A stretch of 64,000 bases of DNA. It comes from Nitrospirales bacterium (GTDB taxonomy: Bacteria; Nitrospirota; Nitrospiria; Nitrospirales; UBA8639). The translations under genes were made by a program, and so were the position numbers. Location: assembly GCA_031315865.1 (NCBI GenBank), contig JALDRJ010000002.1:248001-312000 (forward strand), in the 5' to 3' direction. The notes beneath the pieces are model-generated. The model was not told the origin of the DNA and made no database searches. It saw only the letters and a program-made list of their open reading frames with translations. Positions 1-64,000 of the stretch are shown here, one piece after another (position 1 is the stretch's first letter; every line of letters begins with the position of its first letter).

Positions 1-894
1 CCGCCCGAAGTCATCGATCAGAAAGACTCCCCCGTTGGCTTTAATATGTGGCGGGGCTTTGTAATACTTCGCGATGGGATTGAACGATAAATCCAACATT
101 CCCATCGTCAATTCTCCTCCCGCAAACTCGACGGGTCGACGACATAATTCCCAACGTGGGTCGCATTCGATCTTGGTTTCAATGAACGAATTCGATACCT
201 CAACCGGTGCCCCTGAGGATTGATGCGAGATTGGGTCAAACACTTGAATGATTTGCCCGTCGACTTCCACCGCATACGGGATATAAATTTCTCCTCCCCC
301 GACCATTTTCAGCATTTGCCCGATGGCTTCAGCGATGACCGTCTTTCCATTGCCTGGCGGGCCATACAGGAAGATAGGCCAACCAGAATTAATCGCCTCT
401 CCGATTTGCTCCACCGTTTTTTCAGGAAGGATCAGGTGCGCCGTCGCCTGTTCGACGATCGCCCGATTAATCTTCAATCGACTAATCGGTTGACGATTGA
501 TCATCTCGGCATACTGCGCGAGCGGAACGGGAGCCGGCCCCACGTACCGACTAATCTCAAAATAGGCTTGTGCACGATTACGGCCTTCATCCGTGAGTGT
601 ATACCGATACAGAACCCCCAAGGGTTCACCATGCCCCCGTACGGCACAGAGCTTGTCTCGCTGAAGAATCGTAAACAGTTCTTTCATCACGCTATAAGGA
701 AGCTTCAGATGTGCTCCACCACTCGCTTCTGTCAGCTCACCAGTCGACACGAGCGTTTTGACGAGTAACTGGATGAGCAATTCTTCGGACAGCCCCGTGT
801 CCTTGAGTGACGTAGGCGCTTGTGGGCCCTTCACCGAGCGAGTAGATTCGACTTCGACCACTGGTTTCGTAAGAATTCCTGAGGCAGCACTCAT
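1..894 (-). CDS. AAA+ ATPase (partial, C-terminus beyond left edge)
   Basis: The reading frame is open from an ATG at 894 down to base 1 (298 codons), so the C-terminus lies outside the window. The first ~150 residues have no recognised motif and resemble a small winged-helix or adaptor domain. A Walker A motif (GPPGNGKT) follows near residue 185, and a Walker B-like segment (GGVFLIDDFGR) sits at the very edge, so this is a P-loop AAA+ ATPase of the MoxR/predicted-ATPase kind. The start is supported by a GGAG-type ribosome site a few bases upstream. The substrate is unknown. It diverges from the ABC-transporter genes that begin at 1041. The AAA+ assignment is firm from the motifs; the subfamily is uncertain. 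Confidence 0.85.
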   Translation of the reverse strand, partial: MSAASGILTKPVVEVESTRSVKGPQAPTSLKDTGLSEELLIQLLVKTLVSTGELTEASGGAHLKLPYSVMKELFTILQRDKLCAVRGHGEPLGVLYRYTLTDEGRNRAQAYFEISRYVGPAPVPLAQYAEMINRQPISRLKINRAIVEQATAHLILPEKTVEQIGEAINSGWPIFLYGPPGNGKTVIAEAIGQMLKMVGGGEIYIPYAVEVDGQIIQVFDPISHQSSGAPVEVSNSFIETKIECDPRWELCRRPVEFAGGELTMGMLDLSFNPIAKYYKAPPHIKANGGVFLIDDFGR

Positions 895-1040
895 ACAAAC
901 ACTCCATCGATTCGTGTGAAAGATGATGCGGTTTCTAGCTAAGGCTCAACGAAGAGATCATCCTGCCGACGGTAAGCTCTTCTTCGCAAAGTATTGGAGT
1001 TGGAGAAAACGCTTCCATGCGGTATCCTTAAAGAATACCC

Positions 1041-2603
1041 ATGGTCGGCATACAGCCTTTTCATTCTCAGTCCATCACCCTTTTTCTGGGCTTTTGGCTT
1101 CGTATCGCGATCGCAGGACTCTGCCTGGGTTGCGCCGAAGATCCTTCCACACCGGCCCTCAGTTTTGGGCTGGCCAGCGGGCCAGCGAATTTTGATCCCC
1201 GCTTCGCCACAGACGCCACATCAGCCAGGTTAAATCGACTGCTCTATGCGCGACTCGTGGATTTTGATGACGCAACGCGACCGATTCCATCACTGGCCGA
1301 GTGGCAACAATTATCGCCCACCCACTACCGGTTTCACTTACGGCCACAACGTTCGGCATTCCATCATGGTCCTCGCCTCACCGCTTATGATGTGAAAGCC
1401 ACGTATGAATTCGTCGTCAACCCGAAACATCACTCTCCCCACCGAAGTTCGCTCTCGCTCATTTCCAAGATTGACGCGCTCTCAGAAGACATCGTGGACT
1501 TCCATCTGAAAACGCCAGACCGGCTCTTTACGAGCTATCTTGTTATCGGCATTCTTCCGTCGAAACTTATTCAACAGCAACATCCTTTTCATAGCCATCC
1601 TATCGGCAGCGGACCCTTCGCCTTCGTCGAGCGACCAGATGACGCTCGTTGGCGCTTGATTCGCCGAGTCGATGGTCAAATGTTTGAGTTTTTACGTATT
1701 CCTGACCCGACCGTGCGGGCGATAAAGCTGTTGGCCGGCGAAATAAGCATGACGCAGAACGATCTCCCGTATGAAGTGATCGCGTTTCTTGAAGCCCAGA
1801 ATCAGATTCGGGTCCAACGACAAAAAGGCGCGAACTTTACGTATCTTGGCTTTAACCTACAAGACCCCATCGTCGGTCAACGCAGCGTTCGGGAGGCCAT
1901 GGCCCACGCCATCGACCGCGAGAAAATTATTCAGTATCTCTTTCAAGGTTCCGCCCAACCAGCCAATGCCCTGTTTCCTCCCGAACATTGGGTTGGCTCC
2001 CCTCATTTATCGGGATATGCGTACGATCCGGTCCGTGCCCGACAGCTGTTACAGGATGCCGGCTTCGACCGCAAACATCCGCCCCGTATTACGTACAAGA
2101 CCACGACTGATCCGTTTCGACTTCGATTGGCGGCCATTCTTCAAGCGCAACTGACCGAGGTGGGGTTCCATGTTTCTATCCAAAGTCACGATTGGGGAAC
2201 CTTTTACGGCGACATCAAAGCCGGTCGATTTCAGATGTATAGTTTGTCCTGGGTTGGGTTAAAGACTCCGGATATCTTTCATTACGCATTCCATAGCCAG
2301 TCCCTCCCTCCTAGCGGAGCCAACCGGGGACACTTTCTCGACGAACAGACAGACAGGCTCATCGACCAGGCACAGAGCGCCCAAGACGCCGACCAGCAAC
2401 AAGCCATCTATCGCCGTCTGCAGAGTCATTTGCTCCAGGCTTTGCCTTACGTCCCATTGTGGTTCGCAGAACATGTGTTCATCGCGAAACAGGACATTCA
2501 GGGATACCGGCTTTCATCTGACGGCAACTTCGACGGTCTCCTAGAAGTCAACCCGTCACGACCGTTGATAACAGCGACGCCATCCCGTCAAGGACGGACA
2601 TGA
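1041..2603 (+). CDS. ABC transporter substrate-binding protein, peptide family (SBP_bac_5)
   Basis: This 520-residue extracytoplasmic binding protein matches the DppA/OppA family in length and layout. The N-terminal hydrophobic segment ends in a lipobox-like L-G-C near residue 31, so it is probably a lipoprotein. Family hallmarks include an early pseudo-signature (SGPANFDPRFATDA), a YDVKATYEF segment, and a central block where R-x-A-x-x-x-A-I-D-R is readable (REAMAHAIDRE). The C-terminus (YVPLWFAEHVF) is also typical. The stop overlaps the start of the permease at 2600, so all four genes to 4574 are probably one transcript. The ligand is probably an oligopeptide or nickel-like chelate; the sequence does not settle which. 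Confidence 0.9.
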   Translation: MVGIQPFHSQSITLFLGFWLRIAIAGLCLGCAEDPSTPALSFGLASGPANFDPRFATDATSARLNRLLYARLVDFDDATRPIPSLAEWQQLSPTHYRFHLRPQRSAFHHGPRLTAYDVKATYEFVVNPKHHSPHRSSLSLISKIDALSEDIVDFHLKTPDRLFTSYLVIGILPSKLIQQQHPFHSHPIGSGPFAFVERPDDARWRLIRRVDGQMFEFLRIPDPTVRAIKLLAGEISMTQNDLPYEVIAFLEAQNQIRVQRQKGANFTYLGFNLQDPIVGQRSVREAMAHAIDREKIIQYLFQGSAQPANALFPPEHWVGSPHLSGYAYDPVRARQLLQDAGFDRKHPPRITYKTTTDPFRLRLAAILQAQLTEVGFHVSIQSHDWGTFYGDIKAGRFQMYSLSWVGLKTPDIFHYAFHSQSLPPSGANRGHFLDEQTDRLIDQAQSAQDADQQQAIYRRLQSHLLQALPYVPLWFAEHVFIAKQDIQGYRLSSDGNFDGLLEVNPSRPLITATPSRQGRT

Positions 2604-3529
2604 CAAGATTTCTTCTGACAAGGTGTTCGAGCGCCTTGTTCGTTATCCTGGGCGTCTGTTGCCTGGTTTTCATCCTCATTCATCTGATTCCAGGAGATCC
2701 CATTGATGTCATGTTGGGAGAAAATGCACACCCCACGGACAAAGAGGCCCTGAGAAAAGCCATGGGATTCCATCTTCCAGTCCATGTGCAACTGCGCGAT
2801 TATCTTCTTCGGCTGTTGCAGTTAGATCTGGGGCATTCGATTCATTCAGGTCGAGCCATCACCGAAATCCTTCAAGAACGGTTACCCGCCACGATAGAGC
2901 TCGGCCTGGCAGCGTTCCTGGTCTCGATCCTCTTGGCCTTTCCCCTGGGAATCGCAGCGGCCATGCGTCAGAATACCGTGACGGATGTCGCAGCCATGAC
3001 ATTCGCGCTTGGCGGAGTCTCAATTCCGAATTTTTGGATGGGGCCGATGCTCATACTCGTCGGAGCATTATGGCTAGGCTGGTTTCCGGTCAGTGGCCGA
3101 GAAGGCTTTCTCTCGCTCGTTCTTCCGGCGCTGACACTCGGAACAGCCATGGCGGCGATCTTATCGCGCATGATACGAAGCGCGCTGCTGGAAGTGATTC
3201 ATGAAGACTACATCCGAACAGCCCACGCCAAGGGTCTCTCGAGCGTCCGTACCACGTTTCATCATGCGTTGCGTAATGCGATGCTTCCCGTCCTGACCCT
3301 TCTGGGTCTGCAATTAGGCGCATTACTCAGCGGAGCGGTCATTACCGAAACCATTTTTTCCTGGCCAGGCCTGGGGTCATTGATGATCGAAGCCATTCAA
3401 CAACGAGATTACCCCATTGTGCAGGCCGCAATTCTGTGCATCAGCGGCCTATATATCGGAGTGAACCTCTTGACTGACGTGCTTTACGCGTGGATTGATC
3501 CTCGAATCCGTATTCAAGAGACCTCATGA
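2600..3529 (+). CDS. ABC transporter permease, DppB/OppB type
   Basis: This 309-residue inner-membrane permease has about six transmembrane helices. The first is at the extreme N-terminus (FVILGVCCLVFILIHLIPGDP), where the HLIPGDP motif is diagnostic for DppB/OppB proteins. The EAA loop that contacts the ATPase is near residues 205-225 (DYIRTAHAKGL). The start ATG overlaps the upstream stop (ATGA), and the end overlaps the next permease in the same way, indicating translational coupling. It pairs with the DppC-type gene at 3526. No cognate DppD/DppF ATPase is present in the window, so an ATPase encoded elsewhere must be shared. Confidence 0.93.
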   Translation: MTRFLLTRCSSALFVILGVCCLVFILIHLIPGDPIDVMLGENAHPTDKEALRKAMGFHLPVHVQLRDYLLRLLQLDLGHSIHSGRAITEILQERLPATIELGLAAFLVSILLAFPLGIAAAMRQNTVTDVAAMTFALGGVSIPNFWMGPMLILVGALWLGWFPVSGREGFLSLVLPALTLGTAMAAILSRMIRSALLEVIHEDYIRTAHAKGLSSVRTTFHHALRNAMLPVLTLLGLQLGALLSGAVITETIFSWPGLGSLMIEAIQQRDYPIVQAAILCISGLYIGVNLLTDVLYAWIDPRIRIQETS

Positions 3530-4344
3530 ATCGACTCGTGTTTCCGCTATCGCTCATCACGATTTGGGGTCTGGTCGCCATACTCGGGCCGGCGTTGCCG
3601 ATCGTGCCCAATCAGATCGACCTCACAAAAATTTTGAGCCCGCCCACCTCGCTCGAATGGTTCGGGCATGATGACCTCGGACGACCGATTGCCGACCGAT
3701 TGATCGTCGGAGCCCGAACCTCCTTCTTCGTTTCAATCTTCGTGGTGATGTTGGCCTCGACAGTCGGCAGCTGTGTCGGCATGCTCGCCGCTTACTATGG
3801 CGGATGGGCCGACCATGTGTTAAGCAGAGTCATCGACATTTTTCTGGCATTTCCAGGGATTCTTCTGGCTATCGCTCTGGCCGGGGTCATGGGACCAGGC
3901 ATCCACAATGTCGTGCTGGCGCTGGCCTGTGTTGGGTGGGTGGGCTATGCCCGCCTGGCTCGCGGACAAGTGTTGAGTCTCAAGGAATCCGACCAAATCA
4001 CTGCCGCCCGGGCACTGGGCGCCACCTCATTTCGGATCATGTTCCGTTATTTGCTCCCCGCACTCAGCGCGCCACTCCTTATTGAACTGAGTTTTGGCAT
4101 TGCCAGCATTGTCATCGCGGAGGCCGGTCTTTCGTTCCTCGGACTGGGCGTACAGCCACCTGAAGCATCTTGGGGGAACATGATACGTGATGGGACCCGC
4201 TATATGCTCATGGCGCCCCATGTCGTCATTCTCCCAGGATTGGCGTTAATGTTGGTGGTCTTAGCGGTCAATCTCCTTGGAGACTGGATGCGGGACTATT
4301 TAGATGTCAAGGCAAACGTGGGCAGAAGGAACCAAGCAACATGA
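3526..4344 (+). CDS. ABC transporter permease, DppC/OppC type
   Basis: This 272-residue second permease subunit partners the DppB-type protein. An N-terminal helix is followed by the family signature FGHDDLGRPIADRLIVGART (residues ~45-65), then five hydrophobic helices. The EAA motif reads QITAARALGA near residue 160, and the conserved AEAGLSFLGLGVQPPEASWG segment is near 195. The start overlaps the preceding stop by ATGA coupling, and the last codons overlap the DUF3565 gene. The family calls for the binding protein and both permeases agree, so a peptide-type importer is secure even though the ATPase is not linked. Confidence 0.93.
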   Translation: MNRLVFPLSLITIWGLVAILGPALPIVPNQIDLTKILSPPTSLEWFGHDDLGRPIADRLIVGARTSFFVSIFVVMLASTVGSCVGMLAAYYGGWADHVLSRVIDIFLAFPGILLAIALAGVMGPGIHNVVLALACVGWVGYARLARGQVLSLKESDQITAARALGATSFRIMFRYLLPALSAPLLIELSFGIASIVIAEAGLSFLGLGVQPPEASWGNMIRDGTRYMLMAPHVVILPGLALMLVVLAVNLLGDWMRDYLDVKANVGRRNQAT

Positions 4345-4574
4345 ATCAACCCATTATCGGATATCATCTGGACGAGGAAGGCGATTGGGTGGCGGATCTG
4401 GCCTGTGGGCACGGACAGCATGTTCGACACAATCCCCCCTGGAGCGTCAGAACCTGGGTTCTCTCGGAGGAAGGTCGTAAGGAAAAACTGGGAGAACAAC
4501 TGAACTGTAAACGTTGTGAAGAGCCTATGGAAGAGCCCATTGAAGACAGCAAGGACAAACCGGAGAACTTTTGA
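4341..4574 (+). CDS. DUF3565 family small protein
   Basis: This 77-residue soluble protein has two cysteine/histidine sites (LACGHGQHVRHNPPW and CKRCEEP). Together with the opening segment IIGYHLDEEGDWVADLACGH, these match the DUF3565 family of short metal-binding-like proteins. The family has no established function; a structural zinc site is an inference from the C/H spacing. The start ATG overlaps the stop of the DppC-type gene, making it the fourth gene of the coupled set. It ends only three bases before the convergent histidine kinase gene. Linkage to an ABC importer is unusual enough to note. Confidence 0.75.
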   Translation: MNQPIIGYHLDEEGDWVADLACGHGQHVRHNPPWSVRTWVLSEEGRKEKLGEQLNCKRCEEPMEEPIEDSKDKPENF

Positions 4575-4577
4575 AGC

Positions 4578-6947
4578 CTACGAACGAAACGAATCCATGA
4601 CAAGACGGTACATGACGTCACTGAGTTCGAGGAGAGAATAGGGCTTGGTCATCACGGCCTGAAATCCAAAGGCTTGATACTGTGCCATGATCGGATCATT
4701 GGAATAGCCACTCGACACGACGGCTTTGACTTCGGGGTCGATCTGGAGAAGTCGTTGCATCGTTTCCTTCCCCCCCAACCCGCCCGGCACAGTCAAATCA
4801 AGGATCACGGCGGAAAACGGATCATTGGCTTTCTGCGCATCCTGGTACAGACTGAGCGCTTCTTCCCCGTTTTTGGCCATGGCAAAGTGATACCCGCAGG
4901 AACGAAGCATCTCGCTCGCCAGGACACGAATCGACTCTTCATCATCCATCACAAGAACTTTACCCGTTCCATGTTTTTTCGTGTGCGGCAGAAGAGGCCG
5001 ACGCATCGTGCCTTTCGGACAAGCCGGCAGGTACAACGAAATACACGTCCCACGCCCCGGCGTGGACTCCGCCGTCAGATGTCCGTGATGCTTTTTCATG
5101 ATCGTGTACGCAGAGGTTAGCCCTAGGCCATGACCATCGGATTTGGTCGTAAAATACGGGTCGAATATTTTGGGCAAGTCTTCAGAAGCAATGCCAGACC
5201 CAACATCGGTAAATGAAACTTTCACGTAGCCTTCGCCAATCGTGGAACCCCCGAGTTCCGCAGAAGGCTCATTCATCGCATGATTCTCCCAACGGATCGT
5301 CAATAACCCCTTCGAGGTCATCGATTCAACGGCATTGGTCACGATACTCTGTATAGCTTGACTGATTTGGCCGGCATCAACTTCGACGAGCCACAGGGGC
5401 TCTTCATACTCGTACTTTCGCGCGATCGGAGAACCGGAAAGAACAAACTCCACGGTGTTCTTCACCAAAACATCCAACGACGTCACCCGCTTAATGGGAT
5501 CTCCACCTTTCGCGAACGTTAACAATTGCTGGGTGAGATCCTTCGCCCGATTTCCTTCATGTTCTGCGACATGCAAATACTGAGCACCAGGACTTCCCTC
5601 TGTAAAGAATCCCTTGGCGAGTGAGATATTCCCAAGAACGCCGGTCAACAGATTATTAAAATCGTGCGCGATCCCACCGGCTAAGGTCCCGATCGCCTCC
5701 ATTTTCTGGGACCGCAAGAGCTGCACATCGAGTCGACGTCTCGTTGTTTCAACACGCTTGCGTTCTGTCACATCACGGGTCACACCCACAATTCCAATCG
5801 TTCCCCCTTGTTCATCCCGGTAAAACCGGGCTTGAATCTCGGCCCAAAACACTGACCCGTCTTTCCGACGATGCTCAAGCTCCAATGTCCGAGACCGGGA
5901 CAAATTGACTAAAGGGTCTTGCTCAGCCGCCAGTTCTTCTTTCATCACTGACCGCGCTCTATCGAGAGACCCTTCGGTTAACACATCTTCCAATGAAATC
6001 GTTGGGACTTCTTCGAGGGAATATCCCAACATCTGCTCGACCGAGGGACTCATGTAACGAAAATGACGGCCGTCAAGATCCATCATCCAAAGAAGATCGG
6101 TAATGTTCTCCGCCAAAAACTGGAAACGCGTTTCTGACGTATGCAATTCTTCGGTACGTTCTTTCACGATCTGCTCGAGATCATCTCGATGCCGGATCAA
6201 TTCCTGCTCCATCCGTTGACACATGTTGACTTCTTCGAGTAACGCTTGATTGAGCGATTCGGCCCTATCCCGTTCTTCCGACAGGTGAGCAATCAGGCTA
6301 GAATTTTCCGACTGTAGCCCAATGGCACTGATCAGCACTTTATGATTTCGCAACATCGTCACGATCATCATGATCAGGAAGAAGATGCCCACGGCTCCCA
6401 TCGCAATATGAAAATGGCTTCCTCCAGCAAAAAACCTCACGATCAGGGGCAGCGTGGCAGGCAAACTATAGGCCAGAAACGCTTCGATCGAAGCGGCATG
6501 AGCGGCTGTGGCTCCGGCAACCATGCCTCCGACGATGAGAGCCAGAAAAATCTGGTGGGGGATGGAATCCTGCGGATAGAGAAATACCGGTAACGCTCCC
6601 CAAACCAAACCAACTACGACCATTCGGGTAATAAACCAGGAATCCCAGAAAGTTGGACGGAAAGCTGGACGAGAGGATGTTTTCTTGTGCGTCTGATATT
6701 GATACAGAAGGATGATGCCGAAAATATTCACGAGGAACACGCACACTAACCATATGACGATTGACGTATGCGGAACCACGTTCCATTGCATAAAACCGAG
6801 AACACATGCGTTGACGAATGAGCCAATAATGCCTATGGGGGCATTGGCGTAGAGTTGATCAACTTGCTGAACATACACAGACTGATGATGGACAGGAAAA
6901 ATTGATTTACCGCCAATGGCGGAAGAAGAGAAATCTCGACCCGGCAT
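4578..6947 (-). CDS. Membrane PAS hybrid histidine kinase with C-terminal receiver
   Basis: This 789-residue sensor protein starts with about five transmembrane helices (residues ~30-200) and then a coiled coil (~215-275). A PAS domain with its PAC tail follows (~280-400; LDGRHFRYMSPSVEQMLGY). The HisKA dimerisation helix carries the phospho-acceptor in AGGIAHDFNN. The HATPase_c domain has readable G boxes (DVGSGI, GHGLGLTSAYTI). The C-terminal receiver (~665-785) has MDDEE, a D in ILDLTVPGG, and a conserved K in MTKPYS. The AHDFNN form is typical of NtrB-like hybrid kinases. No dedicated response regulator lies beside it, and the signal is unknown. Confidence 0.92.
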   Translation of the reverse strand: MPGRDFSSSAIGGKSIFPVHHQSVYVQQVDQLYANAPIGIIGSFVNACVLGFMQWNVVPHTSIVIWLVCVFLVNIFGIILLYQYQTHKKTSSRPAFRPTFWDSWFITRMVVVGLVWGALPVFLYPQDSIPHQIFLALIVGGMVAGATAAHAASIEAFLAYSLPATLPLIVRFFAGGSHFHIAMGAVGIFFLIMMIVTMLRNHKVLISAIGLQSENSSLIAHLSEERDRAESLNQALLEEVNMCQRMEQELIRHRDDLEQIVKERTEELHTSETRFQFLAENITDLLWMMDLDGRHFRYMSPSVEQMLGYSLEEVPTISLEDVLTEGSLDRARSVMKEELAAEQDPLVNLSRSRTLELEHRRKDGSVFWAEIQARFYRDEQGGTIGIVGVTRDVTERKRVETTRRRLDVQLLRSQKMEAIGTLAGGIAHDFNNLLTGVLGNISLAKGFFTEGSPGAQYLHVAEHEGNRAKDLTQQLLTFAKGGDPIKRVTSLDVLVKNTVEFVLSGSPIARKYEYEEPLWLVEVDAGQISQAIQSIVTNAVESMTSKGLLTIRWENHAMNEPSAELGGSTIGEGYVKVSFTDVGSGIASEDLPKIFDPYFTTKSDGHGLGLTSAYTIMKKHHGHLTAESTPGRGTCISLYLPACPKGTMRRPLLPHTKKHGTGKVLVMDDEESIRVLASEMLRSCGYHFAMAKNGEEALSLYQDAQKANDPFSAVILDLTVPGGLGGKETMQRLLQIDPEVKAVVSSGYSNDPIMAQYQAFGFQAVMTKPYSLLELSDVMYRLVMDSFRS

Positions 6948-7330
6948 GTAAGGCCTAATTCCTGAGGGGAATGAGATAACCTAGCCGTACTGAAACGTCA
7001 CCCAAGAACGATGAATCATGAACGTACCAATCAACACCCATCTCTGGATGACGTGTGTCAGCGTAATCAATAGGTTGCACTCGTTCCTGGCAAAAGTCAA
7101 GCAAGGTCGTAGTGCGTAGAGGAAATCCCCAGACAAATCATCTTCCCGAAATCTTCAATGCTGTTGAGCCTGCACCTGTCACCCTTACATTTTGACGAAC
7201 ACTGTCGTCGATCCCCAATTTCCCATCAGCCTCTATCGTCGACAGACTGAATTCTGTTAGAAAAGACGAGTGTGACACATCGTTCATGGATAATGTCTAG
7301 ACAATAGAACATTGAACATTCAGGCCGTCA
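6948..7330. other. Intergenic region between divergent genes
   Basis: This 383-base spacer separates the divergent hybrid kinase and LOG-family genes and should hold both promoters. The only structure I can point to is the 10-base palindrome TGTCTAGACA at 7294-7303, about 30 bases before the LOG-family start. I see no convincing promoter pair or RNA gene. Confidence 0.4.
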
Positions 7331-8182
7331 ATGGAGCACGAGAAAGACCATCGCCCTCATCTGTCTCCTCCGAATGAATGGCCGGCCTATCGCAGACCGG
7401 ATCAAGATATCGAATTTCTCACCAGGGATGAATTACGCGCAGTACGACTTCAACTGGATTGGTTAAAGCCGGAGCTCCTTCAGCAGGAAGAACACATCGC
7501 CTCAACCATCGTCGTCTTCGGCAGCGCCCGTCTACCAGAACCTCAAGCCGCTCAAGCTCAACTCACTGCGGCCAAGTCAGCCCATGAAACACAGGCGAAT
7601 GAACACACCAGACGCCGACTCATCATCGCTCAAAATCAAATGCATCTCTCACGGTACTATGATGAAGCCCGAGAGTTTAGCCGCCTGGTCTCATCCACCT
7701 GCCAAATCCAAGGACAATGCGAATATGTCGTCGTCACGGGCGGGGGGCCAGGAATCATGGAAGCGGGAAACCGCGGAGCCTTTGATGTGGGTGCCAAGTC
7801 CGTAGGGTTGAATATCGCGCTTCCACATGAGCAACACCCCAATCCCTATATTACCCCCTCGCTCTGCTTTCAGTTTCACTACTTTGCCATTCGAAAAATG
7901 CATTTTCTGAATCGTGCAAAAGCCCTCGTCGCCTTCCCGGGCGGGTTTGGCACACTGGATGAGCTCTTCGAGACCTTGACCCTGCTTCAGACCAACGTCA
8001 TCTCAGGGGTCAGTATTATTCTCATGGGGCAAGAGTTTTGGGAGAAACTGATCAACTGGCCGATGTTCGTCGACTCCGGGCTCATTAGCCCCCAGGATCT
8101 TGAATTGTTTCATTACGCCGAGTCCGCTCAAGAGGCCTGGGATACGATTCTCCGTGACCACCCTGAAAGGCCCGTGCCGTGA
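7331..8182 (+). CDS. LOG family / TIGR00730 Rossmann-fold nucleotide hydrolase
   Basis: This 283-residue cytosolic protein carries the LOG (lonely guy) signature PGGFGTLDELFE near residue 204. A glycine-rich nucleotide loop (VVTGGGPGIMEAGNRGA) is near residue 139. Characterised relatives cleave the N-glycosidic bond of nucleoside 5'-monophosphates, including cytokinin ribotides. An extra N-terminal stretch and a long helix (residues ~75-110) make it longer than the ~190-residue minimal family and closer to the long bacterial TIGR00730 group. It stands alone, divergent from the hybrid kinase. The physiological substrate cannot be read from the sequence. Confidence 0.88.
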   Translation: MEHEKDHRPHLSPPNEWPAYRRPDQDIEFLTRDELRAVRLQLDWLKPELLQQEEHIASTIVVFGSARLPEPQAAQAQLTAAKSAHETQANEHTRRRLIIAQNQMHLSRYYDEAREFSRLVSSTCQIQGQCEYVVVTGGGPGIMEAGNRGAFDVGAKSVGLNIALPHEQHPNPYITPSLCFQFHYFAIRKMHFLNRAKALVAFPGGFGTLDELFETLTLLQTNVISGVSIILMGQEFWEKLINWPMFVDSGLISPQDLELFHYAESAQEAWDTILRDHPERPVP

Positions 8183-8327
8183 AAATGTCAGTTCTCGGAG
8201 GCGCACGTCATGTATGTAGGAACTTTTTCACTGTAGGAATCTCCCGACGCTTGTCGTATGGTCCGAACGAGTGATAGGCTTTCAGTGAAATGTCACGCAG
8301 GATTGACCTGGCGGCATACCTCCTTGG

Positions 8328-8801
8328 ATGACCCCAACTATGCGACCGAGATCAAAACACCGGTCATTAGCCTACCCACCCCGCTGGCGTATGGGACTTC
8401 TTGTCTTCGCCGCATGCTATGCAGCTCTCTCGACAAATGCGCTCTCCAAGGGATTCCAATCACCAGAGGAATGTCTGGCCTATGACGGCGATGCACACCT
8501 GAACTGTGTGTACGCCTACATCGAAGTTCAACGCGATACGATCATGAAACTCGAATCACAGCTGCACAAAGAACAGCAAACTTCAGGGAAACTCCGGAAT
8601 ACTGTAGATCGTCAACTTTCCATACATGAGAGGCTTGAGCGACAGATCGCCAAACATGAAAGAAACGTGGACACCTATCGTTATCCACCAATCGGCCTGT
8701 ATTCAGGATTTCCTTATGGATTTGGACAATACCCTTATCACCGAAGATTTTTCGGTCCACGATTCGGTTTCCACATTGGGCCGTACAGCCCGATATGGTG
8801 A
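8328..8801 (+). CDS. Hypothetical exported protein with coiled coil
   Basis: I do not recognise this 157-residue protein. It has a positively charged start, a hydrophobic segment (residues ~22-40, MGLLVFAACYAALSTNALS) compatible with a Sec signal peptide, and two cysteines (ECLAYDGDAHLNC) that could form a disulfide in the periplasm. A heptad-like helix spans ~65-100. The tail is rich in Tyr, Phe, Gly, Pro and Arg (FPYGFGQYPYHRRFFGPRFG) and is probably disordered. It precedes a small lipoprotein gene. The first ATG is used; a later start just before the hydrophobic segment (MGLLV) is equally possible. Confidence 0.55.
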   Translation: MTPTMRPRSKHRSLAYPPRWRMGLLVFAACYAALSTNALSKGFQSPEECLAYDGDAHLNCVYAYIEVQRDTIMKLESQLHKEQQTSGKLRNTVDRQLSIHERLERQIAKHERNVDTYRYPPIGLYSGFPYGFGQYPYHRRFFGPRFGFHIGPYSPIW

Positions 8802-8927
8802 CGGAAGCCCGAACGAATCTATGAGACGATCACCTCGTGCCTAAGCAACAGACTGGCCCACACGGTTATCATACACTTACCCCCTCTTTTTCATACATTC
8901 ATCAATTCATATTCAAGGAGGTTGACT

Positions 8928-9170
8928 ATGCGTGAGTTCACATGCTGCTCTGTTGGATTGCTCCTGCTCGCCTTGTCTGGTTGCTCGAGCCCAGGGGGAA
9001 GTGCCGCGTTAGGTGTACTCGGGGGAGCGGCTGTCGGCGCGGGCGGGTATGAGTACAATCTGAAAACCCAAAAAGACCGGATCGACCAAGATCTCAAGGA
9101 TGGCAAAATCGATCAGAAAGAGTACGATATCCGTAAAGACCAGATCGAGAGAGATTCACTCATACAATAA
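8928..9170 (+). CDS. Small lipoprotein with glycine-zipper-like segment
   Basis: This 80-residue exported lipoprotein has the signal VGLLLLALSGC with an LSGC lipobox at cysteine ~19. An alanine/glycine-rich stretch follows (AALGVLGGAAVGAGGYEY), then a charged helix with a repeated lysine/aspartate pattern (KIDQKEYDIRKDQIERD). An exceptionally good ribosome site, AAGGAGG at 8915-8921, lies six bases before the ATG at 8928 and fixes the start over an upstream TTG. The function is unknown; the glycine-zipper plus charged tail resembles small envelope-stress lipoproteins. A strong hairpin follows at 9253. Confidence 0.75.
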   Translation: MREFTCCSVGLLLLALSGCSSPGGSAALGVLGGAAVGAGGYEYNLKTQKDRIDQDLKDGKIDQKEYDIRKDQIERDSLIQ

Positions 9171-9252
9171 CGTTTTCAACACGTACCCTCTCTTGTGTTC
9201 CTCTGAACATTCGTGACGAAATTGACTGGAACACTCAAGTTTCTCCCGGAGG

Positions 9253-9284
9253 CCTGGAGTCCTTCTCTCGAGAAGGACTCCAGG
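9253..9284. terminator. Bidirectional terminator-like hairpin
   Basis: A perfect 14-base-pair stem (CCTGGAGTCCTTCT / AGAAGGACTCCAGG) with a four-base CTCG loop lies between two convergent genes, the lipoprotein ending at 9170 and the hydrolase ending at 9301. It has no long T tract on either side. Position and stability favour a shared transcription stop. Confidence 0.7.
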
Positions 9285-9300
9285 ATCGCTCTTCATCACA

Positions 9301-10422
9301 TCAGTCAGGAAGACTTTCCAGCCATCGTTTGACTTGTTTCCAGCCTTTTCGATTCTTTTCGTGTAAATTAAACGCATGCCCGATGTTGGGCAGAGTATGC
9401 ACTTGTACGGTTCTCGCGTTTGGATAAAAACTGGCCTCTTGACCAGCAAGTCGTGCGGGCGCGATCACATCAAATTCACCCAACTGAATGAACACCGGAA
9501 CCCGTATCCTATTCGACCCGGAGAACGCCTTGATAAATTTCACATCGTCAGCCGTGCCTCGAGCCATCGCTTCGAGTAACGGAAGGCCTTGGGCAAAAAT
9601 GCCCCGTGGCGTTTGGTCAGCAAGATAGCGTTGATCAAACTCCACGACATCCGGATCAGCCTTCGGTAAAAAATAGAACAAGTCTTCTCGAATCTGAGAT
9701 GGGATTCGGACGTAGGGATTCTGGAAGATGGCCTCGATAAGGTCCGGCGACAGGACTACATGCGGTGCGAAGGCCCAGGCGGTCACGATCAAGGCATCCG
9801 CCACATGAGGAAATGTTCCCAATGTCGCCACACTCAGAATGGATCCCAGAGAGTGACCGGTCAGGATCACTTTTCCAAAGGCGTGATGCATGGGATTCTG
9901 TCCTGACTTCAGACTCTCAAGGACCTGGGCGATCGTCAACGATGACTCATCAAGAGTCAGCCTATCTCCACCAGGCACATCAGACTGACCGCTCCCGAGC
10001 AAATCGAGGCCTAAGACCACAAAATCATTTTCGGCCATATACCGCGCATACGAATACAACCGACCGTTTATACGTTCCACATCCCAATATCGATGGTTAT
10101 ACGTCATGCCATGAACCAGGGTTTGTACAGGCTTGTCTCCTACGTTCAACTCAAAGAGACAGGGTCCAACCTGTTGAGGTTCCGTCAAAGACAGACAGGC
10201 AGACACATGCTCAACGTGAAAATAGAAAAACCCGGCCATCAGAAATTCCTCGCCATCTGACAAATGCACCGGAAACTTCACTTCTTGTTTCAACACATTT
10301 CCCTGTAAGGCTAAGATCTTCTCTGGAGTCAGCTTTTCTAAACCTTGCGCAAAGACCTCCGGACCAGACACCAGGCTGCACGCCACTAAGAGCCCAACCA
10401 TCACACGTAATTGATACGCCAT
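9301..10422 (-). CDS. Exported alpha/beta hydrolase
   Basis: This protein has an alpha/beta-hydrolase fold behind an N-terminal signal peptide (MAYQLRVMVGLLVACSLV, cleavage probably after VFA near residue 25). The nucleophile elbow reads GHSLGS near residue 200. The acid is likely the Asp of GEFDVIAP and the catalytic His that of NIGHAFNLH, giving a complete Ser-Asp-His triad. The oxyanion region HGMTYNHRYWD is near 125. The family is a broad esterase/lipase group, so the substrate is open. The ATG at 10422 is chosen because GGGAGGA precedes it at normal spacing and it begins the signal peptide; an in-frame ATG at 10482 would bury the signal. Confidence 0.85.
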   Translation of the reverse strand: MAYQLRVMVGLLVACSLVSGPEVFAQGLEKLTPEKILALQGNVLKQEVKFPVHLSDGEEFLMAGFFYFHVEHVSACLSLTEPQQVGPCLFELNVGDKPVQTLVHGMTYNHRYWDVERINGRLYSYARYMAENDFVVLGLDLLGSGQSDVPGGDRLTLDESSLTIAQVLESLKSGQNPMHHAFGKVILTGHSLGSILSVATLGTFPHVADALIVTAWAFAPHVVLSPDLIEAIFQNPYVRIPSQIREDLFYFLPKADPDVVEFDQRYLADQTPRGIFAQGLPLLEAMARGTADDVKFIKAFSGSNRIRVPVFIQLGEFDVIAPARLAGQEASFYPNARTVQVHTLPNIGHAFNLHEKNRKGWKQVKRWLESLPD

Positions 10423-10674
10423 TCGCAACGTCCTCCCATCATTAAAAATGTACCTATGAATATTATGAACAAGGGGATTCATTTAGAGAGGGGCAATATC
10501 TCGATCGCAAGTATGCAGGAAATTCCTTCCACTCACAACCACATCCCTTTCAGCCTCAAGACAAGACTACGTTCAGTCATGTATAGTGAAGAAAGTGACA
10601 TGTCGATCGCAGAAACAGTTCCAACGATATCCCTCTCGCTTGACGACCAACCCGCATGAGTTCAACACGCCTCA

Positions 10675-11598
10675 ATGTATGCACTGACATCTAAGTTTGC
10701 CGCTCTCTTTCTTGACATTTTCAAGAAAAGTCGATGGAACATTCCGTCTTTCGTTGTGATTGGAATACTCGTGACCACTACATCAGCCATGTCGACAGCT
10801 CAGATCCCTCCGGAGTTGACTCCGCACTTACGTCACATCGCGAGCCTTGCTCAGACTTCGCCGGTCGTGAGAATTCCGGCTGGGTGGTTTCTCATGGGTA
10901 CCGACAGGCGTGATGCCGACGCGTTCAACGTTGATACGCAATACGACGACACAGAGTTTCCTCAACGCAGGATCTGGCTTGACGAATTTGAGATTGATCA
11001 ATATGAAGTCACTCTCGGCGAGTTTTTGGCGTTCTTATACCGGGAAAACCGGACTATTTCTCGGGAATTACAAGAATTGATCTGGCACCTGATTGATGTC
11101 CACTTCATCCCGGATCAAGTTTTAGCTCCGTGGCCAGCGCTCTATGTCACGTGGGAAGAAGCCGATGCCTTTTGCCAGTCACAAGGTAAACACCTTCCCA
11201 CAGAAGCACAGTGGGAAAAAACGGCTCGTGGATTAACGGGACAAGTCTTCCCCTGGGGACGGGAACCTCCGAGCGACTCGGTTGTTGTCTTTGGAGCCTA
11301 TCACGTCCACCAAATTCCTCTTGTCGCTACGATCGATAGTTACCCTGAAGGGCGCAGCCCTTTTCAGGCGTACCATATGGCAGGCAATGTAGCCGAATGG
11401 GTACAAGATTGGTTTGGATCAGACTATTACCCAACGATGCCGGAGCGAAACCCCACAGGCCCCAAGAATGGACGCTACAAGAGTGTGCGAGGTGGGTCGT
11501 GGAAGAGTAAACCCATCATGTTGCGAACAGCGACTCGCGGAGGCGCATTTCCCAACCAACGAGAGGCCACGATCGGATTTCGATGCGCGCGCTCGTAG
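10675..11598 (+). CDS. SUMF1/formylglycine-generating-enzyme-like exported protein
   Basis: This 307-residue protein has an N-terminal hydrophobic segment (~25-45) for export or anchoring and a SUMF1-type domain from ~62 to the end. Readable hallmarks are IPAGWFLMGT, DEFEIDQYEVT, the LPTEAQWEKTARG helix, AGNVAEWVQDW, VRGGSW and the terminal GFRCARS. The two copper-binding cysteines of true formylglycine-generating enzymes, which lie around the GGSW segment, are absent (GGSWKSKPIMLRTATRGG). It is therefore better read as a non-enzymatic or differently acting SUMF1-like protein. It diverges from the alpha/beta hydrolase gene, and its role is unknown. Confidence 0.85.
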   Translation: MYALTSKFAALFLDIFKKSRWNIPSFVVIGILVTTTSAMSTAQIPPELTPHLRHIASLAQTSPVVRIPAGWFLMGTDRRDADAFNVDTQYDDTEFPQRRIWLDEFEIDQYEVTLGEFLAFLYRENRTISRELQELIWHLIDVHFIPDQVLAPWPALYVTWEEADAFCQSQGKHLPTEAQWEKTARGLTGQVFPWGREPPSDSVVVFGAYHVHQIPLVATIDSYPEGRSPFQAYHMAGNVAEWVQDWFGSDYYPTMPERNPTGPKNGRYKSVRGGSWKSKPIMLRTATRGGAFPNQREATIGFRCARS

Positions 11599-11686
11599 TC
11601 ATAGGTCTTTACTCGTCACTGATATCTCCTGAACTCTTCTGATGTAACGAATGAACACGTAAAATGAACGGCAAAATTTGATTGCC

Positions 11687-12316
11687 TTAGCATGGACGTT
11701 TGGCCAAGAGATTGAGCCAAGCCCCCTTCCGTTCTTGATTTTCGACACGATCCAGAGAGATCACCTCCCATTTTTCGGCTTTGACCGTTTGACTCAACTC
11801 AGCCTTGAACCACTTGGCCAGATAGCGACCTGGAATCCATTGGTCTTCAAGCACTCCTGCCTGACGGCCATACATCACCGTGATAGCCAGCCAGCCTCCG
11901 GGTTTTGTAAGAGCCCATAGCTTTTTAAACACATCGCCAGCAGAGACCTTCGAGAGGTGAATCACCGAGGCCGCAGCCCAAATACCATCAAACGTCTGTG
12001 CCAGAAATGGCAGACGCCACATGTCTGCTTGAACGAGTGGTAAACGAGGATCCCGCTTGTTCGCCGCTTGCAAGAACGACCAGGTGAGATCGACTCCATA
12101 GACGGAAAATCCTTGCCGGCGTAGATAACGAGCGTCTTGCCCCGCTCCGCATCCGAGGTCTAAGAGAACGCCATCCTTGGACAAATGGCTCATCCATACC
12201 TTCATGTGAGGAGGAATCTTGTATGTTCCGGTATTCCACTGCCGAAGAAAGCGCGATTGATGCTGTTCGTAAGCCTCAATAGTCCGGCGAGTGAAAGCTG
12301 ATCGAGTCGTTATCAT
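11687..12316 (-). CDS. Class I SAM-dependent methyltransferase
   Basis: This 209-residue cytosolic protein has the Rossmann methyltransferase motif I, VLLDLGCGAGQDARYL, at residues ~50-65. An acidic motif II (VYGVDLTWSFLQAA) and a motif IV-like FDGIWAAASVIHLSK follow. This is the Methyltransf_11/25 type acting on small molecules or cofactors. Neighbours give no clue: it is convergent with the SUMF1-like gene. I could not assign a substrate. Confidence 0.85.
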   Translation of the reverse strand: MITTRSAFTRRTIEAYEQHQSRFLRQWNTGTYKIPPHMKVWMSHLSKDGVLLDLGCGAGQDARYLRRQGFSVYGVDLTWSFLQAANKRDPRLPLVQADMWRLPFLAQTFDGIWAAASVIHLSKVSAGDVFKKLWALTKPGGWLAITVMYGRQAGVLEDQWIPGRYLAKWFKAELSQTVKAEKWEVISLDRVENQERKGAWLNLLAKRPC

Positions 12317-12579
12317 GTCGATGAATCCTGCGGCCGGAAAGTGCCGTCAAGAAAGGAACGGATAGAGGATAAATGCCTACTCGCCATGTCACTACAACTT
12401 GCTTATTATCACAGGCATTCGTCATGATGAGCAAACCATCGCCCCTTGGCGGTATGCGCACGATATTTGTTAGACTCGTGCGGACACAGACCGGCCCAGG
12501 TCTTCGGACATTCAACAAACTGGCGGCGGCGAGTATCCATAAGGATTTTCATTCATGATCTCCTCCACATTTTGACATT

Positions 12580-13737
12580 ATGCGTATGTTGAATCGTTTC
12601 CTCACGCTCCTGGCCATCGTGGCATTCGGCATCGGAAATCCTTCGGAGTCTTTTGGCCACGATGGACATGCTAAGGCTTCAGACCACATCACGACATCGA
12701 TCGGTCATGAAATTTCAGGCGCAGGCTTCAAGGTCTACTTAGGGGAAGGGAAAGGCGCGGCGGAAGGAATGGAACTCGATCCTTCGGTCTCAGAAAACGC
12801 CGTTCAAACAGTCGTCGAGGCGTTCAGCGTGATGACTCTCCAGCGAACTCAATATCCCAGGTATGATCAGGCTTTGAGAAAAGGGGTTCTGGACAAGGTC
12901 GTGATTGAGCCGAAAGTTTTCAATCGTTTTGTCAAGGAATTTCTCTTCCTCGTGGCAAGAACCACACAGCCGAAACAGGTTATTCTCCTCGTCAATGCCT
13001 CAATGCTCAAACAAGAACAGTATCTCAATCATCCCCAAAAACTGATCCCGCGTCTTGAGCGAGAATTTCAGTGGGTGCTGAGTAAAGCCGACACTCAGCC
13101 CAAGCCCCGAAAGGTTCTCATCGAACGAGACCTTCAGGACGCGCCCATCAAATCCGTCAAAGAAATCAAACACATGTCTGGAGAGGAACGAAACCAGACG
13201 CTTCAAGCTCTTTTTGAAACATATCTCGTCACAGTCGATGATTATCAAAGCTTACTCGACCAACCCTATTACGACGTGGGCACGACTACCCTGCTCAAGC
13301 CGGCACATCCCGATTCCACCATCAAGCTGTATGATATTCGGGTACGGGAAGCGCTGCAACGACTCATCCAAGCCCCGTATTTTGTTGAACACACGCCAAA
13401 GGCTGTCAGGAATCTCTTAAATGGACGAATCTGGTGTGTGGCATTCGTGAAGATCGACAAACGAGATTGGGCCACTCGGACGCGCGTCGCGCCCAAGGAA
13501 AAATCCGTGATCGTCGGACCCCAAAAGCAATCCGTTCAACCGGCGAAAATATTGATCAATTATCACCGCAAAGCCGAACCGGAAGACCCGTTTTACGCTG
13601 AAACACAAGGCCTTCCGATGGGCGCCCTTTCGGCCGACCAACTTGCCCGCGTCATCGCTCTAGAAATCGAGAAGAACATCACCGACAAATCCATGCGGGG
13701 TCATGTCGCCCAGGATGAACAATCCGCACCTGAGTGA
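12580..13737 (+). CDS. Hypothetical exported protein, His-rich N-terminus
   Basis: I do not recognise this 385-residue protein. A signal peptide is clear (MLNRFLTLLAIVAFGIGNPSESFG), and the mature N-terminus begins with a histidine/aspartate cluster (HDGHAKASDH) that could bind metal. The rest is soluble, mixed alpha/beta, without transmembrane segments or cysteine motifs. Two in-frame ATGs (12580 and 12586) are equally good as starts; no clear ribosome site is visible. The gene ends ten bases before a convergent VOC gene. The His-Asp-His cluster next to a signal peptide hints at a periplasmic metal-related role, which is inference only. Confidence 0.6.
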   Translation: MRMLNRFLTLLAIVAFGIGNPSESFGHDGHAKASDHITTSIGHEISGAGFKVYLGEGKGAAEGMELDPSVSENAVQTVVEAFSVMTLQRTQYPRYDQALRKGVLDKVVIEPKVFNRFVKEFLFLVARTTQPKQVILLVNASMLKQEQYLNHPQKLIPRLEREFQWVLSKADTQPKPRKVLIERDLQDAPIKSVKEIKHMSGEERNQTLQALFETYLVTVDDYQSLLDQPYYDVGTTTLLKPAHPDSTIKLYDIRVREALQRLIQAPYFVEHTPKAVRNLLNGRIWCVAFVKIDKRDWATRTRVAPKEKSVIVGPQKQSVQPAKILINYHRKAEPEDPFYAETQGLPMGALSADQLARVIALEIEKNITDKSMRGHVAQDEQSAPE

Positions 13738-13747
13738 AGCACGGCGG

Positions 13748-14113
13748 TTATGATTTTCGTTTATGAATGATGAGGCTGTTGCCGTCGGGATCAGCGATGA
13801 CAGCCATGTGACAGACGGGCGTTTCGAATGGCTCGATGAGCATTGTGGTCCCGTTCGCTCGTAACTCTTGCATCGTCTGACCAAAGTCCTCCATCTCCAA
13901 AGCCGCCGACGGACCGTTAGCCGACGGCGTCCACTCCTGAGCCATATTGGTGATCGCCAGGACACTCGATCCAATTTGATATTCGACCCAACCTTGCTCG
14001 TCTGTCCCATTGACCCAAGATGGGGATAGCCCTAAAACTTCCTCATAAAACTTTCTCGCTCGTGGAAGATTCGTGATAGGATAACCCGTGAATGCAATTT
14101 CCGTTACTTTCAT
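13748..14113 (-). CDS. VOC-superfamily (glyoxalase/bleomycin-resistance-like) protein
   Basis: This 121-residue protein folds as one VOC unit with two beta-alpha-beta-beta-beta halves. The first is FTGYPITNLPRARKFYEEVLGL, the second begins near DFGQTMQELRANG, and the C-terminal strand DPDGNSLIIHKRK is classic. Putative metal ligands are the glutamate of EYQIG and the histidine of VCHMAV. AAAGGAG lies at good spacing before the ATG at 14113. Substrate class cannot be assigned; members include glyoxalases, dioxygenases and resistance proteins. Confidence 0.85.
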   Translation of the reverse strand: MKVTEIAFTGYPITNLPRARKFYEEVLGLSPSWVNGTDEQGWVEYQIGSSVLAITNMAQEWTPSANGPSAALEMEDFGQTMQELRANGTTMLIEPFETPVCHMAVIADPDGNSLIIHKRKS

Positions 14114-14172
14114 AACGCACTCCTTTCAGCAGAAAACCTGCACATTGCCGATCAAGACTGTCATTGCGATTA

Positions 14173-14931
14173 TTACCTTCCTCTTGCCGCCATTCTTCGC
14201 AGCACCAGCCGTTTTTTTTCAATCACATACTTGCTGTTCGAATCTGGTCGATAGCGAAGCGGGTTGGGAAGTACGGCAGCGAGCCTAGCGGCCTGGTCAC
14301 GGGTCAGCCCCTTGACCGATGTGCCAAAATACTTGCGGGACGCCGCTTCAATCCCGAAAACGCCTCTTCCCCATTCGATGATATTGAGATAGATCTCCAA
14401 TATTCGCTGTTTACTGAGGGAGGACTCCAACAGGAATGTAATGATCAATTCTTTGAACTTTCGCATCGGTGTTTTGGCCGACGAAAGATACAGGTTTTTG
14501 GCAACCTGCTGGGTAATGGTACTCGCTCCCCTTACGATTCGCTGGCGCTTCACGTTCACCTTAACTGACTCCCAAACCTCATGCCAATCGACGCCGGAAT
14601 GGGAATAAAACGTGCCATCTTCAGATACGACGATGGCTTGACGTACATGTTTTGGCACTCGGGAGAGAGGCACCCAATGTTGCTCGATCCTGAGTGGTTG
14701 ACCGTCAGACCGCGCTTCATCGAGTCGTTGCTGCATCATCGCTGTTCTCACAGGAGTTTGAGCCTTCAATCGTACGATGCTAAAAAAAGGAATCGTGAAG
14801 AGTTCAGCGAGGAGATAAAGAAGCATGAACAACAAACATGCTTTGAATTTGTGCGCCTGAAACCAACCAATCAGCGACCTTTTGAAGGTATTCTTACGTG
14901 GGGAGGTTGTCGAATACAAAGGACGTGGCAT
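14173..14931 (-). CDS. mtgA: Monofunctional peptidoglycan glycosyltransferase MtgA
   Basis: This GT51-family enzyme polymerises lipid II into glycan strands at the outer face of the inner membrane. A single N-terminal transmembrane anchor (residues ~30-55) precedes the transglycosylase domain. The catalytic glutamate block reads SEDGTFYSHSGVDW, followed by GASTITQQVAKNLYLS and the LEIYLNIIEWGRGVFGIEAASR segment, all GT51 hallmarks. At 252 residues it matches monofunctional MtgA and carries no penicillin-binding domain. The ATG at 14931 is preferred over an adjacent TTG. The upstream region to 15132 has no obvious operon partner. Confidence 0.93.
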   Translation of the reverse strand: MPRPLYSTTSPRKNTFKRSLIGWFQAHKFKACLLFMLLYLLAELFTIPFFSIVRLKAQTPVRTAMMQQRLDEARSDGQPLRIEQHWVPLSRVPKHVRQAIVVSEDGTFYSHSGVDWHEVWESVKVNVKRQRIVRGASTITQQVAKNLYLSSAKTPMRKFKELIITFLLESSLSKQRILEIYLNIIEWGRGVFGIEAASRKYFGTSVKGLTRDQAARLAAVLPNPLRYRPDSNSKYVIEKKRLVLRRMAARGR

Positions 14932-15132
14932 CAATGACCGATGAGCGTAGCCGTAAAATCCTTGTCTTATTCAACTGAATATCGGACAATAGGGATCATA
15001 ATCTATATTGTGTGAACTCTCCAGCGGGGGCCGGAAGAAGAAAGGAAAGCACCGCACTTACAGTATCGCCGTCCCTCAGGGCAGGCCCCTTCGCACGGCG
15101 CTGCCCGTCGTCTATCTCCCCTATCCCTGAGC

Positions 15133-16251
15133 ATGTCAACGCAACACGATATCCAGATCGAGAGAGGAACCGCCTTCGCGATTTTCTCCTATGACATCGG
15201 AACGGCCATCAACTTGGACAAGGCCGACCTGCGAATCACGGCGACCAAGACACGTGGGCGATTGAAACGAAAACGCCCCACCCCTCAATACTTCGACTAC
15301 CGTCCGCCTCCACTACGCATCAGTCAAGAGGTCGATTCATTAGCCATCGACAACTACTCGACTCGTTCCATCGTCGATGTCGTGCTATATGACTTTGGTG
15401 CCGTCTCCGTCATCTACGCCTTACCTATTCACGGGTCGTTTACGGCTTTGTTGCCACTCAGCGAAGCTTTGCATGAAAATGCCGTCCTGCTTCACAAATC
15501 ACGGGAACGTGTCGACCAGTTGCTCACCACGATTCAAGATGCGGTGGAAAAACCGAACGTGGCAGAGTTCATGGAAGATTATTCGATTTTCCATGTAGAG
15601 GCCGCACAACCGGCCGTCACGGCTGCAGAAGTCTTATCAAACCTGAGCCAAAATATCGCCCAAATTCTCCGGTGTGAGAGAGAACCGCTATCGGACGAAG
15701 AAGTGCAAGACGCGACATCATGCCATATCGCGTTCGGTAAGACTGACATATCCTTCATCGACTGGAACGGGGCCTTCATCTATGGTGAGGAGATGGAGGA
15801 CGTGTGTGCGGTGTTGGAATTCGCCAACGTCGAGTTACTCGAACGCCGGTACCTTGACGATCAACTCGATACGGCCCTGGACCAGGCGTATGAATCTCTC
15901 ACAAAATTCCAGTGGAAGCATTTTCGTTGGCCAGGATCGTTTCATGCTGATTTACGGGGAATCGGGCAACTTCAAGTCGACAGTGCGATCTTGTTTGAAC
16001 GTGTGACCAACGCCTTAAAGCTACTCGGCGATCAGTATCTTGCCCGCGTCTATCGACTCACCTCCCGCCGGTTCCATTTGCAAGAATGGGATCAGGGCAT
16101 CCATCGAAAACTCGAAACGATTGAGAGCGTGTATGAGAAATTGGCCGATCAAACCGGGAATCGCCGCATGGAGGTCCTGGAATGGATCATCATTATCTTA
16201 ATCGCCGTCTCGATCATTCTCCCCTTCATTCCCGGCTTCCCGGGGTATTAA
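15133..16251 (+). CDS. RMD1/DUF155 family protein
   Basis: This 372-residue protein belongs to the DUF155 (RMD1/Sif2-like) family. The N-terminal half has a beta-rich domain containing RSIVDVVLYDFGAVSVIYALPI. The C-terminal half is helical with RRLEYIVIxLI-like topology, ending in one transmembrane helix (WIIIILIAVSIILPFIPGF) that anchors it to the membrane. Family members in fungi act in mitochondrial translation or membrane organisation; the bacterial role is not defined. The stop is four bases upstream of rmuC, suggesting co-transcription. Confidence 0.8.
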   Translation: MSTQHDIQIERGTAFAIFSYDIGTAINLDKADLRITATKTRGRLKRKRPTPQYFDYRPPPLRISQEVDSLAIDNYSTRSIVDVVLYDFGAVSVIYALPIHGSFTALLPLSEALHENAVLLHKSRERVDQLLTTIQDAVEKPNVAEFMEDYSIFHVEAAQPAVTAAEVLSNLSQNIAQILRCEREPLSDEEVQDATSCHIAFGKTDISFIDWNGAFIYGEEMEDVCAVLEFANVELLERRYLDDQLDTALDQAYESLTKFQWKHFRWPGSFHADLRGIGQLQVDSAILFERVTNALKLLGDQYLARVYRLTSRRFHLQEWDQGIHRKLETIESVYEKLADQTGNRRMEVLEWIIIILIAVSIILPFIPGFPGY

Positions 16252-16255
16252 ATCG

Positions 16256-17641
16256 ATGATCGAAACGATTTGGCTATGGCCACTCTTAAGTTTCCTCATC
16301 GGCGTTGGCCTGGCCTGGGGGATGACCAGTGCCCGCGCCAAGGCCTCGCGTGTCATCGCACTCAACGAGAAAGAACGGCAATGCGCCGCCGCGGAAGCCC
16401 GGATCGAGGAGCTGCGCCATCAGTTGACTTCTCTGCAAACGGAACAGACCGCGACCCTCCAACGATGGCGACAGTGCGAAGAAGAGCGAATCTCCGCAGA
16501 AACCAAATACCAAGAAGCCACCGACAGTCTGCAGGCACAGCACGGTCTTCTCGAAGAGGCCAAGACTACCTTATCCGATGCCTTTCGTTCCCTCGCCGCA
16601 GAAGCGCTGGCTGGGAATAACACAGGATTCTTGATATTGGCGGAGGAAAAATTTAAAGCCTTACGAGAAGAAAACGCTGTCGACCTTGATCGACGCCAGA
16701 CTTCGATTGAAGCATTGGTGAAGCCGCTCACCCAGCTCTTGTCCACATATCAGGAGGAAACCAAAGAACTCGAGAGTAAGAGACTGCGGGAACTCAGCGC
16801 AGTCGGGGAACAATTACGTCAAGTCGCCATGGCCCACGTGACCTTACAATCCGAAACATCCAAGCTGGTCAATGCTCTCCGCTCTCCACACGTTAGAGGA
16901 CGATGGGGAGAAATCGCGCTTCGAAAGACCGCGGAACTCGCTGGCATGTCACCTCACTGTGACTTTATCGAACAAGCAACGGTCACGACGACGGAAGGAC
17001 GGTTACGCCCTGATATGGTCGTCAGACTTCCCTCCAAGCGAGAAGTCGTCGTCGATTCAAAGGTGCCATGTAGTGCGTTCCTGGAATCTCTCGAGTCTAC
17101 GAACGATCACGAACGTCGTCGCGCCCTGGTCCGCCACGCCACGCACGTGAAGCAACATGTTCATCAACTCGCATCCAAGGAATACTGGGAGCAATTCAAA
17201 GCCGCTCCAGAATTCGTCGTCCTATTTATCCCCAACGATTCTTTCCTGGCCGCTGCGGCGGAACAGGACCCTTCGTTGATCGAATCGGCCCTGAGCAAAA
17301 ATGTCGTCATCGCGACCCCCACGACCTTTATCGCCTTACTGAAAGCTATCGCATTCGGATGGAAGCAGGAACAGATCACAGAAGACGCTGAACGGATTAG
17401 TACCTTGGGGCAGGAACTTTCGGAACGGATGGGAGTCCTGATCGACCACTTCAGCAAAGTTGGAGGATCACTGGGCAAGGCCGTGGAATCATATAACGCC
17501 GCTGTCGCCTCTTTTGAAAGTCGCGTGCTCCCATCCGCCAGAAAATTCAACCAATTAGGGGCAGGTAGCAAAAAAGCCATTGATGAACTTCAGTCTATCG
17601 ACCATGTTCCCCGCCGCCTGACGACGGTCAGAAAAAGCTAA
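16256..17641 (+). CDS. rmuC: DNA recombination protein RmuC
   Basis: This 461-residue protein has an N-terminal membrane segment (LWPLLSFLIGVGLAWGMT) and a long coiled coil (residues ~25-215). The RmuC nuclease-like domain follows, with readable markers VRGRWGEIALRKTAELAGM and LRPDMVVRLPSKREVVVDSKVP. The D...DSK arrangement fits a PD-(D/E)XK fold. RmuC limits inversion at inverted repeats in E. coli; the biochemistry is only partly known. It follows the DUF155 gene by four bases and probably shares its transcript. Confidence 0.92.
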   Translation: MIETIWLWPLLSFLIGVGLAWGMTSARAKASRVIALNEKERQCAAAEARIEELRHQLTSLQTEQTATLQRWRQCEEERISAETKYQEATDSLQAQHGLLEEAKTTLSDAFRSLAAEALAGNNTGFLILAEEKFKALREENAVDLDRRQTSIEALVKPLTQLLSTYQEETKELESKRLRELSAVGEQLRQVAMAHVTLQSETSKLVNALRSPHVRGRWGEIALRKTAELAGMSPHCDFIEQATVTTTEGRLRPDMVVRLPSKREVVVDSKVPCSAFLESLESTNDHERRRALVRHATHVKQHVHQLASKEYWEQFKAAPEFVVLFIPNDSFLAAAAEQDPSLIESALSKNVVIATPTTFIALLKAIAFGWKQEQITEDAERISTLGQELSERMGVLIDHFSKVGGSLGKAVESYNAAVASFESRVLPSARKFNQLGAGSKKAIDELQSIDHVPRRLTTVRKS

Positions 17642-17773
17642 AAGAGCCATGTTGCCCAGGCTTTGAACAACACGACTTCCATATGCATGACTCTCAAACG
17701 ACATTCTGTCCCAAGCCGGAACGACAGTGACCATGTTCAGAAATGACAACCACAACCAGAGTCGTCAATCTCC

Positions 17774-18775
17774 ATGAAAGCCATGGTCCTCACGCAACAG
17801 CAAGCGATCACGAACCACCCTCTTGCCTTAGCCGACCTTCCCGATCCTCATCCTGGGCCAGGACAGGTCCGGATAAAAGTTCATGTCTGTGGAGTCTGCC
17901 GGACGGACCTTCATATTGTCGAGGGTGACCTCCCGCCTTCAACTCGTCCGGTCATTCCGGGACATGAAACGATCGGCATCGTTGATCAGGTGGGACCAGG
18001 AGTCAAACGGATTAAAGAAGGTGATCGCGTAGGGATCGCATGGCTTCAAGACACCTGTCGACAATGTGAGTTTTGCCTGAGCGGTCGTGAAAATCTCTGC
18101 CGATACTCTGTGTTTAGCGGCTATCATGTACAAGGCGGCTATGCCGAATATGCGTTAGTCTCGGAACATTTCGCCTATCCTGTCCCACCGATCTTCAGCG
18201 ACCAGGAAGCGGCGCCTTTATTGTGCGCGGGGATCATCGGGTATCGCGCCTTGCGGCGTAGTCATGTTCAACCAGGACAACGACTCGGGCTCTATGGATT
18301 CGGGGCTTCCGCACATATCACGATTCAAATCGCCCGGCATTGGGGATGCTCCGTATATGTCTGCTCATTCAGAAAAGAACACCGTGATCTTGCGAGACAA
18401 TTAGGAGCCGTGTGGGTAGGCACCGCGTCAGAAGGTCCACCAGACAAATTGCATGGGGCTATCATGTTCGCACCGGCCGGAGAACTCGTTCCCCCAGCCC
18501 TTCAGGCGCTGGAAAAGGGAGGCACATTGGCCTTGGCCGGTATTCACATGAGTCCGATCCCACCACTCGATTATACCGGAGAGTTATTCGATGAGCGGAC
18601 CCTTCAAAGCGTTACTTCGAACACCAAGCAGGACGGCATAGAACTCTTGAGCGAGGCCGCGACTATTCCCATTCGCACACACACAAAATGTTTTCCATTG
18701 GAGTCAGCGAATCAGGCGCTCCAAGAATTGAAGATGGGAACGATCCAAGGCGCTGGCGTCTTGACCCTCTCCTAA
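17774..18775 (+). CDS. Zinc-dependent alcohol dehydrogenase
   Basis: This 333-residue medium-chain dehydrogenase/reductase has the catalytic zinc site formed by Cys in HVCGVCRTDLH and the GHE motif (VIPGHETIG). The structural-zinc loop is DTCRQCEFCLSGRENLC, with all four cysteines present. The nucleotide-binding region reads LGLYGFGASAHITIQIARH (GxGxxx variant GFGASA). It resembles the AdhA/propanol-preferring group, oxidising primary alcohols or reducing aldehydes with NAD(P). No operon partner is evident and the ribosome site is weak. Substrate preference is not readable. Confidence 0.9.
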   Translation: MKAMVLTQQQAITNHPLALADLPDPHPGPGQVRIKVHVCGVCRTDLHIVEGDLPPSTRPVIPGHETIGIVDQVGPGVKRIKEGDRVGIAWLQDTCRQCEFCLSGRENLCRYSVFSGYHVQGGYAEYALVSEHFAYPVPPIFSDQEAAPLLCAGIIGYRALRRSHVQPGQRLGLYGFGASAHITIQIARHWGCSVYVCSFRKEHRDLARQLGAVWVGTASEGPPDKLHGAIMFAPAGELVPPALQALEKGGTLALAGIHMSPIPPLDYTGELFDERTLQSVTSNTKQDGIELLSEAATIPIRTHTKCFPLESANQALQELKMGTIQGAGVLTLS

Positions 18776-18879
18776 AACTTCACTATCGTACGCCATAATA
18801 TTTTGGATTGCATTGTATAAATCTTCGGGTAAACTATGAACAAGATATATGCTATTCGTTAAGTAAGGAGGCGCATTGA

Positions 18880-19410
18880 ATGGTTGGTTTGTTGAACGCT
18901 GTAGTCACAGGTCGTCAGAATATGATCCGAAAAATTTCCAACATCGTTGGCCTCTGTGTGTGCTCAATGTTCCTGACTCACAGCTTAGTGATCGCAGCCG
19001 AATCCTCGGCGAACACCACTGAGTCGACCCTGTCCGTTCCCTATAATGGGACTGTTCCCAAAGGTCCTCTGACGTTTCCGCTCTATAAAGGGAACGGGTT
19101 TCAATATTTCAGTGCAGGAGTCGGGTTGGAAGAACGTCAGCTGACCTATCCAACCTACCCGTTGAAAATGATATTAGTGCAAGGAGCTCGGGCCTTTCTC
19201 TCAAAGGTTTCCTTGACCATCAAACAACTTGATGGTCCACTCACGTTTGAGATTCCGGCTTCTCACGTTGAAGGACCATGGGTCTTCGTCAACATTCCAA
19301 CTGGCACGTACCTGGTTACAGCAGAGGACTCTCAACAGCACACCATAGAGAAACAAGTCAGTGTCACTAAGGGCAAAACAACCGTGCTGTATCTTCGTTG
19401 GGCGAGTTGA
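18880..19410 (+). CDS. Hypothetical exported protein with carboxypeptidase-regulatory-like domain
   Basis: I do not recognise a characterised family for this 176-residue protein. It begins with a Sec signal (IRKISNIVGLCVCSMFLTHSLVIA), then a probable beta-sandwich. The C-terminal segment PTGTYLVTAEDSQQHTIEKQVSVTKGKTTVLYLRW resembles the end of carboxypeptidase-regulatory/PEGA-like domains. TAAGGAGG sits about eight bases before the ATG at 18880; an internal ATG at residue 15 would give a more typical signal peptide. It is probably a periplasmic or surface protein. It is monocistronic as far as can be seen. Confidence 0.6.
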   Translation: MVGLLNAVVTGRQNMIRKISNIVGLCVCSMFLTHSLVIAAESSANTTESTLSVPYNGTVPKGPLTFPLYKGNGFQYFSAGVGLEERQLTYPTYPLKMILVQGARAFLSKVSLTIKQLDGPLTFEIPASHVEGPWVFVNIPTGTYLVTAEDSQQHTIEKQVSVTKGKTTVLYLRWAS

Positions 19411-19717
19411 TTCTTCAGCCCAATGGCCATATTCGCCTCGACATACTAAACCCCAATGAGTCCACGACCCAAACCATCGTATAATTCCCGTCAGACTCTT
19501 TTTTGTCGGCGTTCTCTCTCCTCTCCAGTTGTGTTCCTCTATCCTGGTTTGAGCAATGCCTCTGACTCTGGCCCCACAACACACCTTATCCCCTAGCACC
19601 CCAGTTTCTCCTAGCGGTATTTCCCCTCACAGCACAATTAGAAATTTTTAATGTAGGTCTAATCTGAGATTCACTCCACATTGATACTGTGTGGCAAGAA
19701 AGGAGCGTTGCCGTATC
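19411..19717. other. Intergenic, no recognised feature
   Basis: This 307-base spacer separates the exported protein and the zinc-ribbon gene. I see AT-rich stretches near 19640 (AATTAGAAATTTTTAATG) but no clean terminator, promoter pair or RNA gene. Confidence 0.3.
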
Positions 19718-20026
19718 ATGATAAACGATATTCAATCTCTACCGGCAAACCACATCCCCTGCCCTCGATGTGAAGGACTGATGGTTCCGGAATCTTGCTT
19801 CAACCTGCATTATGACGCTGGCGAAATGGAAATTCTCACGTGGCGATGTCTGCAATGTGGAGAATTGATCGATCCCGTGATTCTTCAAAATCGGGAAAAT
19901 CCTCATCTTGTCACCGGACAGAAAAAGCCACGACCCGTTCTTCCCAGCGCCCAAAGGACATCAAGGAAAAAACGGCCCTGCATTGCAAAGAGCCAGCATG
20001 GCGTGAAAGAAAACATCACACTCTAA
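19718..20026 (+). CDS. Small zinc-ribbon protein, function unknown
   Basis: This ~102-residue protein contains two CxxC knuckles (PCPRCEGLM and WRCLQCGEL), forming a clear zinc ribbon in the first half. The tail is basic and probably disordered (KKPRPVLPSAQRTSRKKRP). Such proteins often bind nucleic acid or act as small adaptors. The ATG at 19718 is used; AGGAG at 19701 is slightly far away, and an in-frame GTG at 19691 is an alternative. It lies 23 bases before a stand-alone receiver gene, so the two probably form one transcript. Confidence 0.65.
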   Translation: MINDIQSLPANHIPCPRCEGLMVPESCFNLHYDAGEMEILTWRCLQCGELIDPVILQNRENPHLVTGQKKPRPVLPSAQRTSRKKRPCIAKSQHGVKENITL

Positions 20027-20049
20027 ACCACCACGATGAAGGTTGGAAC

Positions 20050-20421
20050 ATGACATACCGCATCCTAATTGTTGAAGATAATGCTGATATCCGATGGGTA
20101 TTGTCCGACTTACTGGAATCGCACGGGTATCAGTGCGAAAAGGCTCCCAATGCGATCACGGCGTTAACGATGATTCAGGCGGAAAGATTTGACTTGATTC
20201 TGACTGACTACTACATGCCCAGGATGAACGGCATTGAATTTTTGAAACAACTTTCAACGCCCACTGAGCAAACAACGCCTCCGGTTATTATGATCACAGC
20301 CTGGCCAGAGCCTGATCTGGACAAGAAAGCCCGACAAGTTGGAGCGCGTGCTGTTCTACCAAAGCCCGTAAATGCTGACATCTTGCTCCTCACGATCGCA
20401 CAGACCATTCAAGAGACATGA
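20050..20421 (+). CDS. Single-domain response regulator (CheY-like)
   Basis: This 123-residue protein is a receiver domain only. The acidic pocket is in LIVEDNADIR, the phospho-acceptor Asp in LILTDYYMPRMNG, the conserved Thr in VIMITAW and the Lys in AVLPKPVN. There is no output domain, so it acts by protein-protein contact or within a phosphorelay. The true start is the ATG at 20050 with GAAGG upstream; a longer in-frame reading from 19840 runs through the zinc-ribbon gene and is not credible. No kinase is adjacent; the hybrid kinases at 4578 and 42529 are possible partners only in principle. Confidence 0.9.
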   Translation: MTYRILIVEDNADIRWVLSDLLESHGYQCEKAPNAITALTMIQAERFDLILTDYYMPRMNGIEFLKQLSTPTEQTTPPVIMITAWPEPDLDKKARQVGARAVLPKPVNADILLLTIAQTIQET

Positions 20422-20669
20422 GTACAAGACCTCGGCCAATGTCGTCACACATAAACCATATAGGAGAGCGGGAAATACTTCTCCAGATGGCCGGGAGACC
20501 TTCCCATCATACCTTGGTTACCCACCACCATCACCTCGGACGAGTCTTTCCACCTCTCCTTTGTTCGAACGCGAATTTCGTCCGCTCGTTTCACTTTCAA
20601 CGAGAAGACACAATAGGAAACGATACCATTCCACAACAACTTCGATACTCACCCATAAAGGTCGGCGCC

Positions 20670-21128
20670 ATGACATTGAGTGACTCAAGAGTTCTGTTTT
20701 CTCTAATCGCAACCATGTTTCTCATCCTTCTCCTATTCTCGCCAAAAGCCCAAGCCACACAAGTTTCTCCAAGCTCTACGACGATGAGTCAAGATGAGGC
20801 CCAGCAACTGGGTGAGGAATTTGGTCTGATTGTCGGAGAAGTTGACGAAGAGCTTCGAGAGTATCTTGGCCTTCAGAAAGCCGAGGGTGTCGTCGTCTTT
20901 GAAGTCATCGGCGGAAAACCTGCCGACTTGGCAGGTATTAAAGCCAAATCAATCATCAAGGAAATTGACTCTCGAGAAATCAAAAACCTCCATGATTTTG
21001 GGACGGCGTTAAAACTCGCATTGGTCACACAAAATTTCAGCCTTGTGACCTATGAACCCGCGAAACACACCGATCAAGGTATCACAGGCGGCATTCAGTT
21101 TCATTTCGTCAGAAGCCCCAAAACCTAA
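20670..21128 (+). CDS. Exported PDZ-like protein (paralogue of the gene at 52780)
   Basis: This 152-residue protein has a signal peptide (VLFSLIATMFLILLLFSPKAQA) and a single PDZ-like domain with KAEGVVVFEVIGGKPADLAGIKAK and IIKEIDSREIKNLHDFGTAL. This is the PDZ carboxylate-loop layout of DegP/HtrA C-terminal domains but without a protease. It is clearly paralogous to the protein at 52780: both share EEFG-V-GEVDEE, AEGVV-F-VIGG-PADLAG, TQNF and the ending FHFVR. The ATG at 20670 is preferred; an ATG overlapping the receiver stop (20418) would add 84 residues of non-protein-like sequence. It probably recognises C-termini of envelope proteins. Confidence 0.75.
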   Translation: MTLSDSRVLFSLIATMFLILLLFSPKAQATQVSPSSTTMSQDEAQQLGEEFGLIVGEVDEELREYLGLQKAEGVVVFEVIGGKPADLAGIKAKSIIKEIDSREIKNLHDFGTALKLALVTQNFSLVTYEPAKHTDQGITGGIQFHFVRSPKT

Positions 21129-21374
21129 CACATCTCAACATTCTACTGGCCCGGACTATTCGCCCCCTCTTTCGGCATCCTTCACGACAGATTTCCTACT
21201 CGCGCAGGCTCCTGACGAGAAAGACTCATGCAACAAGAAAGATGGCGTCGCCATCGACGAAAGCCTCCACTCGTGATAAATTTGGTGAAGAAGATGTTCG
21301 AGCCGATCCTGCTCGGAGAATCATCAGCATGCGCACTGTGCCCATAACCGCGCAAGATAACCGTCAGACGAGGG

Positions 21375-21770
21375 TTATTCCGGCGTAGACGGATTATTCG
21401 AGTCGGTTGGATAGAGTTTCTGCAACCGATCAATAAGCGGTTGGGCTTCAGGGGTCGTGGTTTGCGTGGGGGCACTTGGAGGATGATCCCAGGTAAGCTG
21501 CGTGATATTGTACTCGTCAAACGTTCGGCGAATCACCGCCACCATCGCATCAAGCGTCACGTCATCGCCTTGACGTAAATCGATCAATCGCTCCTCTTTC
21601 TTGAGAGGAGGAGGCGTCTCATGCAGCAAAACCCAACAGCGATCGAACAGCGTTTCTCGCACATGACCGGGAATATTGAGTGTATCGAGGTCTGAGGTGG
21701 ACAGGGCTAAAACCATCAGGATGAATTGCAGGTCGGGCAGGTCGGGATTTTGAACATCTAACGTTTGCAT
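21375..21770 (-). CDS. Hypothetical protein
   Basis: I do not recognise this 131-residue soluble protein. The first ~100 residues look helical and acidic (LDVQNPDLPDLQFILMVLALSTSDLDTL). The tail is Pro/Thr-rich with a short ending helix (AQPLIDRLQKLYP). There is no signal peptide, cysteine motif or coiled coil. It diverges from the metallophosphoesterase and is convergent with the PDZ-like gene. Coding is supported by an uninterrupted, well-composed frame in a region with no better frame on either strand. Confidence 0.55.
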   Translation of the reverse strand: MQTLDVQNPDLPDLQFILMVLALSTSDLDTLNIPGHVRETLFDRCWVLLHETPPPLKKEERLIDLRQGDDVTLDAMVAVIRRTFDEYNITQLTWDHPPSAPTQTTTPEAQPLIDRLQKLYPTDSNNPSTPE

Positions 21771-21828
21771 CTGTTTATGTTATCGTTCGGGCTTGAACAT
21801 TGACAAGAGGTTCTCTCGACGAATCGTC

Positions 21829-22773
21829 ATGGAATCCCAAGAACTCTCTCACATTTTTGATCGTATCGGAAAAACCCATGCGAGCAGACGACTTGAGCTT
21901 CAAACCATTCATTCAGCCATCCGATCAAGCCCCACCGGTCTGCACGTCAGTTTTGAAAATTTTGACCGCCTTGGACCTCTCCTGAAAGTCCTGCTGAAAA
22001 TATCTGGTCTATGGTCCCGGGCGGTTGGTAACTCACTGGACTACGAAATCGCCGAAAATACGGTCCATCTCGCACGACTCCCAGAGTCGTTTCAAGGTTT
22101 TCGAATTCTCCACCTTTCAGACCTTCATCTTGAAGGAATCATGGACCAGGGCCAATCCCTTCAGCAAACGATCCGTCAGCTCGACTATGATCTATGCGTG
22201 ATAACCGGAGACTTCCGGCTCTTAACCTACGGAGATCATGAACAGACGCTTCGTTGTCTATCTCCACTCGTCAAAAGTATTCAATGCCCACACGGCATCA
22301 TCGGTATTCTCGGCAATCACGACTTTCTCGAAATGGTTCCCGGCCTGGAAAACCTGGGGATTCGCATGCTCCTCAATGAAGCCATGCCTGTTCAACGCCG
22401 GAATGAGAGTATCTGGATAGTGGGAGTCGATGACGCCCACTGGTATGAAGTCGCCGACCTTCCCAAAGCGCTGCATTCCGTCCCGCACAACGGGCAGGTA
22501 GTTCGAATTCTTCTCGCGCATTCGCCGGAACTTATTCTTGAAGCCGTCAACGCGGGGCTTGATTTATACCTGTGCGGTCACTCTCATGGGGGGCAAATTT
22601 GTTTACCGGGAGGGCATCCCATCATCGTCAATAGCCGGTGCGAGCGGACATTCAGCAGGGGGTCATGGGAGTATCACCAGATGCAAGGCTATACCTCGCG
22701 CGGAGTGGGCACATCACTCCTTCCCGTTCGGTTGTCTTGTCGTCCTGAAATCGTCATCCATACACTTGTGTAG
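21829..22773 (+). CDS. Metallophosphoesterase (YaeI/YkuE-like)
   Basis: This calcineurin-like phosphoesterase of 314 residues binds two metals. The metal ligands are readable in order: D-x-H in ILHLSDLHLE, GD in VITGDFR, GNHD in GILGNHDFLE, H in LLAHSPEL and GHSHGGQ. The C-terminal YTSRGVGTSLLPVRLSCRPEIV is shared with YaeI/YkuE lipid-A/UDP-diacylglucosamine-type hydrolases. Unlike those it has no obvious N-terminal membrane anchor. The ATG at 21829 is used; a TTG at 21793 is the alternative. GxHxH ends the active site, so the enzyme should be functional. Confidence 0.9.
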   Translation: MESQELSHIFDRIGKTHASRRLELQTIHSAIRSSPTGLHVSFENFDRLGPLLKVLLKISGLWSRAVGNSLDYEIAENTVHLARLPESFQGFRILHLSDLHLEGIMDQGQSLQQTIRQLDYDLCVITGDFRLLTYGDHEQTLRCLSPLVKSIQCPHGIIGILGNHDFLEMVPGLENLGIRMLLNEAMPVQRRNESIWIVGVDDAHWYEVADLPKALHSVPHNGQVVRILLAHSPELILEAVNAGLDLYLCGHSHGGQICLPGGHPIIVNSRCERTFSRGSWEYHQMQGYTSRGVGTSLLPVRLSCRPEIVIHTLV

Positions 22774-22845
22774 AAGCGGCCGGACCTTCATCAAGATCCT
22801 GTCCGACTATATTTCCACAGAACATTCTCCAGACACACAAATTCC

Positions 22846-24582
22846 TCAAAATGGTAAGTTCAAACCGTCCGGCAGTAATTTTTTCGGCAGGATTTTCTTA
22901 CCCACACCTTGTGACAACAGGTCTTTAAGCAACGCATCATTCTGCGCCAATCGATCGGTTAATTCTCCACCAATCTCCCCGAACCCTCCGAGTGTTTTTT
23001 TCAGATTTTCAATGGGTTTAGCGGTTTGCTCTGTGATGGCCGACTGAAGTTTCTGACTAAATTCTCTTGTCACGTTGTTGATCATCTTTCCCGCCGCGTC
23101 CCGGAGAATACCATCGACATCTGAATGGAGCTCGATATCGTAGTCATCAACGGTCCCCGTCACCTCTGCATTCATCTTGAGATGCGTGATGGCGGAAACG
23201 GCCTGGCTCATCGATGTGGTCAATGGATTAGAATCGCCTTGCGAGCCGGCTGAAAAGTCCAATTGACTCAGATTCCCCGAACCCTTTGCCGTAAGCGCGT
23301 GCCCTTGCAGTTGAACATTCACATTCACATCAGCCATGCCACTGACCAGTGAGACTGGCCATGAGTCATGTTCCGACAAGGCCATATTGTGCAACTTGAA
23401 CCCTTTCGTCTGAAATTCAAATTGATCAGACGATTGATTCGGCTGGCGGTGATCAAGACGACCATCCAGACGGAGACTCTCGATACCCTTGAGGGCCTCT
23501 CCTTGAAACGTAAAGGTTAAGGGTTGTCCAAACACGGCCTGATTGGGGGTAATATTGTGAACGCTCCCGGAAAATTCTCCAGCCTCGATCATGGCGGAGA
23601 CTTTGGCTACACGAATCAGGAAATCCACATCTTCTTCACCGGAAGATGATTCCTCGACAGCCTTGGAGTCTCCCTGTTCGAGATACGGGATGAATCGCTC
23701 GTACCAAGCCGCCCCTTGCCGAACCCAAGAGCCGAATGTCTCGCCAAAGAGTGCTTGACTGAGGTTCGACAAACCCTGCGGCGAGAGATGATATTTTTCT
23801 TTGAGCCGTTGCACATCACGCTGTGGAGCCGTCTTGATCTGCTCAAAACGGGATTTCAATGAAGCAATCGTTTCTTTCAATTCTCTTTGCGCTTCCTTCA
23901 CTTCTGTAATGTCGCGTTCAATGTCTTTTTTCAGGGCTTGGATATCCTCAACACCGCCAAGAAGACCGTCGATCCCGCCTTTAGCCTCCTTTTTGAGCTG
24001 CTTTACACGTTGCTTATATTCCTTGAACTGAGCTTTTCCCGGCAACTCCTTCAATCGTTCGTTCCATTGTTCGCGTTCCCGCGCAACATCGACTTTGAGC
24101 GCGTCAATCAGCTTTACCGTCTCCAAGTTTTCATGTTCTAAAATTTGCTGAATGTCAGGAACGTCAAAAGCTGGCAACGTCATCAAAGACTGTTGGCTTG
24201 AATCCTTAGAAGGCTTCAGACCGGGAACCGCCCCGGAGTGCTGTCGTTCTGTCCCGAATCGAACCCCTTCAACTGACATCTCTTCAACAATGACCTGACG
24301 CCACAATAAAGGCAAAATGTCCATCGTCATGGCGATGCGGGAGACGTCCAGGGCATTGGACATGGGGTTTTCCGGATTGGTGACCTGCAGACGCGCCAGA
24401 GTCAATCCCGAAGGAAACAGAGTCAAGTCAGCGTGTTCGACTTCAACCAGCGCCCCGACCATTTCTGTTCCTTTCTCTTCAATCACGTTCTCGATGAGGC
24501 GATCAACGACGAAGACCCAGAACACCACGAAAACACCGATAATGATCAAGAGCGCTCCGAGCCCGAATTTGAAAAATTTCAT
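22846..24582 (-). CDS. TIGR03545 family protein (AsmA-like, membrane anchored)
   Basis: This 578-residue protein has a short N-terminal transmembrane anchor (FKFGLGALLIIIGVFVVFWVFV). An AsmA-like beta domain follows (~35-110; EVEHADLTLFPSGLTLARLQV), then a long charged coiled coil (~150-265) and a C-terminal repeat of the beta-rich fold. This is the layout of the TIGR03545 group, large envelope proteins of unknown role related to AsmA. The ATG at 24582 begins the anchor; an upstream in-frame ATG at 24618 adds 12 residues without support. It is monocistronic, convergent with the metallophosphoesterase. Confidence 0.8.
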   Translation of the reverse strand: MKFFKFGLGALLIIIGVFVVFWVFVVDRLIENVIEEKGTEMVGALVEVEHADLTLFPSGLTLARLQVTNPENPMSNALDVSRIAMTMDILPLLWRQVIVEEMSVEGVRFGTERQHSGAVPGLKPSKDSSQQSLMTLPAFDVPDIQQILEHENLETVKLIDALKVDVAREREQWNERLKELPGKAQFKEYKQRVKQLKKEAKGGIDGLLGGVEDIQALKKDIERDITEVKEAQRELKETIASLKSRFEQIKTAPQRDVQRLKEKYHLSPQGLSNLSQALFGETFGSWVRQGAAWYERFIPYLEQGDSKAVEESSSGEEDVDFLIRVAKVSAMIEAGEFSGSVHNITPNQAVFGQPLTFTFQGEALKGIESLRLDGRLDHRQPNQSSDQFEFQTKGFKLHNMALSEHDSWPVSLVSGMADVNVNVQLQGHALTAKGSGNLSQLDFSAGSQGDSNPLTTSMSQAVSAITHLKMNAEVTGTVDDYDIELHSDVDGILRDAAGKMINNVTREFSQKLQSAITEQTAKPIENLKKTLGGFGEIGGELTDRLAQNDALLKDLLSQGVGKKILPKKLLPDGLNLPF

Positions 24583-24740
24583 GATAGCCCCGTCTTTGGA
24601 AATACGATGGCATTCCATTAGCCATGCGGACTAACATCAGAATACCTCCCAAACGCCCACCTGTCCAATGTCGACCGGACCGGATGCAGGGTATCTGTGG
24701 CACAAGACCGTTTTGCACTCCTCGTGAATCATTCAAACCA

Positions 24741-26351
24741 TTAGACAGGCAACCCCGAATATCGGCATTTTTCGGAAGACAACGTATTGGGTCGAGTGAT
24801 CGACCGACTGGACTCTTGACTCACTTTTCGATTTCGAGCTTTGCTGTGATGCATTTTGTGTCTGGCGTGATACGGCACTATACCGCTCAAGACATCCGGA
24901 AGAATATCGCAGGGAACATCTTCCAAGAACTTGGTCGAGGGTTTGGCATCAGGGCCGGAACGTCCTCCGACATACACGTCCACAGCTTCGATAATCTCCC
25001 CCTTTATTTTCACTTTTTTGCCAATCAGCCCGACGTCCGCCAGCAGATGATTTCCACAGCTAGCCGGACACCCGGACCAATGCATCGTAATCGGCTTGAG
25101 GTCTGTTCCGAATTTGGTTCCGAGTTTGTCTTCGAGTATCTTGGCGGTTTCAACAGCTCGGCTTTTCGTTTCGATAACGGCTAGATTGCAGTAATCGCTT
25201 CCCACGCAGCTCACCAGTCCTTTTTGAATCGGCGATGGATTATACACAAATTTTCGTAGAATCGGCTCTTCGGTCAAATCCCCGATGCGTGCATCCTTCA
25301 CGTTAGGAATCAGGATCGCCTGACTATGCGCAACCCGCAACTCTCCTGTGCCGTACGTTTCCGCGAGTTCGCCCATCTTGTTCATATCATCGGCCATCAT
25401 ACGGCCCACAGGGATTTTTAAGCCGACATAATTCAGCCCGGAAGATTTCTGTCGATAGATCCCCATATGATCATTCACATGTTTCTTTCGCGCATCGAAC
25501 CCGGCCCGCGCATATGGTCGCCCCAAACGATATTCTACTTCCGTTCGAAATCGTTCTTCTCCCCATTCATCGATAAGAAACGCCAATCGCGCCGTATTGC
25601 GTGAATCTCGAAACCCATAATCCCGATAGACACTCAGGATAGCGCAGGTCACCTTGACGACCTCTGATGAAGTCACAAACATGTCCAATGGTGACGCAAT
25701 ACGATATCCTCCAGACCCTAGCTTTCCACCAACCCACACATTAAATCCAGGCTCTTCACCATTTGGATTCCGCGTTGCCGGCACCAAGGCCAGGTCCTGG
25801 GATTCCAGATGAAGACAATTCTCGAGACACCCTGTCATCGCCATATTAAATTTTCTGGGAAGATTGGAATAGGCTCGATTGCCCACGATTTCTTCGTTCA
25901 AAGCATGAACAAGTGGAATGGTATCGATGAGTTCTGACGGTGCCAGACCCGCCACCGGGCATGCCATGATATTCCTCACGTTGTCCATACCGGTCTGCAC
26001 GCTACACAGGCCAACCTCATGCATTCGCTTAAACACCTCTGGAACATGCTCAATCGTCAAATGTCGCAATTGAATCTGCTGACGCGTCGTGAGATCGATC
26101 ACACCGTTTCCGAACGTCCGTGCAATTTCGGCCAATGTTCTCACCTGTGCCGAAGTGGCCCTCCCACCAGGGATTCGGACTCTCATCATAAAAAATCCGG
26201 GAGTGGGATTCCTGAGGAATAGGCCATACCACTTCAGCCGTTGAATATTCTCTTCGGCGATCGCCTCCCACCCTTCTCTTGCGAATCGCTCAATATCATC
26301 CAAAATATCCAAACCATCTTTTTCTGTCTTGAGTACTTCAATTTTATTCAT
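24741..26351 (-). CDS. nirA: Ferredoxin-nitrite reductase (siroheme/4Fe-4S)
   Basis: This cytosolic enzyme reduces nitrite to ammonium with six electrons from ferredoxin. The 536-residue protein has two ferredoxin-like halves (first ending near TTRQQIQLRH) and two NIR_SIR domains. The cluster/siroheme cysteines are C382 and C388 (CVGSDYC) and C428 and C432 (GCPASC), all four present. The HLTIEHVPEVF segment and the siroheme-contact arginines look intact. The ATG at 26351 is preferred because GAGGA lies nine bases upstream; an ATG nine bases earlier overlaps that site. It follows nirC by 37 bases under the sigma-54 promoter at ~27398. Assimilatory nitrite reduction is the likely role, rather than sulfite reduction. 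Confidence 0.92.
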   Translation of the reverse strand: MNKIEVLKTEKDGLDILDDIERFAREGWEAIAEENIQRLKWYGLFLRNPTPGFFMMRVRIPGGRATSAQVRTLAEIARTFGNGVIDLTTRQQIQLRHLTIEHVPEVFKRMHEVGLCSVQTGMDNVRNIMACPVAGLAPSELIDTIPLVHALNEEIVGNRAYSNLPRKFNMAMTGCLENCLHLESQDLALVPATRNPNGEEPGFNVWVGGKLGSGGYRIASPLDMFVTSSEVVKVTCAILSVYRDYGFRDSRNTARLAFLIDEWGEERFRTEVEYRLGRPYARAGFDARKKHVNDHMGIYRQKSSGLNYVGLKIPVGRMMADDMNKMGELAETYGTGELRVAHSQAILIPNVKDARIGDLTEEPILRKFVYNPSPIQKGLVSCVGSDYCNLAVIETKSRAVETAKILEDKLGTKFGTDLKPITMHWSGCPASCGNHLLADVGLIGKKVKIKGEIIEAVDVYVGGRSGPDAKPSTKFLEDVPCDILPDVLSGIVPYHARHKMHHSKARNRKVSQESSRSITRPNTLSSEKCRYSGLPV

Positions 26352-26388
26352 GTCGATCATTCCTCATTCGTCACGTTGGATGATTTCC

Positions 26389-27234
26389 TTACCCTCGAAT
26401 ACCGTCAGACTCTACTCCCTGCATGATTGGGGGAGCTAACGACCTCTCACGAGAAGACGCCTCAACTCGAACTGGACTTGTGAGCCAATACGAGGCCCCA
26501 ACGAATACCGCTCCACCCACAAGATTTCCAGCCCCGACAAACACCTGATTCCAAAGAAATCCGAACATCGAGATATCCTGACCATGAGGGAGCAACAAGG
26601 CCATCCCCAGCAGCGATTGATTGGCGATGCTGTGTTCAAAGCCGCTGCCAACGAAAGCAAACAAGCACCAGAAAATCAGCATAATTCTGGCTGCTTCGCT
26701 CTTGGTACGTAGAGCCATCCATACCGCTAAACAGACAAGCCAATTGCACAAAACTCCTCGAACGAACAAATCCCATCCCGATAGCGACATTTTCATAGAC
26801 GCGACAGTCATCAGGAGATCAATTTTCGCGCCATTGCCCAAGACGCCGGATTGAACGACTAGCCAGGCAATGCCTAACGAACCGATCGCATTACCGATAT
26901 ATGACCAGAAAAATATCCATCCGACATTCGTCCAGGAAATAGCTTTCGATAGTCCACCGACTGCACAGATCATATTATTGCCCGTGAACAATTCGGAGCC
27001 TGCAAACAGGACGAGCGTCAACGCCACACCAAAAGACGCGCCCATGATGAGCTTCACGCCCGCAGCTCCTTCTGCGGCAAAAGGCGACCCGACGCTGAAG
27101 ATCAATGTAATCCCAAACCCCAGGTAGACTCCTGCCAGGATCGAAAGCACAACATATCCAAGAGGGGAACGATCTAGATATTCAACCTTCTGTCTGGCGA
27201 GTTGCATGATTCTTTCGATATCAGACTTGAACAT
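26389..27234 (-). CDS. nirC: Formate/nitrite channel, NirC type
   Basis: This 281-residue FNT-family membrane channel has six transmembrane helices: SPLGYVVLSILAGVYLGFGI, GVALTLVLFAGSELFTGNNM and the rest in order. The Omega-loop signature LFTGNNM and the second FNT signature region near GSGFEHSIANQ are readable; the central-pore histidine is in the latter. It imports nitrite for NirA, whose gene follows by 37 bases. AAAAGGAGAG precedes the ATG at 27234. The leader carries a 9-U terminator hairpin and the promoter is of sigma-54 type, so expression is probably limited to nitrogen-related signals. Confidence 0.92.
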   Translation of the reverse strand: MFKSDIERIMQLARQKVEYLDRSPLGYVVLSILAGVYLGFGITLIFSVGSPFAAEGAAGVKLIMGASFGVALTLVLFAGSELFTGNNMICAVGGLSKAISWTNVGWIFFWSYIGNAIGSLGIAWLVVQSGVLGNGAKIDLLMTVASMKMSLSGWDLFVRGVLCNWLVCLAVWMALRTKSEAARIMLIFWCLFAFVGSGFEHSIANQSLLGMALLLPHGQDISMFGFLWNQVFVGAGNLVGGAVFVGASYWLTSPVRVEASSRERSLAPPIMQGVESDGIRG

Positions 27235-27266
27235 GGCGCTCTCCTTTTGGACGCTCTAGAAAAGTT

Positions 27267-27327
27267 AAAAAAAAACGCCATCTACCAGAAGAGGAGAACC
27301 AAACCGGTTTCCCTTCAGTAGATGGCG
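27267..27327 (-). terminator. Intrinsic terminator inside the nirC leader (candidate attenuator)
   Basis: Reading the minus strand, a perfect 10-base-pair outer stem (CGCCATCTAC / GTAGATGGCG) encloses 32 bases that themselves pair further (GAAG/CTTC and GGTTTCC/GGAGAACC with bulges). The stem is followed by nine uridines. It lies between the sigma-54 promoter (~27398) and nirC (27234), so it would stop transcription before the gene unless relieved. No gene ends here, so it is not the end of an upstream transcript. Confidence 0.85.
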
Positions 27328-27395
27328 CCTTTGCCATCCCTCCATCCACTTTCAACGTGGAATGTATCCGTATTTAATTTTCAAGGAAAAGTATA

Positions 27396-27413
27396 GAGCA
27401 ATTTTCTTGCCAC
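27396..27413 (-). promoter_or_regulatory. Sigma-54 promoter for nirC-nirA
   Basis: On the minus strand the sequence TGGCAAGAAAATTGCTC has GG (27411-27410) and GC (27399-27398) separated by exactly ten bases, with TGGCA and TTGC blocks close to the sigma-54 consensus. Transcription would start near 27386, leaving a ~150-base leader before nirC. Confidence 0.85.
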
Positions 27414-27485
27414 CAAGAACAGAGCTGAAATAAGGGCAAATTCATTAATTTTATCTCGTTCATCTAGGCTTCCGACAAACAAGCA

Positions 27486-27519
27486 GACAATTTTGTTCGT
27501 GCATTCCGACAATATTGTC
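27486..27519. promoter_or_regulatory. Twin ACAA-N2-TTGT palindromes, candidate activator site
   Basis: Two palindromes share the form ACAA-N2-TTGT: ACAATTTTGT at 27487-27496 and ACAATATTGT at 27509-27518 (the latter within GACAATATTGTC). Their centres are 22 bases apart, two helical turns, and they lie ~75-110 bases upstream of the sigma-54 -24 element. That is the usual place and spacing for enhancer binding; the adjacent activator at 27581 is the obvious candidate ligand. Confidence 0.6.
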
Positions 27520-27580
27520 ATAGCGATCTCGGGAGAGTGTGAGGAAAAAAGACGTGAATGTGGAAATACCGATGTGGTGC

Positions 27581-28759
27581 CTAGGAGGTAATTCGAGAAG
27601 CTCGTATTCCATACTTCTTCATCTTGTAGCCCACTTGCCTAGGCGTCAACCCTAAGACTCTTGCAGCTTTGGTCTTCACCCAACCAACGTCGGTTAAGAC
27701 TTGAACTAACCGGTCACGCTCGAGATTTTGGACATCATGGGGCAATGATTTCTCCGATTGCAGACCTGGTCTCTTGCTATGAACCGTGGTCACTTCTCGA
27801 ATATGGTCAATATAATCCTTCAAAGCATCAGGGACAGTCGAAAGCGTCACCGTTGCCGAACTGGCTAAGACGACCAATCGCTCGATACAGTTTTGCAATT
27901 CTCGTATGTTCCCCGGCCAATGATATCGCGCAAGCACCGACATAATCTCAGGATCAATCTGAATACGTCGACGATTCTCTCGACTGAAACGGGCGAGAAA
28001 ACACTCCACCAACGATGAAATATCCTCTTTGCGTTCACGTAGTGGTGGCAAGACTAACGGAACGACGTTCAGACGATAATAGAGATCTTCTCGAAAGTCT
28101 CCTGTTGTGACCATTGCCTCTAAATCTCGGTGGGTGGCAGCCACGATTCGGACATCAGTACGCAAATTGGTCGTCCCGCCGACTCGTTCGTATTCCCGTT
28201 CTTGTATGACCCGAAGCAGTTTCACCTGTGTCTCAAGCGGGATATCTCCGACTTCATCAAGAAAGAGTGTGCCTCCTGAAGCCTGCTCAAGCTTTCCCTT
28301 TCTCGTCTGGATTGCCCCGGTAAAGGCCCCGCGTTCATACCCAAACAAGGTTGATTCAATGAGCGACTCCGGTACGGCTGCACAATGAACAGGAATAAAA
28401 GGACCCTCATTTCTCGTGCTCGACAGATGAATCCCTTTCGCCACTAATTCTTTTCCAGTCCCGCTTTCCCCGCGAATCAGAACCGTGGCCTCGCTATTGG
28501 CCACCCGCTCAATCGCATCATACACAGCCCGCATGGCCGAACTGTTTCCAATAAGTGTGTTCGAGAAAGAACTGAGCCGATGATGCGGCTTTTGCTCATC
28601 ATCATTTTGAGTATTTTGGACACCACCTTTCTGCACGTCGTTCAGCAATCGTAACGCATCATGTATGCGGCGCTCAGGACTGGCCTCCTTTGTTAAGACA
28701 GACACCAGTTTTTTCACCAAGTCGTCAAGATTTGGCTGAACAATCGGCTTAATGCTCAT
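27581..28759 (-). CDS. Sigma-54-dependent transcriptional activator (no receiver domain)
   Basis: This 392-residue enhancer-binding protein has an N-terminal ~75-residue segment with no receiver or GAF domain. The AAA+ domain follows with Walker A GESGTGKE, the sigma-54-contacting GAFTGA loop, Walker B (GGTLFLDEVGD) and the arginine-finger region (REDLYYRLNVVPL). The C-terminal Fis-type helix-turn-helix is KTKAARVLGLTPRQVGYKMKKYGI, close to NifA/FhlA tails. With no input domain it may be constitutively competent or controlled by its own expression, which fits the terminator in its leader. The gene is oriented toward nirC-nirA and is 346 bases from nirC. Confidence 0.93.
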   Translation of the reverse strand: MSIKPIVQPNLDDLVKKLVSVLTKEASPERRIHDALRLLNDVQKGGVQNTQNDDEQKPHHRLSSFSNTLIGNSSAMRAVYDAIERVANSEATVLIRGESGTGKELVAKGIHLSSTRNEGPFIPVHCAAVPESLIESTLFGYERGAFTGAIQTRKGKLEQASGGTLFLDEVGDIPLETQVKLLRVIQEREYERVGGTTNLRTDVRIVAATHRDLEAMVTTGDFREDLYYRLNVVPLVLPPLRERKEDISSLVECFLARFSRENRRRIQIDPEIMSVLARYHWPGNIRELQNCIERLVVLASSATVTLSTVPDALKDYIDHIREVTTVHSKRPGLQSEKSLPHDVQNLERDRLVQVLTDVGWVKTKAARVLGLTPRQVGYKMKKYGIRASRITS

Positions 28760-28882
28760 AAACCATTGCCTTTACGGTGGGACTCTTGTTCACGATAGCC
28801 CCGATGACGGAAACCTCCGTCCAAGACTTCTGCTATTGACAACTCAAACCTTTTACCATGTCAATCACAAGTGATCACGTGC

Positions 28883-28921
28883 AAAAAAAAACGCCCACTC
28901 CTGTGCTTAGGAGATGGACGT
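28883..28921 (-). terminator. Intrinsic terminator in the leader of the sigma-54 activator
   Basis: Reading the minus strand, ACGTCCATCTCCT pairs with AGGAGTGGGCGT (one bulge, one G-U pair) around a six-base loop and is followed by nine uridines. It lies ~125 bases before the activator start and downstream of a sigma-70-like promoter (28982-29010). No gene ends on this side, so it is a candidate attenuator rather than the stop of an upstream gene. Confidence 0.75.
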
Positions 28922-28981
28922 TCATTGTCCTTTCGCCCCTTATGTCTCACGAAGCAACAGCCTTGTTCCCTCGCTATTCAT

Positions 28982-29010
28982 TAGGTATCAGACAACAATG
29001 AGCTTGTCAA
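28982..29010 (-). promoter_or_regulatory. Sigma-70-like promoter for the activator
   Basis: On the minus strand a perfect TTGACA (-35, 29010-29005) is followed after 17 bases by TACCTA (-10, 28987-28982). Transcription would start near 28975 and read the terminator at 28883-28921 before the activator gene. The element GACAA-N8-TTGTC (28991-29008) overlaps the -35 and spacer. Confidence 0.55.
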
Positions 29011-29202
29011 TCCCTGTTCGTTCCCAGCTCATCAAAAACCACGTCAATATCCTTAACTCCATCGCGAAGCGATGAAGGATCACACAGATCACCTACCAGG
29101 CTGAGTGAAAATACACATTGAAATATTTAGGAGATATGTTAACTCACCTAAACAGCACACCTTTGATTTTCAAACAATTATTTGCTTGAATACTCTAAGT
29201 GA

Positions 29203-29218
29203 TGGCATGCTACTTGCT
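29203..29218 (+). promoter_or_regulatory. Sigma-54 promoter for the FG-GAP protein gene
   Basis: TGGCATGCTACTTGCT has GG (29204-29205) and GC (29216-29217) separated by exactly ten bases and close to the TGGCAC-N5-TTGC consensus. It would start transcription near 29229, about 50 bases before the ATG at 29280. The activator of the sigma-54 family is encoded divergently next door. Confidence 0.8.
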
Positions 29219-29279
29219 GCCATATTAAAAGAACACGAACGATTCTTGTCAGCAGAATTATAAACCCGAATAATTGACC

Positions 29280-30866
29280 ATGTTACGAATGACCACCATT
29301 AGCCTGTACCTTGTGATGAGTTCCGTAATGGTCACACATGCCCCCCACACCACGGCTACCCTCCTGGCTAGTGAATCGAGTAATGTTGGCTCTGACCAAC
29401 AACACGGCTCAACAGACAGGGAACGGCACTCCCCCGGTAACTCCACTAAATGTGATTGGACGAGTCCCTGGCCTGCCTATTCGAGCAATCCGTTTTCTAT
29501 ACCTACGAGTTTACCTCCCCTGTCAGGGCGAGGAGGCATCATCGTCAACTTCTTTACGGACGATTGTCTGCTCGATTATGCGATCTCTCAAAAGGATGGC
29601 AAATATGGATCGGGCGTTGGCCGTATCGCGGTGTACGACCATGATGGTCATGAGGTATGGATAGAAGAAAATATTGACTTACGAATCAACGGCAATGCTG
29701 AACATCATGGCCTGCCAGGTTGGAGCGGTCCCGGCCTCTCGTCCGGCGATGTGGATGGCGATGGCAAGATAGAACTCGTGCATTTAGATACTGACAATCA
29801 CGTCGTCATCCGCGACGGTCAAACGGGAGCCGTGAAAAAGACCTTTTCTATCGGCTATCCGGCAGGGTCAAATCCTTTGGAACGCATGAAGCAATTCTTG
29901 TCGTCTTACGGATTAACGAAAGAACGTCACTGGGGCATGGTGCAGGTTGTCAATCTTCGGGGGCAAGGATTACAGGACGCGATCCTTCAGTCCGACCACC
30001 TCCCCTTCAACCAACTCGCCGCCATTCGCTTGGATACTGGTGCCCTCCTCTGGACGTACGAGGGCTACGTCGGTCAAAAGCATGGAGGATTTCGAACGGC
30101 CGACATCGACCTTGACGGACGTGATGAAGTCATAGGCGTTACCATTCTGGATGATGACGGGAAAAAGTTAAATACCTGGGAATACCCGGTCACGATCGAT
30201 ACGATAGATGCCCCTCACATTGATGCGGTACATGCCTACGATATAGACCCTAGCATTCCCGGACTTGAAGTCCTTCTGCTCGAAGAACATTGGGGAAAGA
30301 GCAAGCCGGCCAATCATACGACGCTCGTCAATGCGGACAAGGTCATCTGGCGAGCAAACCGGGAATACATAGAGCCTCAAAACTCTGCGATTGGTGAATT
30401 CGATCTTTCTGCTCCTGGCCTGGAAATCTGGTCGCGAAGCCGTTTTGACAAGGCACAATTGCCCTGGATCTATAACGCTCAAGGAGAGGTTATCGCACAG
30501 TACGCACTAAACGATATGAAACCAGAAGATTGGTCAGATAGTGGAATAGAGTTTATTAATGCCATCCACTGGGACGGAAACGGCTTACAGCATATCGCAG
30601 CGAAAGAGAGGCATACTGAAGGCAAGGTGGCGATCTTGAATCCAATGACTGGAGAATTCCTCAAAGTATGGGATGAGACAGCTGCTCATCTCTTGGTGGC
30701 GGACGTGGCTGGCGATGCCCGTGAAGAAATCATCGTCTTTAACAACAAAACCAAGGAAATACGAATTTATTGGAATGAAAAACCTGGATCGGGAGACACT
30801 CAACGCCTATGGTTACACAACCATTACCAGAGAGCGAAAGATAACTATAACTACTATAGTCCATAA
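29280..30866 (+). CDS. Exported FG-GAP beta-propeller protein, PL11-like features
   Basis: This 528-residue protein has a signal peptide (LYLVMSSVMVTHA) and an FG-GAP/VCBS beta-propeller. Calcium-loop motifs are readable (GDVDGDGKIEL near residue 155, ADIDLDGRDEV near 280). The C-terminal RLWLHNHYQRAKDNYNYYS is reminiscent of the end of rhamnogalacturonan-lyase (PL11) propellers, but the catalytic site was not verified. A sigma-54 promoter lies directly upstream. The ribosome site is weak; an ATG at 29289 is an alternative start. The function is unknown; a secreted protein under nitrogen-type control is unusual. Confidence 0.8.
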   Translation: MLRMTTISLYLVMSSVMVTHAPHTTATLLASESSNVGSDQQHGSTDRERHSPGNSTKCDWTSPWPAYSSNPFSIPTSLPPLSGRGGIIVNFFTDDCLLDYAISQKDGKYGSGVGRIAVYDHDGHEVWIEENIDLRINGNAEHHGLPGWSGPGLSSGDVDGDGKIELVHLDTDNHVVIRDGQTGAVKKTFSIGYPAGSNPLERMKQFLSSYGLTKERHWGMVQVVNLRGQGLQDAILQSDHLPFNQLAAIRLDTGALLWTYEGYVGQKHGGFRTADIDLDGRDEVIGVTILDDDGKKLNTWEYPVTIDTIDAPHIDAVHAYDIDPSIPGLEVLLLEEHWGKSKPANHTTLVNADKVIWRANREYIEPQNSAIGEFDLSAPGLEIWSRSRFDKAQLPWIYNAQGEVIAQYALNDMKPEDWSDSGIEFINAIHWDGNGLQHIAAKERHTEGKVAILNPMTGEFLKVWDETAAHLLVADVAGDAREEIIVFNNKTKEIRIYWNEKPGSGDTQRLWLHNHYQRAKDNYNYYSP

Positions 30867-30943
30867 TGGCGTAACAACATTCGCTTCAAGTAGGCAAAGA
30901 AATTATGACTGGCCAAACAGAAAAGCAGAGATTGCATGGGAAG

Positions 30944-30973
30944 GACAAGTTGTCCCACGAAAGACAACTTGTC
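30944..30973. repeat. Inverted repeat, 11-base arms
   Basis: GACAAGTTGTC (30944-30954) and GACAACTTGTC (30963-30973) are exact reverse complements around an eight-base spacer. It lies between convergent genes with no T tract, so it could be a terminator hairpin. Each arm is also an internal ACAA-N-TTGT palindrome, similar to the elements near nirC. Confidence 0.6.
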
Positions 30974-31022
30974 TTCAGGCAGGCGGTATTCTTCCTGACA
31001 AGGTCATTAATCTCTTAATTCG

Positions 31023-31772
31023 TCACACCTCATCTCGAATTAGTTTCATAATCACGGGGGACCCCCAGGAATCCGTTAACCCCAACGTTCGAAATCCTTT
31101 CTCGAGAACACGAGATAATGTCGGGAACTTAAGAACTCGATGGATGGCCATGGGAAGAAAAAACTCTGGGCAACGATTCTGCAGGGTAAAACCGTGTGAT
31201 TCAAACGCCTGCATCAATTCTTCTTTTTTGAAACAGTGGTAATGGCGCGTATTGCCTTCTATTTTCTTTTTTATGCTAAATAACCAGGGAGTAAGACAGT
31301 TAAAACTGTGCGTGTCTGCATAGTCGACCAAAACAGCATGTTTTGCCACTCGACAAATTTCTTCGACAAACTTCGTCCAATTTTGCATATGTGACAGCAA
31401 CCGGTAGCTCGTCACCACATCAAACTCTCGATCAGAAAACGGTAATTCCAGCAGATTGCCATGAAGAAAATGACATCGTTGATCATCGACGAACGCCTGA
31501 ACTCTGGCACAACAACACGCAGCGCTTCCCAGAATCGTCACATGATGTCCTTGATCCAAAAACCCGCGAATCAATTGCCCGTGGCCGCCACCAACATCCA
31601 AAATCCTCAGAAAACCCCGACTTTTGAGCAAATCGAGAGTGGTCTCTTCCTGCACACTCAATAACCATTTTCCCACCTCGCCAGAAAAACGCTGAGCATA
31701 GGCATCAGTGGATGTTTCGACATCCGGCATCTCTTCGTCTAGGGGTTTTTCCAGGTTGGGAGTTTGAAGCAT
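31023..31772 (-). CDS. SAM-dependent methyltransferase
   Basis: This 249-residue cytosolic methyltransferase has motif I RILDVGGGHGQLIRGFL at residues ~55-72. Motif II is unusual (VTILGSAACCCARVQAF, with three consecutive cysteines where an acidic residue is usual). A motif IV-like FDVVTSYRLLSHMQNW follows. This is the Methyltransf_11/25 type with an unassigned substrate. A five-base-pair inverted repeat (CGTAC-N5-GTACG, 31786-31800) sits just upstream of its AAGGA ribosome site and could hinder translation. It is convergent with the FG-GAP gene. Confidence 0.82.
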   Translation of the reverse strand: MLQTPNLEKPLDEEMPDVETSTDAYAQRFSGEVGKWLLSVQEETTLDLLKSRGFLRILDVGGGHGQLIRGFLDQGHHVTILGSAACCCARVQAFVDDQRCHFLHGNLLELPFSDREFDVVTSYRLLSHMQNWTKFVEEICRVAKHAVLVDYADTHSFNCLTPWLFSIKKKIEGNTRHYHCFKKEELMQAFESHGFTLQNRCPEFFLPMAIHRVLKFPTLSRVLEKGFRTLGLTDSWGSPVIMKLIRDEV

Positions 31773-32348
31773 AGCTTTGTCCTTGCGTACGAAGTGTACG
31801 AAAAAAACAATCTCGTTGACGCAATCTCTTTATCGGTATCATGCAAGCTAGCAAAAACCAGACCAATCAGAATCTCCTGATAGTCCTGTAAACAGAGGAA
31901 GAATCTGCCCTGTCGAGAATATCGGAATAGTCAAAAATCGAAGAAAAAATCTTCACTGGTCCACACTCATAAATACTCACAGAGCGTAGGATTTAAGTCG
32001 TCCGAGGCTCTTTGTACTTTGAGAAAATTGGCCTAAAAACTCCAATAAGTTTATAAAAGGTGAAAAAACTGAACGGCCTCGCAGACCATCTTTTGCCTGG
32101 AACGTGTGGGCAGAGTCAGATCATGCCCCTTTCTGTATGCATAAAGAATAGAAGAGAAAAAACGAACTCGATCCTTTTTTATGCGAATACTTCCGAATTG
32201 GACAGGACACGGCACATTTTTCCTTAAAGGGTCTCCTAACGATTTTCGTGCGAATATGCACCGGAAAGCATGAGCATTCCCGCTCATATTGGAAATGAGC
32301 CTTCTCGCTTGAACCGAGGTTTTTCTGTACTGTGAACTTATGCGAGTG
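31773..32348. other. Intergenic, AT-rich, no gene recognised
   Basis: This 576-base stretch lies between the methyltransferase start and the carrier gene end. Apart from the inverted repeat at 31786-31800 I see nothing firm. An open frame on the minus strand at 32051-32407 lacks a plausible start site and overlaps the carrier gene; I do not call it. A small RNA here could not be excluded. Confidence 0.35.
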
Positions 32349-34043
32349 CTACCGACTCGAAAGATGCGTCCAACGGACGATACCGACCGTAAGGAGAGGA
32401 AAAACAAATCCGATGATAAACACGGTTATGAGGAGGCTGCCAAGCTCGCTATAATCTGCCGGAATCGTCACTGCACCTGTGACAGAATTTTTCACCTCAC
32501 GAGTGATGGTAAAAATTTGATTGAGGTACTGAGTTCCTAACTGACTCGCAGACAGAGCCAGATTGGTAAAAGATGCCATGACGGCGAAAAAGGTCGCTTT
32601 TAACTGCGGTGGGGCAGACTGCGCGATCCACGCAAGCATCGGAATCATGGCAATCTGCCCTAGCGGAGATTCCAATGCGGTATTGATAATCGCGATAAAA
32701 CGGGCATCCACCACCCCTCCGGTCAGAGAGGCAGTCCAGTGCTGAATACCATAGTACAGGCCAAGAAATGGAAGACTCAGGATGGTTCCGACAATAGTGA
32801 GAAACACGATGACATAGGCAATAGACTTCTCAGCCATAAACCGGCGAAAGATGAACATCCCGAACAGGGTCAAACAATTGGCGATCAATGCCAGCACCGA
32901 GAGAAAGTGTTGATCAAATCCCAATACATCGATCTGAAACCAGGTCGCTCCCTCGCCTGGAAGAGGCACGGCCCTGAACACGAAGACAATCAGGGCGGTG
33001 CCTACCAACATTCGGCGCGCATCGGGGCTCAAGACTTTCACGAGCCGAGACATCAGGAACAGGATAATCGCTAGGGAGCCTCCAAACACCACTTCCTGCC
33101 CATAGGGCATTCCACCTAACCCCATCAGCATGGTGAACACGACAAACACGCCACTACCTCCGAGGATCCACCAATTGGGTTTTGGAGATGGCTGATTCGC
33201 AAAAAGCATTTTCGCGATCTCTTGCGGATCGACTCCCTGAGCGAGCCATTGCTGACGCTGACGTCGTTTGAGCACCCAGGCAAACCCAACGCCCACGACT
33301 GAAACAACCGGAATGAGTAACGCGATCTGATAGATATCCTGATAAGCCTGAATCTTATCGGCCTCATTCATGTCATTGACGTTGGCGAAGCGAATCAAAT
33401 TCACCACGGAGACCAAAATCCCTCCGCCAATGATCGCCACTCGGCCGAGTGTCTGCATTGTCGTGTGCATCATGCGAAGCCGTTGATCAGCAAACGGCTG
33501 ACCAGAATCATCCAGGAGAGGTATCGCTTCGACCGTCATGGCATCAGCCACCACATCCTGGAGCACATACCCGATCGGAGCCAACAACACACTGACGATA
33601 TACCAATGTTCAAGCGGCATCACGTCCCGCATCATATCCGGGTCTGTAAGAAGTCCTAACATGATCGTCAGACTACACCCAATCAAAGTCGCTCCTAATA
33701 CGACGAATCCGCCCTTCCACCGCCACAGAAGATCGACCAGATGGCCAAGTGGCATTTTGATCGCCCAGACCAACCCCGCCCAAAACCCCAACATGGCCAA
33801 AAATTCCGCTGATAGCCCCAGGTACTCTTTCACGAAAAACGTACTGACAATACCCGTGAGCCCGGAAATCCCAGCGGCTAGATACACCATGAGAGGTGGC
33901 AGATAGGAAAGACGGAGTTCTCGCCCCAACTGGAAAATGTTGCGATCGAACCAGGAGCGGAGTGCCCCATCCACGTGTTCCGTTTGGTTGACAGATGAAT
34001 CGTTTTCCATACGGGGATTTTTTCCCTGTTGAGGTACATTCAT
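32349..34043 (-). CDS. MFS-type carrier, BT1-like
   Basis: This 564-residue inner-membrane protein has about 12-14 transmembrane helices starting at LSYLPPLMVYLAAGISGLTG. Loop features (VWAIKMPLGHLVDLLWRWKGG between helices 2 and 3) follow the MFS pattern and resemble the BT1/folate-biopterin branch; drug-export or other substrates are not excluded. A large cytoplasmic loop (~245-285; KRRQRQQWLAQGVDPQEIAK) splits the two bundles. No substrate can be given. The ATG at 34043 is used; one at 34010 is a reasonable alternative. Confidence 0.8.
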   Translation of the reverse strand: MNVPQQGKNPRMENDSSVNQTEHVDGALRSWFDRNIFQLGRELRLSYLPPLMVYLAAGISGLTGIVSTFFVKEYLGLSAEFLAMLGFWAGLVWAIKMPLGHLVDLLWRWKGGFVVLGATLIGCSLTIMLGLLTDPDMMRDVMPLEHWYIVSVLLAPIGYVLQDVVADAMTVEAIPLLDDSGQPFADQRLRMMHTTMQTLGRVAIIGGGILVSVVNLIRFANVNDMNEADKIQAYQDIYQIALLIPVVSVVGVGFAWVLKRRQRQQWLAQGVDPQEIAKMLFANQPSPKPNWWILGGSGVFVVFTMLMGLGGMPYGQEVVFGGSLAIILFLMSRLVKVLSPDARRMLVGTALIVFVFRAVPLPGEGATWFQIDVLGFDQHFLSVLALIANCLTLFGMFIFRRFMAEKSIAYVIVFLTIVGTILSLPFLGLYYGIQHWTASLTGGVVDARFIAIINTALESPLGQIAMIPMLAWIAQSAPPQLKATFFAVMASFTNLALSASQLGTQYLNQIFTITREVKNSVTGAVTIPADYSELGSLLITVFIIGFVFPLLTVGIVRWTHLSSR

Positions 34044-34291
34044 GAAAGCCCGTTCATCATATAAGTTTAACAGCTCAATGCGTCAAGAGATCGGGAACAT
34101 TAATTTTCCTTAATAACAATGAACTCAAGATCAAGACATTATATTGCGTTTTTTTTCAATATCCCCTCTTGACAATCTTGAATGAGAAATTATTTCTGTG
34201 AGAAAGACGAAGACGCCGGCACGACCATCACCATCGACACAATCGAGTGAGGACATCGTGAGAACCGATCAACCAAAAAGGAGGGCTGATC

Positions 34292-34753
34292 ATGCTTATT
34301 CGTAAATTTGAACGGTGGCCGTTTGAAGATTTCTGGGACGGGGTTTTTGCGCTCAATCGTATTCGACGTGATTTAGATAGTCTGCTTCAAAGCCGGGAAA
34401 CCGATAATGGCATGCACTCGTCAGCTGGAGTTTTCCCTCTCATGAACGTATCGGAGGACCATGAAAACTACTACGTTCGGTCGGAGATTCCGGGAATGAC
34501 GCTGGATAAACTGGACGTGTCCGTGACTGGCCGAAGCCTGACCGTTGGAGGGGAGCGGAAAATCCCTTCCGAAGAAAACACCGTGCGTTACCATCGACGA
34601 GAGCGCGAAGCGGGAAAGTTTCGTAGGCAATTGAATCTTCCCACTGATGTTGAAGGAGAACGGGTCCAGGCGAAATACCGTCATGGCATCCTCATGGTCG
34701 TCCTGCCAAAAGCTGAAAGCGCCAAGCCTAGGAAAATTTCCATCAGTGGCTGA
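34292..34753 (+). CDS. Small heat-shock protein (Hsp20/alpha-crystallin)
   Basis: This 153-residue ATP-independent chaperone has an alpha-crystallin domain (~50-145): MNVSEDHENYYVRSEIPGM, LTVGGERKI, FRRQLNLPTDVEGERVQAKYRHGILMVVLPK and the ending AKPRKISIS. The A-x-x-x-G-(I/V)-L motif (AKYRHGILMV) is present. AAAAAGGAGG precedes the ATG at ideal spacing. A TTGACA hexamer at ~34171 could begin a promoter, but the -10 is weak, and I see no CIRCE or sigma-32 element. It forms a pair with the next sHsp. Confidence 0.93.
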   Translation: MLIRKFERWPFEDFWDGVFALNRIRRDLDSLLQSRETDNGMHSSAGVFPLMNVSEDHENYYVRSEIPGMTLDKLDVSVTGRSLTVGGERKIPSEENTVRYHRREREAGKFRRQLNLPTDVEGERVQAKYRHGILMVVLPKAESAKPRKISISG

Positions 34754-34810
34754 CCCATGAACAGAATAATGCAGAGGATTCATTGTCATCATTGCAGGGA
34801 GGAACACATC

Positions 34811-35218
34811 ATGGATACAGAAACTCAGGACATTCAGGCCCGTGAGAAACAAGAAGTCAAATCGACGACCGAACAGACGTCCACGGGAAAGGTTTATACA
34901 CCCAGCGTGGATATTTTTGAAGACGACCAAGCACTCATCATCGTCGCCGACATGCCAGGCGTCCAAACAGATGATGTCAATATTGATCTCAGAGACGATG
35001 TCTTGACCTTGACGGGCATACCTTCAGTGTCGGTTTCTGAACAAGAACGGTACCTCATTCAAGAGTTCGAGACAGGCAAGTACTTTCGCCAATTTACGCT
35101 ATCCGAAGTCATTGACCAGACCAACATTCAGGCAAAGCTGAACAATGGCGTATTACGTGTAACTCTGCCAAAAGTCGGACCGGCCAAACCTCACAAGGTA
35201 AAAATTACGGAAGGATAA
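34811..35218 (+). CDS. Small heat-shock protein (Hsp20), second copy
   Basis: This 135-residue sHsp has its alpha-crystallin domain (~25-130) with YTPSVDIFEDDQALIIVADMPGV, FRQFTLSEVIDQTNIQAKLNNGVLRVTLPK and AKPHKVKI. The A-K-L-N-N-G-V-L motif is intact. It differs in sequence from the upstream copy, so the two may form hetero-oligomers as tandem sHsps often do. The ATG at 34811 with GGGAGG upstream is preferred to an in-frame start at 34757 that would overlap the untranslated gap. A strong hairpin at 35235 ends the pair. Confidence 0.92.
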   Translation: MDTETQDIQAREKQEVKSTTEQTSTGKVYTPSVDIFEDDQALIIVADMPGVQTDDVNIDLRDDVLTLTGIPSVSVSEQERYLIQEFETGKYFRQFTLSEVIDQTNIQAKLNNGVLRVTLPKVGPAKPHKVKITEG

Positions 35219-35234
35219 TTACCTCTGCTCACCT

Positions 35235-35264
35235 CAAGAGGCAGCCGCTCATGGCTGCCTCTTG
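35235..35264 (+). terminator. Terminator-like hairpin after the sHsp pair
   Basis: A perfect 12-base-pair stem (CAAGAGGCAGCC / GGCTGCCTCTTG) with a six-base loop lies 17 bases after the second sHsp stop. No clear T tract follows, so termination efficiency is uncertain. Confidence 0.7.
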
Positions 35265-35577
35265 GACAAGCTCACAAGCTTCCGCTCATTCATCATTCTC
35301 GGCTCAGTTTTCTCATTCATGACGTTAGCCAAACACGGTTTTTGCACAGACCCAGAAATCTCGACGCCAGCTGACTGGCAAAAACATTGCTCCACGATAT
35401 CCCATCAAATCGCACAGTAAAACCTTTCAAGCCTCCTCTCCCTCTTGTACCTGATCAACGTGAAATAGCGATTGCCTGTGGAATAGTATGGTCGTAATAG
35501 CTACAATCACCCCGTATTCATACGCTATGAAGATTCATTCGCATTGATCTCAAACATCAAGCCCGGAGCGTCACACG
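35265..35577. other. Intergenic upstream of sthA
   Basis: This 313-base spacer between the sHsp hairpin and sthA presumably contains the sthA promoter. I found no consensus promoter, operator palindrome or RNA gene that I would defend. Confidence 0.3.
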
Positions 35578-36987
35578 ATGAGTCTATCTTCAAAAAACAG
35601 CTTTGACTATGACCTCGTTTGTATTGGTAGCGGGCCGGCAGGACAACGGGCAGCGGTCCAGGCAGCCAAACTCGGCAAAAAGGTCGCGATCGTCGAAAAA
35701 CGGCCGCTTGTTGGAGGAACTTGCCTGGATAAAGGAACGATTCCGAGTAAAACGTTCCGTGAAGCAGTCTTGACGCTCTCTCACCGGGAAGATTCCCACC
35801 ACCCACACACAACATCCGCCACCATTCGACCGACTGCGAGTAATTTACTATCACGTGTGAATGATATCATCCAATTTGAAGGTGAAGTGGTCGAAAACCA
35901 ATTATTCCGAAATAATGTGAAGATGCTGAAAGGCGATGCCTTCTTTAGCGATCCACACACACTCCGGATCACCGCAGAAGGAGACTCTGAGTCTGTTACC
36001 GCAGAGAATATCCTCATTGCCGTAGGCACCATACCCGCTCCGACACCCAATGTCCCCGTGGACGGGACAACGGTAGTCAATAGCGACGGAGTGCTAAACC
36101 TCGAGCAACTGCCGAAAACACTAGCTGTGGTCGGGGCCGGAGTGATCGGAATTGAATATGCCTCGATGTTCGCGGAATTGGGCCTTGAAGTAATCGTCGT
36201 GGATGGCCGGGATCGCCCGCTCGAATTCCTCGATGAAGAGATTGTTGACGAACTGATCCATCAGATGCGGAACAAAAATGTCCTGTTTCGATTGAATGAA
36301 ACCGTGAGTCACCTCGAGATATCTTCTCATCCCCATAGACGGGCTATCTTACAGCTAGAGTCAGGCAAACGCTTGGTTTCAGATACCGTCTTGTATGCGA
36401 TCGGGCGCAGAGGCGCGACGGATTCCCTCAATTTGAAAGCCGCAGGCCTGGAGACCGACAATCGGGGACGATTGAACGTCAATGAGCAATTCCAAACCGC
36501 CGTTCCGCATATCTTCGCCGCAGGCGATGTCATTGGGTACCCCAGTCTGGCCGCGACCTCATCCGAGCAGGGCCGGCTTGCAGCCTGTTACGCATTTAAG
36601 GTTCCGACTCATCCTATGGTCGACCATTTTCCGATTGGTATTTACTCTATCCCGGAAATCTCCATGGTCGGCAAAACAGAGAAGGCCCTGACAGAAGCCA
36701 AAATACCCTACGAGTCCGGGATTGCTCGATACCGAGAAATCGCCCGCGGTGCGATCATGGGTGATCAGACTGGCTTGTTCAAAATGTTATTTCATCGCGA
36801 TGATCATCGGTTGCTGGGCGTACATGCGATTGGCACGGGAGCCACTGAATTGATCCACGTAGGGCAGGCTGTCCTGGGTATGGGGGGAGGATTGGACTAT
36901 TTTATGAAAACGGTCTTTAATTATCCGACCCTGGCCGAATGCTATAAAGTCGCGGCACTCGATGCGTATAATAAGTTACAGGAATGA
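35578..36987 (+). CDS. sthA: Si-specific NAD(P)+ transhydrogenase (soluble)
   Basis: This 469-residue flavoprotein of the pyridine nucleotide-disulfide family has an FAD site GSGPAGQRAAVQAAKLGKKV, an NAD site VVGAGVIGIEYASMFAELGLEV, the second FAD contact IFAAGDVIG and a C-terminal dimerisation domain. The redox-active CxxxxC of dihydrolipoamide dehydrogenase is incomplete (GGTCLDKGTIPSK: the second cysteine is Thr), as in SthA enzymes. It equilibrates NADPH and NADH, useful to an autotroph with one-directional NADPH supply. It is followed by a CBS-domain gene after 101 bases. Confidence 0.88.
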   Translation: MSLSSKNSFDYDLVCIGSGPAGQRAAVQAAKLGKKVAIVEKRPLVGGTCLDKGTIPSKTFREAVLTLSHREDSHHPHTTSATIRPTASNLLSRVNDIIQFEGEVVENQLFRNNVKMLKGDAFFSDPHTLRITAEGDSESVTAENILIAVGTIPAPTPNVPVDGTTVVNSDGVLNLEQLPKTLAVVGAGVIGIEYASMFAELGLEVIVVDGRDRPLEFLDEEIVDELIHQMRNKNVLFRLNETVSHLEISSHPHRRAILQLESGKRLVSDTVLYAIGRRGATDSLNLKAAGLETDNRGRLNVNEQFQTAVPHIFAAGDVIGYPSLAATSSEQGRLAACYAFKVPTHPMVDHFPIGIYSIPEISMVGKTEKALTEAKIPYESGIARYREIARGAIMGDQTGLFKMLFHRDDHRLLGVHAIGTGATELIHVGQAVLGMGGGLDYFMKTVFNYPTLAECYKVAALDAYNKLQE

Positions 36988-37088
36988 AGATACCAAAAGA
37001 ATGGCGCGATTTGCGGCCAAGGACAGCCTAGGCAGTGGATTTTTCGGGACTTCATGTTGGACGACATATCTAATTACCTGGAGGACAT

Positions 37089-37529
37089 ATGACTATCGAC
37101 AGCACAACACAAAAAACGTTAAGGGAGAGCCGGTTCGGACAAATCACCGCTGATAAATTAATGGAAACCGCGGTTCGATCAGAGACGAGTGAAGCCACCG
37201 CGGAGTTGATCGCCTCGATGTTAATGGAAGGCTTTGGCTCAGTTCCGATCATCGATCATGATGATCGTCTACTGGGGATCGTCTCCGAGTTTGATCTGCT
37301 GAACACCATTGCCAGTGGAAAAACCCTTGCTCAGGTCAAAGCCGGAGAAATCATGACCAGCAATCCCATCTCGGTTACCACCGATACCGACGTCTTCACG
37401 GTGATTGAAGTCCTGCAGAACAATCATCTTATCCGGGTGCCAGTCGTCAATTCTTCAGGAAAACTCGTGGGAATTTTAGCACGCCGCGATGTTCTGCGAG
37501 GTTATTTACAGGCAAATGCTTCATGGTAG
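37089..37529 (+). CDS. CBS-domain pair protein
   Basis: This 146-residue cytosolic protein consists of two CBS motifs (Bateman module). The first ends with GSVPIIDHDDRLLGIVSEFDLL-like sequence (residues ~45-75) and the second with IRVPVVNSSGKLVGILARRDVLRGY (~115-142). Such modules bind adenine nucleotides as energy sensors. GGAGG lies just upstream of the ATG. The neighbour sthA suggests a link to nucleotide balance, which is inference. A strong terminator follows immediately. Confidence 0.88.
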   Translation: MTIDSTTQKTLRESRFGQITADKLMETAVRSETSEATAELIASMLMEGFGSVPIIDHDDRLLGIVSEFDLLNTIASGKTLAQVKAGEIMTSNPISVTTDTDVFTVIEVLQNNHLIRVPVVNSSGKLVGILARRDVLRGYLQANASW

Positions 37530-37537
37530 AAAGCACC

Positions 37538-37573
37538 GTAGATACCCACTGGCTCACGCCGGTGGGTATCTAC
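37538..37573 (+). terminator. Intrinsic terminator after the CBS gene
   Basis: GTAGATACCCAC (37538-37549) pairs with GTGGGTATCTAC (37562-37573), and the inner bases extend the stem by a wobble and GGC/GCC to a TCAC loop, ~16 base pairs in all. TCTTTT follows, giving a convincing terminator nine bases after the stop codon. Confidence 0.88.
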
Positions 37574-38067
37574 TCTTTTGAAAGACAATATCTGCTTCAC
37601 CATTTTGCTTCATTCTTACGGACTGCATCTCCTCATAAGAAACAAGAACTGTAAGCTTCCCCATCAATTGGACAGTTCCAAGATAGAGTTTTTGAGCCTC
37701 GACCGTCTACCCTCTTAACCAAGCACCTGCAATAAACTTCAACAAAACCAGTTCTTCATTTCTCACTTCAATAGAATTTAAACAATGCGATACGGTCTGA
37801 TGAGCCTATGGATGATTCATAAGATACAGACGACAGCGAATCCCAATACGCCCCAGTACACGGGAATCAGTTCACTCTGCTCAATCTCATATCTCCAGCG
37901 TACGGTAATTATGGAAAACGAGCATAAAGTTCAACGCCCACGAGCCCCTAATGTGTATAATGACGGTATTAGGACCAGAATTCCTTTGGATAAAATCTCA
38001 AGACTGCACTGGAAGAATACTTCAAATGCTCATCCCGAGAATCACACCTTTCCAAGGAGCCCAAGAC
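37574..38067. other. Intergenic upstream of a PDZ gene
   Basis: No gene I can support lies in these 494 bases. Open frames starting at 37785 and 37951 run into the PDZ gene but have no ribosome site; the real start is at 38068. No promoter pair or RNA gene was found. Confidence 0.35.
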
Positions 38068-38502
38068 ATGCCTATCAAAATTCTTCTCATCAGCATCACT
38101 CTCTGTCTTTTAGGATTACCGCAAGCCTTCGCGGATATGGGGCCGTCTCCTCATCCCTCTGCAGATCCACACGAAGGGTACGGACAAGCGGACCTGCCAC
38201 AGGGCATTATCGGAGTGGCCCTGCATATCTCGGCCCACAAGGTCGGCGACTCCGCCACACTCTACGTCAGAGCCGTACACCCCGAAGGCCCCGCAGCGAA
38301 GGCTGGCATTGCTCACGGAGATGAGATTCTGCTGGTCGATGATGAGCCACTAACAGGGAAGACTTATCAAGAAATTGTTGCGATGATCCGCGGCGACATA
38401 GGGCAATCCGTCCAGCTCAAGATCAAAGGAGAACGAGGGGTGCGTGAGGTCTCCATTCTAAGAGTTTCCGAAGATATGTTGACGGGAAAAAAGAAGACGT
38501 AA
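38068..38502 (+). CDS. Exported PDZ-domain protein
   Basis: This 144-residue protein has a signal peptide (MPIKILLISITLCLLGLPQAFA) and one PDZ domain (~50-135): GIIGVALHI, LYVRAVHPEGPAAKAGIAHGDEILLVDDEPL and IRGDIGQSVQLKIKGE. It has the C-terminal-processing-protease style PDZ fold but no protease. The AAGGAG site at ~38053 and the signal peptide fix the ATG at 38068. It is not closely similar to the PDZ-like pair at 20670/52780. It likely binds C-termini of periplasmic proteins. Confidence 0.82.
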   Translation: MPIKILLISITLCLLGLPQAFADMGPSPHPSADPHEGYGQADLPQGIIGVALHISAHKVGDSATLYVRAVHPEGPAAKAGIAHGDEILLVDDEPLTGKTYQEIVAMIRGDIGQSVQLKIKGERGVREVSILRVSEDMLTGKKKT

Positions 38503-38600
38503 CATTTCATGAAGTATGACAATGTGTGGCGCTAAGGGGCGGGGACATGCGGACGAGTGCCTGTCGAACGCCATACCATGGCATAAGCAGACGAAAACGC

Positions 38601-39605
38601 ATGGAACAAGATTACAACATGCCTCGACTAGGAATCAGTCGATGTCTATTGGGCGATGAGGTCCGTTATGATGGGAGGCACAAACGCGATCATTTTCTGA
38701 CCTCTGTTCTCGGCCACTACGTTCAATGGGTGCCAGTGTGCCCTGAGGTCGAAGCAGGACTCGGAGTTCCCCGGGAAGCCATGCAGTTGGTCGAGCCCGC
38801 TGAATCTCCGAGACTCCTGACGATCAACACAAAAAAAGATCTCACAGGTCTCATAAATCGATTTTCAAACAAAAGAATTCGGGAGCTGAAAGATCTACGG
38901 CTCGATGGCTACGTCTTCAAGAAAGATTCACCGAGTTGTGGCATTCGACATGTCCAACTCTATGACTCAGAGGATAGGCCAAGACCAAAAGGTGTTGGTT
39001 TGTTTGCTCAAGCCTTTCAACAATCATTTCCGTCAATTCCCATCGAAGATGAAGGACGGTTACAGGATGTATCGAATCGCGAAAACTTTATTGCACAGGT
39101 CTTCTGTTCCTATCGCTGGAATCAACTTTTCAAGCAAGCCTTCACCCACAAAGCCATCATGACTTTCCATGCACAACATAAATATCTTCTGCTCGCTCAT
39201 TCACGGACTCATTATGAAGACCTTGGCCGATTGGTGGCCTCAGCTAAAGACTTCACTCCGAGAAGGTTAGCCATGCTCTACAGCTCTACGTTTATGGAGG
39301 CCCTGACAGTCAAAACCACCGTTCGAAAGCACGTCAATGTCCTCCAACACCTCATGGGCCATTTGAAAAAATTCTTACAGCCCGTCGAAAAAGAAGAATT
39401 CGTCGAAGTGATTTCCGATTATCACCGTGGAGCCGTACCGTTAACGATCCCTCTCACGTTGATCAGTCATTATGTTCGCATCTTTAAAATTTCGTACCTC
39501 GCGGACCAAGTGTATCTTCATCCCCATCCGAAAGAACTGATATTGAGAAACCATGTCCAACACGATTCAAAATCTTACCTACAATTGAGTAGAGTTGGTC
39601 GCTGA
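38601..39605 (+). CDS. YbbK/YbgA-type DUF523-DUF1722 fusion protein
   Basis: The N-terminal DUF523 domain (~10-155) has the conserved ISRCLLGDEVRYDGRHK, VCPEVEAGLGVPRE and KKDSPSCGI segments with cysteines suited to metal or Fe-S binding. The C-terminal DUF1722 domain (~175-325) has the HKAIMTFHAQHKYLLLAHS and DYHRGAVPLTIPLTLISHY helices. This fusion is common and sometimes linked to photolyase genes; its function is not established. The start is uncertain: 38601 is used, with an alternative ATG at 38547 (better ribosome site) and another at 38619. Confidence 0.85.
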   Translation: MEQDYNMPRLGISRCLLGDEVRYDGRHKRDHFLTSVLGHYVQWVPVCPEVEAGLGVPREAMQLVEPAESPRLLTINTKKDLTGLINRFSNKRIRELKDLRLDGYVFKKDSPSCGIRHVQLYDSEDRPRPKGVGLFAQAFQQSFPSIPIEDEGRLQDVSNRENFIAQVFCSYRWNQLFKQAFTHKAIMTFHAQHKYLLLAHSRTHYEDLGRLVASAKDFTPRRLAMLYSSTFMEALTVKTTVRKHVNVLQHLMGHLKKFLQPVEKEEFVEVISDYHRGAVPLTIPLTLISHYVRIFKISYLADQVYLHPHPKELILRNHVQHDSKSYLQLSRVGR

Positions 39606-39716
39606 TCTGACAGATCTAAGCATTTATATCATTCGAAAAGGGGCAATACTCTATGGTAAGACATATTTTGTCATTATTCTCACATTCTCTACCTACCGCA
39701 TGAAGGAGTTAGTCAC

Positions 39717-40226
39717 ATGAGCGACACAGAACGCGGAGTCATCCTGGTTGGACATGGAGGCATTCCCAAGGATTATCCATCAGATCGTGTCTCGACGTTG
39801 AAACGATTAGAAGCCCAACGGCGGGCAGCGGGCCAACCCATGTCTCAAGAAGAACTGGAACTCGACAACCAGATACGGACCTGGCCTCGCACACCTGAAA
39901 CCGACCCCTATCAAGCCGGCCTCGAAGCCTTGGCCTCACAGATGAAACCGATGCTGAACGGCGCTCACTTCTCTTTGGCCTACAATGAATTTTGCGGACC
40001 GACGCTATCGGAAGCAGTCGAACAACTCATTGGGGAAGGCGCGAAACAGATAACGATTGTCTCGACGATGTTTACACCCGGCGGGTCACATTCCGAATTC
40101 GAAATTCCTGAAGAACTGCAGGAATTGAGAGCCAAACATCCAGAAGCAACACTGAATTATGCCTGGCCGTTTAACCTCTCTCAGGTAGCTCAGATGTTGA
40201 CCGACCATATCAGGACATTCTCGTAG
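39717..40226 (+). CDS. CbiX-like sirohydrochlorin chelatase family protein
   Basis: This 169-residue protein begins ERGVILVGHGGIP (first metal His) and has a later block TMFTPGGSHSEFEIPEEL with the second catalytic histidine, plus a C-terminal core helix. It fits the short CbiX chelatase family, though an insert of ~40 residues (~20-60) follows the first His motif. Members insert cobalt or iron into sirohydrochlorin; siroheme is required by NirA (24741), so the role is plausible, not proven. GAAGGAG is upstream. It may be one transcript with the VOC gene 32 bases downstream. Confidence 0.78.
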   Translation: MSDTERGVILVGHGGIPKDYPSDRVSTLKRLEAQRRAAGQPMSQEELELDNQIRTWPRTPETDPYQAGLEALASQMKPMLNGAHFSLAYNEFCGPTLSEAVEQLIGEGAKQITIVSTMFTPGGSHSEFEIPEELQELRAKHPEATLNYAWPFNLSQVAQMLTDHIRTFS

Positions 40227-40258
40227 CAACTCGCAGTCCATTTTCGCTAAAATTCAAT

Positions 40259-40630
40259 ATGGCTACAGATGAAAAGGCACCAAGAAGCCAGGGCCCGCCA
40301 CGTTCGTCATCCGTTCCATTAGATACGATACACCATATCGCCGTCGTCGTATCAGACATCGAGGAAGGAGTTTCGTGGTATACGAAACACTTTCACTGCA
40401 TCATTGAATATATTGATGAAACATGGGCCCTTCTACAATTCGCGAATACCAAGCTCGCTTTAGTGCTCCCCCATCAGCACCCCGCTCACTTCGCTATCGT
40501 ACGTGAAGATGCGGAAAAATTTGGAACGTTGACGACTCATCGCGACGGACTCAAGTCTATTTATATGAAGGACATAGCAGGAAATCCCCTGGAGATTCTT
40601 AAGGAGGAAGCCGAGCCAGATGCAGATTAA
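40259..40630 (+). CDS. VOC-superfamily protein
   Basis: This 123-residue VOC-fold protein carries DTIHHIAVVVSDIEEGVSWYTKHFHC at its start and ends with IAGNPLEILKEE. The His of IHHIAV and the Glu of LEIL are candidate metal ligands, in the manner of methylmalonyl-CoA epimerase or glyoxalase-type proteins. The length corresponds to one VOC unit, so it probably dimerises. No substrate can be assigned. It follows the CbiX-like gene by 32 bases and may be co-transcribed. Confidence 0.85.
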   Translation: MATDEKAPRSQGPPRSSSVPLDTIHHIAVVVSDIEEGVSWYTKHFHCIIEYIDETWALLQFANTKLALVLPHQHPAHFAIVREDAEKFGTLTTHRDGLKSIYMKDIAGNPLEILKEEAEPDAD

Positions 40631-40861
40631 GACACGTGAATCAGTTAAAAGGGGTTGGTGATTGACCCGATGGTACATATTAAGCCTCCATCCGGCCTGA
40701 TCGACCAACACGGCGTAAGCCTACTGCTTGCCCACATTCAAAGCTAAATTAATCTACGTAAAAAAACCGGAAACGCTCCATTGGCCTCTCTTCGCAAGAG
40801 ACGATTATGGTATACTGAGGAACAAGTATTGAATACGTAGATTTACTCTGGAGGCTTGACC

Positions 40862-41527
40862 ATGTCCATCCCAACAAAGCTCCTAACTTCTCTTGCGTTC
40901 TTCTTCCTGGTTGCCACACTCGTGACCATAGGCAGTCACCAACATACCGCTACATTATCTCTTGGACATGCGATCGCTCAACCAACGTCTCTCGCAGCGA
41001 CCATTAATCCTGACCATGCAAATACCCCGGAGTCTGATGGAATCTTCGCCTTCACGATGAATGATATCGATGGGAAGCCAACCCCCTTGGATCAATTCAA
41101 GGGACAGGTAATCATGGTCGTCAACACGGCCAGCTTTTGCGGGAACACACCACAATACGGGGGGCTGCAAACGTTATATGAACGATATCGCGATCAAGGC
41201 TTTACCATTCTTGCATTTCCTGCCAATGACTTCGGTAAGCAGGAACCCGGATCAAACGATGAAATCGCTGAATTCTGTTACACAAAATATGCGTTAGAAT
41301 TTCCACTCTTCAGCAAGATCACCGTCCTGGGAGAACATAAACATCCTCTCTATCAGTACCTGACTGAGAAAACATCATTTAAGGGTGAAATTTCCTGGAA
41401 TTTTCAGAAATTTTTGATCGATAGGCACGGTCAGGTTATCGCCCGATATCGTCCCGGCACGAAACCGCTCACTGAGCAAATTATCAAAGATATTGAACAA
41501 GCTCTAAAAACGGAACTAAAAGCCTGA
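40862..41527 (+). CDS. Exported cysteine-type glutathione peroxidase
   Basis: This 221-residue thiol peroxidase has an N-terminal signal or anchor (LLTSLAFFFLVATLVTIGS) before the GPx domain. The catalytic cysteine is in VNTASFCGNTPQYGGL; the tetrad partners Gln in FPANDFGKQEPG and Trp/Asn in WNFQKFLIDRHG are intact. Unlike mammalian GPx1 it uses Cys, not selenocysteine. The ATG at 40862 is preceded by GGAGG; an alternative TTG at 40856 is unlikely. A periplasmic location would suit defence against peroxides formed by respiration, an inference. Confidence 0.88.
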   Translation: MSIPTKLLTSLAFFFLVATLVTIGSHQHTATLSLGHAIAQPTSLAATINPDHANTPESDGIFAFTMNDIDGKPTPLDQFKGQVIMVVNTASFCGNTPQYGGLQTLYERYRDQGFTILAFPANDFGKQEPGSNDEIAEFCYTKYALEFPLFSKITVLGEHKHPLYQYLTEKTSFKGEISWNFQKFLIDRHGQVIARYRPGTKPLTEQIIKDIEQALKTELKA

Positions 41528-41742
41528 CAACGACACAAATTCTGCAGAAACTTCGCGTTATCCGTCGACTGATAACGGGGTGGCACGACACCTTTCCCCA
41601 ATCTCTTCAACATTCCGGCCAACCGCTGCCAGTGTTCCTTTTTAAGACCTTTTAACCCGGCCCACAGCATAAACACAGGCCTTTCAACCTGCTGCGCCCC
41701 ACCTTCCTGTCATGTACCTAATTTTTAGTGCAGGTTCATTAA

Positions 41743-41770
41743 TATTTATTCGCCATATACCGAATAAATA
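41743..41770. promoter_or_regulatory. 28-base inverted repeat upstream of the H-NOX operon
   Basis: TATTTATTCG (41743-41752) and CGAATAAATA (41761-41770) are perfect inverted arms around an eight-base spacer. A second short palindrome, AGTGCGCACT, lies at 41775-41784. No gene overlaps it; the H-NOX gene starts ~200 bases downstream. It is a candidate operator for a dimeric regulator; its identity is unknown. Confidence 0.55.
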
Positions 41771-41967
41771 CTAGAGTGCGCACTATCATACCCACTCTTC
41801 ATGAATCGCGGATGCATTATTCCTTGTACATTATGGGCCAAACCCCGTTCAAACACGGAAGAATCTGGCAATCATTCAGCAGAGATTTCTGCGATGTCTA
41901 CCTCTTCGGATTCGCTTCAGACGTGATGCGCTCGACGTCACCACGATCAATTTAGGGGGCCTCGTTT

Positions 41968-42513
41968 ATGAAAGGCATCGTGTTTACAGAATTTTCAGAA
42001 ATGGTGGAGGAACAGTTTGGCGAGGACATGATGGATACCATTATTGAGCAATCTCAATTACCGTCAGGAGGAATCTACACATCTGTCGGCACCTATGACT
42101 ACAAAGAAATTTTGCAGCTCGTGACCATGCTCAGTTCTCTCACCAACATTGACCCTCCAAAACTCGTCTTTGCTTTTGGCGAACATTTATACAAATACTT
42201 TTCGGCACATTATCCAGCGTTTTTCGAGATGGCCCCAAACGCGTTTGACTTCCTACTGAGTGTTGAAAGCTATATCCACGTTGAAGTTAAAAAACTCTAT
42301 CCTGATGCTGAATTACCTCATTTCGATTCGCGCAAACTTCATCCCGATCAATTCGAAATGATCTATCGATCCACACGTCCGTTTGCCGACGTCGCCGAAG
42401 GGCTGATCACCGCATGCTGTCAACATTACGACGAATCCATCACGATTCAAAGAACTGATATCCATGATGAAAAAGGAACTGGCGTCCGCTTTCTGTTAAC
42501 CAAACAGTCATGA
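41968..42513 (+). CDS. H-NOX heme nitric-oxide sensor
   Basis: This 181-residue soluble heme protein belongs to the HNOB/H-NOX family. Heme-binding features are all readable: proximal histidine H104 in SYIHVEVKKLYPDAELPHF and the propionate-binding Y-x-S-x-R motif (Y133, S135, R137; YRSTR). The N-terminal MKGIVFTEFSEMVEEQFG is canonical. Bacterial H-NOX proteins without the distal Tyr bind NO and control a neighbouring histidine kinase; such a kinase follows 16 bases downstream, so this is an H-NOX/HahK operon. It would report NO, a likely by-product in nitrite-metabolising cells. Confidence 0.92.
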   Translation: MKGIVFTEFSEMVEEQFGEDMMDTIIEQSQLPSGGIYTSVGTYDYKEILQLVTMLSSLTNIDPPKLVFAFGEHLYKYFSAHYPAFFEMAPNAFDFLLSVESYIHVEVKKLYPDAELPHFDSRKLHPDQFEMIYRSTRPFADVAEGLITACCQHYDESITIQRTDIHDEKGTGVRFLLTKQS

Positions 42514-42528
42514 AGCATATCTATCGCC

Positions 42529-45333
42529 ATGCGTGATGTAGAAAAACTTGAGCGTCGACTGGCTCGCGAGAAGGCCGCTCGGAAACAAGCAGAAACTCTA
42601 CTCGAAGAAAAAAGTCTCGAGCTCTACCACACCAACACTCAACTACAGAAAGCCACCGAAGAACTTGAAGAACGAGTCCATGAACGTATGCGAGAACTGG
42701 CAACAGCCAACCAACAGCTCGAATCCCACATTCTCGAACGAACTCGTACGGCTAGTAGACTTTCCGCTCTCTATCACACGTCACAAGTGCTCACGGAAGC
42801 GAATTCTCTCGTCAAGGCCGCGCCCCACATTCTCGAATCCGTATGCCGAAGCCTGAACCTGCAAATCGGCGAACTGTGGGTACTGGATCATAATCGGCGA
42901 AAAATGCGACTCGTAAAAACGTACCGATTACAACCTGATGCGTTCCCAGAATTCGACATCGCGAATCAACAGACGGCACTTTCTCTCGCCGACGGACTTC
43001 CTGGACAGGTCTGGGCCAAAAAGGAACCCATTTGGATTTCCGATATCGGTCGTTCTAGAGACTGCCTTCGAGTCCAAGCGGCCGCAACAGCTGGACTCCA
43101 AACAGCCTTCGCCTTCCCTATTCAATTGAACAACGTCGTCCTTGGGGTGATGGGATTCTATTGTGACGAGATTCGGAACATTGATCAATCGACTTTCGAC
43201 ATGTTGAGTTCAATCGGGGGCCAAGTGGGACAATTCCTCGAACGCAAAGCCGTAGAAAATAATCTTATTCGAGCCCGGGATGAGGCACTCGATGCGGCTC
43301 GCACAAAAAGTGAGTTTCTCGCGACAATGAGTCATGAGATCCGTACCCCTATGAATGGAGTGATCGGCATGACGGGCCTTCTTCTCGAAACCGATCTGAC
43401 ACCATCGCAGCAACTGTATGCCGAGGCAGTACAATCCTCTGGCGAAGCGCTTTTGACCATCATCAATGATATTCTTGATTTCTCAAAAATCGAAGCTGGC
43501 AAACTTGATATTGAAACGATAAATTTCGATCTTCGCGTCACCATGGAAGAAACGCTTGGGCTGTTGGCGGAAAAGGCTCGAGAAAAACACCTCGAACTCA
43601 TCGGCCTCATCGCCGCGCAAGTTCCGACAGCATTGAGGGGAGATCCTGGACGGATCCGTCAGATTCTAACGAATCTCGTGGGCAACGGCATCAAGTTTAC
43701 CTCTACAGGCGAGGTCATCGTACACATTAATCTCATAGAGGAAACCTCCGAATCCGTCACGATCAAAGTTGAAGTCACCGACACAGGAGTCGGCATCCCA
43801 CTTGATGCACAGCAACGTCTGTTCACACCCTTTACGCAAGCGGACAGTTCGACCACACGTCGATATGGAGGAACAGGACTAGGCCTTGCGATCTGCAAAC
43901 AACTCGTGGAACTTATGCGCGGAGAGATTGGGGTGACAAGTGAACCCGGAAAGGGAAGCACCTTTTGGTTCATAGTCTGTCTTGACAAGCAACTTCGCCT
44001 GGAAGAAGCACCCATAACGCGCCAAGCCTCTCTCCAGGGTCTGCGAATCTGCTGTGTAGACGATCATGAGACCAACCTTCGCCTTCTCGAACAATACACC
44101 AGAGATTGGGGCATGCACGGCACGTTTGTCTCCACCCCACAAGAAGCGCTCCAAGCCTTGAAGGATGCCGAAGCCAACAACTCCCGCTTTGATCTGGCCT
44201 TACTCGACTTCCAAATGCCAGACATGGACGGCATGGCGCTGGCTCGAACCATCAAAGCTGAACCACCGCTTGCGTCGATTCCACTCATATTGCTGACCTC
44301 GATCGGGAAACGTGGCGAAGCAAGCGCGGCTCATGAAGCAGGCTTCTCCGCCTACCTCACAAAACCGCTTCGAAAATCCCAACTTGAGAAATGCCTGATG
44401 ACGGTCATGGGACGCGAGCAAAGCCACTCCGCCACGACACAATACGACCTGATCACCCGTCATTCTTTAATGGAAAACGAACACCGTCAAGGATATCGAA
44501 TCCTGGTCGCCGATGATCATAGAGTCAATCAACAATTAGCCGTGCTGATGCTTGAGAAGCTGGGACATCGAGCTGATATTGTAACGAACGGACTCAAAGC
44601 GATCGAGGCCATGTGCCTCATGTCCTACGACCTCATTCTTATGGATGTTCAAATGCCAGAGATGGACGGCTACGAGGCTAGTCGGAAAATTCGTATTGCG
44701 GAAAATACCAATAACAGAAACAAGGCAGACTCAGCGCCGCCCCCTCGCGTTCCAATCATTGCAGTGACCGCGAATGCGATGCAGGGTGATCGAGAAAAAT
44801 GTCTCGAGTCTGGGATGGACGATTATCTCTCGAAACCGATCAAAACAGATCAGTTACAGAAAATGCTCGACAAATGGCTTCCCCAACGTGAGAACGAACA
44901 CACCACAACACCGAAGGAAGAACGTACGTCTCCGGCAAGTACGACACACATCCGTAAACAGGGTCAAACTCTTGCCCACCTTGACCAGACAACGTTACAT
45001 CGCCTCCAGTCAATGGGCGGCGCTACCCTGGTCAATAAGGTGGTTGATCAGTTTGTCCAGGATGTCACATCATGCATCGAGAAAATTGAAGAGGCTGCCC
45101 TGACGATGGATCGATCTTATTTCGCCGAAGGTACGTATGGACTCAGGGGAATCTGTATGAATTTGGGAGTCATCAAGATGATGAGTCTCGTGTGTCAATT
45201 GGAGCGCTATGGGAAAGAGCATGCCTGGGAAGAAGCCCTCAACACCCTTCAGGCAATCAAGGGTGAACTAGATATCGTTACGAAACTTCTACAAGAACCC
45301 GTATGCCCAGAACGTTATAGCGAATCCAAATAA
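42529..45333 (+). CDS. H-NOX-associated hybrid histidine kinase with two receivers and a degenerate Hpt
   Basis: This 934-residue cytosolic kinase has a coiled coil (~1-75) and a GAF domain (~85-245). HisKA carries H269 ([10 protein letters not shown]) and HATPase_c is at ~385-500 ([18 protein letters not shown]). Receiver 1 has D560 ([11 protein letters not shown]) and receiver 2 has D706 ([11 protein letters not shown]). The C-terminal four-helix module (~815-930) aligns with Hpt domains, but the phosphorylatable histidine is replaced by Y870 ([12 protein letters not shown] against the usual H-x-L-K-G). Sixteen bases separate it from the H-NOX gene. The kinase core looks active; the phosphorelay must continue to another Hpt or regulator. 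Confidence 0.92.
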
Positions 45334-45577
45334 GTTCCAATCGGCAAGTGAGACAAACCCCGCGCAGTACGGCGTTGTCACAAGCGGAAGGTGATGCCCG
45401 CTTAGATATCCTGACACACATGAATGTTTCTCTCACGTCTTGAGGAGCAAAGGCGTACAAGGGAGCGCTGGATCGTTTCGGGATTACTAGAAACGGCTAT
45501 AACTCATCAGTCATGCGAGCGCCAAAAAGTGCTTTGCCTTTGGGCAACAGATAACCAGGATAGACAGCTATGAGAAT

Positions 45578-46276
45578 CTAAAAGGATTTCGTGTACACGA
45601 AATTTTCACGGATGGACACATCATCTTTGACTTGGGCTGAAGATTTCTGCTGCGGCGAAGGCGTGAGTCTTTCGCTCGGCCTTTTCGACCAGTCTCCTTT
45701 TCTTTCAGAGCTCGATTCTTTTTTTGATTCTTGAGTATCCAATTTCACCTCACCCGTCCCCGTCATTTCCTGACTATTATTTTCCTGATTGGGGCTACGC
45801 GCCCACTGATTGGGCTGACACACAATACTCAGGTTTGGGGCGGGGGCAGAATCATCGATACGCCACAATTCGAGTTCTATGCCATAAAAGCCGATGTCAG
45901 TCCGAGAAATATGATTGAGCCAGTCTAAGACCTTCCGATGCTCTGGCGAAATCTTTGAGGCAATCCAGATAATGATGATTGCTTCAATATCAGATGCCGA
46001 CGAAACCAATTTACCAACATCATCGTCATGAATAGACCCCAATTGTCCTTGAATGAGAACATTATCGTGAGTTTTGGCGGTTTTTGCGACGACTCCACCA
46101 CCCTTAAGATTAGCAACAAGAGGCTCCTGCCTGGCTAACACAAGCTCGACTCCAACAGACTCACCTATCATTTCCAAGATTTCTTCTTGACTGAGCCAGG
46201 AAGAAAACTTCCCGAACTCTTCTCCCCAATACTCCTGAAGGCTAAATCGTTTTAATTTGCCGAGTGACTTTGCCAT
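45578..46276 (-). CDS. DUF4268-family N-terminal fragment with altered tail
   Basis: The first ~160 residues match the N-terminal half of DUF4268-type proteins: LGKLKRFSLQEYW, WLSQEEILEMIGESVGVEL, VLIQGQLGSIHDDDVGKLVSSASDIEAIIIIW and LDWLNHISRTDIGFYGIELELWRI. The C-terminal DUF4268 domain is missing. After QPNQW the chain continues as a polar Ser/Lys/Gln/Glu-rich tail of ~75 residues. Either the gene has lost its second domain or the family has a short variant. The ATG at 46276 is preferred (AGAGGT upstream). The function is unknown; full-length relatives have nuclease-like folds and are found with defence genes. Confidence 0.6.
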   Translation of the reverse strand: MAKSLGKLKRFSLQEYWGEEFGKFSSWLSQEEILEMIGESVGVELVLARQEPLVANLKGGGVVAKTAKTHDNVLIQGQLGSIHDDDVGKLVSSASDIEAIIIIWIASKISPEHRKVLDWLNHISRTDIGFYGIELELWRIDDSAPAPNLSIVCQPNQWARSPNQENNSQEMTGTGEVKLDTQESKKESSSERKGDWSKRPSERLTPSPQQKSSAQVKDDVSIRENFVYTKSF

Positions 46277-46959
46277 GGCGACCTCTGCTGAACACAAAAA
46301 TTTTCGACGAATGAATGAATAGACTGACCCTTAATGGCTTGAACATAACCCTCTCTAACTTATCGACACTTTTGCGATAAAATTGAGTAACGTTTGTATC
46401 TAACTTTAGCTGATCGACAAAGCCTATAATGAATTTATAGAAAGAAGTCGTCATCAGGACATTTGCCCTCACAGGCATGTGCGTTATGTCAATCAAGGAT
46501 AGAGTTCGTCAGCCAAGATCACCAGAAACTCAGTGCCAGGGAAGGAGCCATTAACCGATCATTCATTCCCTCCTGGGACATCTCAAGCCTCAGGCATTCT
46601 CATTATTCAATACTCCTATAGACGATGAAACGACCGGCTATTCATCGTCGAAATTTTTTCTTGTTCATTCTCTTCGAATTTCGGACGATTTTATGGCAAT
46701 ACATGCCATTGATTGAGGTCATAGATGTTTATCTTTTTCAACCTGTCGGAACTTCTAACGACTTTTCATGAGAATCAGGAGAAACTTCAGTCTTTCGCCT
46801 TTCGTATGACCCATCACACAAAGCTGTTTTTGCTCTTAGACGTTCGTCATGTTGATTTGGTGAACCTCATGATCTCTGGCAATCATCTTGCTCTAGAACC
46901 AGGTATCATGCACGATCGTATAAGTCACATAAGATTCACCTATTGACCGGAGATTATTT
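46277..46959. other. AT-rich intergenic region with a doubtful 73-codon frame
   Basis: This is the longest stretch without a firm gene. A plus-strand frame 46725-46946 (73 codons, ATG with GAGGT nearby) encodes a hydrophobic/histidine-containing peptide (FNLSELLTTFHENQEKLQSF) and lies 13 bases before the next gene. I see no homology and would not call it strongly. Nothing else was recognised. Confidence 0.3.
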
Positions 46960-47355
46960 ATGAATAACCCCATGCCAACAAACACAACCGTTCTCACTGA
47001 GTCTTCGAAATTTCTCGTCAGTAAAGACGCGAACAGAGGTGGGAAACTACATACCAAGTATCTTGACAAAGAATACATTGTCCGTGCGCGGGAAGCGGAA
47101 GTTAAACAGCATCTTCATTCAATAGGCCAACTCCAAAAGAAAATGGAAAAATTAGCGAGCGAATTGGCGTGGGAATTAAAGCAACATCATTCAAAAATTC
47201 ATGAGCTCTATCAGCTTGAAGCGCCATTCAGGAAAAACCAGAAAGACACAGAATCAAAGAACCACACCGAACGAAAAAACCCTGCACGTGGTAAAGCTAA
47301 ACGGCCGTTACACTTCCCCCTAGTCGAAAAAGCCGTATGTGAATCCGTGGCTTAA
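46960..47355 (+). CDS. Hypothetical protein with coiled coil
   Basis: I do not recognise this 131-residue soluble protein. It is basic, with a central coiled-coil helix (~48-90; REAEVKQHLHSIGQLQKKMEKLASELAWEL) and a polar Lys/Asn/Arg-rich tail. There is no signal peptide or metal site. CGGAGAT lies at suitable distance before the ATG. It overlaps the convergent gene at 47352 by four bases. Confidence 0.5.
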   Translation: MNNPMPTNTTVLTESSKFLVSKDANRGGKLHTKYLDKEYIVRAREAEVKQHLHSIGQLQKKMEKLASELAWELKQHHSKIHELYQLEAPFRKNQKDTESKNHTERKNPARGKAKRPLHFPLVEKAVCESVA

Positions 47356-48185
47356 ACGCGACGCTCTCCTTTCAAGGCACGGCCGACGGCCGTGCCAAGC
47401 TCTTCCGAAGCTGACTGAAACACGACATTTAACGATGTAAGAACAGCGGCAGTAAATCGTTTTCCGTCCGCCGATTCAAGAAATTCAAGATACTTTTCAA
47501 CTTCAGCATCTTCCAGACGATGATATAAATACAGAAAGCTGGCGAGGTGTTCTCGCTGTAATTCTTCCTTTTCATTTTCTCTCCGAATCTGCAATTCATG
47601 GCGAATATGATCGGGATCAATGCGTTCTTCGCGTGGGAGAGCGGCATTCATCGCCTCTGTTAAGGCTAAGGCCGTGGTCATTTCTAATTGTTCATCAATA
47701 CGGAAAAGGTAAAGCGCATTGCTGAGCTGCTGTACTTGCAAAAGCCGATGTTGAGTTGGTGGATGTTCATCAAGATTCTGCGCATACAAACTTCTCTCTT
47801 TCCATACATGCGCCGAATAGGTCATTCGTTCAAGATCGGTGATCTTCTTGCCCATGGGTGACTGAAACCAGTGTAGAGCCTTTCCAACAGCCTGGCTGTC
47901 CAGATCATTGGACATGGCATGCACGAGATGCTGCTCCATCTTGTCCATATCAAAAGCTTGAAACAATGCATCGCGTACTGGGGTGTATTGTTTAGAATAG
48001 GATTCATCATCATATCCCATACGTTCAAAAACTTGCCGTGGAAATTGCTTGAGCCTCTCGAGAACACCGCACTGTTCGAGTAAAACCCGAACTTGCCTCC
48101 TGTGTTCTAACGATTCTGCTCCAGACATGTTGATACAAACCAGACTCATAAGACCTACCAGCAGCGCTGCTTGCACTCGTATCAC
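47352..48185 (-). CDS. Exported helical protein, DUF2059-like
   Basis: This 277-residue protein has a signal peptide (MIRVQAALLVGLMSLVCINMSGA). Two copies of a helical unit are seen: QYTPVRDALFQAF...WFQSPMGKKITDLE and YLEFLESADGKRFTAAVLTSLNVVF. The pattern W/F-F-x-S-P-x-G-K-K is typical of DUF2059 proteins, periplasmic helical bundles of unknown role. It is inside a low-density region and is monocistronic as far as can be seen. The start at 48185 is the only ATG near a hydrophobic signal. Confidence 0.65.
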   Translation of the reverse strand: MIRVQAALLVGLMSLVCINMSGAESLEHRRQVRVLLEQCGVLERLKQFPRQVFERMGYDDESYSKQYTPVRDALFQAFDMDKMEQHLVHAMSNDLDSQAVGKALHWFQSPMGKKITDLERMTYSAHVWKERSLYAQNLDEHPPTQHRLLQVQQLSNALYLFRIDEQLEMTTALALTEAMNAALPREERIDPDHIRHELQIRRENEKEELQREHLASFLYLYHRLEDAEVEKYLEFLESADGKRFTAAVLTSLNVVFQSASEELGTAVGRALKGERRV

Positions 48186-48404
48186 GTGACGCTCCTTTTC
48201 TCGACTGATCTAATGCTAATCAGCTCGTGTCTCCACAGCTCTTCCCACACCGATGAATGAAAGTCCTTAGTAGTTAGGATTCTCTTCGGAAAAAAATAGA
48301 CATAACTGAAGAAAGCAACAATGACCGGCAACAACATGGGGGAAGAGCACAAGAGTCAGAAACGGGGGGCACGAAGTAAGATAAAACTCAGCAAGAGATA
48401 TTTA

Positions 48405-48432
48405 TTGACCTTTCAGTCTAATGTTTTACAAT
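48405..48432 (+). promoter_or_regulatory. Sigma-70-like promoter for the small lipoprotein
   Basis: TTGACC (48405-48410) and TACAAT (48427-48432) are separated by 16 bases, close to consensus. Transcription from ~48439 would give a ~160-base untranslated leader before the gene at 48603. The rest of 48186-48602 shows nothing else I recognise. Confidence 0.5.
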
Positions 48433-48602
48433 ACAAGACAATAATCCTTGCACGACGGATGCACCATCTTGATTGCAGAAAGGAGTCATGCATCACTTTC
48501 CCGCCTATCCGTACCACTCGAAGCACACACAACAATCTAGCAAGACGCCAACACAGGGATGGACAGATTCGCCCTCTACCACACACAACAGGAGGTTTAA
48601 GC

Positions 48603-48935
48603 ATGAAAAAGCCATGGCATAGCGTAGTAACTCTGATCGGAATTTTTGTCTTCGGGCTCGTAGTGGGTTGTGGACAAAGTTCCGAAGGGCCTGGCGAAAA
48701 GGCGGGGAAAGCCGTCGACAAAGCCGTATCCAGCGCAGGTGAAACGGTGTCGAAGGCGATCGAACATACAGAGGAAGCCATACACGATGCATCTGACGCT
48801 GCAGAGGAAGCTGTCTCCGGTGCGATCGACAGCACTCAGGAAGCATTAGAAGATGCTGGCGAGAGTATGAAGGAAGGGGCTGAATCGATGACGGAAGGGG
48901 CCAAAGAAATGGCTAATGATGTGACAGGACATTGA
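48603..48935 (+). CDS. Lipoprotein with repeated amphipathic helix
   Basis: This 110-residue exported lipoprotein has a signal VTLIGIFVFGLVVGCG with a VVGC lipobox (Cys ~21). The mature part is one long amphipathic helix of irregular 11-residue-like repeats rich in Ala, Glu, Lys, Ser and Thr (for example KAVDKAVSSAGETVSKAIEH). Such helices resemble late-embryogenesis (LEA)/apolipophorin-like or Lpp-type envelope proteins. AGGAGG stands at good spacing before the ATG at 48603; an upstream frame from 48321 is not needed. A putative promoter lies at 48405. A stress-related envelope role is possible but unproven. Confidence 0.75.
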   Translation: MKKPWHSVVTLIGIFVFGLVVGCGQSSEGPGEKAGKAVDKAVSSAGETVSKAIEHTEEAIHDASDAAEEAVSGAIDSTQEALEDAGESMKEGAESMTEGAKEMANDVTGH

Positions 48936-48998
48936 ATGTTCTCTGATCGCTCTTGAAACATACTTGATTTCAGCCCCCCCAAATTACGCTGAATACTT

Positions 48999-49032
48999 GA
49001 AGAGGTTACGGCTCACGAGAAGTAACCTCTTC
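48999..49032. terminator. Bidirectional terminator-like hairpin
   Basis: GAAGAGGTTAC (48999-49009) pairs perfectly with GTAACCTCTTC (49022-49032) around a 12-base loop. It lies between the convergent lipoprotein and ppk2 genes, a typical spot for a shared stop. T tracts are short on both sides. Confidence 0.7.
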
Positions 49033-49049
49033 GTTCAGCCATCTTTTCA

Positions 49050-49925
49050 TCAGTTTTCTTGTCCAAGTAGCTGACGCATGGTTTCTAATTCCGCTCGTTC
49101 GGACTTGCTCAAACTAGGGTACTGTAGTCCCAACCCCTCCAAAGTCTTCACGACAATCTCGGCAACCGTAATCCGCATGGACGGTTTATGGTCGGCAGGG
49201 ATTGCATACCATGGGGCCCATGGTCGTGACGTCGCATTGAGCGCTTCTTCATACGCCTGCATATAGTCTTTCCAAAACTCACGTTCTTTAATGTCCGACG
49301 ATGAAAACTTCCAGTTTTTCTCCGGAACTTGTATCCGAGAGAGAAACCGTCGCTTTTGTTCTTCCCGTGACACATTGAGCCAAAATTTGACGATGACGGT
49401 CCCATTGCGGGCCAAATGCTGTTCATAGTCGCGGATCGACTCAAATCGTTCGTCCCATATCGTCCTTAAATCATAGCCATCCGGCAAACGTTGATTTTTC
49501 AAATATTTCGGGTGAACACGAACGATCAACACTTCCTCATAATAACTACGGTTAAAGATTCCTATTCGTCCCCGTTCGGGCAAACACTTCGTGGTTCTCC
49601 ATAAGAAATCGTGATCAAGCTCGAGATTAGAGGGTTGCCTAAATGAAAAGACCTGACAGCCGGCCGGATTGATCCCACTCGTGACGGCACGAATCGTCGA
49701 ATCTTTTCCCGCTGCATCCATCGCTTGAAACACGAGTAAAACGGCATGATGGTCGTGAGCATACAGCGTTCGCTGGCGGTCACTCATTTTCCTGATCAGC
49801 TTGGCTAATTTCTTCTCATACAGCTTTTTGGACAGAACTTTCCCTTTTGGTACGGTCCGAGCCTTTTTGAGTGAAAACTGTGAATTAAACGGCACGAGGT
49901 AAGGACTCTTCACAGGTGTAAACAT
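49050..49925 (-). CDS. ppk2: Polyphosphate kinase 2 family protein
   Basis: This enzyme transfers phosphate between polyphosphate and nucleotides. The 291-residue protein has the Walker A-type FQAMDAAGKDSTIRAVTSGINPAG and the Walker B region GRIGIFNRSYYEEVLIVRVHP. The later lid motif is KFWLNVSREEQKRRFLSR, followed by WKFSSSDIKEREFWKDYMQAYEEAL, all class PPK2 hallmarks. The ATG at 49925 follows GGGAG and begins at MFTPVKSP; an earlier in-frame ATG at 50063 would add 46 residues without support. Whether AMP or ADP is the acceptor is not read from sequence. It sits 202 bases downstream of the pentaheme cytochrome at 50128. Confidence 0.9.
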   Translation of the reverse strand: MFTPVKSPYLVPFNSQFSLKKARTVPKGKVLSKKLYEKKLAKLIRKMSDRQRTLYAHDHHAVLLVFQAMDAAGKDSTIRAVTSGINPAGCQVFSFRQPSNLELDHDFLWRTTKCLPERGRIGIFNRSYYEEVLIVRVHPKYLKNQRLPDGYDLRTIWDERFESIRDYEQHLARNGTVIVKFWLNVSREEQKRRFLSRIQVPEKNWKFSSSDIKEREFWKDYMQAYEEALNATSRPWAPWYAIPADHKPSMRITVAEIVVKTLEGLGLQYPSLSKSERAELETMRQLLGQEN

Positions 49926-50127
49926 ATAGACTCCCTGATTTGAGCTGTCAGACAGGCGAAGGAATACATGCTGCTTGATGAACTTCAGCGCAAAATGGCT
50001 AAAACGAACAGTTCTAATGAAGAGGGGGAATTCGAGTGATAGAACAGGCCCACGAACTGGCAAGCAATAACATGGTCACCAGGACGAAACCCTGGCGCAT
50101 GATCTCTTGGCTATTTCTATCGGCTGA

Positions 50128-51366
50128 TCATTGCTTTTTGAGGGGAATGTTAATTTTTTTCTTCACAACTTCAACAGGGACAAAGGCTCGATCCTGTTTC
50201 CCGAGGTTCGACTCGGCTTCAACCGCTTTAACAAATTCCTCTGGTCCATGAATCGGCGCATAGGTCAAGGTGATAATCACATCCATCGAAGGAGCATTGA
50301 GCGGCGTGGGGAAGGTAAATATTTCGCTCCGCCTTTCTTCAGGCTTCAGCAGGGTATCATGCAGCACTGTGGCCGCTTCAAAATCCAACACGGTCTTCTT
50401 CCCGTTCTTGTCTCCATATACCCGTTCGTAAAACCGTTGTTCTCCATACACTTTTTTTAGGTTTTTCCCAAGAACCGTTAAATCTACCACAACCCGATAC
50501 CAGCCTGGATGGGGCATGGGAAGGTTATGCGGAACCAAACTCTGGATCGTCGCCTCAACTTTTGAGGTTTTTCCTTGAACTTCAGTCTTAAAGTCTATCT
50601 CAACCGCCTTAGCTCGAACTTTTCCAAATCGTCCAGGGAAACTGTGATTGGCAATTTTTCGGTTTTTTTCACCATTTGCGGATTCGCCAAACGCTCCAGG
50701 CATATGACAGGACTGACACGTTTTGCCTTCTTTTTCAGCCTTCGTCTCCTTCCAGTTTCCCATCCAGTCAGGCAACTTGGGAGAGCCAGGCTCGCGAGGC
50801 AAAGAATCATGACACGTGATACAAAACTGAGAACTTTGGAATAAGGCTGATGGTTCCGATTGATGGGCCAAGTTGTCTACTGGCTTTTTATATCCGCCAA
50901 AGACAGTTTTTTCTAATTGATAGGTTGGATGTGGCGGATGCGTGTTGGGATCGACTTCTTTGATGAGGTGACATTGCGAACATCCCACTCCATCAATCTG
51001 CGGGTCTTTCGATTTGACTTCATCGATAAACATCTTGGCCTCGTGCCCATATTCAAGAATATGAGGGGCATGACACCGGAAACACATCGATTGCTGACCC
51101 TCGGGTGCAGTCGATAAATAGCGATCAAGGGTCACTCGAAAAGCCGACGTCACGATCGAACGAGACTGAGCTGAGGCCTCCCATTCTTCAAACACCCTGA
51201 TATGACAGCGTTTACATTTTTGCGAATGCGGAAACGCCTTTTGCAAGGGTTTTGAGGTCTTTTCTGTTTTTTCCGCGAATACGAAAGATGCAGGGCCACC
51301 AATTCCAAACGCCATGGCCCCCATCAAGCACAGCGTCAACCCCACGGTTATGATCATCCTCGTCAT
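50128..51366 (-). CDS. Pentaheme cytochrome c, first copy
   Basis: This exported 412-residue cytochrome has a signal peptide (ITVGLTLCLMGAMAFGIGGPASFVFA). Five CxxCH heme-c motifs occur in the first ~230 residues: CKRCH, CFRCH, CSQCH, CITCH and CQSCH. The C-terminal ~180 residues lack hemes and are beta-rich (VVVDLTVLGKNLKKVYGEQRFYERVYG). It is of the multiheme cytochrome c554-like type and similar in layout to the next gene, so the two are paralogues. The ATG at 51366 follows GGGGAT. It is the last gene of the probable nine-gene operon. Partners are inferred only. Confidence 0.9.
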   Translation of the reverse strand: MTRMIITVGLTLCLMGAMAFGIGGPASFVFAEKTEKTSKPLQKAFPHSQKCKRCHIRVFEEWEASAQSRSIVTSAFRVTLDRYLSTAPEGQQSMCFRCHAPHILEYGHEAKMFIDEVKSKDPQIDGVGCSQCHLIKEVDPNTHPPHPTYQLEKTVFGGYKKPVDNLAHQSEPSALFQSSQFCITCHDSLPREPGSPKLPDWMGNWKETKAEKEGKTCQSCHMPGAFGESANGEKNRKIANHSFPGRFGKVRAKAVEIDFKTEVQGKTSKVEATIQSLVPHNLPMPHPGWYRVVVDLTVLGKNLKKVYGEQRFYERVYGDKNGKKTVLDFEAATVLHDTLLKPEERRSEIFTFPTPLNAPSMDVIITLTYAPIHGPEEFVKAVEAESNLGKQDRAFVPVEVVKKKINIPLKKQ

Positions 51367-51420
51367 GGTATCCCCTAGATTATGAATCACCAGAATGAAT
51401 AAGAATCGTCGTGTCGAGAT

Positions 51421-52770
51421 TTATAACGTGATCGTACGAAACGTGAGCAATCGGGTCGAGGAATAGTCTGTAATAACTTTTTCGGCAGCGTCACGCTCTT
51501 TTTCCGATGCAAGTGTCTCTAAATAGCGATTCAAAAGGTCCGGCGAGGGCTCTGGTATCAGGGCGTAACTAAGACTGGCTTCAACCAACAAGGGAGCCGA
51601 GCCATCGGGGATGGACAGGGTAAAAGGAATACGGCGCGTCATACCACCGTTGACGAGCGGTTGTGGAATCGGACCACGAAGGATTTCCTCGAAGGAACGA
51701 CCAAACTGCTCCTCTTGTTCACTCAGGACATTGCCTTGCTCATCCTTCACGGTCACCTTCACGAAGAACTGTTTCAGCACAGGATCGCCACCTGGAAACA
51801 TATGCGGCAAGCTGCCATTTCTGACCAGCACAGTTCCTTGGACTGAATTTTTCGTCTTGTCTGCTTCGATATCGACTCGAGGAAACCATTCGGCTTGTAG
51901 GTTCCGGTTGCTGAGCATGATACCAGGGATCACAATCCCTTGGAACCAGTGCCGACCGATCGGTCGAGTTAAAGAGCCACGCTTTGACGTGGAGCTTCCC
52001 GTTGAACGTTCCATATGACAATCCTGACAGATAATGCCTTTGAGAATTTCACCTGGAAGATCGGCTCTCATTACATCTTTGACTTTGCTAAAATGGCAGG
52101 CTGCACAATATTTTGCTTCACGATAGATGTTGGACTCTTGGGAAGGGTGAACAAGGTTGTCGTCAGGCTTGGAATACGGACCGTAAAATGTCTCTCCTGG
52201 TTTGATTTGAAATGTTGGAAAGCCTTTAGGATTTTCTTGTGTATCATGGATCAAATGACAAGATGAGCAACTCACCCCTTCAACTTGGACATGCTTTCCT
52301 CCAGCCATCACCTGATTGAGGATACGATCAGTATGCTGAGGAAAGACAGTAACAGCCGGGACATGGCAGGCCAAACAGGCGGTACGTTCTTCTTCAGTAG
52401 GATCTGTCTGAAGCCACAACCCCATGATTGTTTTGAAAACAGGCGAGGAAAGAGCCGTCCCGTGTAACAATGCCCCGTCAGCGCGGCCAAAGGTTTTCAG
52501 GTCTGGAGTCTGCTCCCGCATTCCTTTCCACTCTTCATAGTGACGATCATGACATTGCTTACATTGTTCAGAAGGCAAAAATACTTTCTGAATTTCTTCG
52601 ATCCATGATGATTCCTGTTGAGTATTTCCAGAAGAATCTTGAGCTTCGGCGATTTGCTCCTCACCTTGATGCCAGAAAAGAAACACTGCCACCACTAGCC
52701 CACAGACACCTGTGAGTCGAATCATTCGGAACCAAGTATGGCGAGACCATGTATGGATACGGAAAATCAT
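51421..52770 (-). CDS. Pentaheme cytochrome c, second copy
   Basis: This 449-residue cytochrome has an N-terminal signal/anchor (LTGVCGLVVAVFLFWHQG). Five CxxCH motifs are readable in order: CKQCH, CLACH, CSSCH, CAACH and CQDCH. A heme-free C-terminal domain (~285-420; VQGTVLVRNGSLPHMFPGGDPV) matches the layout of the neighbouring pentaheme protein. Both contain the conserved W-K/E region and G-V-x-C-x-x-C-H core (EGVSCSSCHLIHD vs DGVGCSQCHLIKE), so they arose by duplication. It lies 9 bases downstream of the PDZ-like gene. A periplasmic electron-transfer role is inferred. Confidence 0.9.
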   Translation of the reverse strand: MIFRIHTWSRHTWFRMIRLTGVCGLVVAVFLFWHQGEEQIAEAQDSSGNTQQESSWIEEIQKVFLPSEQCKQCHDRHYEEWKGMREQTPDLKTFGRADGALLHGTALSSPVFKTIMGLWLQTDPTEEERTACLACHVPAVTVFPQHTDRILNQVMAGGKHVQVEGVSCSSCHLIHDTQENPKGFPTFQIKPGETFYGPYSKPDDNLVHPSQESNIYREAKYCAACHFSKVKDVMRADLPGEILKGIICQDCHMERSTGSSTSKRGSLTRPIGRHWFQGIVIPGIMLSNRNLQAEWFPRVDIEADKTKNSVQGTVLVRNGSLPHMFPGGDPVLKQFFVKVTVKDEQGNVLSEQEEQFGRSFEEILRGPIPQPLVNGGMTRRIPFTLSIPDGSAPLLVEASLSYALIPEPSPDLLNRYLETLASEKERDAAEKVITDYSSTRLLTFRTITL

Positions 52771-52779
52771 TTCGAGGAA

Positions 52780-53274
52780 CTAATCCTGCTTGATACGCAC
52801 AAAGTGAAAGTTCAACCCACCGGTCACACCTTGATCAGAAGGGTCAGAGGGCTCATAAGTCGCAACGGTAAAGTTTTGTGTCGGTAACGTCGCTTCCAGT
52901 GCATGACCTAAATCAATAAGCGTTTTAATTTCAAACCGGTCCACTTCTTTAATGATCGCCTTGACTTTCATACCAGCCAGGTCAGCTGGAGTTCCCCCGA
53001 TCACGGCGAATATCACCACACCTTCTGCACGCGTTAAACCGAGGAACTCTTTAATTTCTTCATCAACTTCTCCAACGTCAACTCCAAATTCCTCCGCCAG
53101 CTCCAACGCGCGCGCTTCGGTCATTTCTCCAGCTGCTGTTTGCGCGAGTACGGGGTCAGAAAAGTTTAGGCCACCCAACATCAGCCAACTAAGTCCTAAC
53201 GACAAAAACACGACCAAACGGTCATAAAGGCCCTTCTCAAGAACCCGACATCTTTGTACATCTCGAAAAATCAC
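52780..53274 (-). CDS. PDZ-like exported protein inside the cytochrome operon
   Basis: This protein has a signal-type hydrophobic segment (RLVVFLSLGLSWLMLGGL) and a PDZ-like domain sharing long identical stretches with the protein at 20670 (EEFGVDVGEVDEEIKEFLGL, RAEGVVIFAVIGGTPADLAGMK and the ending LNFHFVR). It is wedged between an NxrC-like heme-b protein and a pentaheme cytochrome (9 bases away), so it may bring these partners together. The start is uncertain: the GTG at 53274 is used, eight bases after the upstream stop; a TTG nearer the signal is an alternative. No ribosome site is convincing. Confidence 0.72.
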   Translation of the reverse strand: MIFRDVQRCRVLEKGLYDRLVVFLSLGLSWLMLGGLNFSDPVLAQTAAGEMTEARALELAEEFGVDVGEVDEEIKEFLGLTRAEGVVIFAVIGGTPADLAGMKVKAIIKEVDRFEIKTLIDLGHALEATLPTQNFTVATYEPSDPSDQGVTGGLNFHFVRIKQD

Positions 53275-53281
53275 AATGTCT

Positions 53282-54181
53282 CTACTCAATCGGGGAGGCT
53301 GCTGTAGGCCTGTTAACCGGGTCAATAAGTAGCTGCATCCACGGGGCAACGGCCTTTTGCCCATTGCGTTCTTTGTTTTCACCATTCCAGACAGCAAACG
53401 CTATTGCTTGCAATCGTCCAGCTTGGAGTAAGGCCTCATTCTCTAGGTCATCTCCAGGCATCGTAAGCGGTCGCTTCATCACTACACGCCAGAACCCTCG
53501 CTTCCACTCTGCTTGCCCTTTAATTCTCCCTTGTCGTTTTTTACTCGTTAACGTGCTGAATCCCCCACCGATTAAGTCTTCGACAGATGAAGGGCGACGA
53601 GGAATGACTTCGAATCTTCGAATCCCCTGTCGCTTATTCCCTTTCTTCTTGGTCCGCGCCGCTCGTCGGTCTACGTCACTCTGCCAATCAGCTTTCCAAT
53701 GCCAGATGTTGAGATAATGATCGAGCTGTCCCATACAGAAAAATGCCGGAGCGTTGCCCAGGGGCAACGCGATAGCGGCACCGTCTCGAAAAACCCCAGG
53801 AGTCAGACGTTCATTTCGAGTCGCATCCTGCCACTCCAATAAAAATGAAATATCTTTCCCGTTGTGCATTGAACGAATTGACAAAGCTTTCGCACTCGGT
53901 TCTGGCCAAACAGGCCGAGTAATGACTTGGCCACTGAGAGGGACGGGAAGAGCCGGGATAGTCTCCCATGCAGGATCAGACGGTTCTGAAGGAGGTTCCC
54001 CAGGCACAAAGTGCGAACGCACGACGATCCCGTGTGAACTGACTGTCGACACTTCAAACCAGGTCAACCCAACGATGACCGCGACGAATAATATTCCAGC
54101 TACAACAAGATGACGAGGCACACGCCTCGGTATGGGACGGGAGGGGTGTGGAAGTTCTGGCTCACTCGATAATCGTGCCAT
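53282..54181 (-). CDS. Membrane-anchored NxrC-like heme-b protein
   Basis: This 299-residue protein has an uncleaved-looking N-terminal anchor (HLVVAGILFVAVIVGLTWF) and an EbdH-gamma/NxrC-type domain. It parallels NxrC (60180): AWETIPALPVPLSGQVITRPVWP, PAFFCMGQLDHYLNIWHWKADWQ, VEDLIGGGFSTLT, FWRVVMKRPL and AFAVWNGENKERNGQKAV. Candidate heme-b axial ligands are M150 (CMG) and K236 (VVMKR), both conserved with NxrC. The ATG at 54181 has an AAGGA site at good spacing; 54196 is an alternative. Tethering to the membrane separates it from the soluble NxrC group. It lies 8 bases before the PDZ-like gene. Confidence 0.85.
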   Translation of the reverse strand: MARLSSEPELPHPSRPIPRRVPRHLVVAGILFVAVIVGLTWFEVSTVSSHGIVVRSHFVPGEPPSEPSDPAWETIPALPVPLSGQVITRPVWPEPSAKALSIRSMHNGKDISFLLEWQDATRNERLTPGVFRDGAAIALPLGNAPAFFCMGQLDHYLNIWHWKADWQSDVDRRAARTKKKGNKRQGIRRFEVIPRRPSSVEDLIGGGFSTLTSKKRQGRIKGQAEWKRGFWRVVMKRPLTMPGDDLENEALLQAGRLQAIAFAVWNGENKERNGQKAVAPWMQLLIDPVNRPTAASPIE

Positions 54182-54243
54182 TCCAATCCTTGTCATGCAT
54201 CAATTCATAAGCCATGCCGCGGAAAGCGGTGAATGTGATGCCA

Positions 54244-55497
54244 TTACCTCACTTTCACTCGACGAATTTTGTTTTCATTACGTTCACAGATATACAGAAA
54301 TCCATGAGAATCTAACGCCAGGCCAGCTGGAGAGTTTACGACAGCTTCAACAGCCAACCGACCGTCACCGTGTTTCAGCATCGTAGCATCTTCCTTCGCG
54401 ACAAACCGAGCGGCGCCACAACCTCCCATGTTTTTATCATCATACCCGCTATCCCCGTTGCCCGCGATCGTGGCAATCAGACCAGTCATCGCATCAACTT
54501 TTCTGACGCGATGATTCATCGAGTCGGCGATATACACATTTCCCTCGTCATCCGCCACCGCACCCTCTGGAACATTGAGCATAGATTTCACGGCAAGTTT
54601 ATCATCACCATCATATCCGTATCGACACACGCCTGCGATGGTTGTCACCACGCCTGTTTTGTGATCCATGCGACGAATTCGGTTGGTGCCTTTATCAGTG
54701 ATCAACAAATCACCATTCTTAAACACATCCAAACTGACGATGTCGTAAAACCGACATTCCAGAGCTGGCTTTCCATCATCCCAGTATGGGGTCAGGTCCA
54801 GTCCGTCGGAACATTGTGGCCGCAGCCATCCTTGATCATCGCTAAAGTCTATCCCGATCGCGTCTCCTGACAGCACAATAAGATTTTGCGCAGTCAAAGG
54901 ACTGACACGCTCATCATCTTCATCCGTCCAAATTCCCCCGATGGTCGTTAGGAGCCCAGTTCGCGGGTCATACTTTCTAATTCGGTGGGCCTGCGTATCG
55001 GCAATGTATAAGTTGTCATCCTGGTCAAACACGATTGACGCCGGATACGTTAAATTGACCTCTAATGCGGGTCCGTCTCCATTAAACCCCCACTGACCCG
55101 TCCCTACGATCGTCGTAATGACCCCCGTCTCTCGATCAATTTTTCGGATTCGACTGCTACCAGAGTCACAAATATAGACATGATTCTCGGAATCACATGC
55201 GACATCAAGGGGTAGATAGAGCCCAGCCTCTCCGCACGGCCCATAATCTCCGCTGTAACACGTCTCTCCATTCCCAGAAAAATTATGAAGCCGCCCCGTT
55301 TCAAGGTCTACTCTTCGCACACGATCAGACCCACATTCGGCAATGTACAAAAACTGCTCGTCACGATCCAACGTGACATGGTTCGGTAGGGGAATGCCTG
55401 CCTTAATCGCTCGTTTTCCATCCCCTGTACTCCGAGACTTTCCGTTACCGGCAAATGTCTCAATCACTCCAGGCTCAATCGTCGTTTCAGTACTCAT
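54244..55497 (-). CDS. NHL-repeat beta-propeller protein
   Basis: This 417-residue protein contains at least six NHL repeats, each with a V-x-x-D-x-x-x-N-x-Y-I-x-D-x-x-x-x-R-I-R pattern (for example HVYICDSGSSRIRKIDRETG, LYIADTQAHRIRKYDPRTG, VYIADSMNHRVRKVDAMTG). These fold as a six-bladed propeller for protein binding. No signal peptide is visible at the chosen start (ATG 55497, GAGG upstream), so a cytosolic or non-classical location is possible. Downstream is the NxrC-like gene (47 bases), upstream TatA (79 bases). It is probably an assembly or scaffold protein, not an enzyme. Confidence 0.85.
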   Translation of the reverse strand: MSTETTIEPGVIETFAGNGKSRSTGDGKRAIKAGIPLPNHVTLDRDEQFLYIAECGSDRVRRVDLETGRLHNFSGNGETCYSGDYGPCGEAGLYLPLDVACDSENHVYICDSGSSRIRKIDRETGVITTIVGTGQWGFNGDGPALEVNLTYPASIVFDQDDNLYIADTQAHRIRKYDPRTGLLTTIGGIWTDEDDERVSPLTAQNLIVLSGDAIGIDFSDDQGWLRPQCSDGLDLTPYWDDGKPALECRFYDIVSLDVFKNGDLLITDKGTNRIRRMDHKTGVVTTIAGVCRYGYDGDDKLAVKSMLNVPEGAVADDEGNVYIADSMNHRVRKVDAMTGLIATIAGNGDSGYDDKNMGGCGAARFVAKEDATMLKHGDGRLAVEAVVNSPAGLALDSHGFLYICERNENKIRRVKVR

Positions 55498-55582
55498 AAT
55501 CATGACCTCGTACGCATTCTTCTATTACGTTCATGGCTCGAAGAACATTAGGAGGAATATTTCTCTTGCTTCCCAATATTCG

Positions 55583-55897
55583 TTAGGCCTTCGAAACAGA
55601 GGCAGCTTGGATATTAGAACCATTATCAACCCCTGTCGCAGGCGGTGGGGACGGCACTTCTGGCACGACGGATTGTTGATGAGGAATTTGAGCTGGATCG
55701 GCTGAGTCCATATTCGCCTGCTGATTGGCCGCTTGAAACTCTGCGTCCATGGCCTCTGCTTCATGAATAGACTTCTTAAATCCCTTGATCGCCTTGCCGA
55801 CCCCCTCACCTAACTGAGGCAACTTTCCCGCACCAAAAATTATCAAGACGATCATTAAAATCAGGATCAGCTCAGTAAATCCAATGCTTCCAAACAT
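55583..55897 (-). CDS. tatA: Twin-arginine translocase TatA subunit
   Basis: This 104-residue protein has one N-terminal transmembrane helix ([26 protein letters not shown]) and an amphipathic helix ([19 protein letters not shown]), the invariant TatA layout, followed by a Pro/Gln-rich tail. GAGGAG stands directly before the ATG. TatA forms the pore for folded, cofactor-loaded proteins. A single tatA with no tatC nearby suggests a dedicated or auxiliary subunit for redox proteins; the polyferredoxin at 62498 has a Tat-type RRNFIRQ. Confidence 0.92.
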
Positions 55898-55939
55898 GGC
55901 GCTCTCCTCCTCGCTATCTATGGGTGAGTATTCCTCTCT

Positions 55940-56752
55940 CTATGATTTCCCGGACTCCCTTGAACGTTTTGAGAATCGCTCTTTTAATCTATTTCTCGTC
56001 TCTTCTGCCTGTTCAAACATTTTGCATTTTTCATAGGTATTAATAAGATTGTAGTACGCGAGAGGTTCGTCTGGGTTATTTTCTACGGCATCTTCTATGA
56101 CCTTGAGCGCCATATCAGGCTTTTTAATGTTGAGCGCCATTTCCATAAGTTTATAACTACACTCCAGATGACTCGGGTCAAATTCCAATACTTTTGCGTA
56201 AGCCTGCATAGCCATATCAAGCGTATTGAGGTCTGAGACTTGAGGGTTGTCGAGTTGCTCATAGACCCCCGCAAGATTATACCATGCGATCGGATCTTCT
56301 GGGGTAAGCTCAATCAAGCGTTCAAAGTAGTCTTTTGCCGCTTTATAATCACCTTTTTCACTACATAACCGTCCAAGATTAAACAGGGCGAGCACATCAT
56401 ATTTATTGAGTTCCAGGGCCCGTTCGAATTGAGAAGAGGCATCGTCAGCCATTCCCTTGGTCCCATAGATCGTGCCGAGGTTCGAATAATACATCGCCAG
56501 GGATCGGTCCATTTCAACCTTTAAGCCTTCCGCCATTTCGATTGACTTTTTCACCTCCGTTAATGCCTCGTCCAATCGTCCTTTATTGAAGTACAGTTCT
56601 CCCAATCGACATCGAGCCTGAAAGTCATCAGGCTCTTGCGTGAGCAATTTTTCTAATTCGACGATTTCTTCTTCCGGATTCAATGGTCTTTCATCGTCTG
56701 CCGGTACGACCGTTGATTCTTCTGATTGCCTTAGTATAGTCTGGTCTTCCAT
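55940..56752 (-). CDS. TPR-repeat protein
   Basis: This 270-residue soluble protein is built from about six tetratricopeptide repeats (for example ARCRLGELYFNKGRLDEALTEVKKSI, YYSNLGTIYGTKGMADDASSQFERALEL and AWYNLAGVYEQLDNPQ). TPR arrays bind partner proteins and are common in assembly factors. The N-terminal 30 residues are acidic and probably disordered. It ends 42 bases before TatA and starts 14 bases after the polytopic protein, so it belongs to the nine-gene operon. A chaperone or assembly role for the cytochromes is an inference from context. Confidence 0.9.
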   Translation of the reverse strand: MEDQTILRQSEESTVVPADDERPLNPEEEIVELEKLLTQEPDDFQARCRLGELYFNKGRLDEALTEVKKSIEMAEGLKVEMDRSLAMYYSNLGTIYGTKGMADDASSQFERALELNKYDVLALFNLGRLCSEKGDYKAAKDYFERLIELTPEDPIAWYNLAGVYEQLDNPQVSDLNTLDMAMQAYAKVLEFDPSHLECSYKLMEMALNIKKPDMALKVIEDAVENNPDEPLAYYNLINTYEKCKMFEQAEETRNRLKERFSKRSRESGKS

Positions 56753-56766
56753 AATTCTGTTCTTTC

Positions 56767-57891
56767 TTATGGTGTGGGCCCGTAGGCGGGCGTCGCTGGT
56801 TGATAAATCATTTTTTCAGAAACTTTTCCTCGAAGCTTTCCAAGCGTCCCACGTTTATCGATGGTTAAGAGCATGAGTCCCAACATAACCATGAGCGTCA
56901 GATGGGATAATTGCAAGGCATAACCAGCCATAAACATCAACCCCAATCCATACCCTGCCAATCTACCAATCATGACTAATTTAATGACTGTATAGGCCCA
57001 GCAAATGAACCCTGCCATGTAGAATGCAAAGGGAAGATAGAATGTGTACCCCATGCCCATTTGAAAGACCCACCCGATTCCTTCTCCAGCTTTCCGTATA
57101 TCTTCAGCGGCCTTCAGGCTATAAAGCGACACAAAATAATCCATAAATAGCAGAAGAAAAAATACCACTCCCCCACTCGTAACAAGTGTCAATCCCCATT
57201 TTCGTTGTTGCTTATTCTTCGTGAAGAATGAAGTACTGCCGTAAGCCCAAAATACCAGTATGCTCGACGCAACCATCAGCGCCTCGCCTAATCTATTAAT
57301 TTCATGAACCAAGGGAGGGGCCGTGACAAAGCCAAGGAGTCCATAGCTTGTCGTGAGTGTTTGGTAATAAATCCATCCACATATTCCTAGGAAAAAACAC
57401 CCGATCGCTAAACGCTGAGTACGCAATTTATGCGACGCGAAATACTCGAGCATAAGGAACACAAGAAGAACGAGAGAAATGATATTGTATACCACTGCAC
57501 CCAACATTGCTGGAGGAAAAAGAAGATACGCAAACGTAACGACAACGAGAAGACTCATCAGTGGAATCACAATTTTGTCATAAGAGCCCTTCCACACCGT
57601 TGAGGTCATTTTGTAGTACATCAAGATAAAAATAAGGAGAAACGCCAGGATGGACGTGACATTCAACAGCATAAACCCTAAAGATGACAGTCCGCGAAAG
57701 GCTATTCGCACGGCTTCATATTTTTCAGCAAGCTTGCTGAGATGCATCCCTAAACGAGACACCAAGCGATACAGGACGAGCTCTAAAAACGCTGAAAGAA
57801 GAAGACACTTTAGGGCATACTCAAACAACACCCCTTGCTCTTGCACTTTTTCTGTGGCAGGAGCAGCAGGTTCTAAGATCTTTTCACTCAT
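56767..57891 (-). CDS. Polytopic membrane protein, function unknown
   Basis: This 374-residue protein has about ten transmembrane helices, beginning near GVLFEYALKCLLLSAFLELVLYRL. It lacks heme, Fe-S or CxxC motifs and does not match NrfD, NarI or cytochrome b by eye. Histidines are few (for example HLSKL, HEINRL, SHLTLM) and could at most support one heme pair. It is 14 bases before the TPR gene and 99 bases downstream of the radical SAM gene. A quinol-interacting or scaffolding membrane subunit would fit the operon, but nothing in the sequence proves it. Confidence 0.75.
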   Translation of the reverse strand: MSEKILEPAAPATEKVQEQGVLFEYALKCLLLSAFLELVLYRLVSRLGMHLSKLAEKYEAVRIAFRGLSSLGFMLLNVTSILAFLLIFILMYYKMTSTVWKGSYDKIVIPLMSLLVVVTFAYLLFPPAMLGAVVYNIISLVLLVFLMLEYFASHKLRTQRLAIGCFFLGICGWIYYQTLTTSYGLLGFVTAPPLVHEINRLGEALMVASSILVFWAYGSTSFFTKNKQQRKWGLTLVTSGGVVFFLLLFMDYFVSLYSLKAAEDIRKAGEGIGWVFQMGMGYTFYLPFAFYMAGFICWAYTVIKLVMIGRLAGYGLGLMFMAGYALQLSHLTLMVMLGLMLLTIDKRGTLGKLRGKVSEKMIYQPATPAYGPTP

Positions 57892-57990
57892 GACTTCTCG
57901 CATAGGACTTCCGCAAACACCGCTCTCGATTTATGCCTCATGGTCTCAAGCCTTTCACGGCGACAAAAACCAAGCGCCCACGTGCCTGAT

Positions 57991-59766
57991 TCAGGAGACT
58001 GAAGTGTGTTCTAGAACATTCTGTTTGTTCCTGCGTGCAATGTAGAGCAGACCATCTCCCATGGAATAGTTAAAGGGTAACTCACAGACAACTTCACTAA
58101 TTTTCTCGTACACATGCTGATACACCTTTTCGCATTGCTCTGGGGTCATACCCTGCTTCACCTCGTAAAAAAAGCCTAAACTTAAATCTTCAGCCGCTGG
58201 CCTCATTATACGTTGAATCCCGTAACCACCGGGATCGCTCATGATCGGCGCTTCTTTCTCGAGGTCAAACAAGCAGGGCTGGCAGGAGAATCCATAGGAG
58301 GAATTGAGCTTGCGGTTGTCCACGATAAAATTCATGGTTTCAAGTGCCTCTTCCTCGGTCTCTGTTGGGAATCCAACGATGACATAGCAATGCACCGCAA
58401 TACCAAGATCAACACAATCTGAACAAATTCGATTCACACTTTCTTGGGTAATGCCTTTGACCATAAAATCCATCATGCGAGCGTTATAAGTCTCCAGGCC
58501 AAATACGATCTTTTGACATCCAGCCTCTTTCATCAATCCCAATAACTCTCGAGACAGGTTTTTTTCAAACCTCAGCTCAGCCGTCCATTGTAGATCCAAG
58601 CCACGATTGAGCATCTCTTTACAGAGCCGACGGGTGGGAGATAAAGCCAAGCATTCATCGGTAAAGAAAAAATAGGGCGTTTGATAAGTTTTTGACAGTG
58701 CTTCAAGTTCGTCTACAACCTTGATTGGATCTTTCTGTCGGAAGTTCTGATGATCAAGAGTTAAGGCGCAGAACGCACAGTCTTTATAGTAGCAACCTCG
58801 GGAAAACTGAACCGGCAATACTGTGTGAGGCGCAAGGTATTTATCCAGAGGAAATCCGTCATAGTTTGGAGCGGAATGCTGTGCAAGATTTTCTGAGTAG
58901 AAGGGTTGATTGACCGTAATTTTTCCATCCTGCCGATAAATAAGGTTGGGAACTTTACGAAAATCTTTCTTACCCTCCAACTGATTGATTAATTCCAAAA
59001 ATGCGGTTTCTCCCTCAAATACGATAAAATCGTCCGTGACTTCAAAGAGTCGTTCACATCGACGTAAGTTATCGACCAATCGGGTAAAGATGCTACCACC
59101 GACAGTCACATGAATGTCAGGATTGGCTTCTTTAATCAATCGACAAAGAGTCAAACCCGGAATTATCTGGGAGGTGGCGGTAATAGACACCCCGATTAAA
59201 CCGGGTTGTTCGTCGACGATGGAAGACAGGAAATAATTTCGGTATAGATCGATGTATGGATTCTGGGTTTCATCGCGTACAGCTTTCATGATGTCTCGCG
59301 ATGAATAGATTGAATAGGAAAGTTGGTTATCGACGACCGTGATCCTGGTCGGAAAGTACAAAGAGGAAACAACTTCTAGCCAACGATCTATCAAGAACAA
59401 GCATTCCCGATAACGATCTATATCAAAAAACTCTTCACTCCTTAACGAGATTTTTGCAGGCTCTATCTGCTCGATCAAATAAGGGAAACGGTCTAGAGCC
59501 TCCAGCACTCTGGCGTAATGTTCTTTACTACCCGGACCTTCGTCCCCGCTCATCGAACGCTCTAATTGTTTTCCAAGATCGACAAGCTTTTGATAGACCT
59601 CGAGTCCATAGGTTTTCGTCAGGATCGTATCGAGCAACTCGATGTTTAAGTCTCTCTGGGATTTATCCCTTACTCCTGCCTGATCCAGGAAAGAGGTCAA
59701 ACATGGAAGGCTAAGGTATGGTTGGGACGGATGCCAACTAGGAGGGAAAACAAGAGAAACCTTCAC
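57991..59766 (-). CDS. B12-binding-type radical SAM enzyme
   Basis: This 591-residue protein has an N-terminal B12-like Rossmann region (~165-240; SITATSQIIPGLTLCRLIKEAN, TVGGSIFTRL). The radical SAM core has C325, C330 and C333, arranged Cx4Cx2C (RGCYYKDCAFCAL) instead of the usual Cx3Cx2C. The remaining core helices are HQNFRQKDPIKVVDELEAL and IVFGLETYNARMMDFMVKG. Cx4Cx2C occurs in some B12-dependent radical SAM subgroups. The chemistry (methylation, rearrangement or cofactor building) is not readable. It is the first gene of the nine-gene operon, behind a promoter at 59838. Confidence 0.85.
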   Translation of the reverse strand: MKVSLVFPPSWHPSQPYLSLPCLTSFLDQAGVRDKSQRDLNIELLDTILTKTYGLEVYQKLVDLGKQLERSMSGDEGPGSKEHYARVLEALDRFPYLIEQIEPAKISLRSEEFFDIDRYRECLFLIDRWLEVVSSLYFPTRITVVDNQLSYSIYSSRDIMKAVRDETQNPYIDLYRNYFLSSIVDEQPGLIGVSITATSQIIPGLTLCRLIKEANPDIHVTVGGSIFTRLVDNLRRCERLFEVTDDFIVFEGETAFLELINQLEGKKDFRKVPNLIYRQDGKITVNQPFYSENLAQHSAPNYDGFPLDKYLAPHTVLPVQFSRGCYYKDCAFCALTLDHQNFRQKDPIKVVDELEALSKTYQTPYFFFTDECLALSPTRRLCKEMLNRGLDLQWTAELRFEKNLSRELLGLMKEAGCQKIVFGLETYNARMMDFMVKGITQESVNRICSDCVDLGIAVHCYVIVGFPTETEEEALETMNFIVDNRKLNSSYGFSCQPCLFDLEKEAPIMSDPGGYGIQRIMRPAAEDLSLGFFYEVKQGMTPEQCEKVYQHVYEKISEVVCELPFNYSMGDGLLYIARRNKQNVLEHTSVS

Positions 59767-59837
59767 AGATTTTTCTCCATATAGAGGTGCTACTGACAGT
59801 ATTTCCGCTGCCAGATTAACAACATAGATCCAATTTT

Positions 59838-59867
59838 CTTATACATGCCGCATAATGAATAATGCAA
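59838..59867 (-). promoter_or_regulatory. Sigma-70-like promoter of the nine-gene operon
   Basis: On the minus strand TTGCAT (59867-59862) and TATAAG (59843-59838) are separated by 18 bases. Transcription from ~59831 leaves a ~65-base leader before the radical SAM start at 59766. This is the only credible promoter-like element seen in the 59767-60079 spacer, which is otherwise AT-rich. Confidence 0.5.
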
Positions 59868-60079
59868 CTATTCCTAATCAGGGCAAACGTTACTCAATTA
59901 ATAGTGCTACACTAACATGAGACATAAGATGAAAGTAAACGATTATTACTATTACCTTAAAACGAACAAGTCCTACTGATTTAGAAAGTGATAATACAAC
60001 ACATACATTTAAAGATGGCTTAGACAATTTTCCTGAACTTGTCTGTTATTTTAAAAACTATAAAAGAAGTGTTTCAAAT

Positions 60080-60127
60080 AAAAAACCTCAGGCAACTTAC
60101 GTATTTTGCAAGCTGCCTGAGGTTTTT
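60080..60127 (-). terminator. Intrinsic terminator after nxrC
   Basis: AAAAAACCTCAGGCA (60080-60094) and TGCCTGAGGTTTTT (60114-60127) form a 9-base-pair GC-rich stem with A/T extensions and a ~19-base loop. On the minus strand it lies 53 bases downstream of the NxrC stop and is followed by U residues. It is symmetrical enough to act in both directions. Confidence 0.88.
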
Positions 60128-60179
60128 CTAAACCTTAAACTCTATGCTCAAAGAGTTTTAAAAATAAGCTTAAAACTCC

Positions 60180-61133
60180 TTATGGCATTTTGGCCGTAAA
60201 CCAGGTAGAGATTCCCTTCATGCCGTTTCGTTCGACATTCGAGCCATCCCACACAGCAAAGGCAACCGGAATGCTAGCCCCTGCCTTGAACTGCACATCG
60301 TTCGGGTCATTAGTCGTTAGACCTCGCTTCATCACAACGCGCCAGGTTGGCCCAGAACAGCAACCACCCTTAAGGGCTCCATAAGGTTCCCATAACCCGT
60401 TACCGACCACATCTTGGGACGCTTGCGTCGTCAGCGTGCTAAACCCATTTGCATTTAAGTCTTCAACAGAACTCTTCCGTAATGTTGGATCAGACATAAT
60501 GTTTCCTGACCAGATACCAGGATTGAATGGCCCTAAGCTCCGTCCAATCCGGTCTGGATAGGTCACGCCTCCAGCTGGTTCTTCGTAGTAAAAGTCCCAG
60601 GCAATGGATGGATACTGTTGATCCACATCCCACATTCCGGCAACTCCAGCACCCATGTCGCGTTGCCATTCGGCATTCCAACGCCAGATGTTGACCGTCC
60701 CACCAGATTGCCCCATACATTGGAACGGAGGAGCCCCTGACGTTTGCACGGGAAACTGCACCGCCACTTGATCCCTGAAGTCTTGGGGACCAATGGTCGT
60801 GTTGTTCAAGGTTTGATCACTCCAGTTCGTCCACACACCGATCTCTTTCCCGTTAGTGGCCATCTTGACCATTACGGTTTTAACTGAAATGTTTGGGTGC
60901 ATCGGGGTGGTAATAGTTTGCCCGCTTAATGGAACCACGATACCAGGGACGGACTCCCATACAGGGTTGGCGGCATCCATTGGAATGGGGCCTTTGATCG
61001 ACCCGACCGGAATGGTGACTGGCTGAGAAACGGCTAGGGGTATTTGCCCCACCGTCAACAGTCCGCCTACCAAGACGGCCGAGAGAAGAACGCCAAACAC
61101 GAACCGATTGTTACGCGTCTGCACCACTCTCAT
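60180..61133 (-). CDS. nxrC: Nitrite oxidoreductase gamma subunit (heme b), NxrC
   Basis: This exported 317-residue protein of the ethylbenzene-dehydrogenase-gamma family has a Sec-type signal peptide (FVFGVLLSAVLVGGLLTVG). The heme-b domain has M140 in PFQCMGQSGGTVNIWRWNAEWQ and K269 in TWRVVMKRGL as candidate axial ligands, in the positions known for EbdH (Met/Lys). Terminal AFAVWDGSNVERNGMKGISTWF is typical. NxrC passes electrons from the catalytic A/B subunits toward cytochromes. AAAGGAGG stands before the ATG. The TorD-like chaperone gene follows upstream by 99 bases. NxrA and NxrB are not in the window. Confidence 0.88.
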   Translation of the reverse strand: MRVVQTRNNRFVFGVLLSAVLVGGLLTVGQIPLAVSQPVTIPVGSIKGPIPMDAANPVWESVPGIVVPLSGQTITTPMHPNISVKTVMVKMATNGKEIGVWTNWSDQTLNNTTIGPQDFRDQVAVQFPVQTSGAPPFQCMGQSGGTVNIWRWNAEWQRDMGAGVAGMWDVDQQYPSIAWDFYYEEPAGGVTYPDRIGRSLGPFNPGIWSGNIMSDPTLRKSSVEDLNANGFSTLTTQASQDVVGNGLWEPYGALKGGCCSGPTWRVVMKRGLTTNDPNDVQFKAGASIPVAFAVWDGSNVERNGMKGISTWFTAKMP

Positions 61134-61232
61134 AATGACGCATCCTCCTTTGATAAAAGATTAAAATCGAAAGGACTGCTCACTAACAAAATGTCCTGAA
61201 AGCAAAGATACATACTTAACCTCAAAACCTCC

Positions 61233-62189
61233 TTACTCTTTTTCTTGTTGGTCAACACCTTTTGCTTCTTTGTCAAGATAGGCTTGAGCACCCACCTCAT
61301 TCATTAAGAGGTCCAGTTCATTACCTTGATCCTGTGCACCGCATTCAAAGGTTTGGCCTTCTGGGCTTGCATAATTTGCTGGTCGATAGTCAGTTTCTGA
61401 ATAGGGTTGAGGAGTCACACCGAGATAAGCTACTTCAAAGGCTACCCAATCAGACGTAAAGTCAGCTAACGCCTTGTAAAAACCATAATCGGCTTTACGC
61501 TTTAACATTCCTGAAAAGAGTGGAACCCAACGACCAACATGCTCCTTAACAAATCTCTTTTCTGCATCAACAACAGTCTTTAACTTTTCAGGGCCATCAT
61601 GAATAAGCGCATACGACTCTTTATAGGAAAGGTAGTGTATAAATTCTAATTCGACGCTTAAATGATCAATTCGTTCATGAATATCATTAGAAAGCTGAAG
61701 GCCAAATGCATTATAAAAACCGGCAATATCCCCCATGGTGTAAGATTGACCAAACACGTGGTCGTTACCGAATAACGTTTCGTATGGCGGGCAATCTAAG
61801 GATATGACATTACTGAAAACACGACGGTGATCATCTCTCAGGTCTTGCAGGTTCCAATTAGCCCCTTCCGAATTTACCCACTCCTCAATTGCATCAAGAT
61901 GACTAACTATTGCATCAAGGCTTTCCTTACCCTCTGGACCGCCATGACCCTCTAGTGATTGATTCAGATTTTCTAACGCCGCCCTTCCATCTTCTACAAA
62001 TTCACCACTTTGAAGATAATCTAAGAATTCATCATCTTCAGGAAACAAATAACTCCATGACAAGAGTAGATAGAGTTTGCTTCGGGAAAGAGCACGCTCA
62101 ACTGCTGGAGCATCTTTAGGAGAAATTTGTGCTTGGCTCGCTACAGCCGAAGAACTTCCCCCGTTTGTATGTTCCTTGGTAAGTTCCAT
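61233..62189 (-). CDS. TorD-like chaperone for molybdoenzyme maturation
   Basis: This 318-residue cytosolic helical protein matches the TorD/DmsD/NarJ family, with RALSRSKLYLLLSWSYLFPEDDEFLDYL at the start of the domain (~30-60). The central motif EHVGRWVPLFSGMLKRKADYGFYKALADF is characteristic. The acidic tail is longer than usual. Members bind the signal peptide or apo form of molybdenum subunits until cofactor is inserted. It lies between nxrC and the promoter at 62301, so an Nxr-related client is likely. The ATG at 62189 with TAGGTGA upstream is preferred over a GTG nine bases earlier. Confidence 0.88.
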   Translation of the reverse strand: MELTKEHTNGGSSSAVASQAQISPKDAPAVERALSRSKLYLLLSWSYLFPEDDEFLDYLQSGEFVEDGRAALENLNQSLEGHGGPEGKESLDAIVSHLDAIEEWVNSEGANWNLQDLRDDHRRVFSNVISLDCPPYETLFGNDHVFGQSYTMGDIAGFYNAFGLQLSNDIHERIDHLSVELEFIHYLSYKESYALIHDGPEKLKTVVDAEKRFVKEHVGRWVPLFSGMLKRKADYGFYKALADFTSDWVAFEVAYLGVTPQPYSETDYRPANYASPEGQTFECGAQDQGNELDLLMNEVGAQAYLDKEAKGVDQQEKE

Positions 62190-62300
62190 GTCGTTCACCT
62201 ACAACCTTGTTGTCCTACATAACTAAAGATGGATGAAAAAAATTATTTTGCCCAAAAAAGACGAAACATCAACCATGCTTTACCCATGTAGAGGGGCATG

Positions 62301-62329
62301 ATGATAGGATAACTGGCTATTGAAGTCAA
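62301..62329 (-). promoter_or_regulatory. Sigma-70-like promoter for the torD-like and nxrC genes
   Basis: On the minus strand TTGACT (62329-62324) and TATCAT (62306-62301) are separated by exactly 17 bases, close to consensus. Transcription from ~62294 gives a ~105-base leader before the ATG at 62189. The rest of the 308-base spacer to 62497 shows nothing else recognisable. Confidence 0.65.
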
Positions 62330-62497
62330 GGGATATTTCGTCTTCGTTTTTCATTCGTCAAAACTTTGATAACATGTCATAAACATTGAAGAAAACCTAG
62401 TTTATTTTCACAGAAGAACATCAATGATACCATTAAATGCCTAGGTAAATTAACTCATTCAACTGTTAGACGTACCTCCTTTCTCAACCCATAACCA

Positions 62498-63124
62498 TTA
62501 CGGTGGAAGTAACCTAGAGGGGAAAACTCTGATTGCTACCCGATCATTAACCGCTTTACAAATTTGCTGACAAATGCCACATCCAACACAACGATCATCT
62601 CGAACGGACAGTTGCATAGATCCGAAATCCATAGCTATCGCCTGTTCAGGACATTTTGAGACGCAAGCATTACAACCATGGGCCGCTGTACAGTCCTGGT
62701 ACGACAGCCTCGCTATCCCCATTCGTACATCAGAGGCTCCGGACAGGGACAACAACGCCTCAGACTCACACGCTTCAATGCACGGAAAATCTTCACATAA
62801 CCGACAAGGATTCTCTTCAGCTATAATGACAGGAGTCTCATCAATCTTGTGATGACGAATGGCATCGAAAGGACAGGTGTCTATACAGTCGTCACACTTG
62901 GTACATCGATCGAGGAATTCCGATTCGTTTACAGCGCCAGGGGGGCGCAACCAGTCCTGTCGTTCCGTAATCACAGGAACCTCGGATACCTTAGCTGGAG
63001 CGTTGCTGTGTTTCATGTATTCCTGTACCGTCACCCCTAGCGATACCATGGATTGGCGAATAAAGTTTCGCCTTCCTAGCGAACGCTCATCACCTGACCT
63101 GGGATCTGATTTGGAAGTTTTCAT
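62498..63124 (-). CDS. Polyferredoxin with Tat-type signal (NapF/NapG-like)
   Basis: This 208-residue protein opens with a twin-arginine motif (LGRRNFIRQSMVSLGVTV), so it may be exported folded. Four 4Fe-4S cysteine clusters can be read: CTKCDDCIDTCP, CRLCEDFPCIEACE, CTAAHGCNACVSKCP and CVGCGICQQICK, each with the CxxCxxCxxxC form or a near variant. The layout fits NapF/NapG-type ferredoxins. In its neighbourhood it may shuttle electrons to or assist maturation of the Nxr system. The ATG at 63124 has no clear ribosome site; a TTG four codons earlier is an alternative. Confidence 0.85.
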   Translation of the reverse strand: MKTSKSDPRSGDERSLGRRNFIRQSMVSLGVTVQEYMKHSNAPAKVSEVPVITERQDWLRPPGAVNESEFLDRCTKCDDCIDTCPFDAIRHHKIDETPVIIAEENPCRLCEDFPCIEACESEALLSLSGASDVRMGIARLSYQDCTAAHGCNACVSKCPEQAIAMDFGSMQLSVRDDRCVGCGICQQICKAVNDRVAIRVFPSRLLPP

Positions 63125-63177
63125 ATCAGGACACAATAGATTTTCAATTAATCAAGTATGTATAAGATCTTCCCGCT

Positions 63178-64000
63178 TTAGACAACGCCAGCCGCACGCA
63201 GCTTATAAACCTCAAAACACCGATCACATGCCCCGTACTCAACTTCCCAGCCAGGATGGTTTTCGCGAATATAGTCAAGGACGAAACCTTCTAATTTTTC
63301 TTCGAGATTTTCTACCCATGAATAGGTGGGGAAGCGACAAAGAGGACACGGAAATCCAGGCATGAGGAGTGGCTTTGTCGGCAAATCTGGAACCTCTCCA
63401 TCCTCAACTTCAATGGCTCGATCCATAACACGAATCGTATCGGCCGCCATCTCCAAAAGCTCTGCGTGGGTCAAATACTCGGCTTGCCACAAACCTTCGA
63501 AGACTCCCTCGACTTGTCCTGGTAAAATTTTCCGATACCACGTTCGAAATTCCCGAAAGCGGTATTCTTTGGAAAACATCGGTTCCTTACCGGATCGGGC
63601 AATACGGCTATCGACATGTAAACTCCAGAGCACTCGATACCGGTTGAGGATCAAATGCTCTTCTCCCGGGTTGAACCCCACTTTTGTGTCAGCATCATAC
63701 CCAAATGCATCATCCAACATATCTGAAATGTGCGTCAATTCGTGACGAAGGTAACGATTAATGGCGGGATCATAAAAGCGTCGAGGAATCAATTTAATGC
63801 CAACACCTTTGAGACCTTTTTCTTCGAATTGCTTGGCAAGTTTTTCTTCAACTGTTCCCCACTTACGAAGAATATCAACGCCCTCCTGATCTTCTTTCAA
63901 TACTCCCCGAACCAACACAATGCCGATCTTTGCCTTAAGCACTGGAAACTCATCGAACGATTGATTGAGAATATCTGCAAATCCCCACTTCCCAAAGAGT
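63178..64000 (-). CDS. HExxH/zinc-ribbon protein (partial, N-terminus beyond right edge)
   Basis: The frame remains open to the last base, and coding is good upstream of an internal GTG at 63942 (…FGKWGFADILNQSFDEFP), so the true start lies beyond the window. The visible part (~274 residues) contains RHELTHISDMLDDAFG, an HExxH zinc-protease-like motif, in the middle. Near the C-terminus are two knuckles CPLC and CDRC, forming a zinc ribbon. I do not recognise the family. It is 53 bases upstream of the polyferredoxin gene and may be the same transcript. A processing or maturation protease for the nearby redox proteins is possible, not shown. Confidence 0.72.
   Translation of the reverse strand, partial: LFGKWGFADILNQSFDEFPVLKAKIGIVLVRGVLKEDQEGVDILRKWGTVEEKLAKQFEEKGLKGVGIKLIPRRFYDPAINRYLRHELTHISDMLDDAFGYDADTKVGFNPGEEHLILNRYRVLWSLHVDSRIARSGKEPMFSKEYRFREFRTWYRKILPGQVEGVFEGLWQAEYLTHAELLEMAADTIRVMDRAIEVEDGEVPDLPTKPLLMPGFPCPLCRFPTYSWVENLEEKLEGFVLDYIRENHPGWEVEYGACDRCFEVYKLRAAGVV

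Follow-up and report, generated by a model that had tools for sequence, protein, structure and literature searches.

Sigma-54-dependent transcription combined with ANTAR antitermination in the leader is already known from nasF with NasR, and from NasT in Azotobacter and Paracoccus. The published consensus for ANTAR target RNAs is AGCAANGRRGCUY with an A1/G4 signature, as given in the portion of PMC3369931 drawn on here, and EutV reads G4 alone in a base-specific manner, a single hexaloop being the minimal site (PMC8934654). The main text of Ramesh et al. (2012) predicts ANTAR target RNAs at nitrogen genes of diverse bacteria, including those for P-II, ammonium transporters, and nitrite reductase. 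GAF-ANTAR proteins were called uncharacterised in 2012, according to the same portion of PMC3369931.

We analysed a window of 64,000 nucleotides from the genome of a Nitrospirales bacterium, probably of the family UBA8639 (lineage IV), whose closest named relatives are Nitrospirales MAGs, and all coordinates refer to this window unless a contig is named. The nirC gene (26389..27234, minus strand) encodes a member of the formate/nitrite transporter family (Pfam PF01226, E 2.4e-65) and carries a ribosome-binding site, AAAAGGAGAG, at 27239..27248 (minus strand). It is followed by nirA (24741..26360, minus strand), which encodes a ferredoxin-type nitrite reductase with the Pfam domains NIR_SIR and NIR_SIR_ferr; its best NCBIfam model, PRK09566, scored 562.9 bits, below the cut-off of 594. 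Read along the minus strand, the activator gene (28759-27581) comes first, followed by the twin palindromes, the sigma-54 site, the leader, the terminator, nirC, and nirA.

The initial annotation had placed a sigma-54 promoter, a pair of palindromes, and a hairpin with a U9 tail upstream of nirC, and all three were confirmed. The sigma-54 -24/-12 site, TGGCAAGAAAATTGCT, lies at 27412-27397 (minus strand) with exact GG-N10-GC spacing and scored above all 300 leader shuffles; transcription is expected to start near 27386. The palindromes, ACAAAATTGT (27487-27496, ACAAWWTTGT) and ACAATATTGT (27509-27518), to which no strand is assigned, lie upstream of it. Each has the form ACAA-N2-TTGT, their starts are 22 bp apart, and the pair is unique in the genome (3.78 Mb, two contigs), where a reversed-pattern control gave zero matches. 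The twin palindromes are likely the binding site of the adjoining activator; inspection by eye for the NifA UAS (TGT-N10-ACA) revealed none. The genome also encodes rpoN. All that is expected of a sigma-54 promoter is present: the GG-N10-GC spacing, RpoN, and an activator whose likely sites lie further upstream.

The leader terminator (27267..27329, minus strand; -32.6 kcal/mol) comprises a hairpin at 27329-27276 followed by nine T residues at 27275-27267. The whole nirC leader reached a folding energy of -54.5 kcal/mol, better than that of any shuffle (z = -3.7). A consensus terminator scan did not list the 27329-27267 hairpin because its loop is long and interrupted, and an Rfam scan of the leader found no known RNA family. 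Immediately upstream, the antiterminator hairpin P2, GGAUGGC-AAAGGC-GCCAUCU (27320..27339, minus strand; -10.0 kcal/mol), presents the hexaloop AAAGGC at 27332-27327, with the A at position 1 and the G at position 4 that mark ANTAR targets. Because the 3' arm of P2 doubles as the 5' arm of the terminator, the two structures are mutually exclusive. A further hairpin, P1, UCCAC-GUUGAAA-GUGGA (27345..27361, minus strand; z = -1.4), lies 24 nt before the P2 loop; in its seven-base loop, G4 is retained and A1 is replaced by G. Averaged over 20 leaders, the extra stability of P1 came to a modest z of -1.9, for which reason P1 was dropped as strong independent evidence, and its stem was disrupted in one congener. 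With its relaxed loop, the P1 hairpin before nirC does not conform to the canonical motif, and no other part of the case is as weak.

The activator gene (27581..28759, minus strand) matches Pfam PF00158, PF25601, and PF02954 and encodes AAA+ and Fis-type HTH domains, with no sensor domain recognised by Pfam in residues 1-68. Its best NCBIfam match was TIGR01817 nifA at 444 bits against a cut-off of 529, spanning residues 41-389 only, so that it falls short of a NifA equivalog, and neither Pfam nor NCBIfam detected a GAF domain. We therefore call the protein NifA-like rather than NifA. A second attenuator precedes this gene on the same strand, behind a sigma-70-like promoter recognised by eye, TTGACA-17-TACCTA (28980..29010), that resembles the promoter preceding tandem leaders in other genera. 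The attenuator consists of P1 with the A1/G4 loop AAGGCU (28950..28973), P2, GGAC-AAUGAAC-GUCC (28916..28930), and a terminator (28883..28923; covariance model E 3.8e-6). Divergent from the activator gene, the reading frame at 29274-30866 (plus strand) encodes a rhamnogalacturonan-lyase family 11 C-terminal domain and FG-GAP repeats, and a protein of this type is unexpected in an autotrophic nitrite oxidiser.

In the same genome, the covariance model R1 detected the nirC leader (8e-7), the activator-gene leader at 28934-28883 (about 4e-6), the leader of nadE-glnD (E 2e-4), which directly follows the ANTAR gene, and, as a weak match, the porin-amtB leader (E 0.011). By eye, the amtB element contains the hairpins GAGAC-AACGUU-GUCUC and GGGAC-GAUGGA-GUCC, and P1 of both the activator and amtB leaders is an A1/G4 hexaloop. 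The nadE start codon stands right after the U-tract, and the terminator may therefore also hide the nadE start region. This nadE-glnD attenuator, downstream of the ANTAR gene, occupies L147:3471-3522 (minus strand; G000:C2:582470-582521). In relatives, the element also stands before nrtA/cynA-like transporters, as a tandem pair in two cases. Some weak R1 matches may be ordinary terminators, since nirC leaders made up most of the training set and the model includes a terminator. A match at C2:3555251 (E 0.16) was treated as chance, though a short stem and a terminator could be seen there by eye.

The initial annotation had proposed comparing the leader across relatives for conserved pairing, and the comparison found such pairing. 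We took nirC leaders from relatives and from a scan of named genomes, and searched them mechanically for an A1/G4 hexaloop hairpin overlapping a terminator. The overlap was found in nearly all Nitrospirales nirC leaders, including that of N. defluvii (L068), with the exception of genus g4, and the element is conserved over three families; the same search found it absent from the Nitrospinota nirC leaders. Under strict scoring, the P2/terminator configuration occurred in 50 of 87 nirC leaders, a set that includes Nitrospinota and other outgroups, versus 2 of 3480 shuffles. The P2 loops read AANGRC. In the tally of 75 elements, A1, A2, and G4 stand at 100% because the search pattern demands them; the information there comes from N3, the R5 split, and C6 (74/75) alone. 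Among 35 distinct elements, the P2 stem was 89% paired and the terminator lower stem 96.7% paired, with covariations of 0.50 (shuffled, 0.20) and 0.60 (shuffled, 0.25), respectively; none of 500 shuffles attained either value. The common arm covaries with both partners, as in AUGGC/GCCAU/AUGGC, GUGGC/GCCAC/GUGGC, and CGGAC/GUCCG/CGGAC, with fewer independent events than the cell counts because the changes fall mostly between clades or element types. Palindromic, insertion-like repeats were seen between the terminator and nirC in several relatives (leaders L007/L036, between attenuator and nirC; L079, L080, L084, and L021); they apparently spare the attenuator where one exists, and L021 has none.

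The only ANTAR protein of the genome is a GAF-GAF-ANTAR protein of 418 aa, whose ANTAR domain aligns to those of EutV, Rv1626, and NasR. Five of the eight RNA-contact residues of EutV are identical (Arg142, Lys143, Lys149, Glu160, and Met172), two are conservatively replaced (Lys147 by Arg, Tyr164 by Phe), and Arg168 is replaced by Gln. In 137 Nitrospirales genomes, R1 matched in 89 of 99 with an ANTAR gene versus 0 of 38 without one (p = 6e-25, uncorrected for relatedness); the genomes are related, and such p-values therefore overstate independence, the co-occurrence resting on few independent losses. Among 60 relatives, the figures were 50/51 and 0/9. Even among relatives lacking any nirC match, R1 was found in 17 of 18 ANTAR-positive genomes versus 0 of 9 ANTAR-negative ones, indicating that the co-occurrence is not carried by nirC. 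In genus g12, all eight ANTAR-positive genomes matched R1 and the rest had no match.

Ten ANTAR-positive genomes (G020, G030, G036, G040, G043, G077, G099, G105, G116, and G129) lacked an R1 match at E 0.001, and their targets may have diverged; G020, G036, G040, and G043 do match at E 0.01 in the scan of 60 relatives. Only one genome of the 137, G140, has two ANTAR matches (C60 and C83) of equal score, probably from a duplicated contig. In G038, G054 (N. defluvii), and G058 (Nitrospiraceae), nirC and the ANTAR gene are 11-16 kb apart within a single nitrogen cluster, aroB-ANTAR-nadE-amtB-glnB-glnD-glnA-nirC-cynS-nirA, with local differences. Nitrogen superclusters of the N. defluvii type were noted in L152 and L151, with two attenuators between glnA and nirC.

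The motifs, the covariation, the other copies of the element, and the co-occurrence are direct observations on sequence. They make it very probable that the nirC leader works as an antitermination switch for an ANTAR protein, in combination with a sigma-54 activator. Sigma-54 RNA polymerase would start near 27386, aided by the NifA-like activator on the twin palindromes, and the nascent leader would fold either as P1 and P2 or as the terminator. By default, the terminator would form and the RNA would end at about 27267, whereas the active GAF-GAF-ANTAR protein would hold P2 and permit read-through to nirC-nirA. We predict that this protein also acts at the attenuators before the activator gene, nadE-glnD, and porin-amtB; with both the activator mRNA and the activator's target under ANTAR control, the circuit would be a coherent feed-forward loop. 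Because the activator has no recognised sensor domain and its mRNA is itself attenuated, control may enter mainly via the ANTAR protein. Protein-RNA binding, the direction of control, and nitrogen state as the signal are what we infer from these sequences. The initial annotation's idea of two-step control, by a sigma-54 activator and then read-through, is well supported, the sigma-54 site, nearly always with the palindromes, being present wherever the activator adjoins an attenuated nirC, and it is further backed by the antiterminator/terminator covariation and a matching trans-acting factor. That reading had missed the ANTAR mechanism, the adjoining activator gene, and the second attenuator. 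Nitrite or ammonium state, which it had proposed as relieving the terminator, is a candidate signal, the predicted sensor being the GAF-GAF protein.

One other explanation is that the hairpin is a plain end-of-gene terminator of the activator gene with no regulatory read-through. The initial annotation had held that no gene ends there; in fact, a same-strand gene, that of the activator, does end at 27581, about 250 nt upstream of the hairpin, as this explanation would have it. However, the sigma-54 promoter and the palindromes intervene between the end of the activator gene and the hairpin, and the hairpin is for this reason still taken as the nirC leader terminator, a role in which the initial annotation was right. 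Furthermore, the second element (28883-28934) has no same-strand gene ending upstream, the frame at 29274-30866 being divergent, three families retain the hexaloop hairpin that overlaps the terminator arm, with covariation, and ANTAR-negative genomes contain no R1 matches. We consider a plain terminator very unlikely.

It is equally improbable that a metabolite-binding riboswitch or another RNA-binding protein acts directly on the terminator. The antiterminator-versus-terminator anatomy is indeed common to such systems; however, the leader has no Rfam match, the conserved part is a small hexaloop hairpin with no aptamer, and the element co-occurs with the ANTAR gene. Leader-peptide attenuation coupled to translation has the least to recommend it and is scarcely credible, although a short frame, ATG GAG GGA TGG ... 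GTT TTT TTT TAA, can be seen by eye to be open across the hairpin. This frame lacks a good ribosome-binding site, its passage through the AAAGGC loop is lost in the congener L006, and L004 and L005 have no ATG. Among these explanations, the ANTAR switch is the one we retain.

The distribution of the sigma-54 site and the palindromes follows that of the activator. Where the activator adjoins an attenuated nirC (g1, g5, and g7; also f2), there is a sigma-54 site, nearly always the palindromes, and a single nirC attenuator; the 22 bp palindrome spacing recurs in the other three g1 genomes, and a second attenuator stands before the activator gene in most members of g1 and g7. The activator, the sigma-54 site, and the palindromes are all lacking in g6, g8, g9, and most of f3, and nearly all activator-free genera carry two attenuators in tandem before nirC, the exception being genus g19, which has one canonical P1-P2 element. 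The MerR-type gene found upstream in g1 is also the upstream neighbour in g9, where no activator gene lies between the two attenuators; in the f3 genome G056, the activator still follows glnA, where relatives have the tandem. In genus g4, the activator is present and is itself preceded by an attenuator, whereas nirC has none, and a clear sigma-54 site is kept in some members only. The simplest reading of these arrangements is that loss of the activator would have fused its leader with the nirC leader, which suggests a way for control at the promoter to disappear and for control at the RNA level to survive as tandem switches.

Since the same switch recurs before other nitrogen genes across the order, one protein probably runs nitrogen assimilation in Nitrospirales. 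On balance, we lean towards a broader model in which the one-component GAF-GAF-ANTAR protein would be the master regulator of nitrogen assimilation in this order, acting at two tiers on one operon (the activator mRNA and the activator's target), with repeated activator loss fusing the two leaders into tandem attenuators that this one protein reads. Nitrospirales rank as major nitrite oxidisers, both in natural habitats and in wastewater. The analysis names a candidate trans-acting factor, the GAF-GAF-ANTAR gene, and a defined RNA element, both open to testing in cultured strains such as N. defluvii, together with a small predicted regulon (nirC-nirA, the activator, nadE-glnD, and amtB, with nrtA/cynA-like transport in relatives).

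Our literature searches found no paper linking ANTAR regulation with Nitrospira, no GAF-ANTAR protein tied to nitrogen assimilation since 2012, and no regulator of Nitrospirales nitrogen assimilation. In the parts of the Nitrospirales genome papers that deal with these genes, nirC, nirA, and cynS are treated and ANTAR or leader control is not. The targets predicted in the main text of Ramesh et al. (2012) share the RNA motif and the nitrogen genes with those described here; that text does not mention Nitrospira, and it does not describe sigma-54 activator coupling or tandem remnants. Sigma-54 with ANTAR control is known elsewhere, and on the strength of these searches we count the nirC-nirA switch, as read from its sequence, as a new form of ANTAR antitermination.

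The Nitrospirales loops, AANGRC, match the published ANTAR consensus, which supports their reading as ANTAR targets. As in the dual-hexaloop EutV leaders of the Enterococcus eut genes, in the parts of PMC3369931 and PMC8934654 that describe them, A1/G4 hexaloops are combined with a P2 that overlaps the terminator 5' arm, and the loop-to-loop distance is 24 nt in both eutP and the nirC leader. EutV, however, is a REC-ANTAR protein that senses ethanolamine, and the P1 loop is relaxed in the nirC leader. The resemblance to nasF of Klebsiella lies in an operon for nitrate/nitrite assimilation that combines general nitrogen control through sigma-54 with ANTAR antitermination in the leader, to judge from the relevant parts of PMC5424462 and PMC3369931, and that to nasA of Azotobacter, Paracoccus, and Bradyrhizobium in ANTAR antitermination of a nitrogen-assimilation leader atop sigma-54/Ntr control. 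The sole ANTAR gene encodes neither a NIT-ANTAR protein nor a REC-like ANTAR protein with NasS, and identity with NasR or NasT was thereby ruled out. NasR senses nitrate through a NIT domain and NasT is half of a two-protein complex with NasS, whereas the ANTAR protein described here bears two GAF domains of its own; and where nasF relies on NtrC, nirC-nirA has a neighbouring NifA-like protein whose own leader is attenuated.
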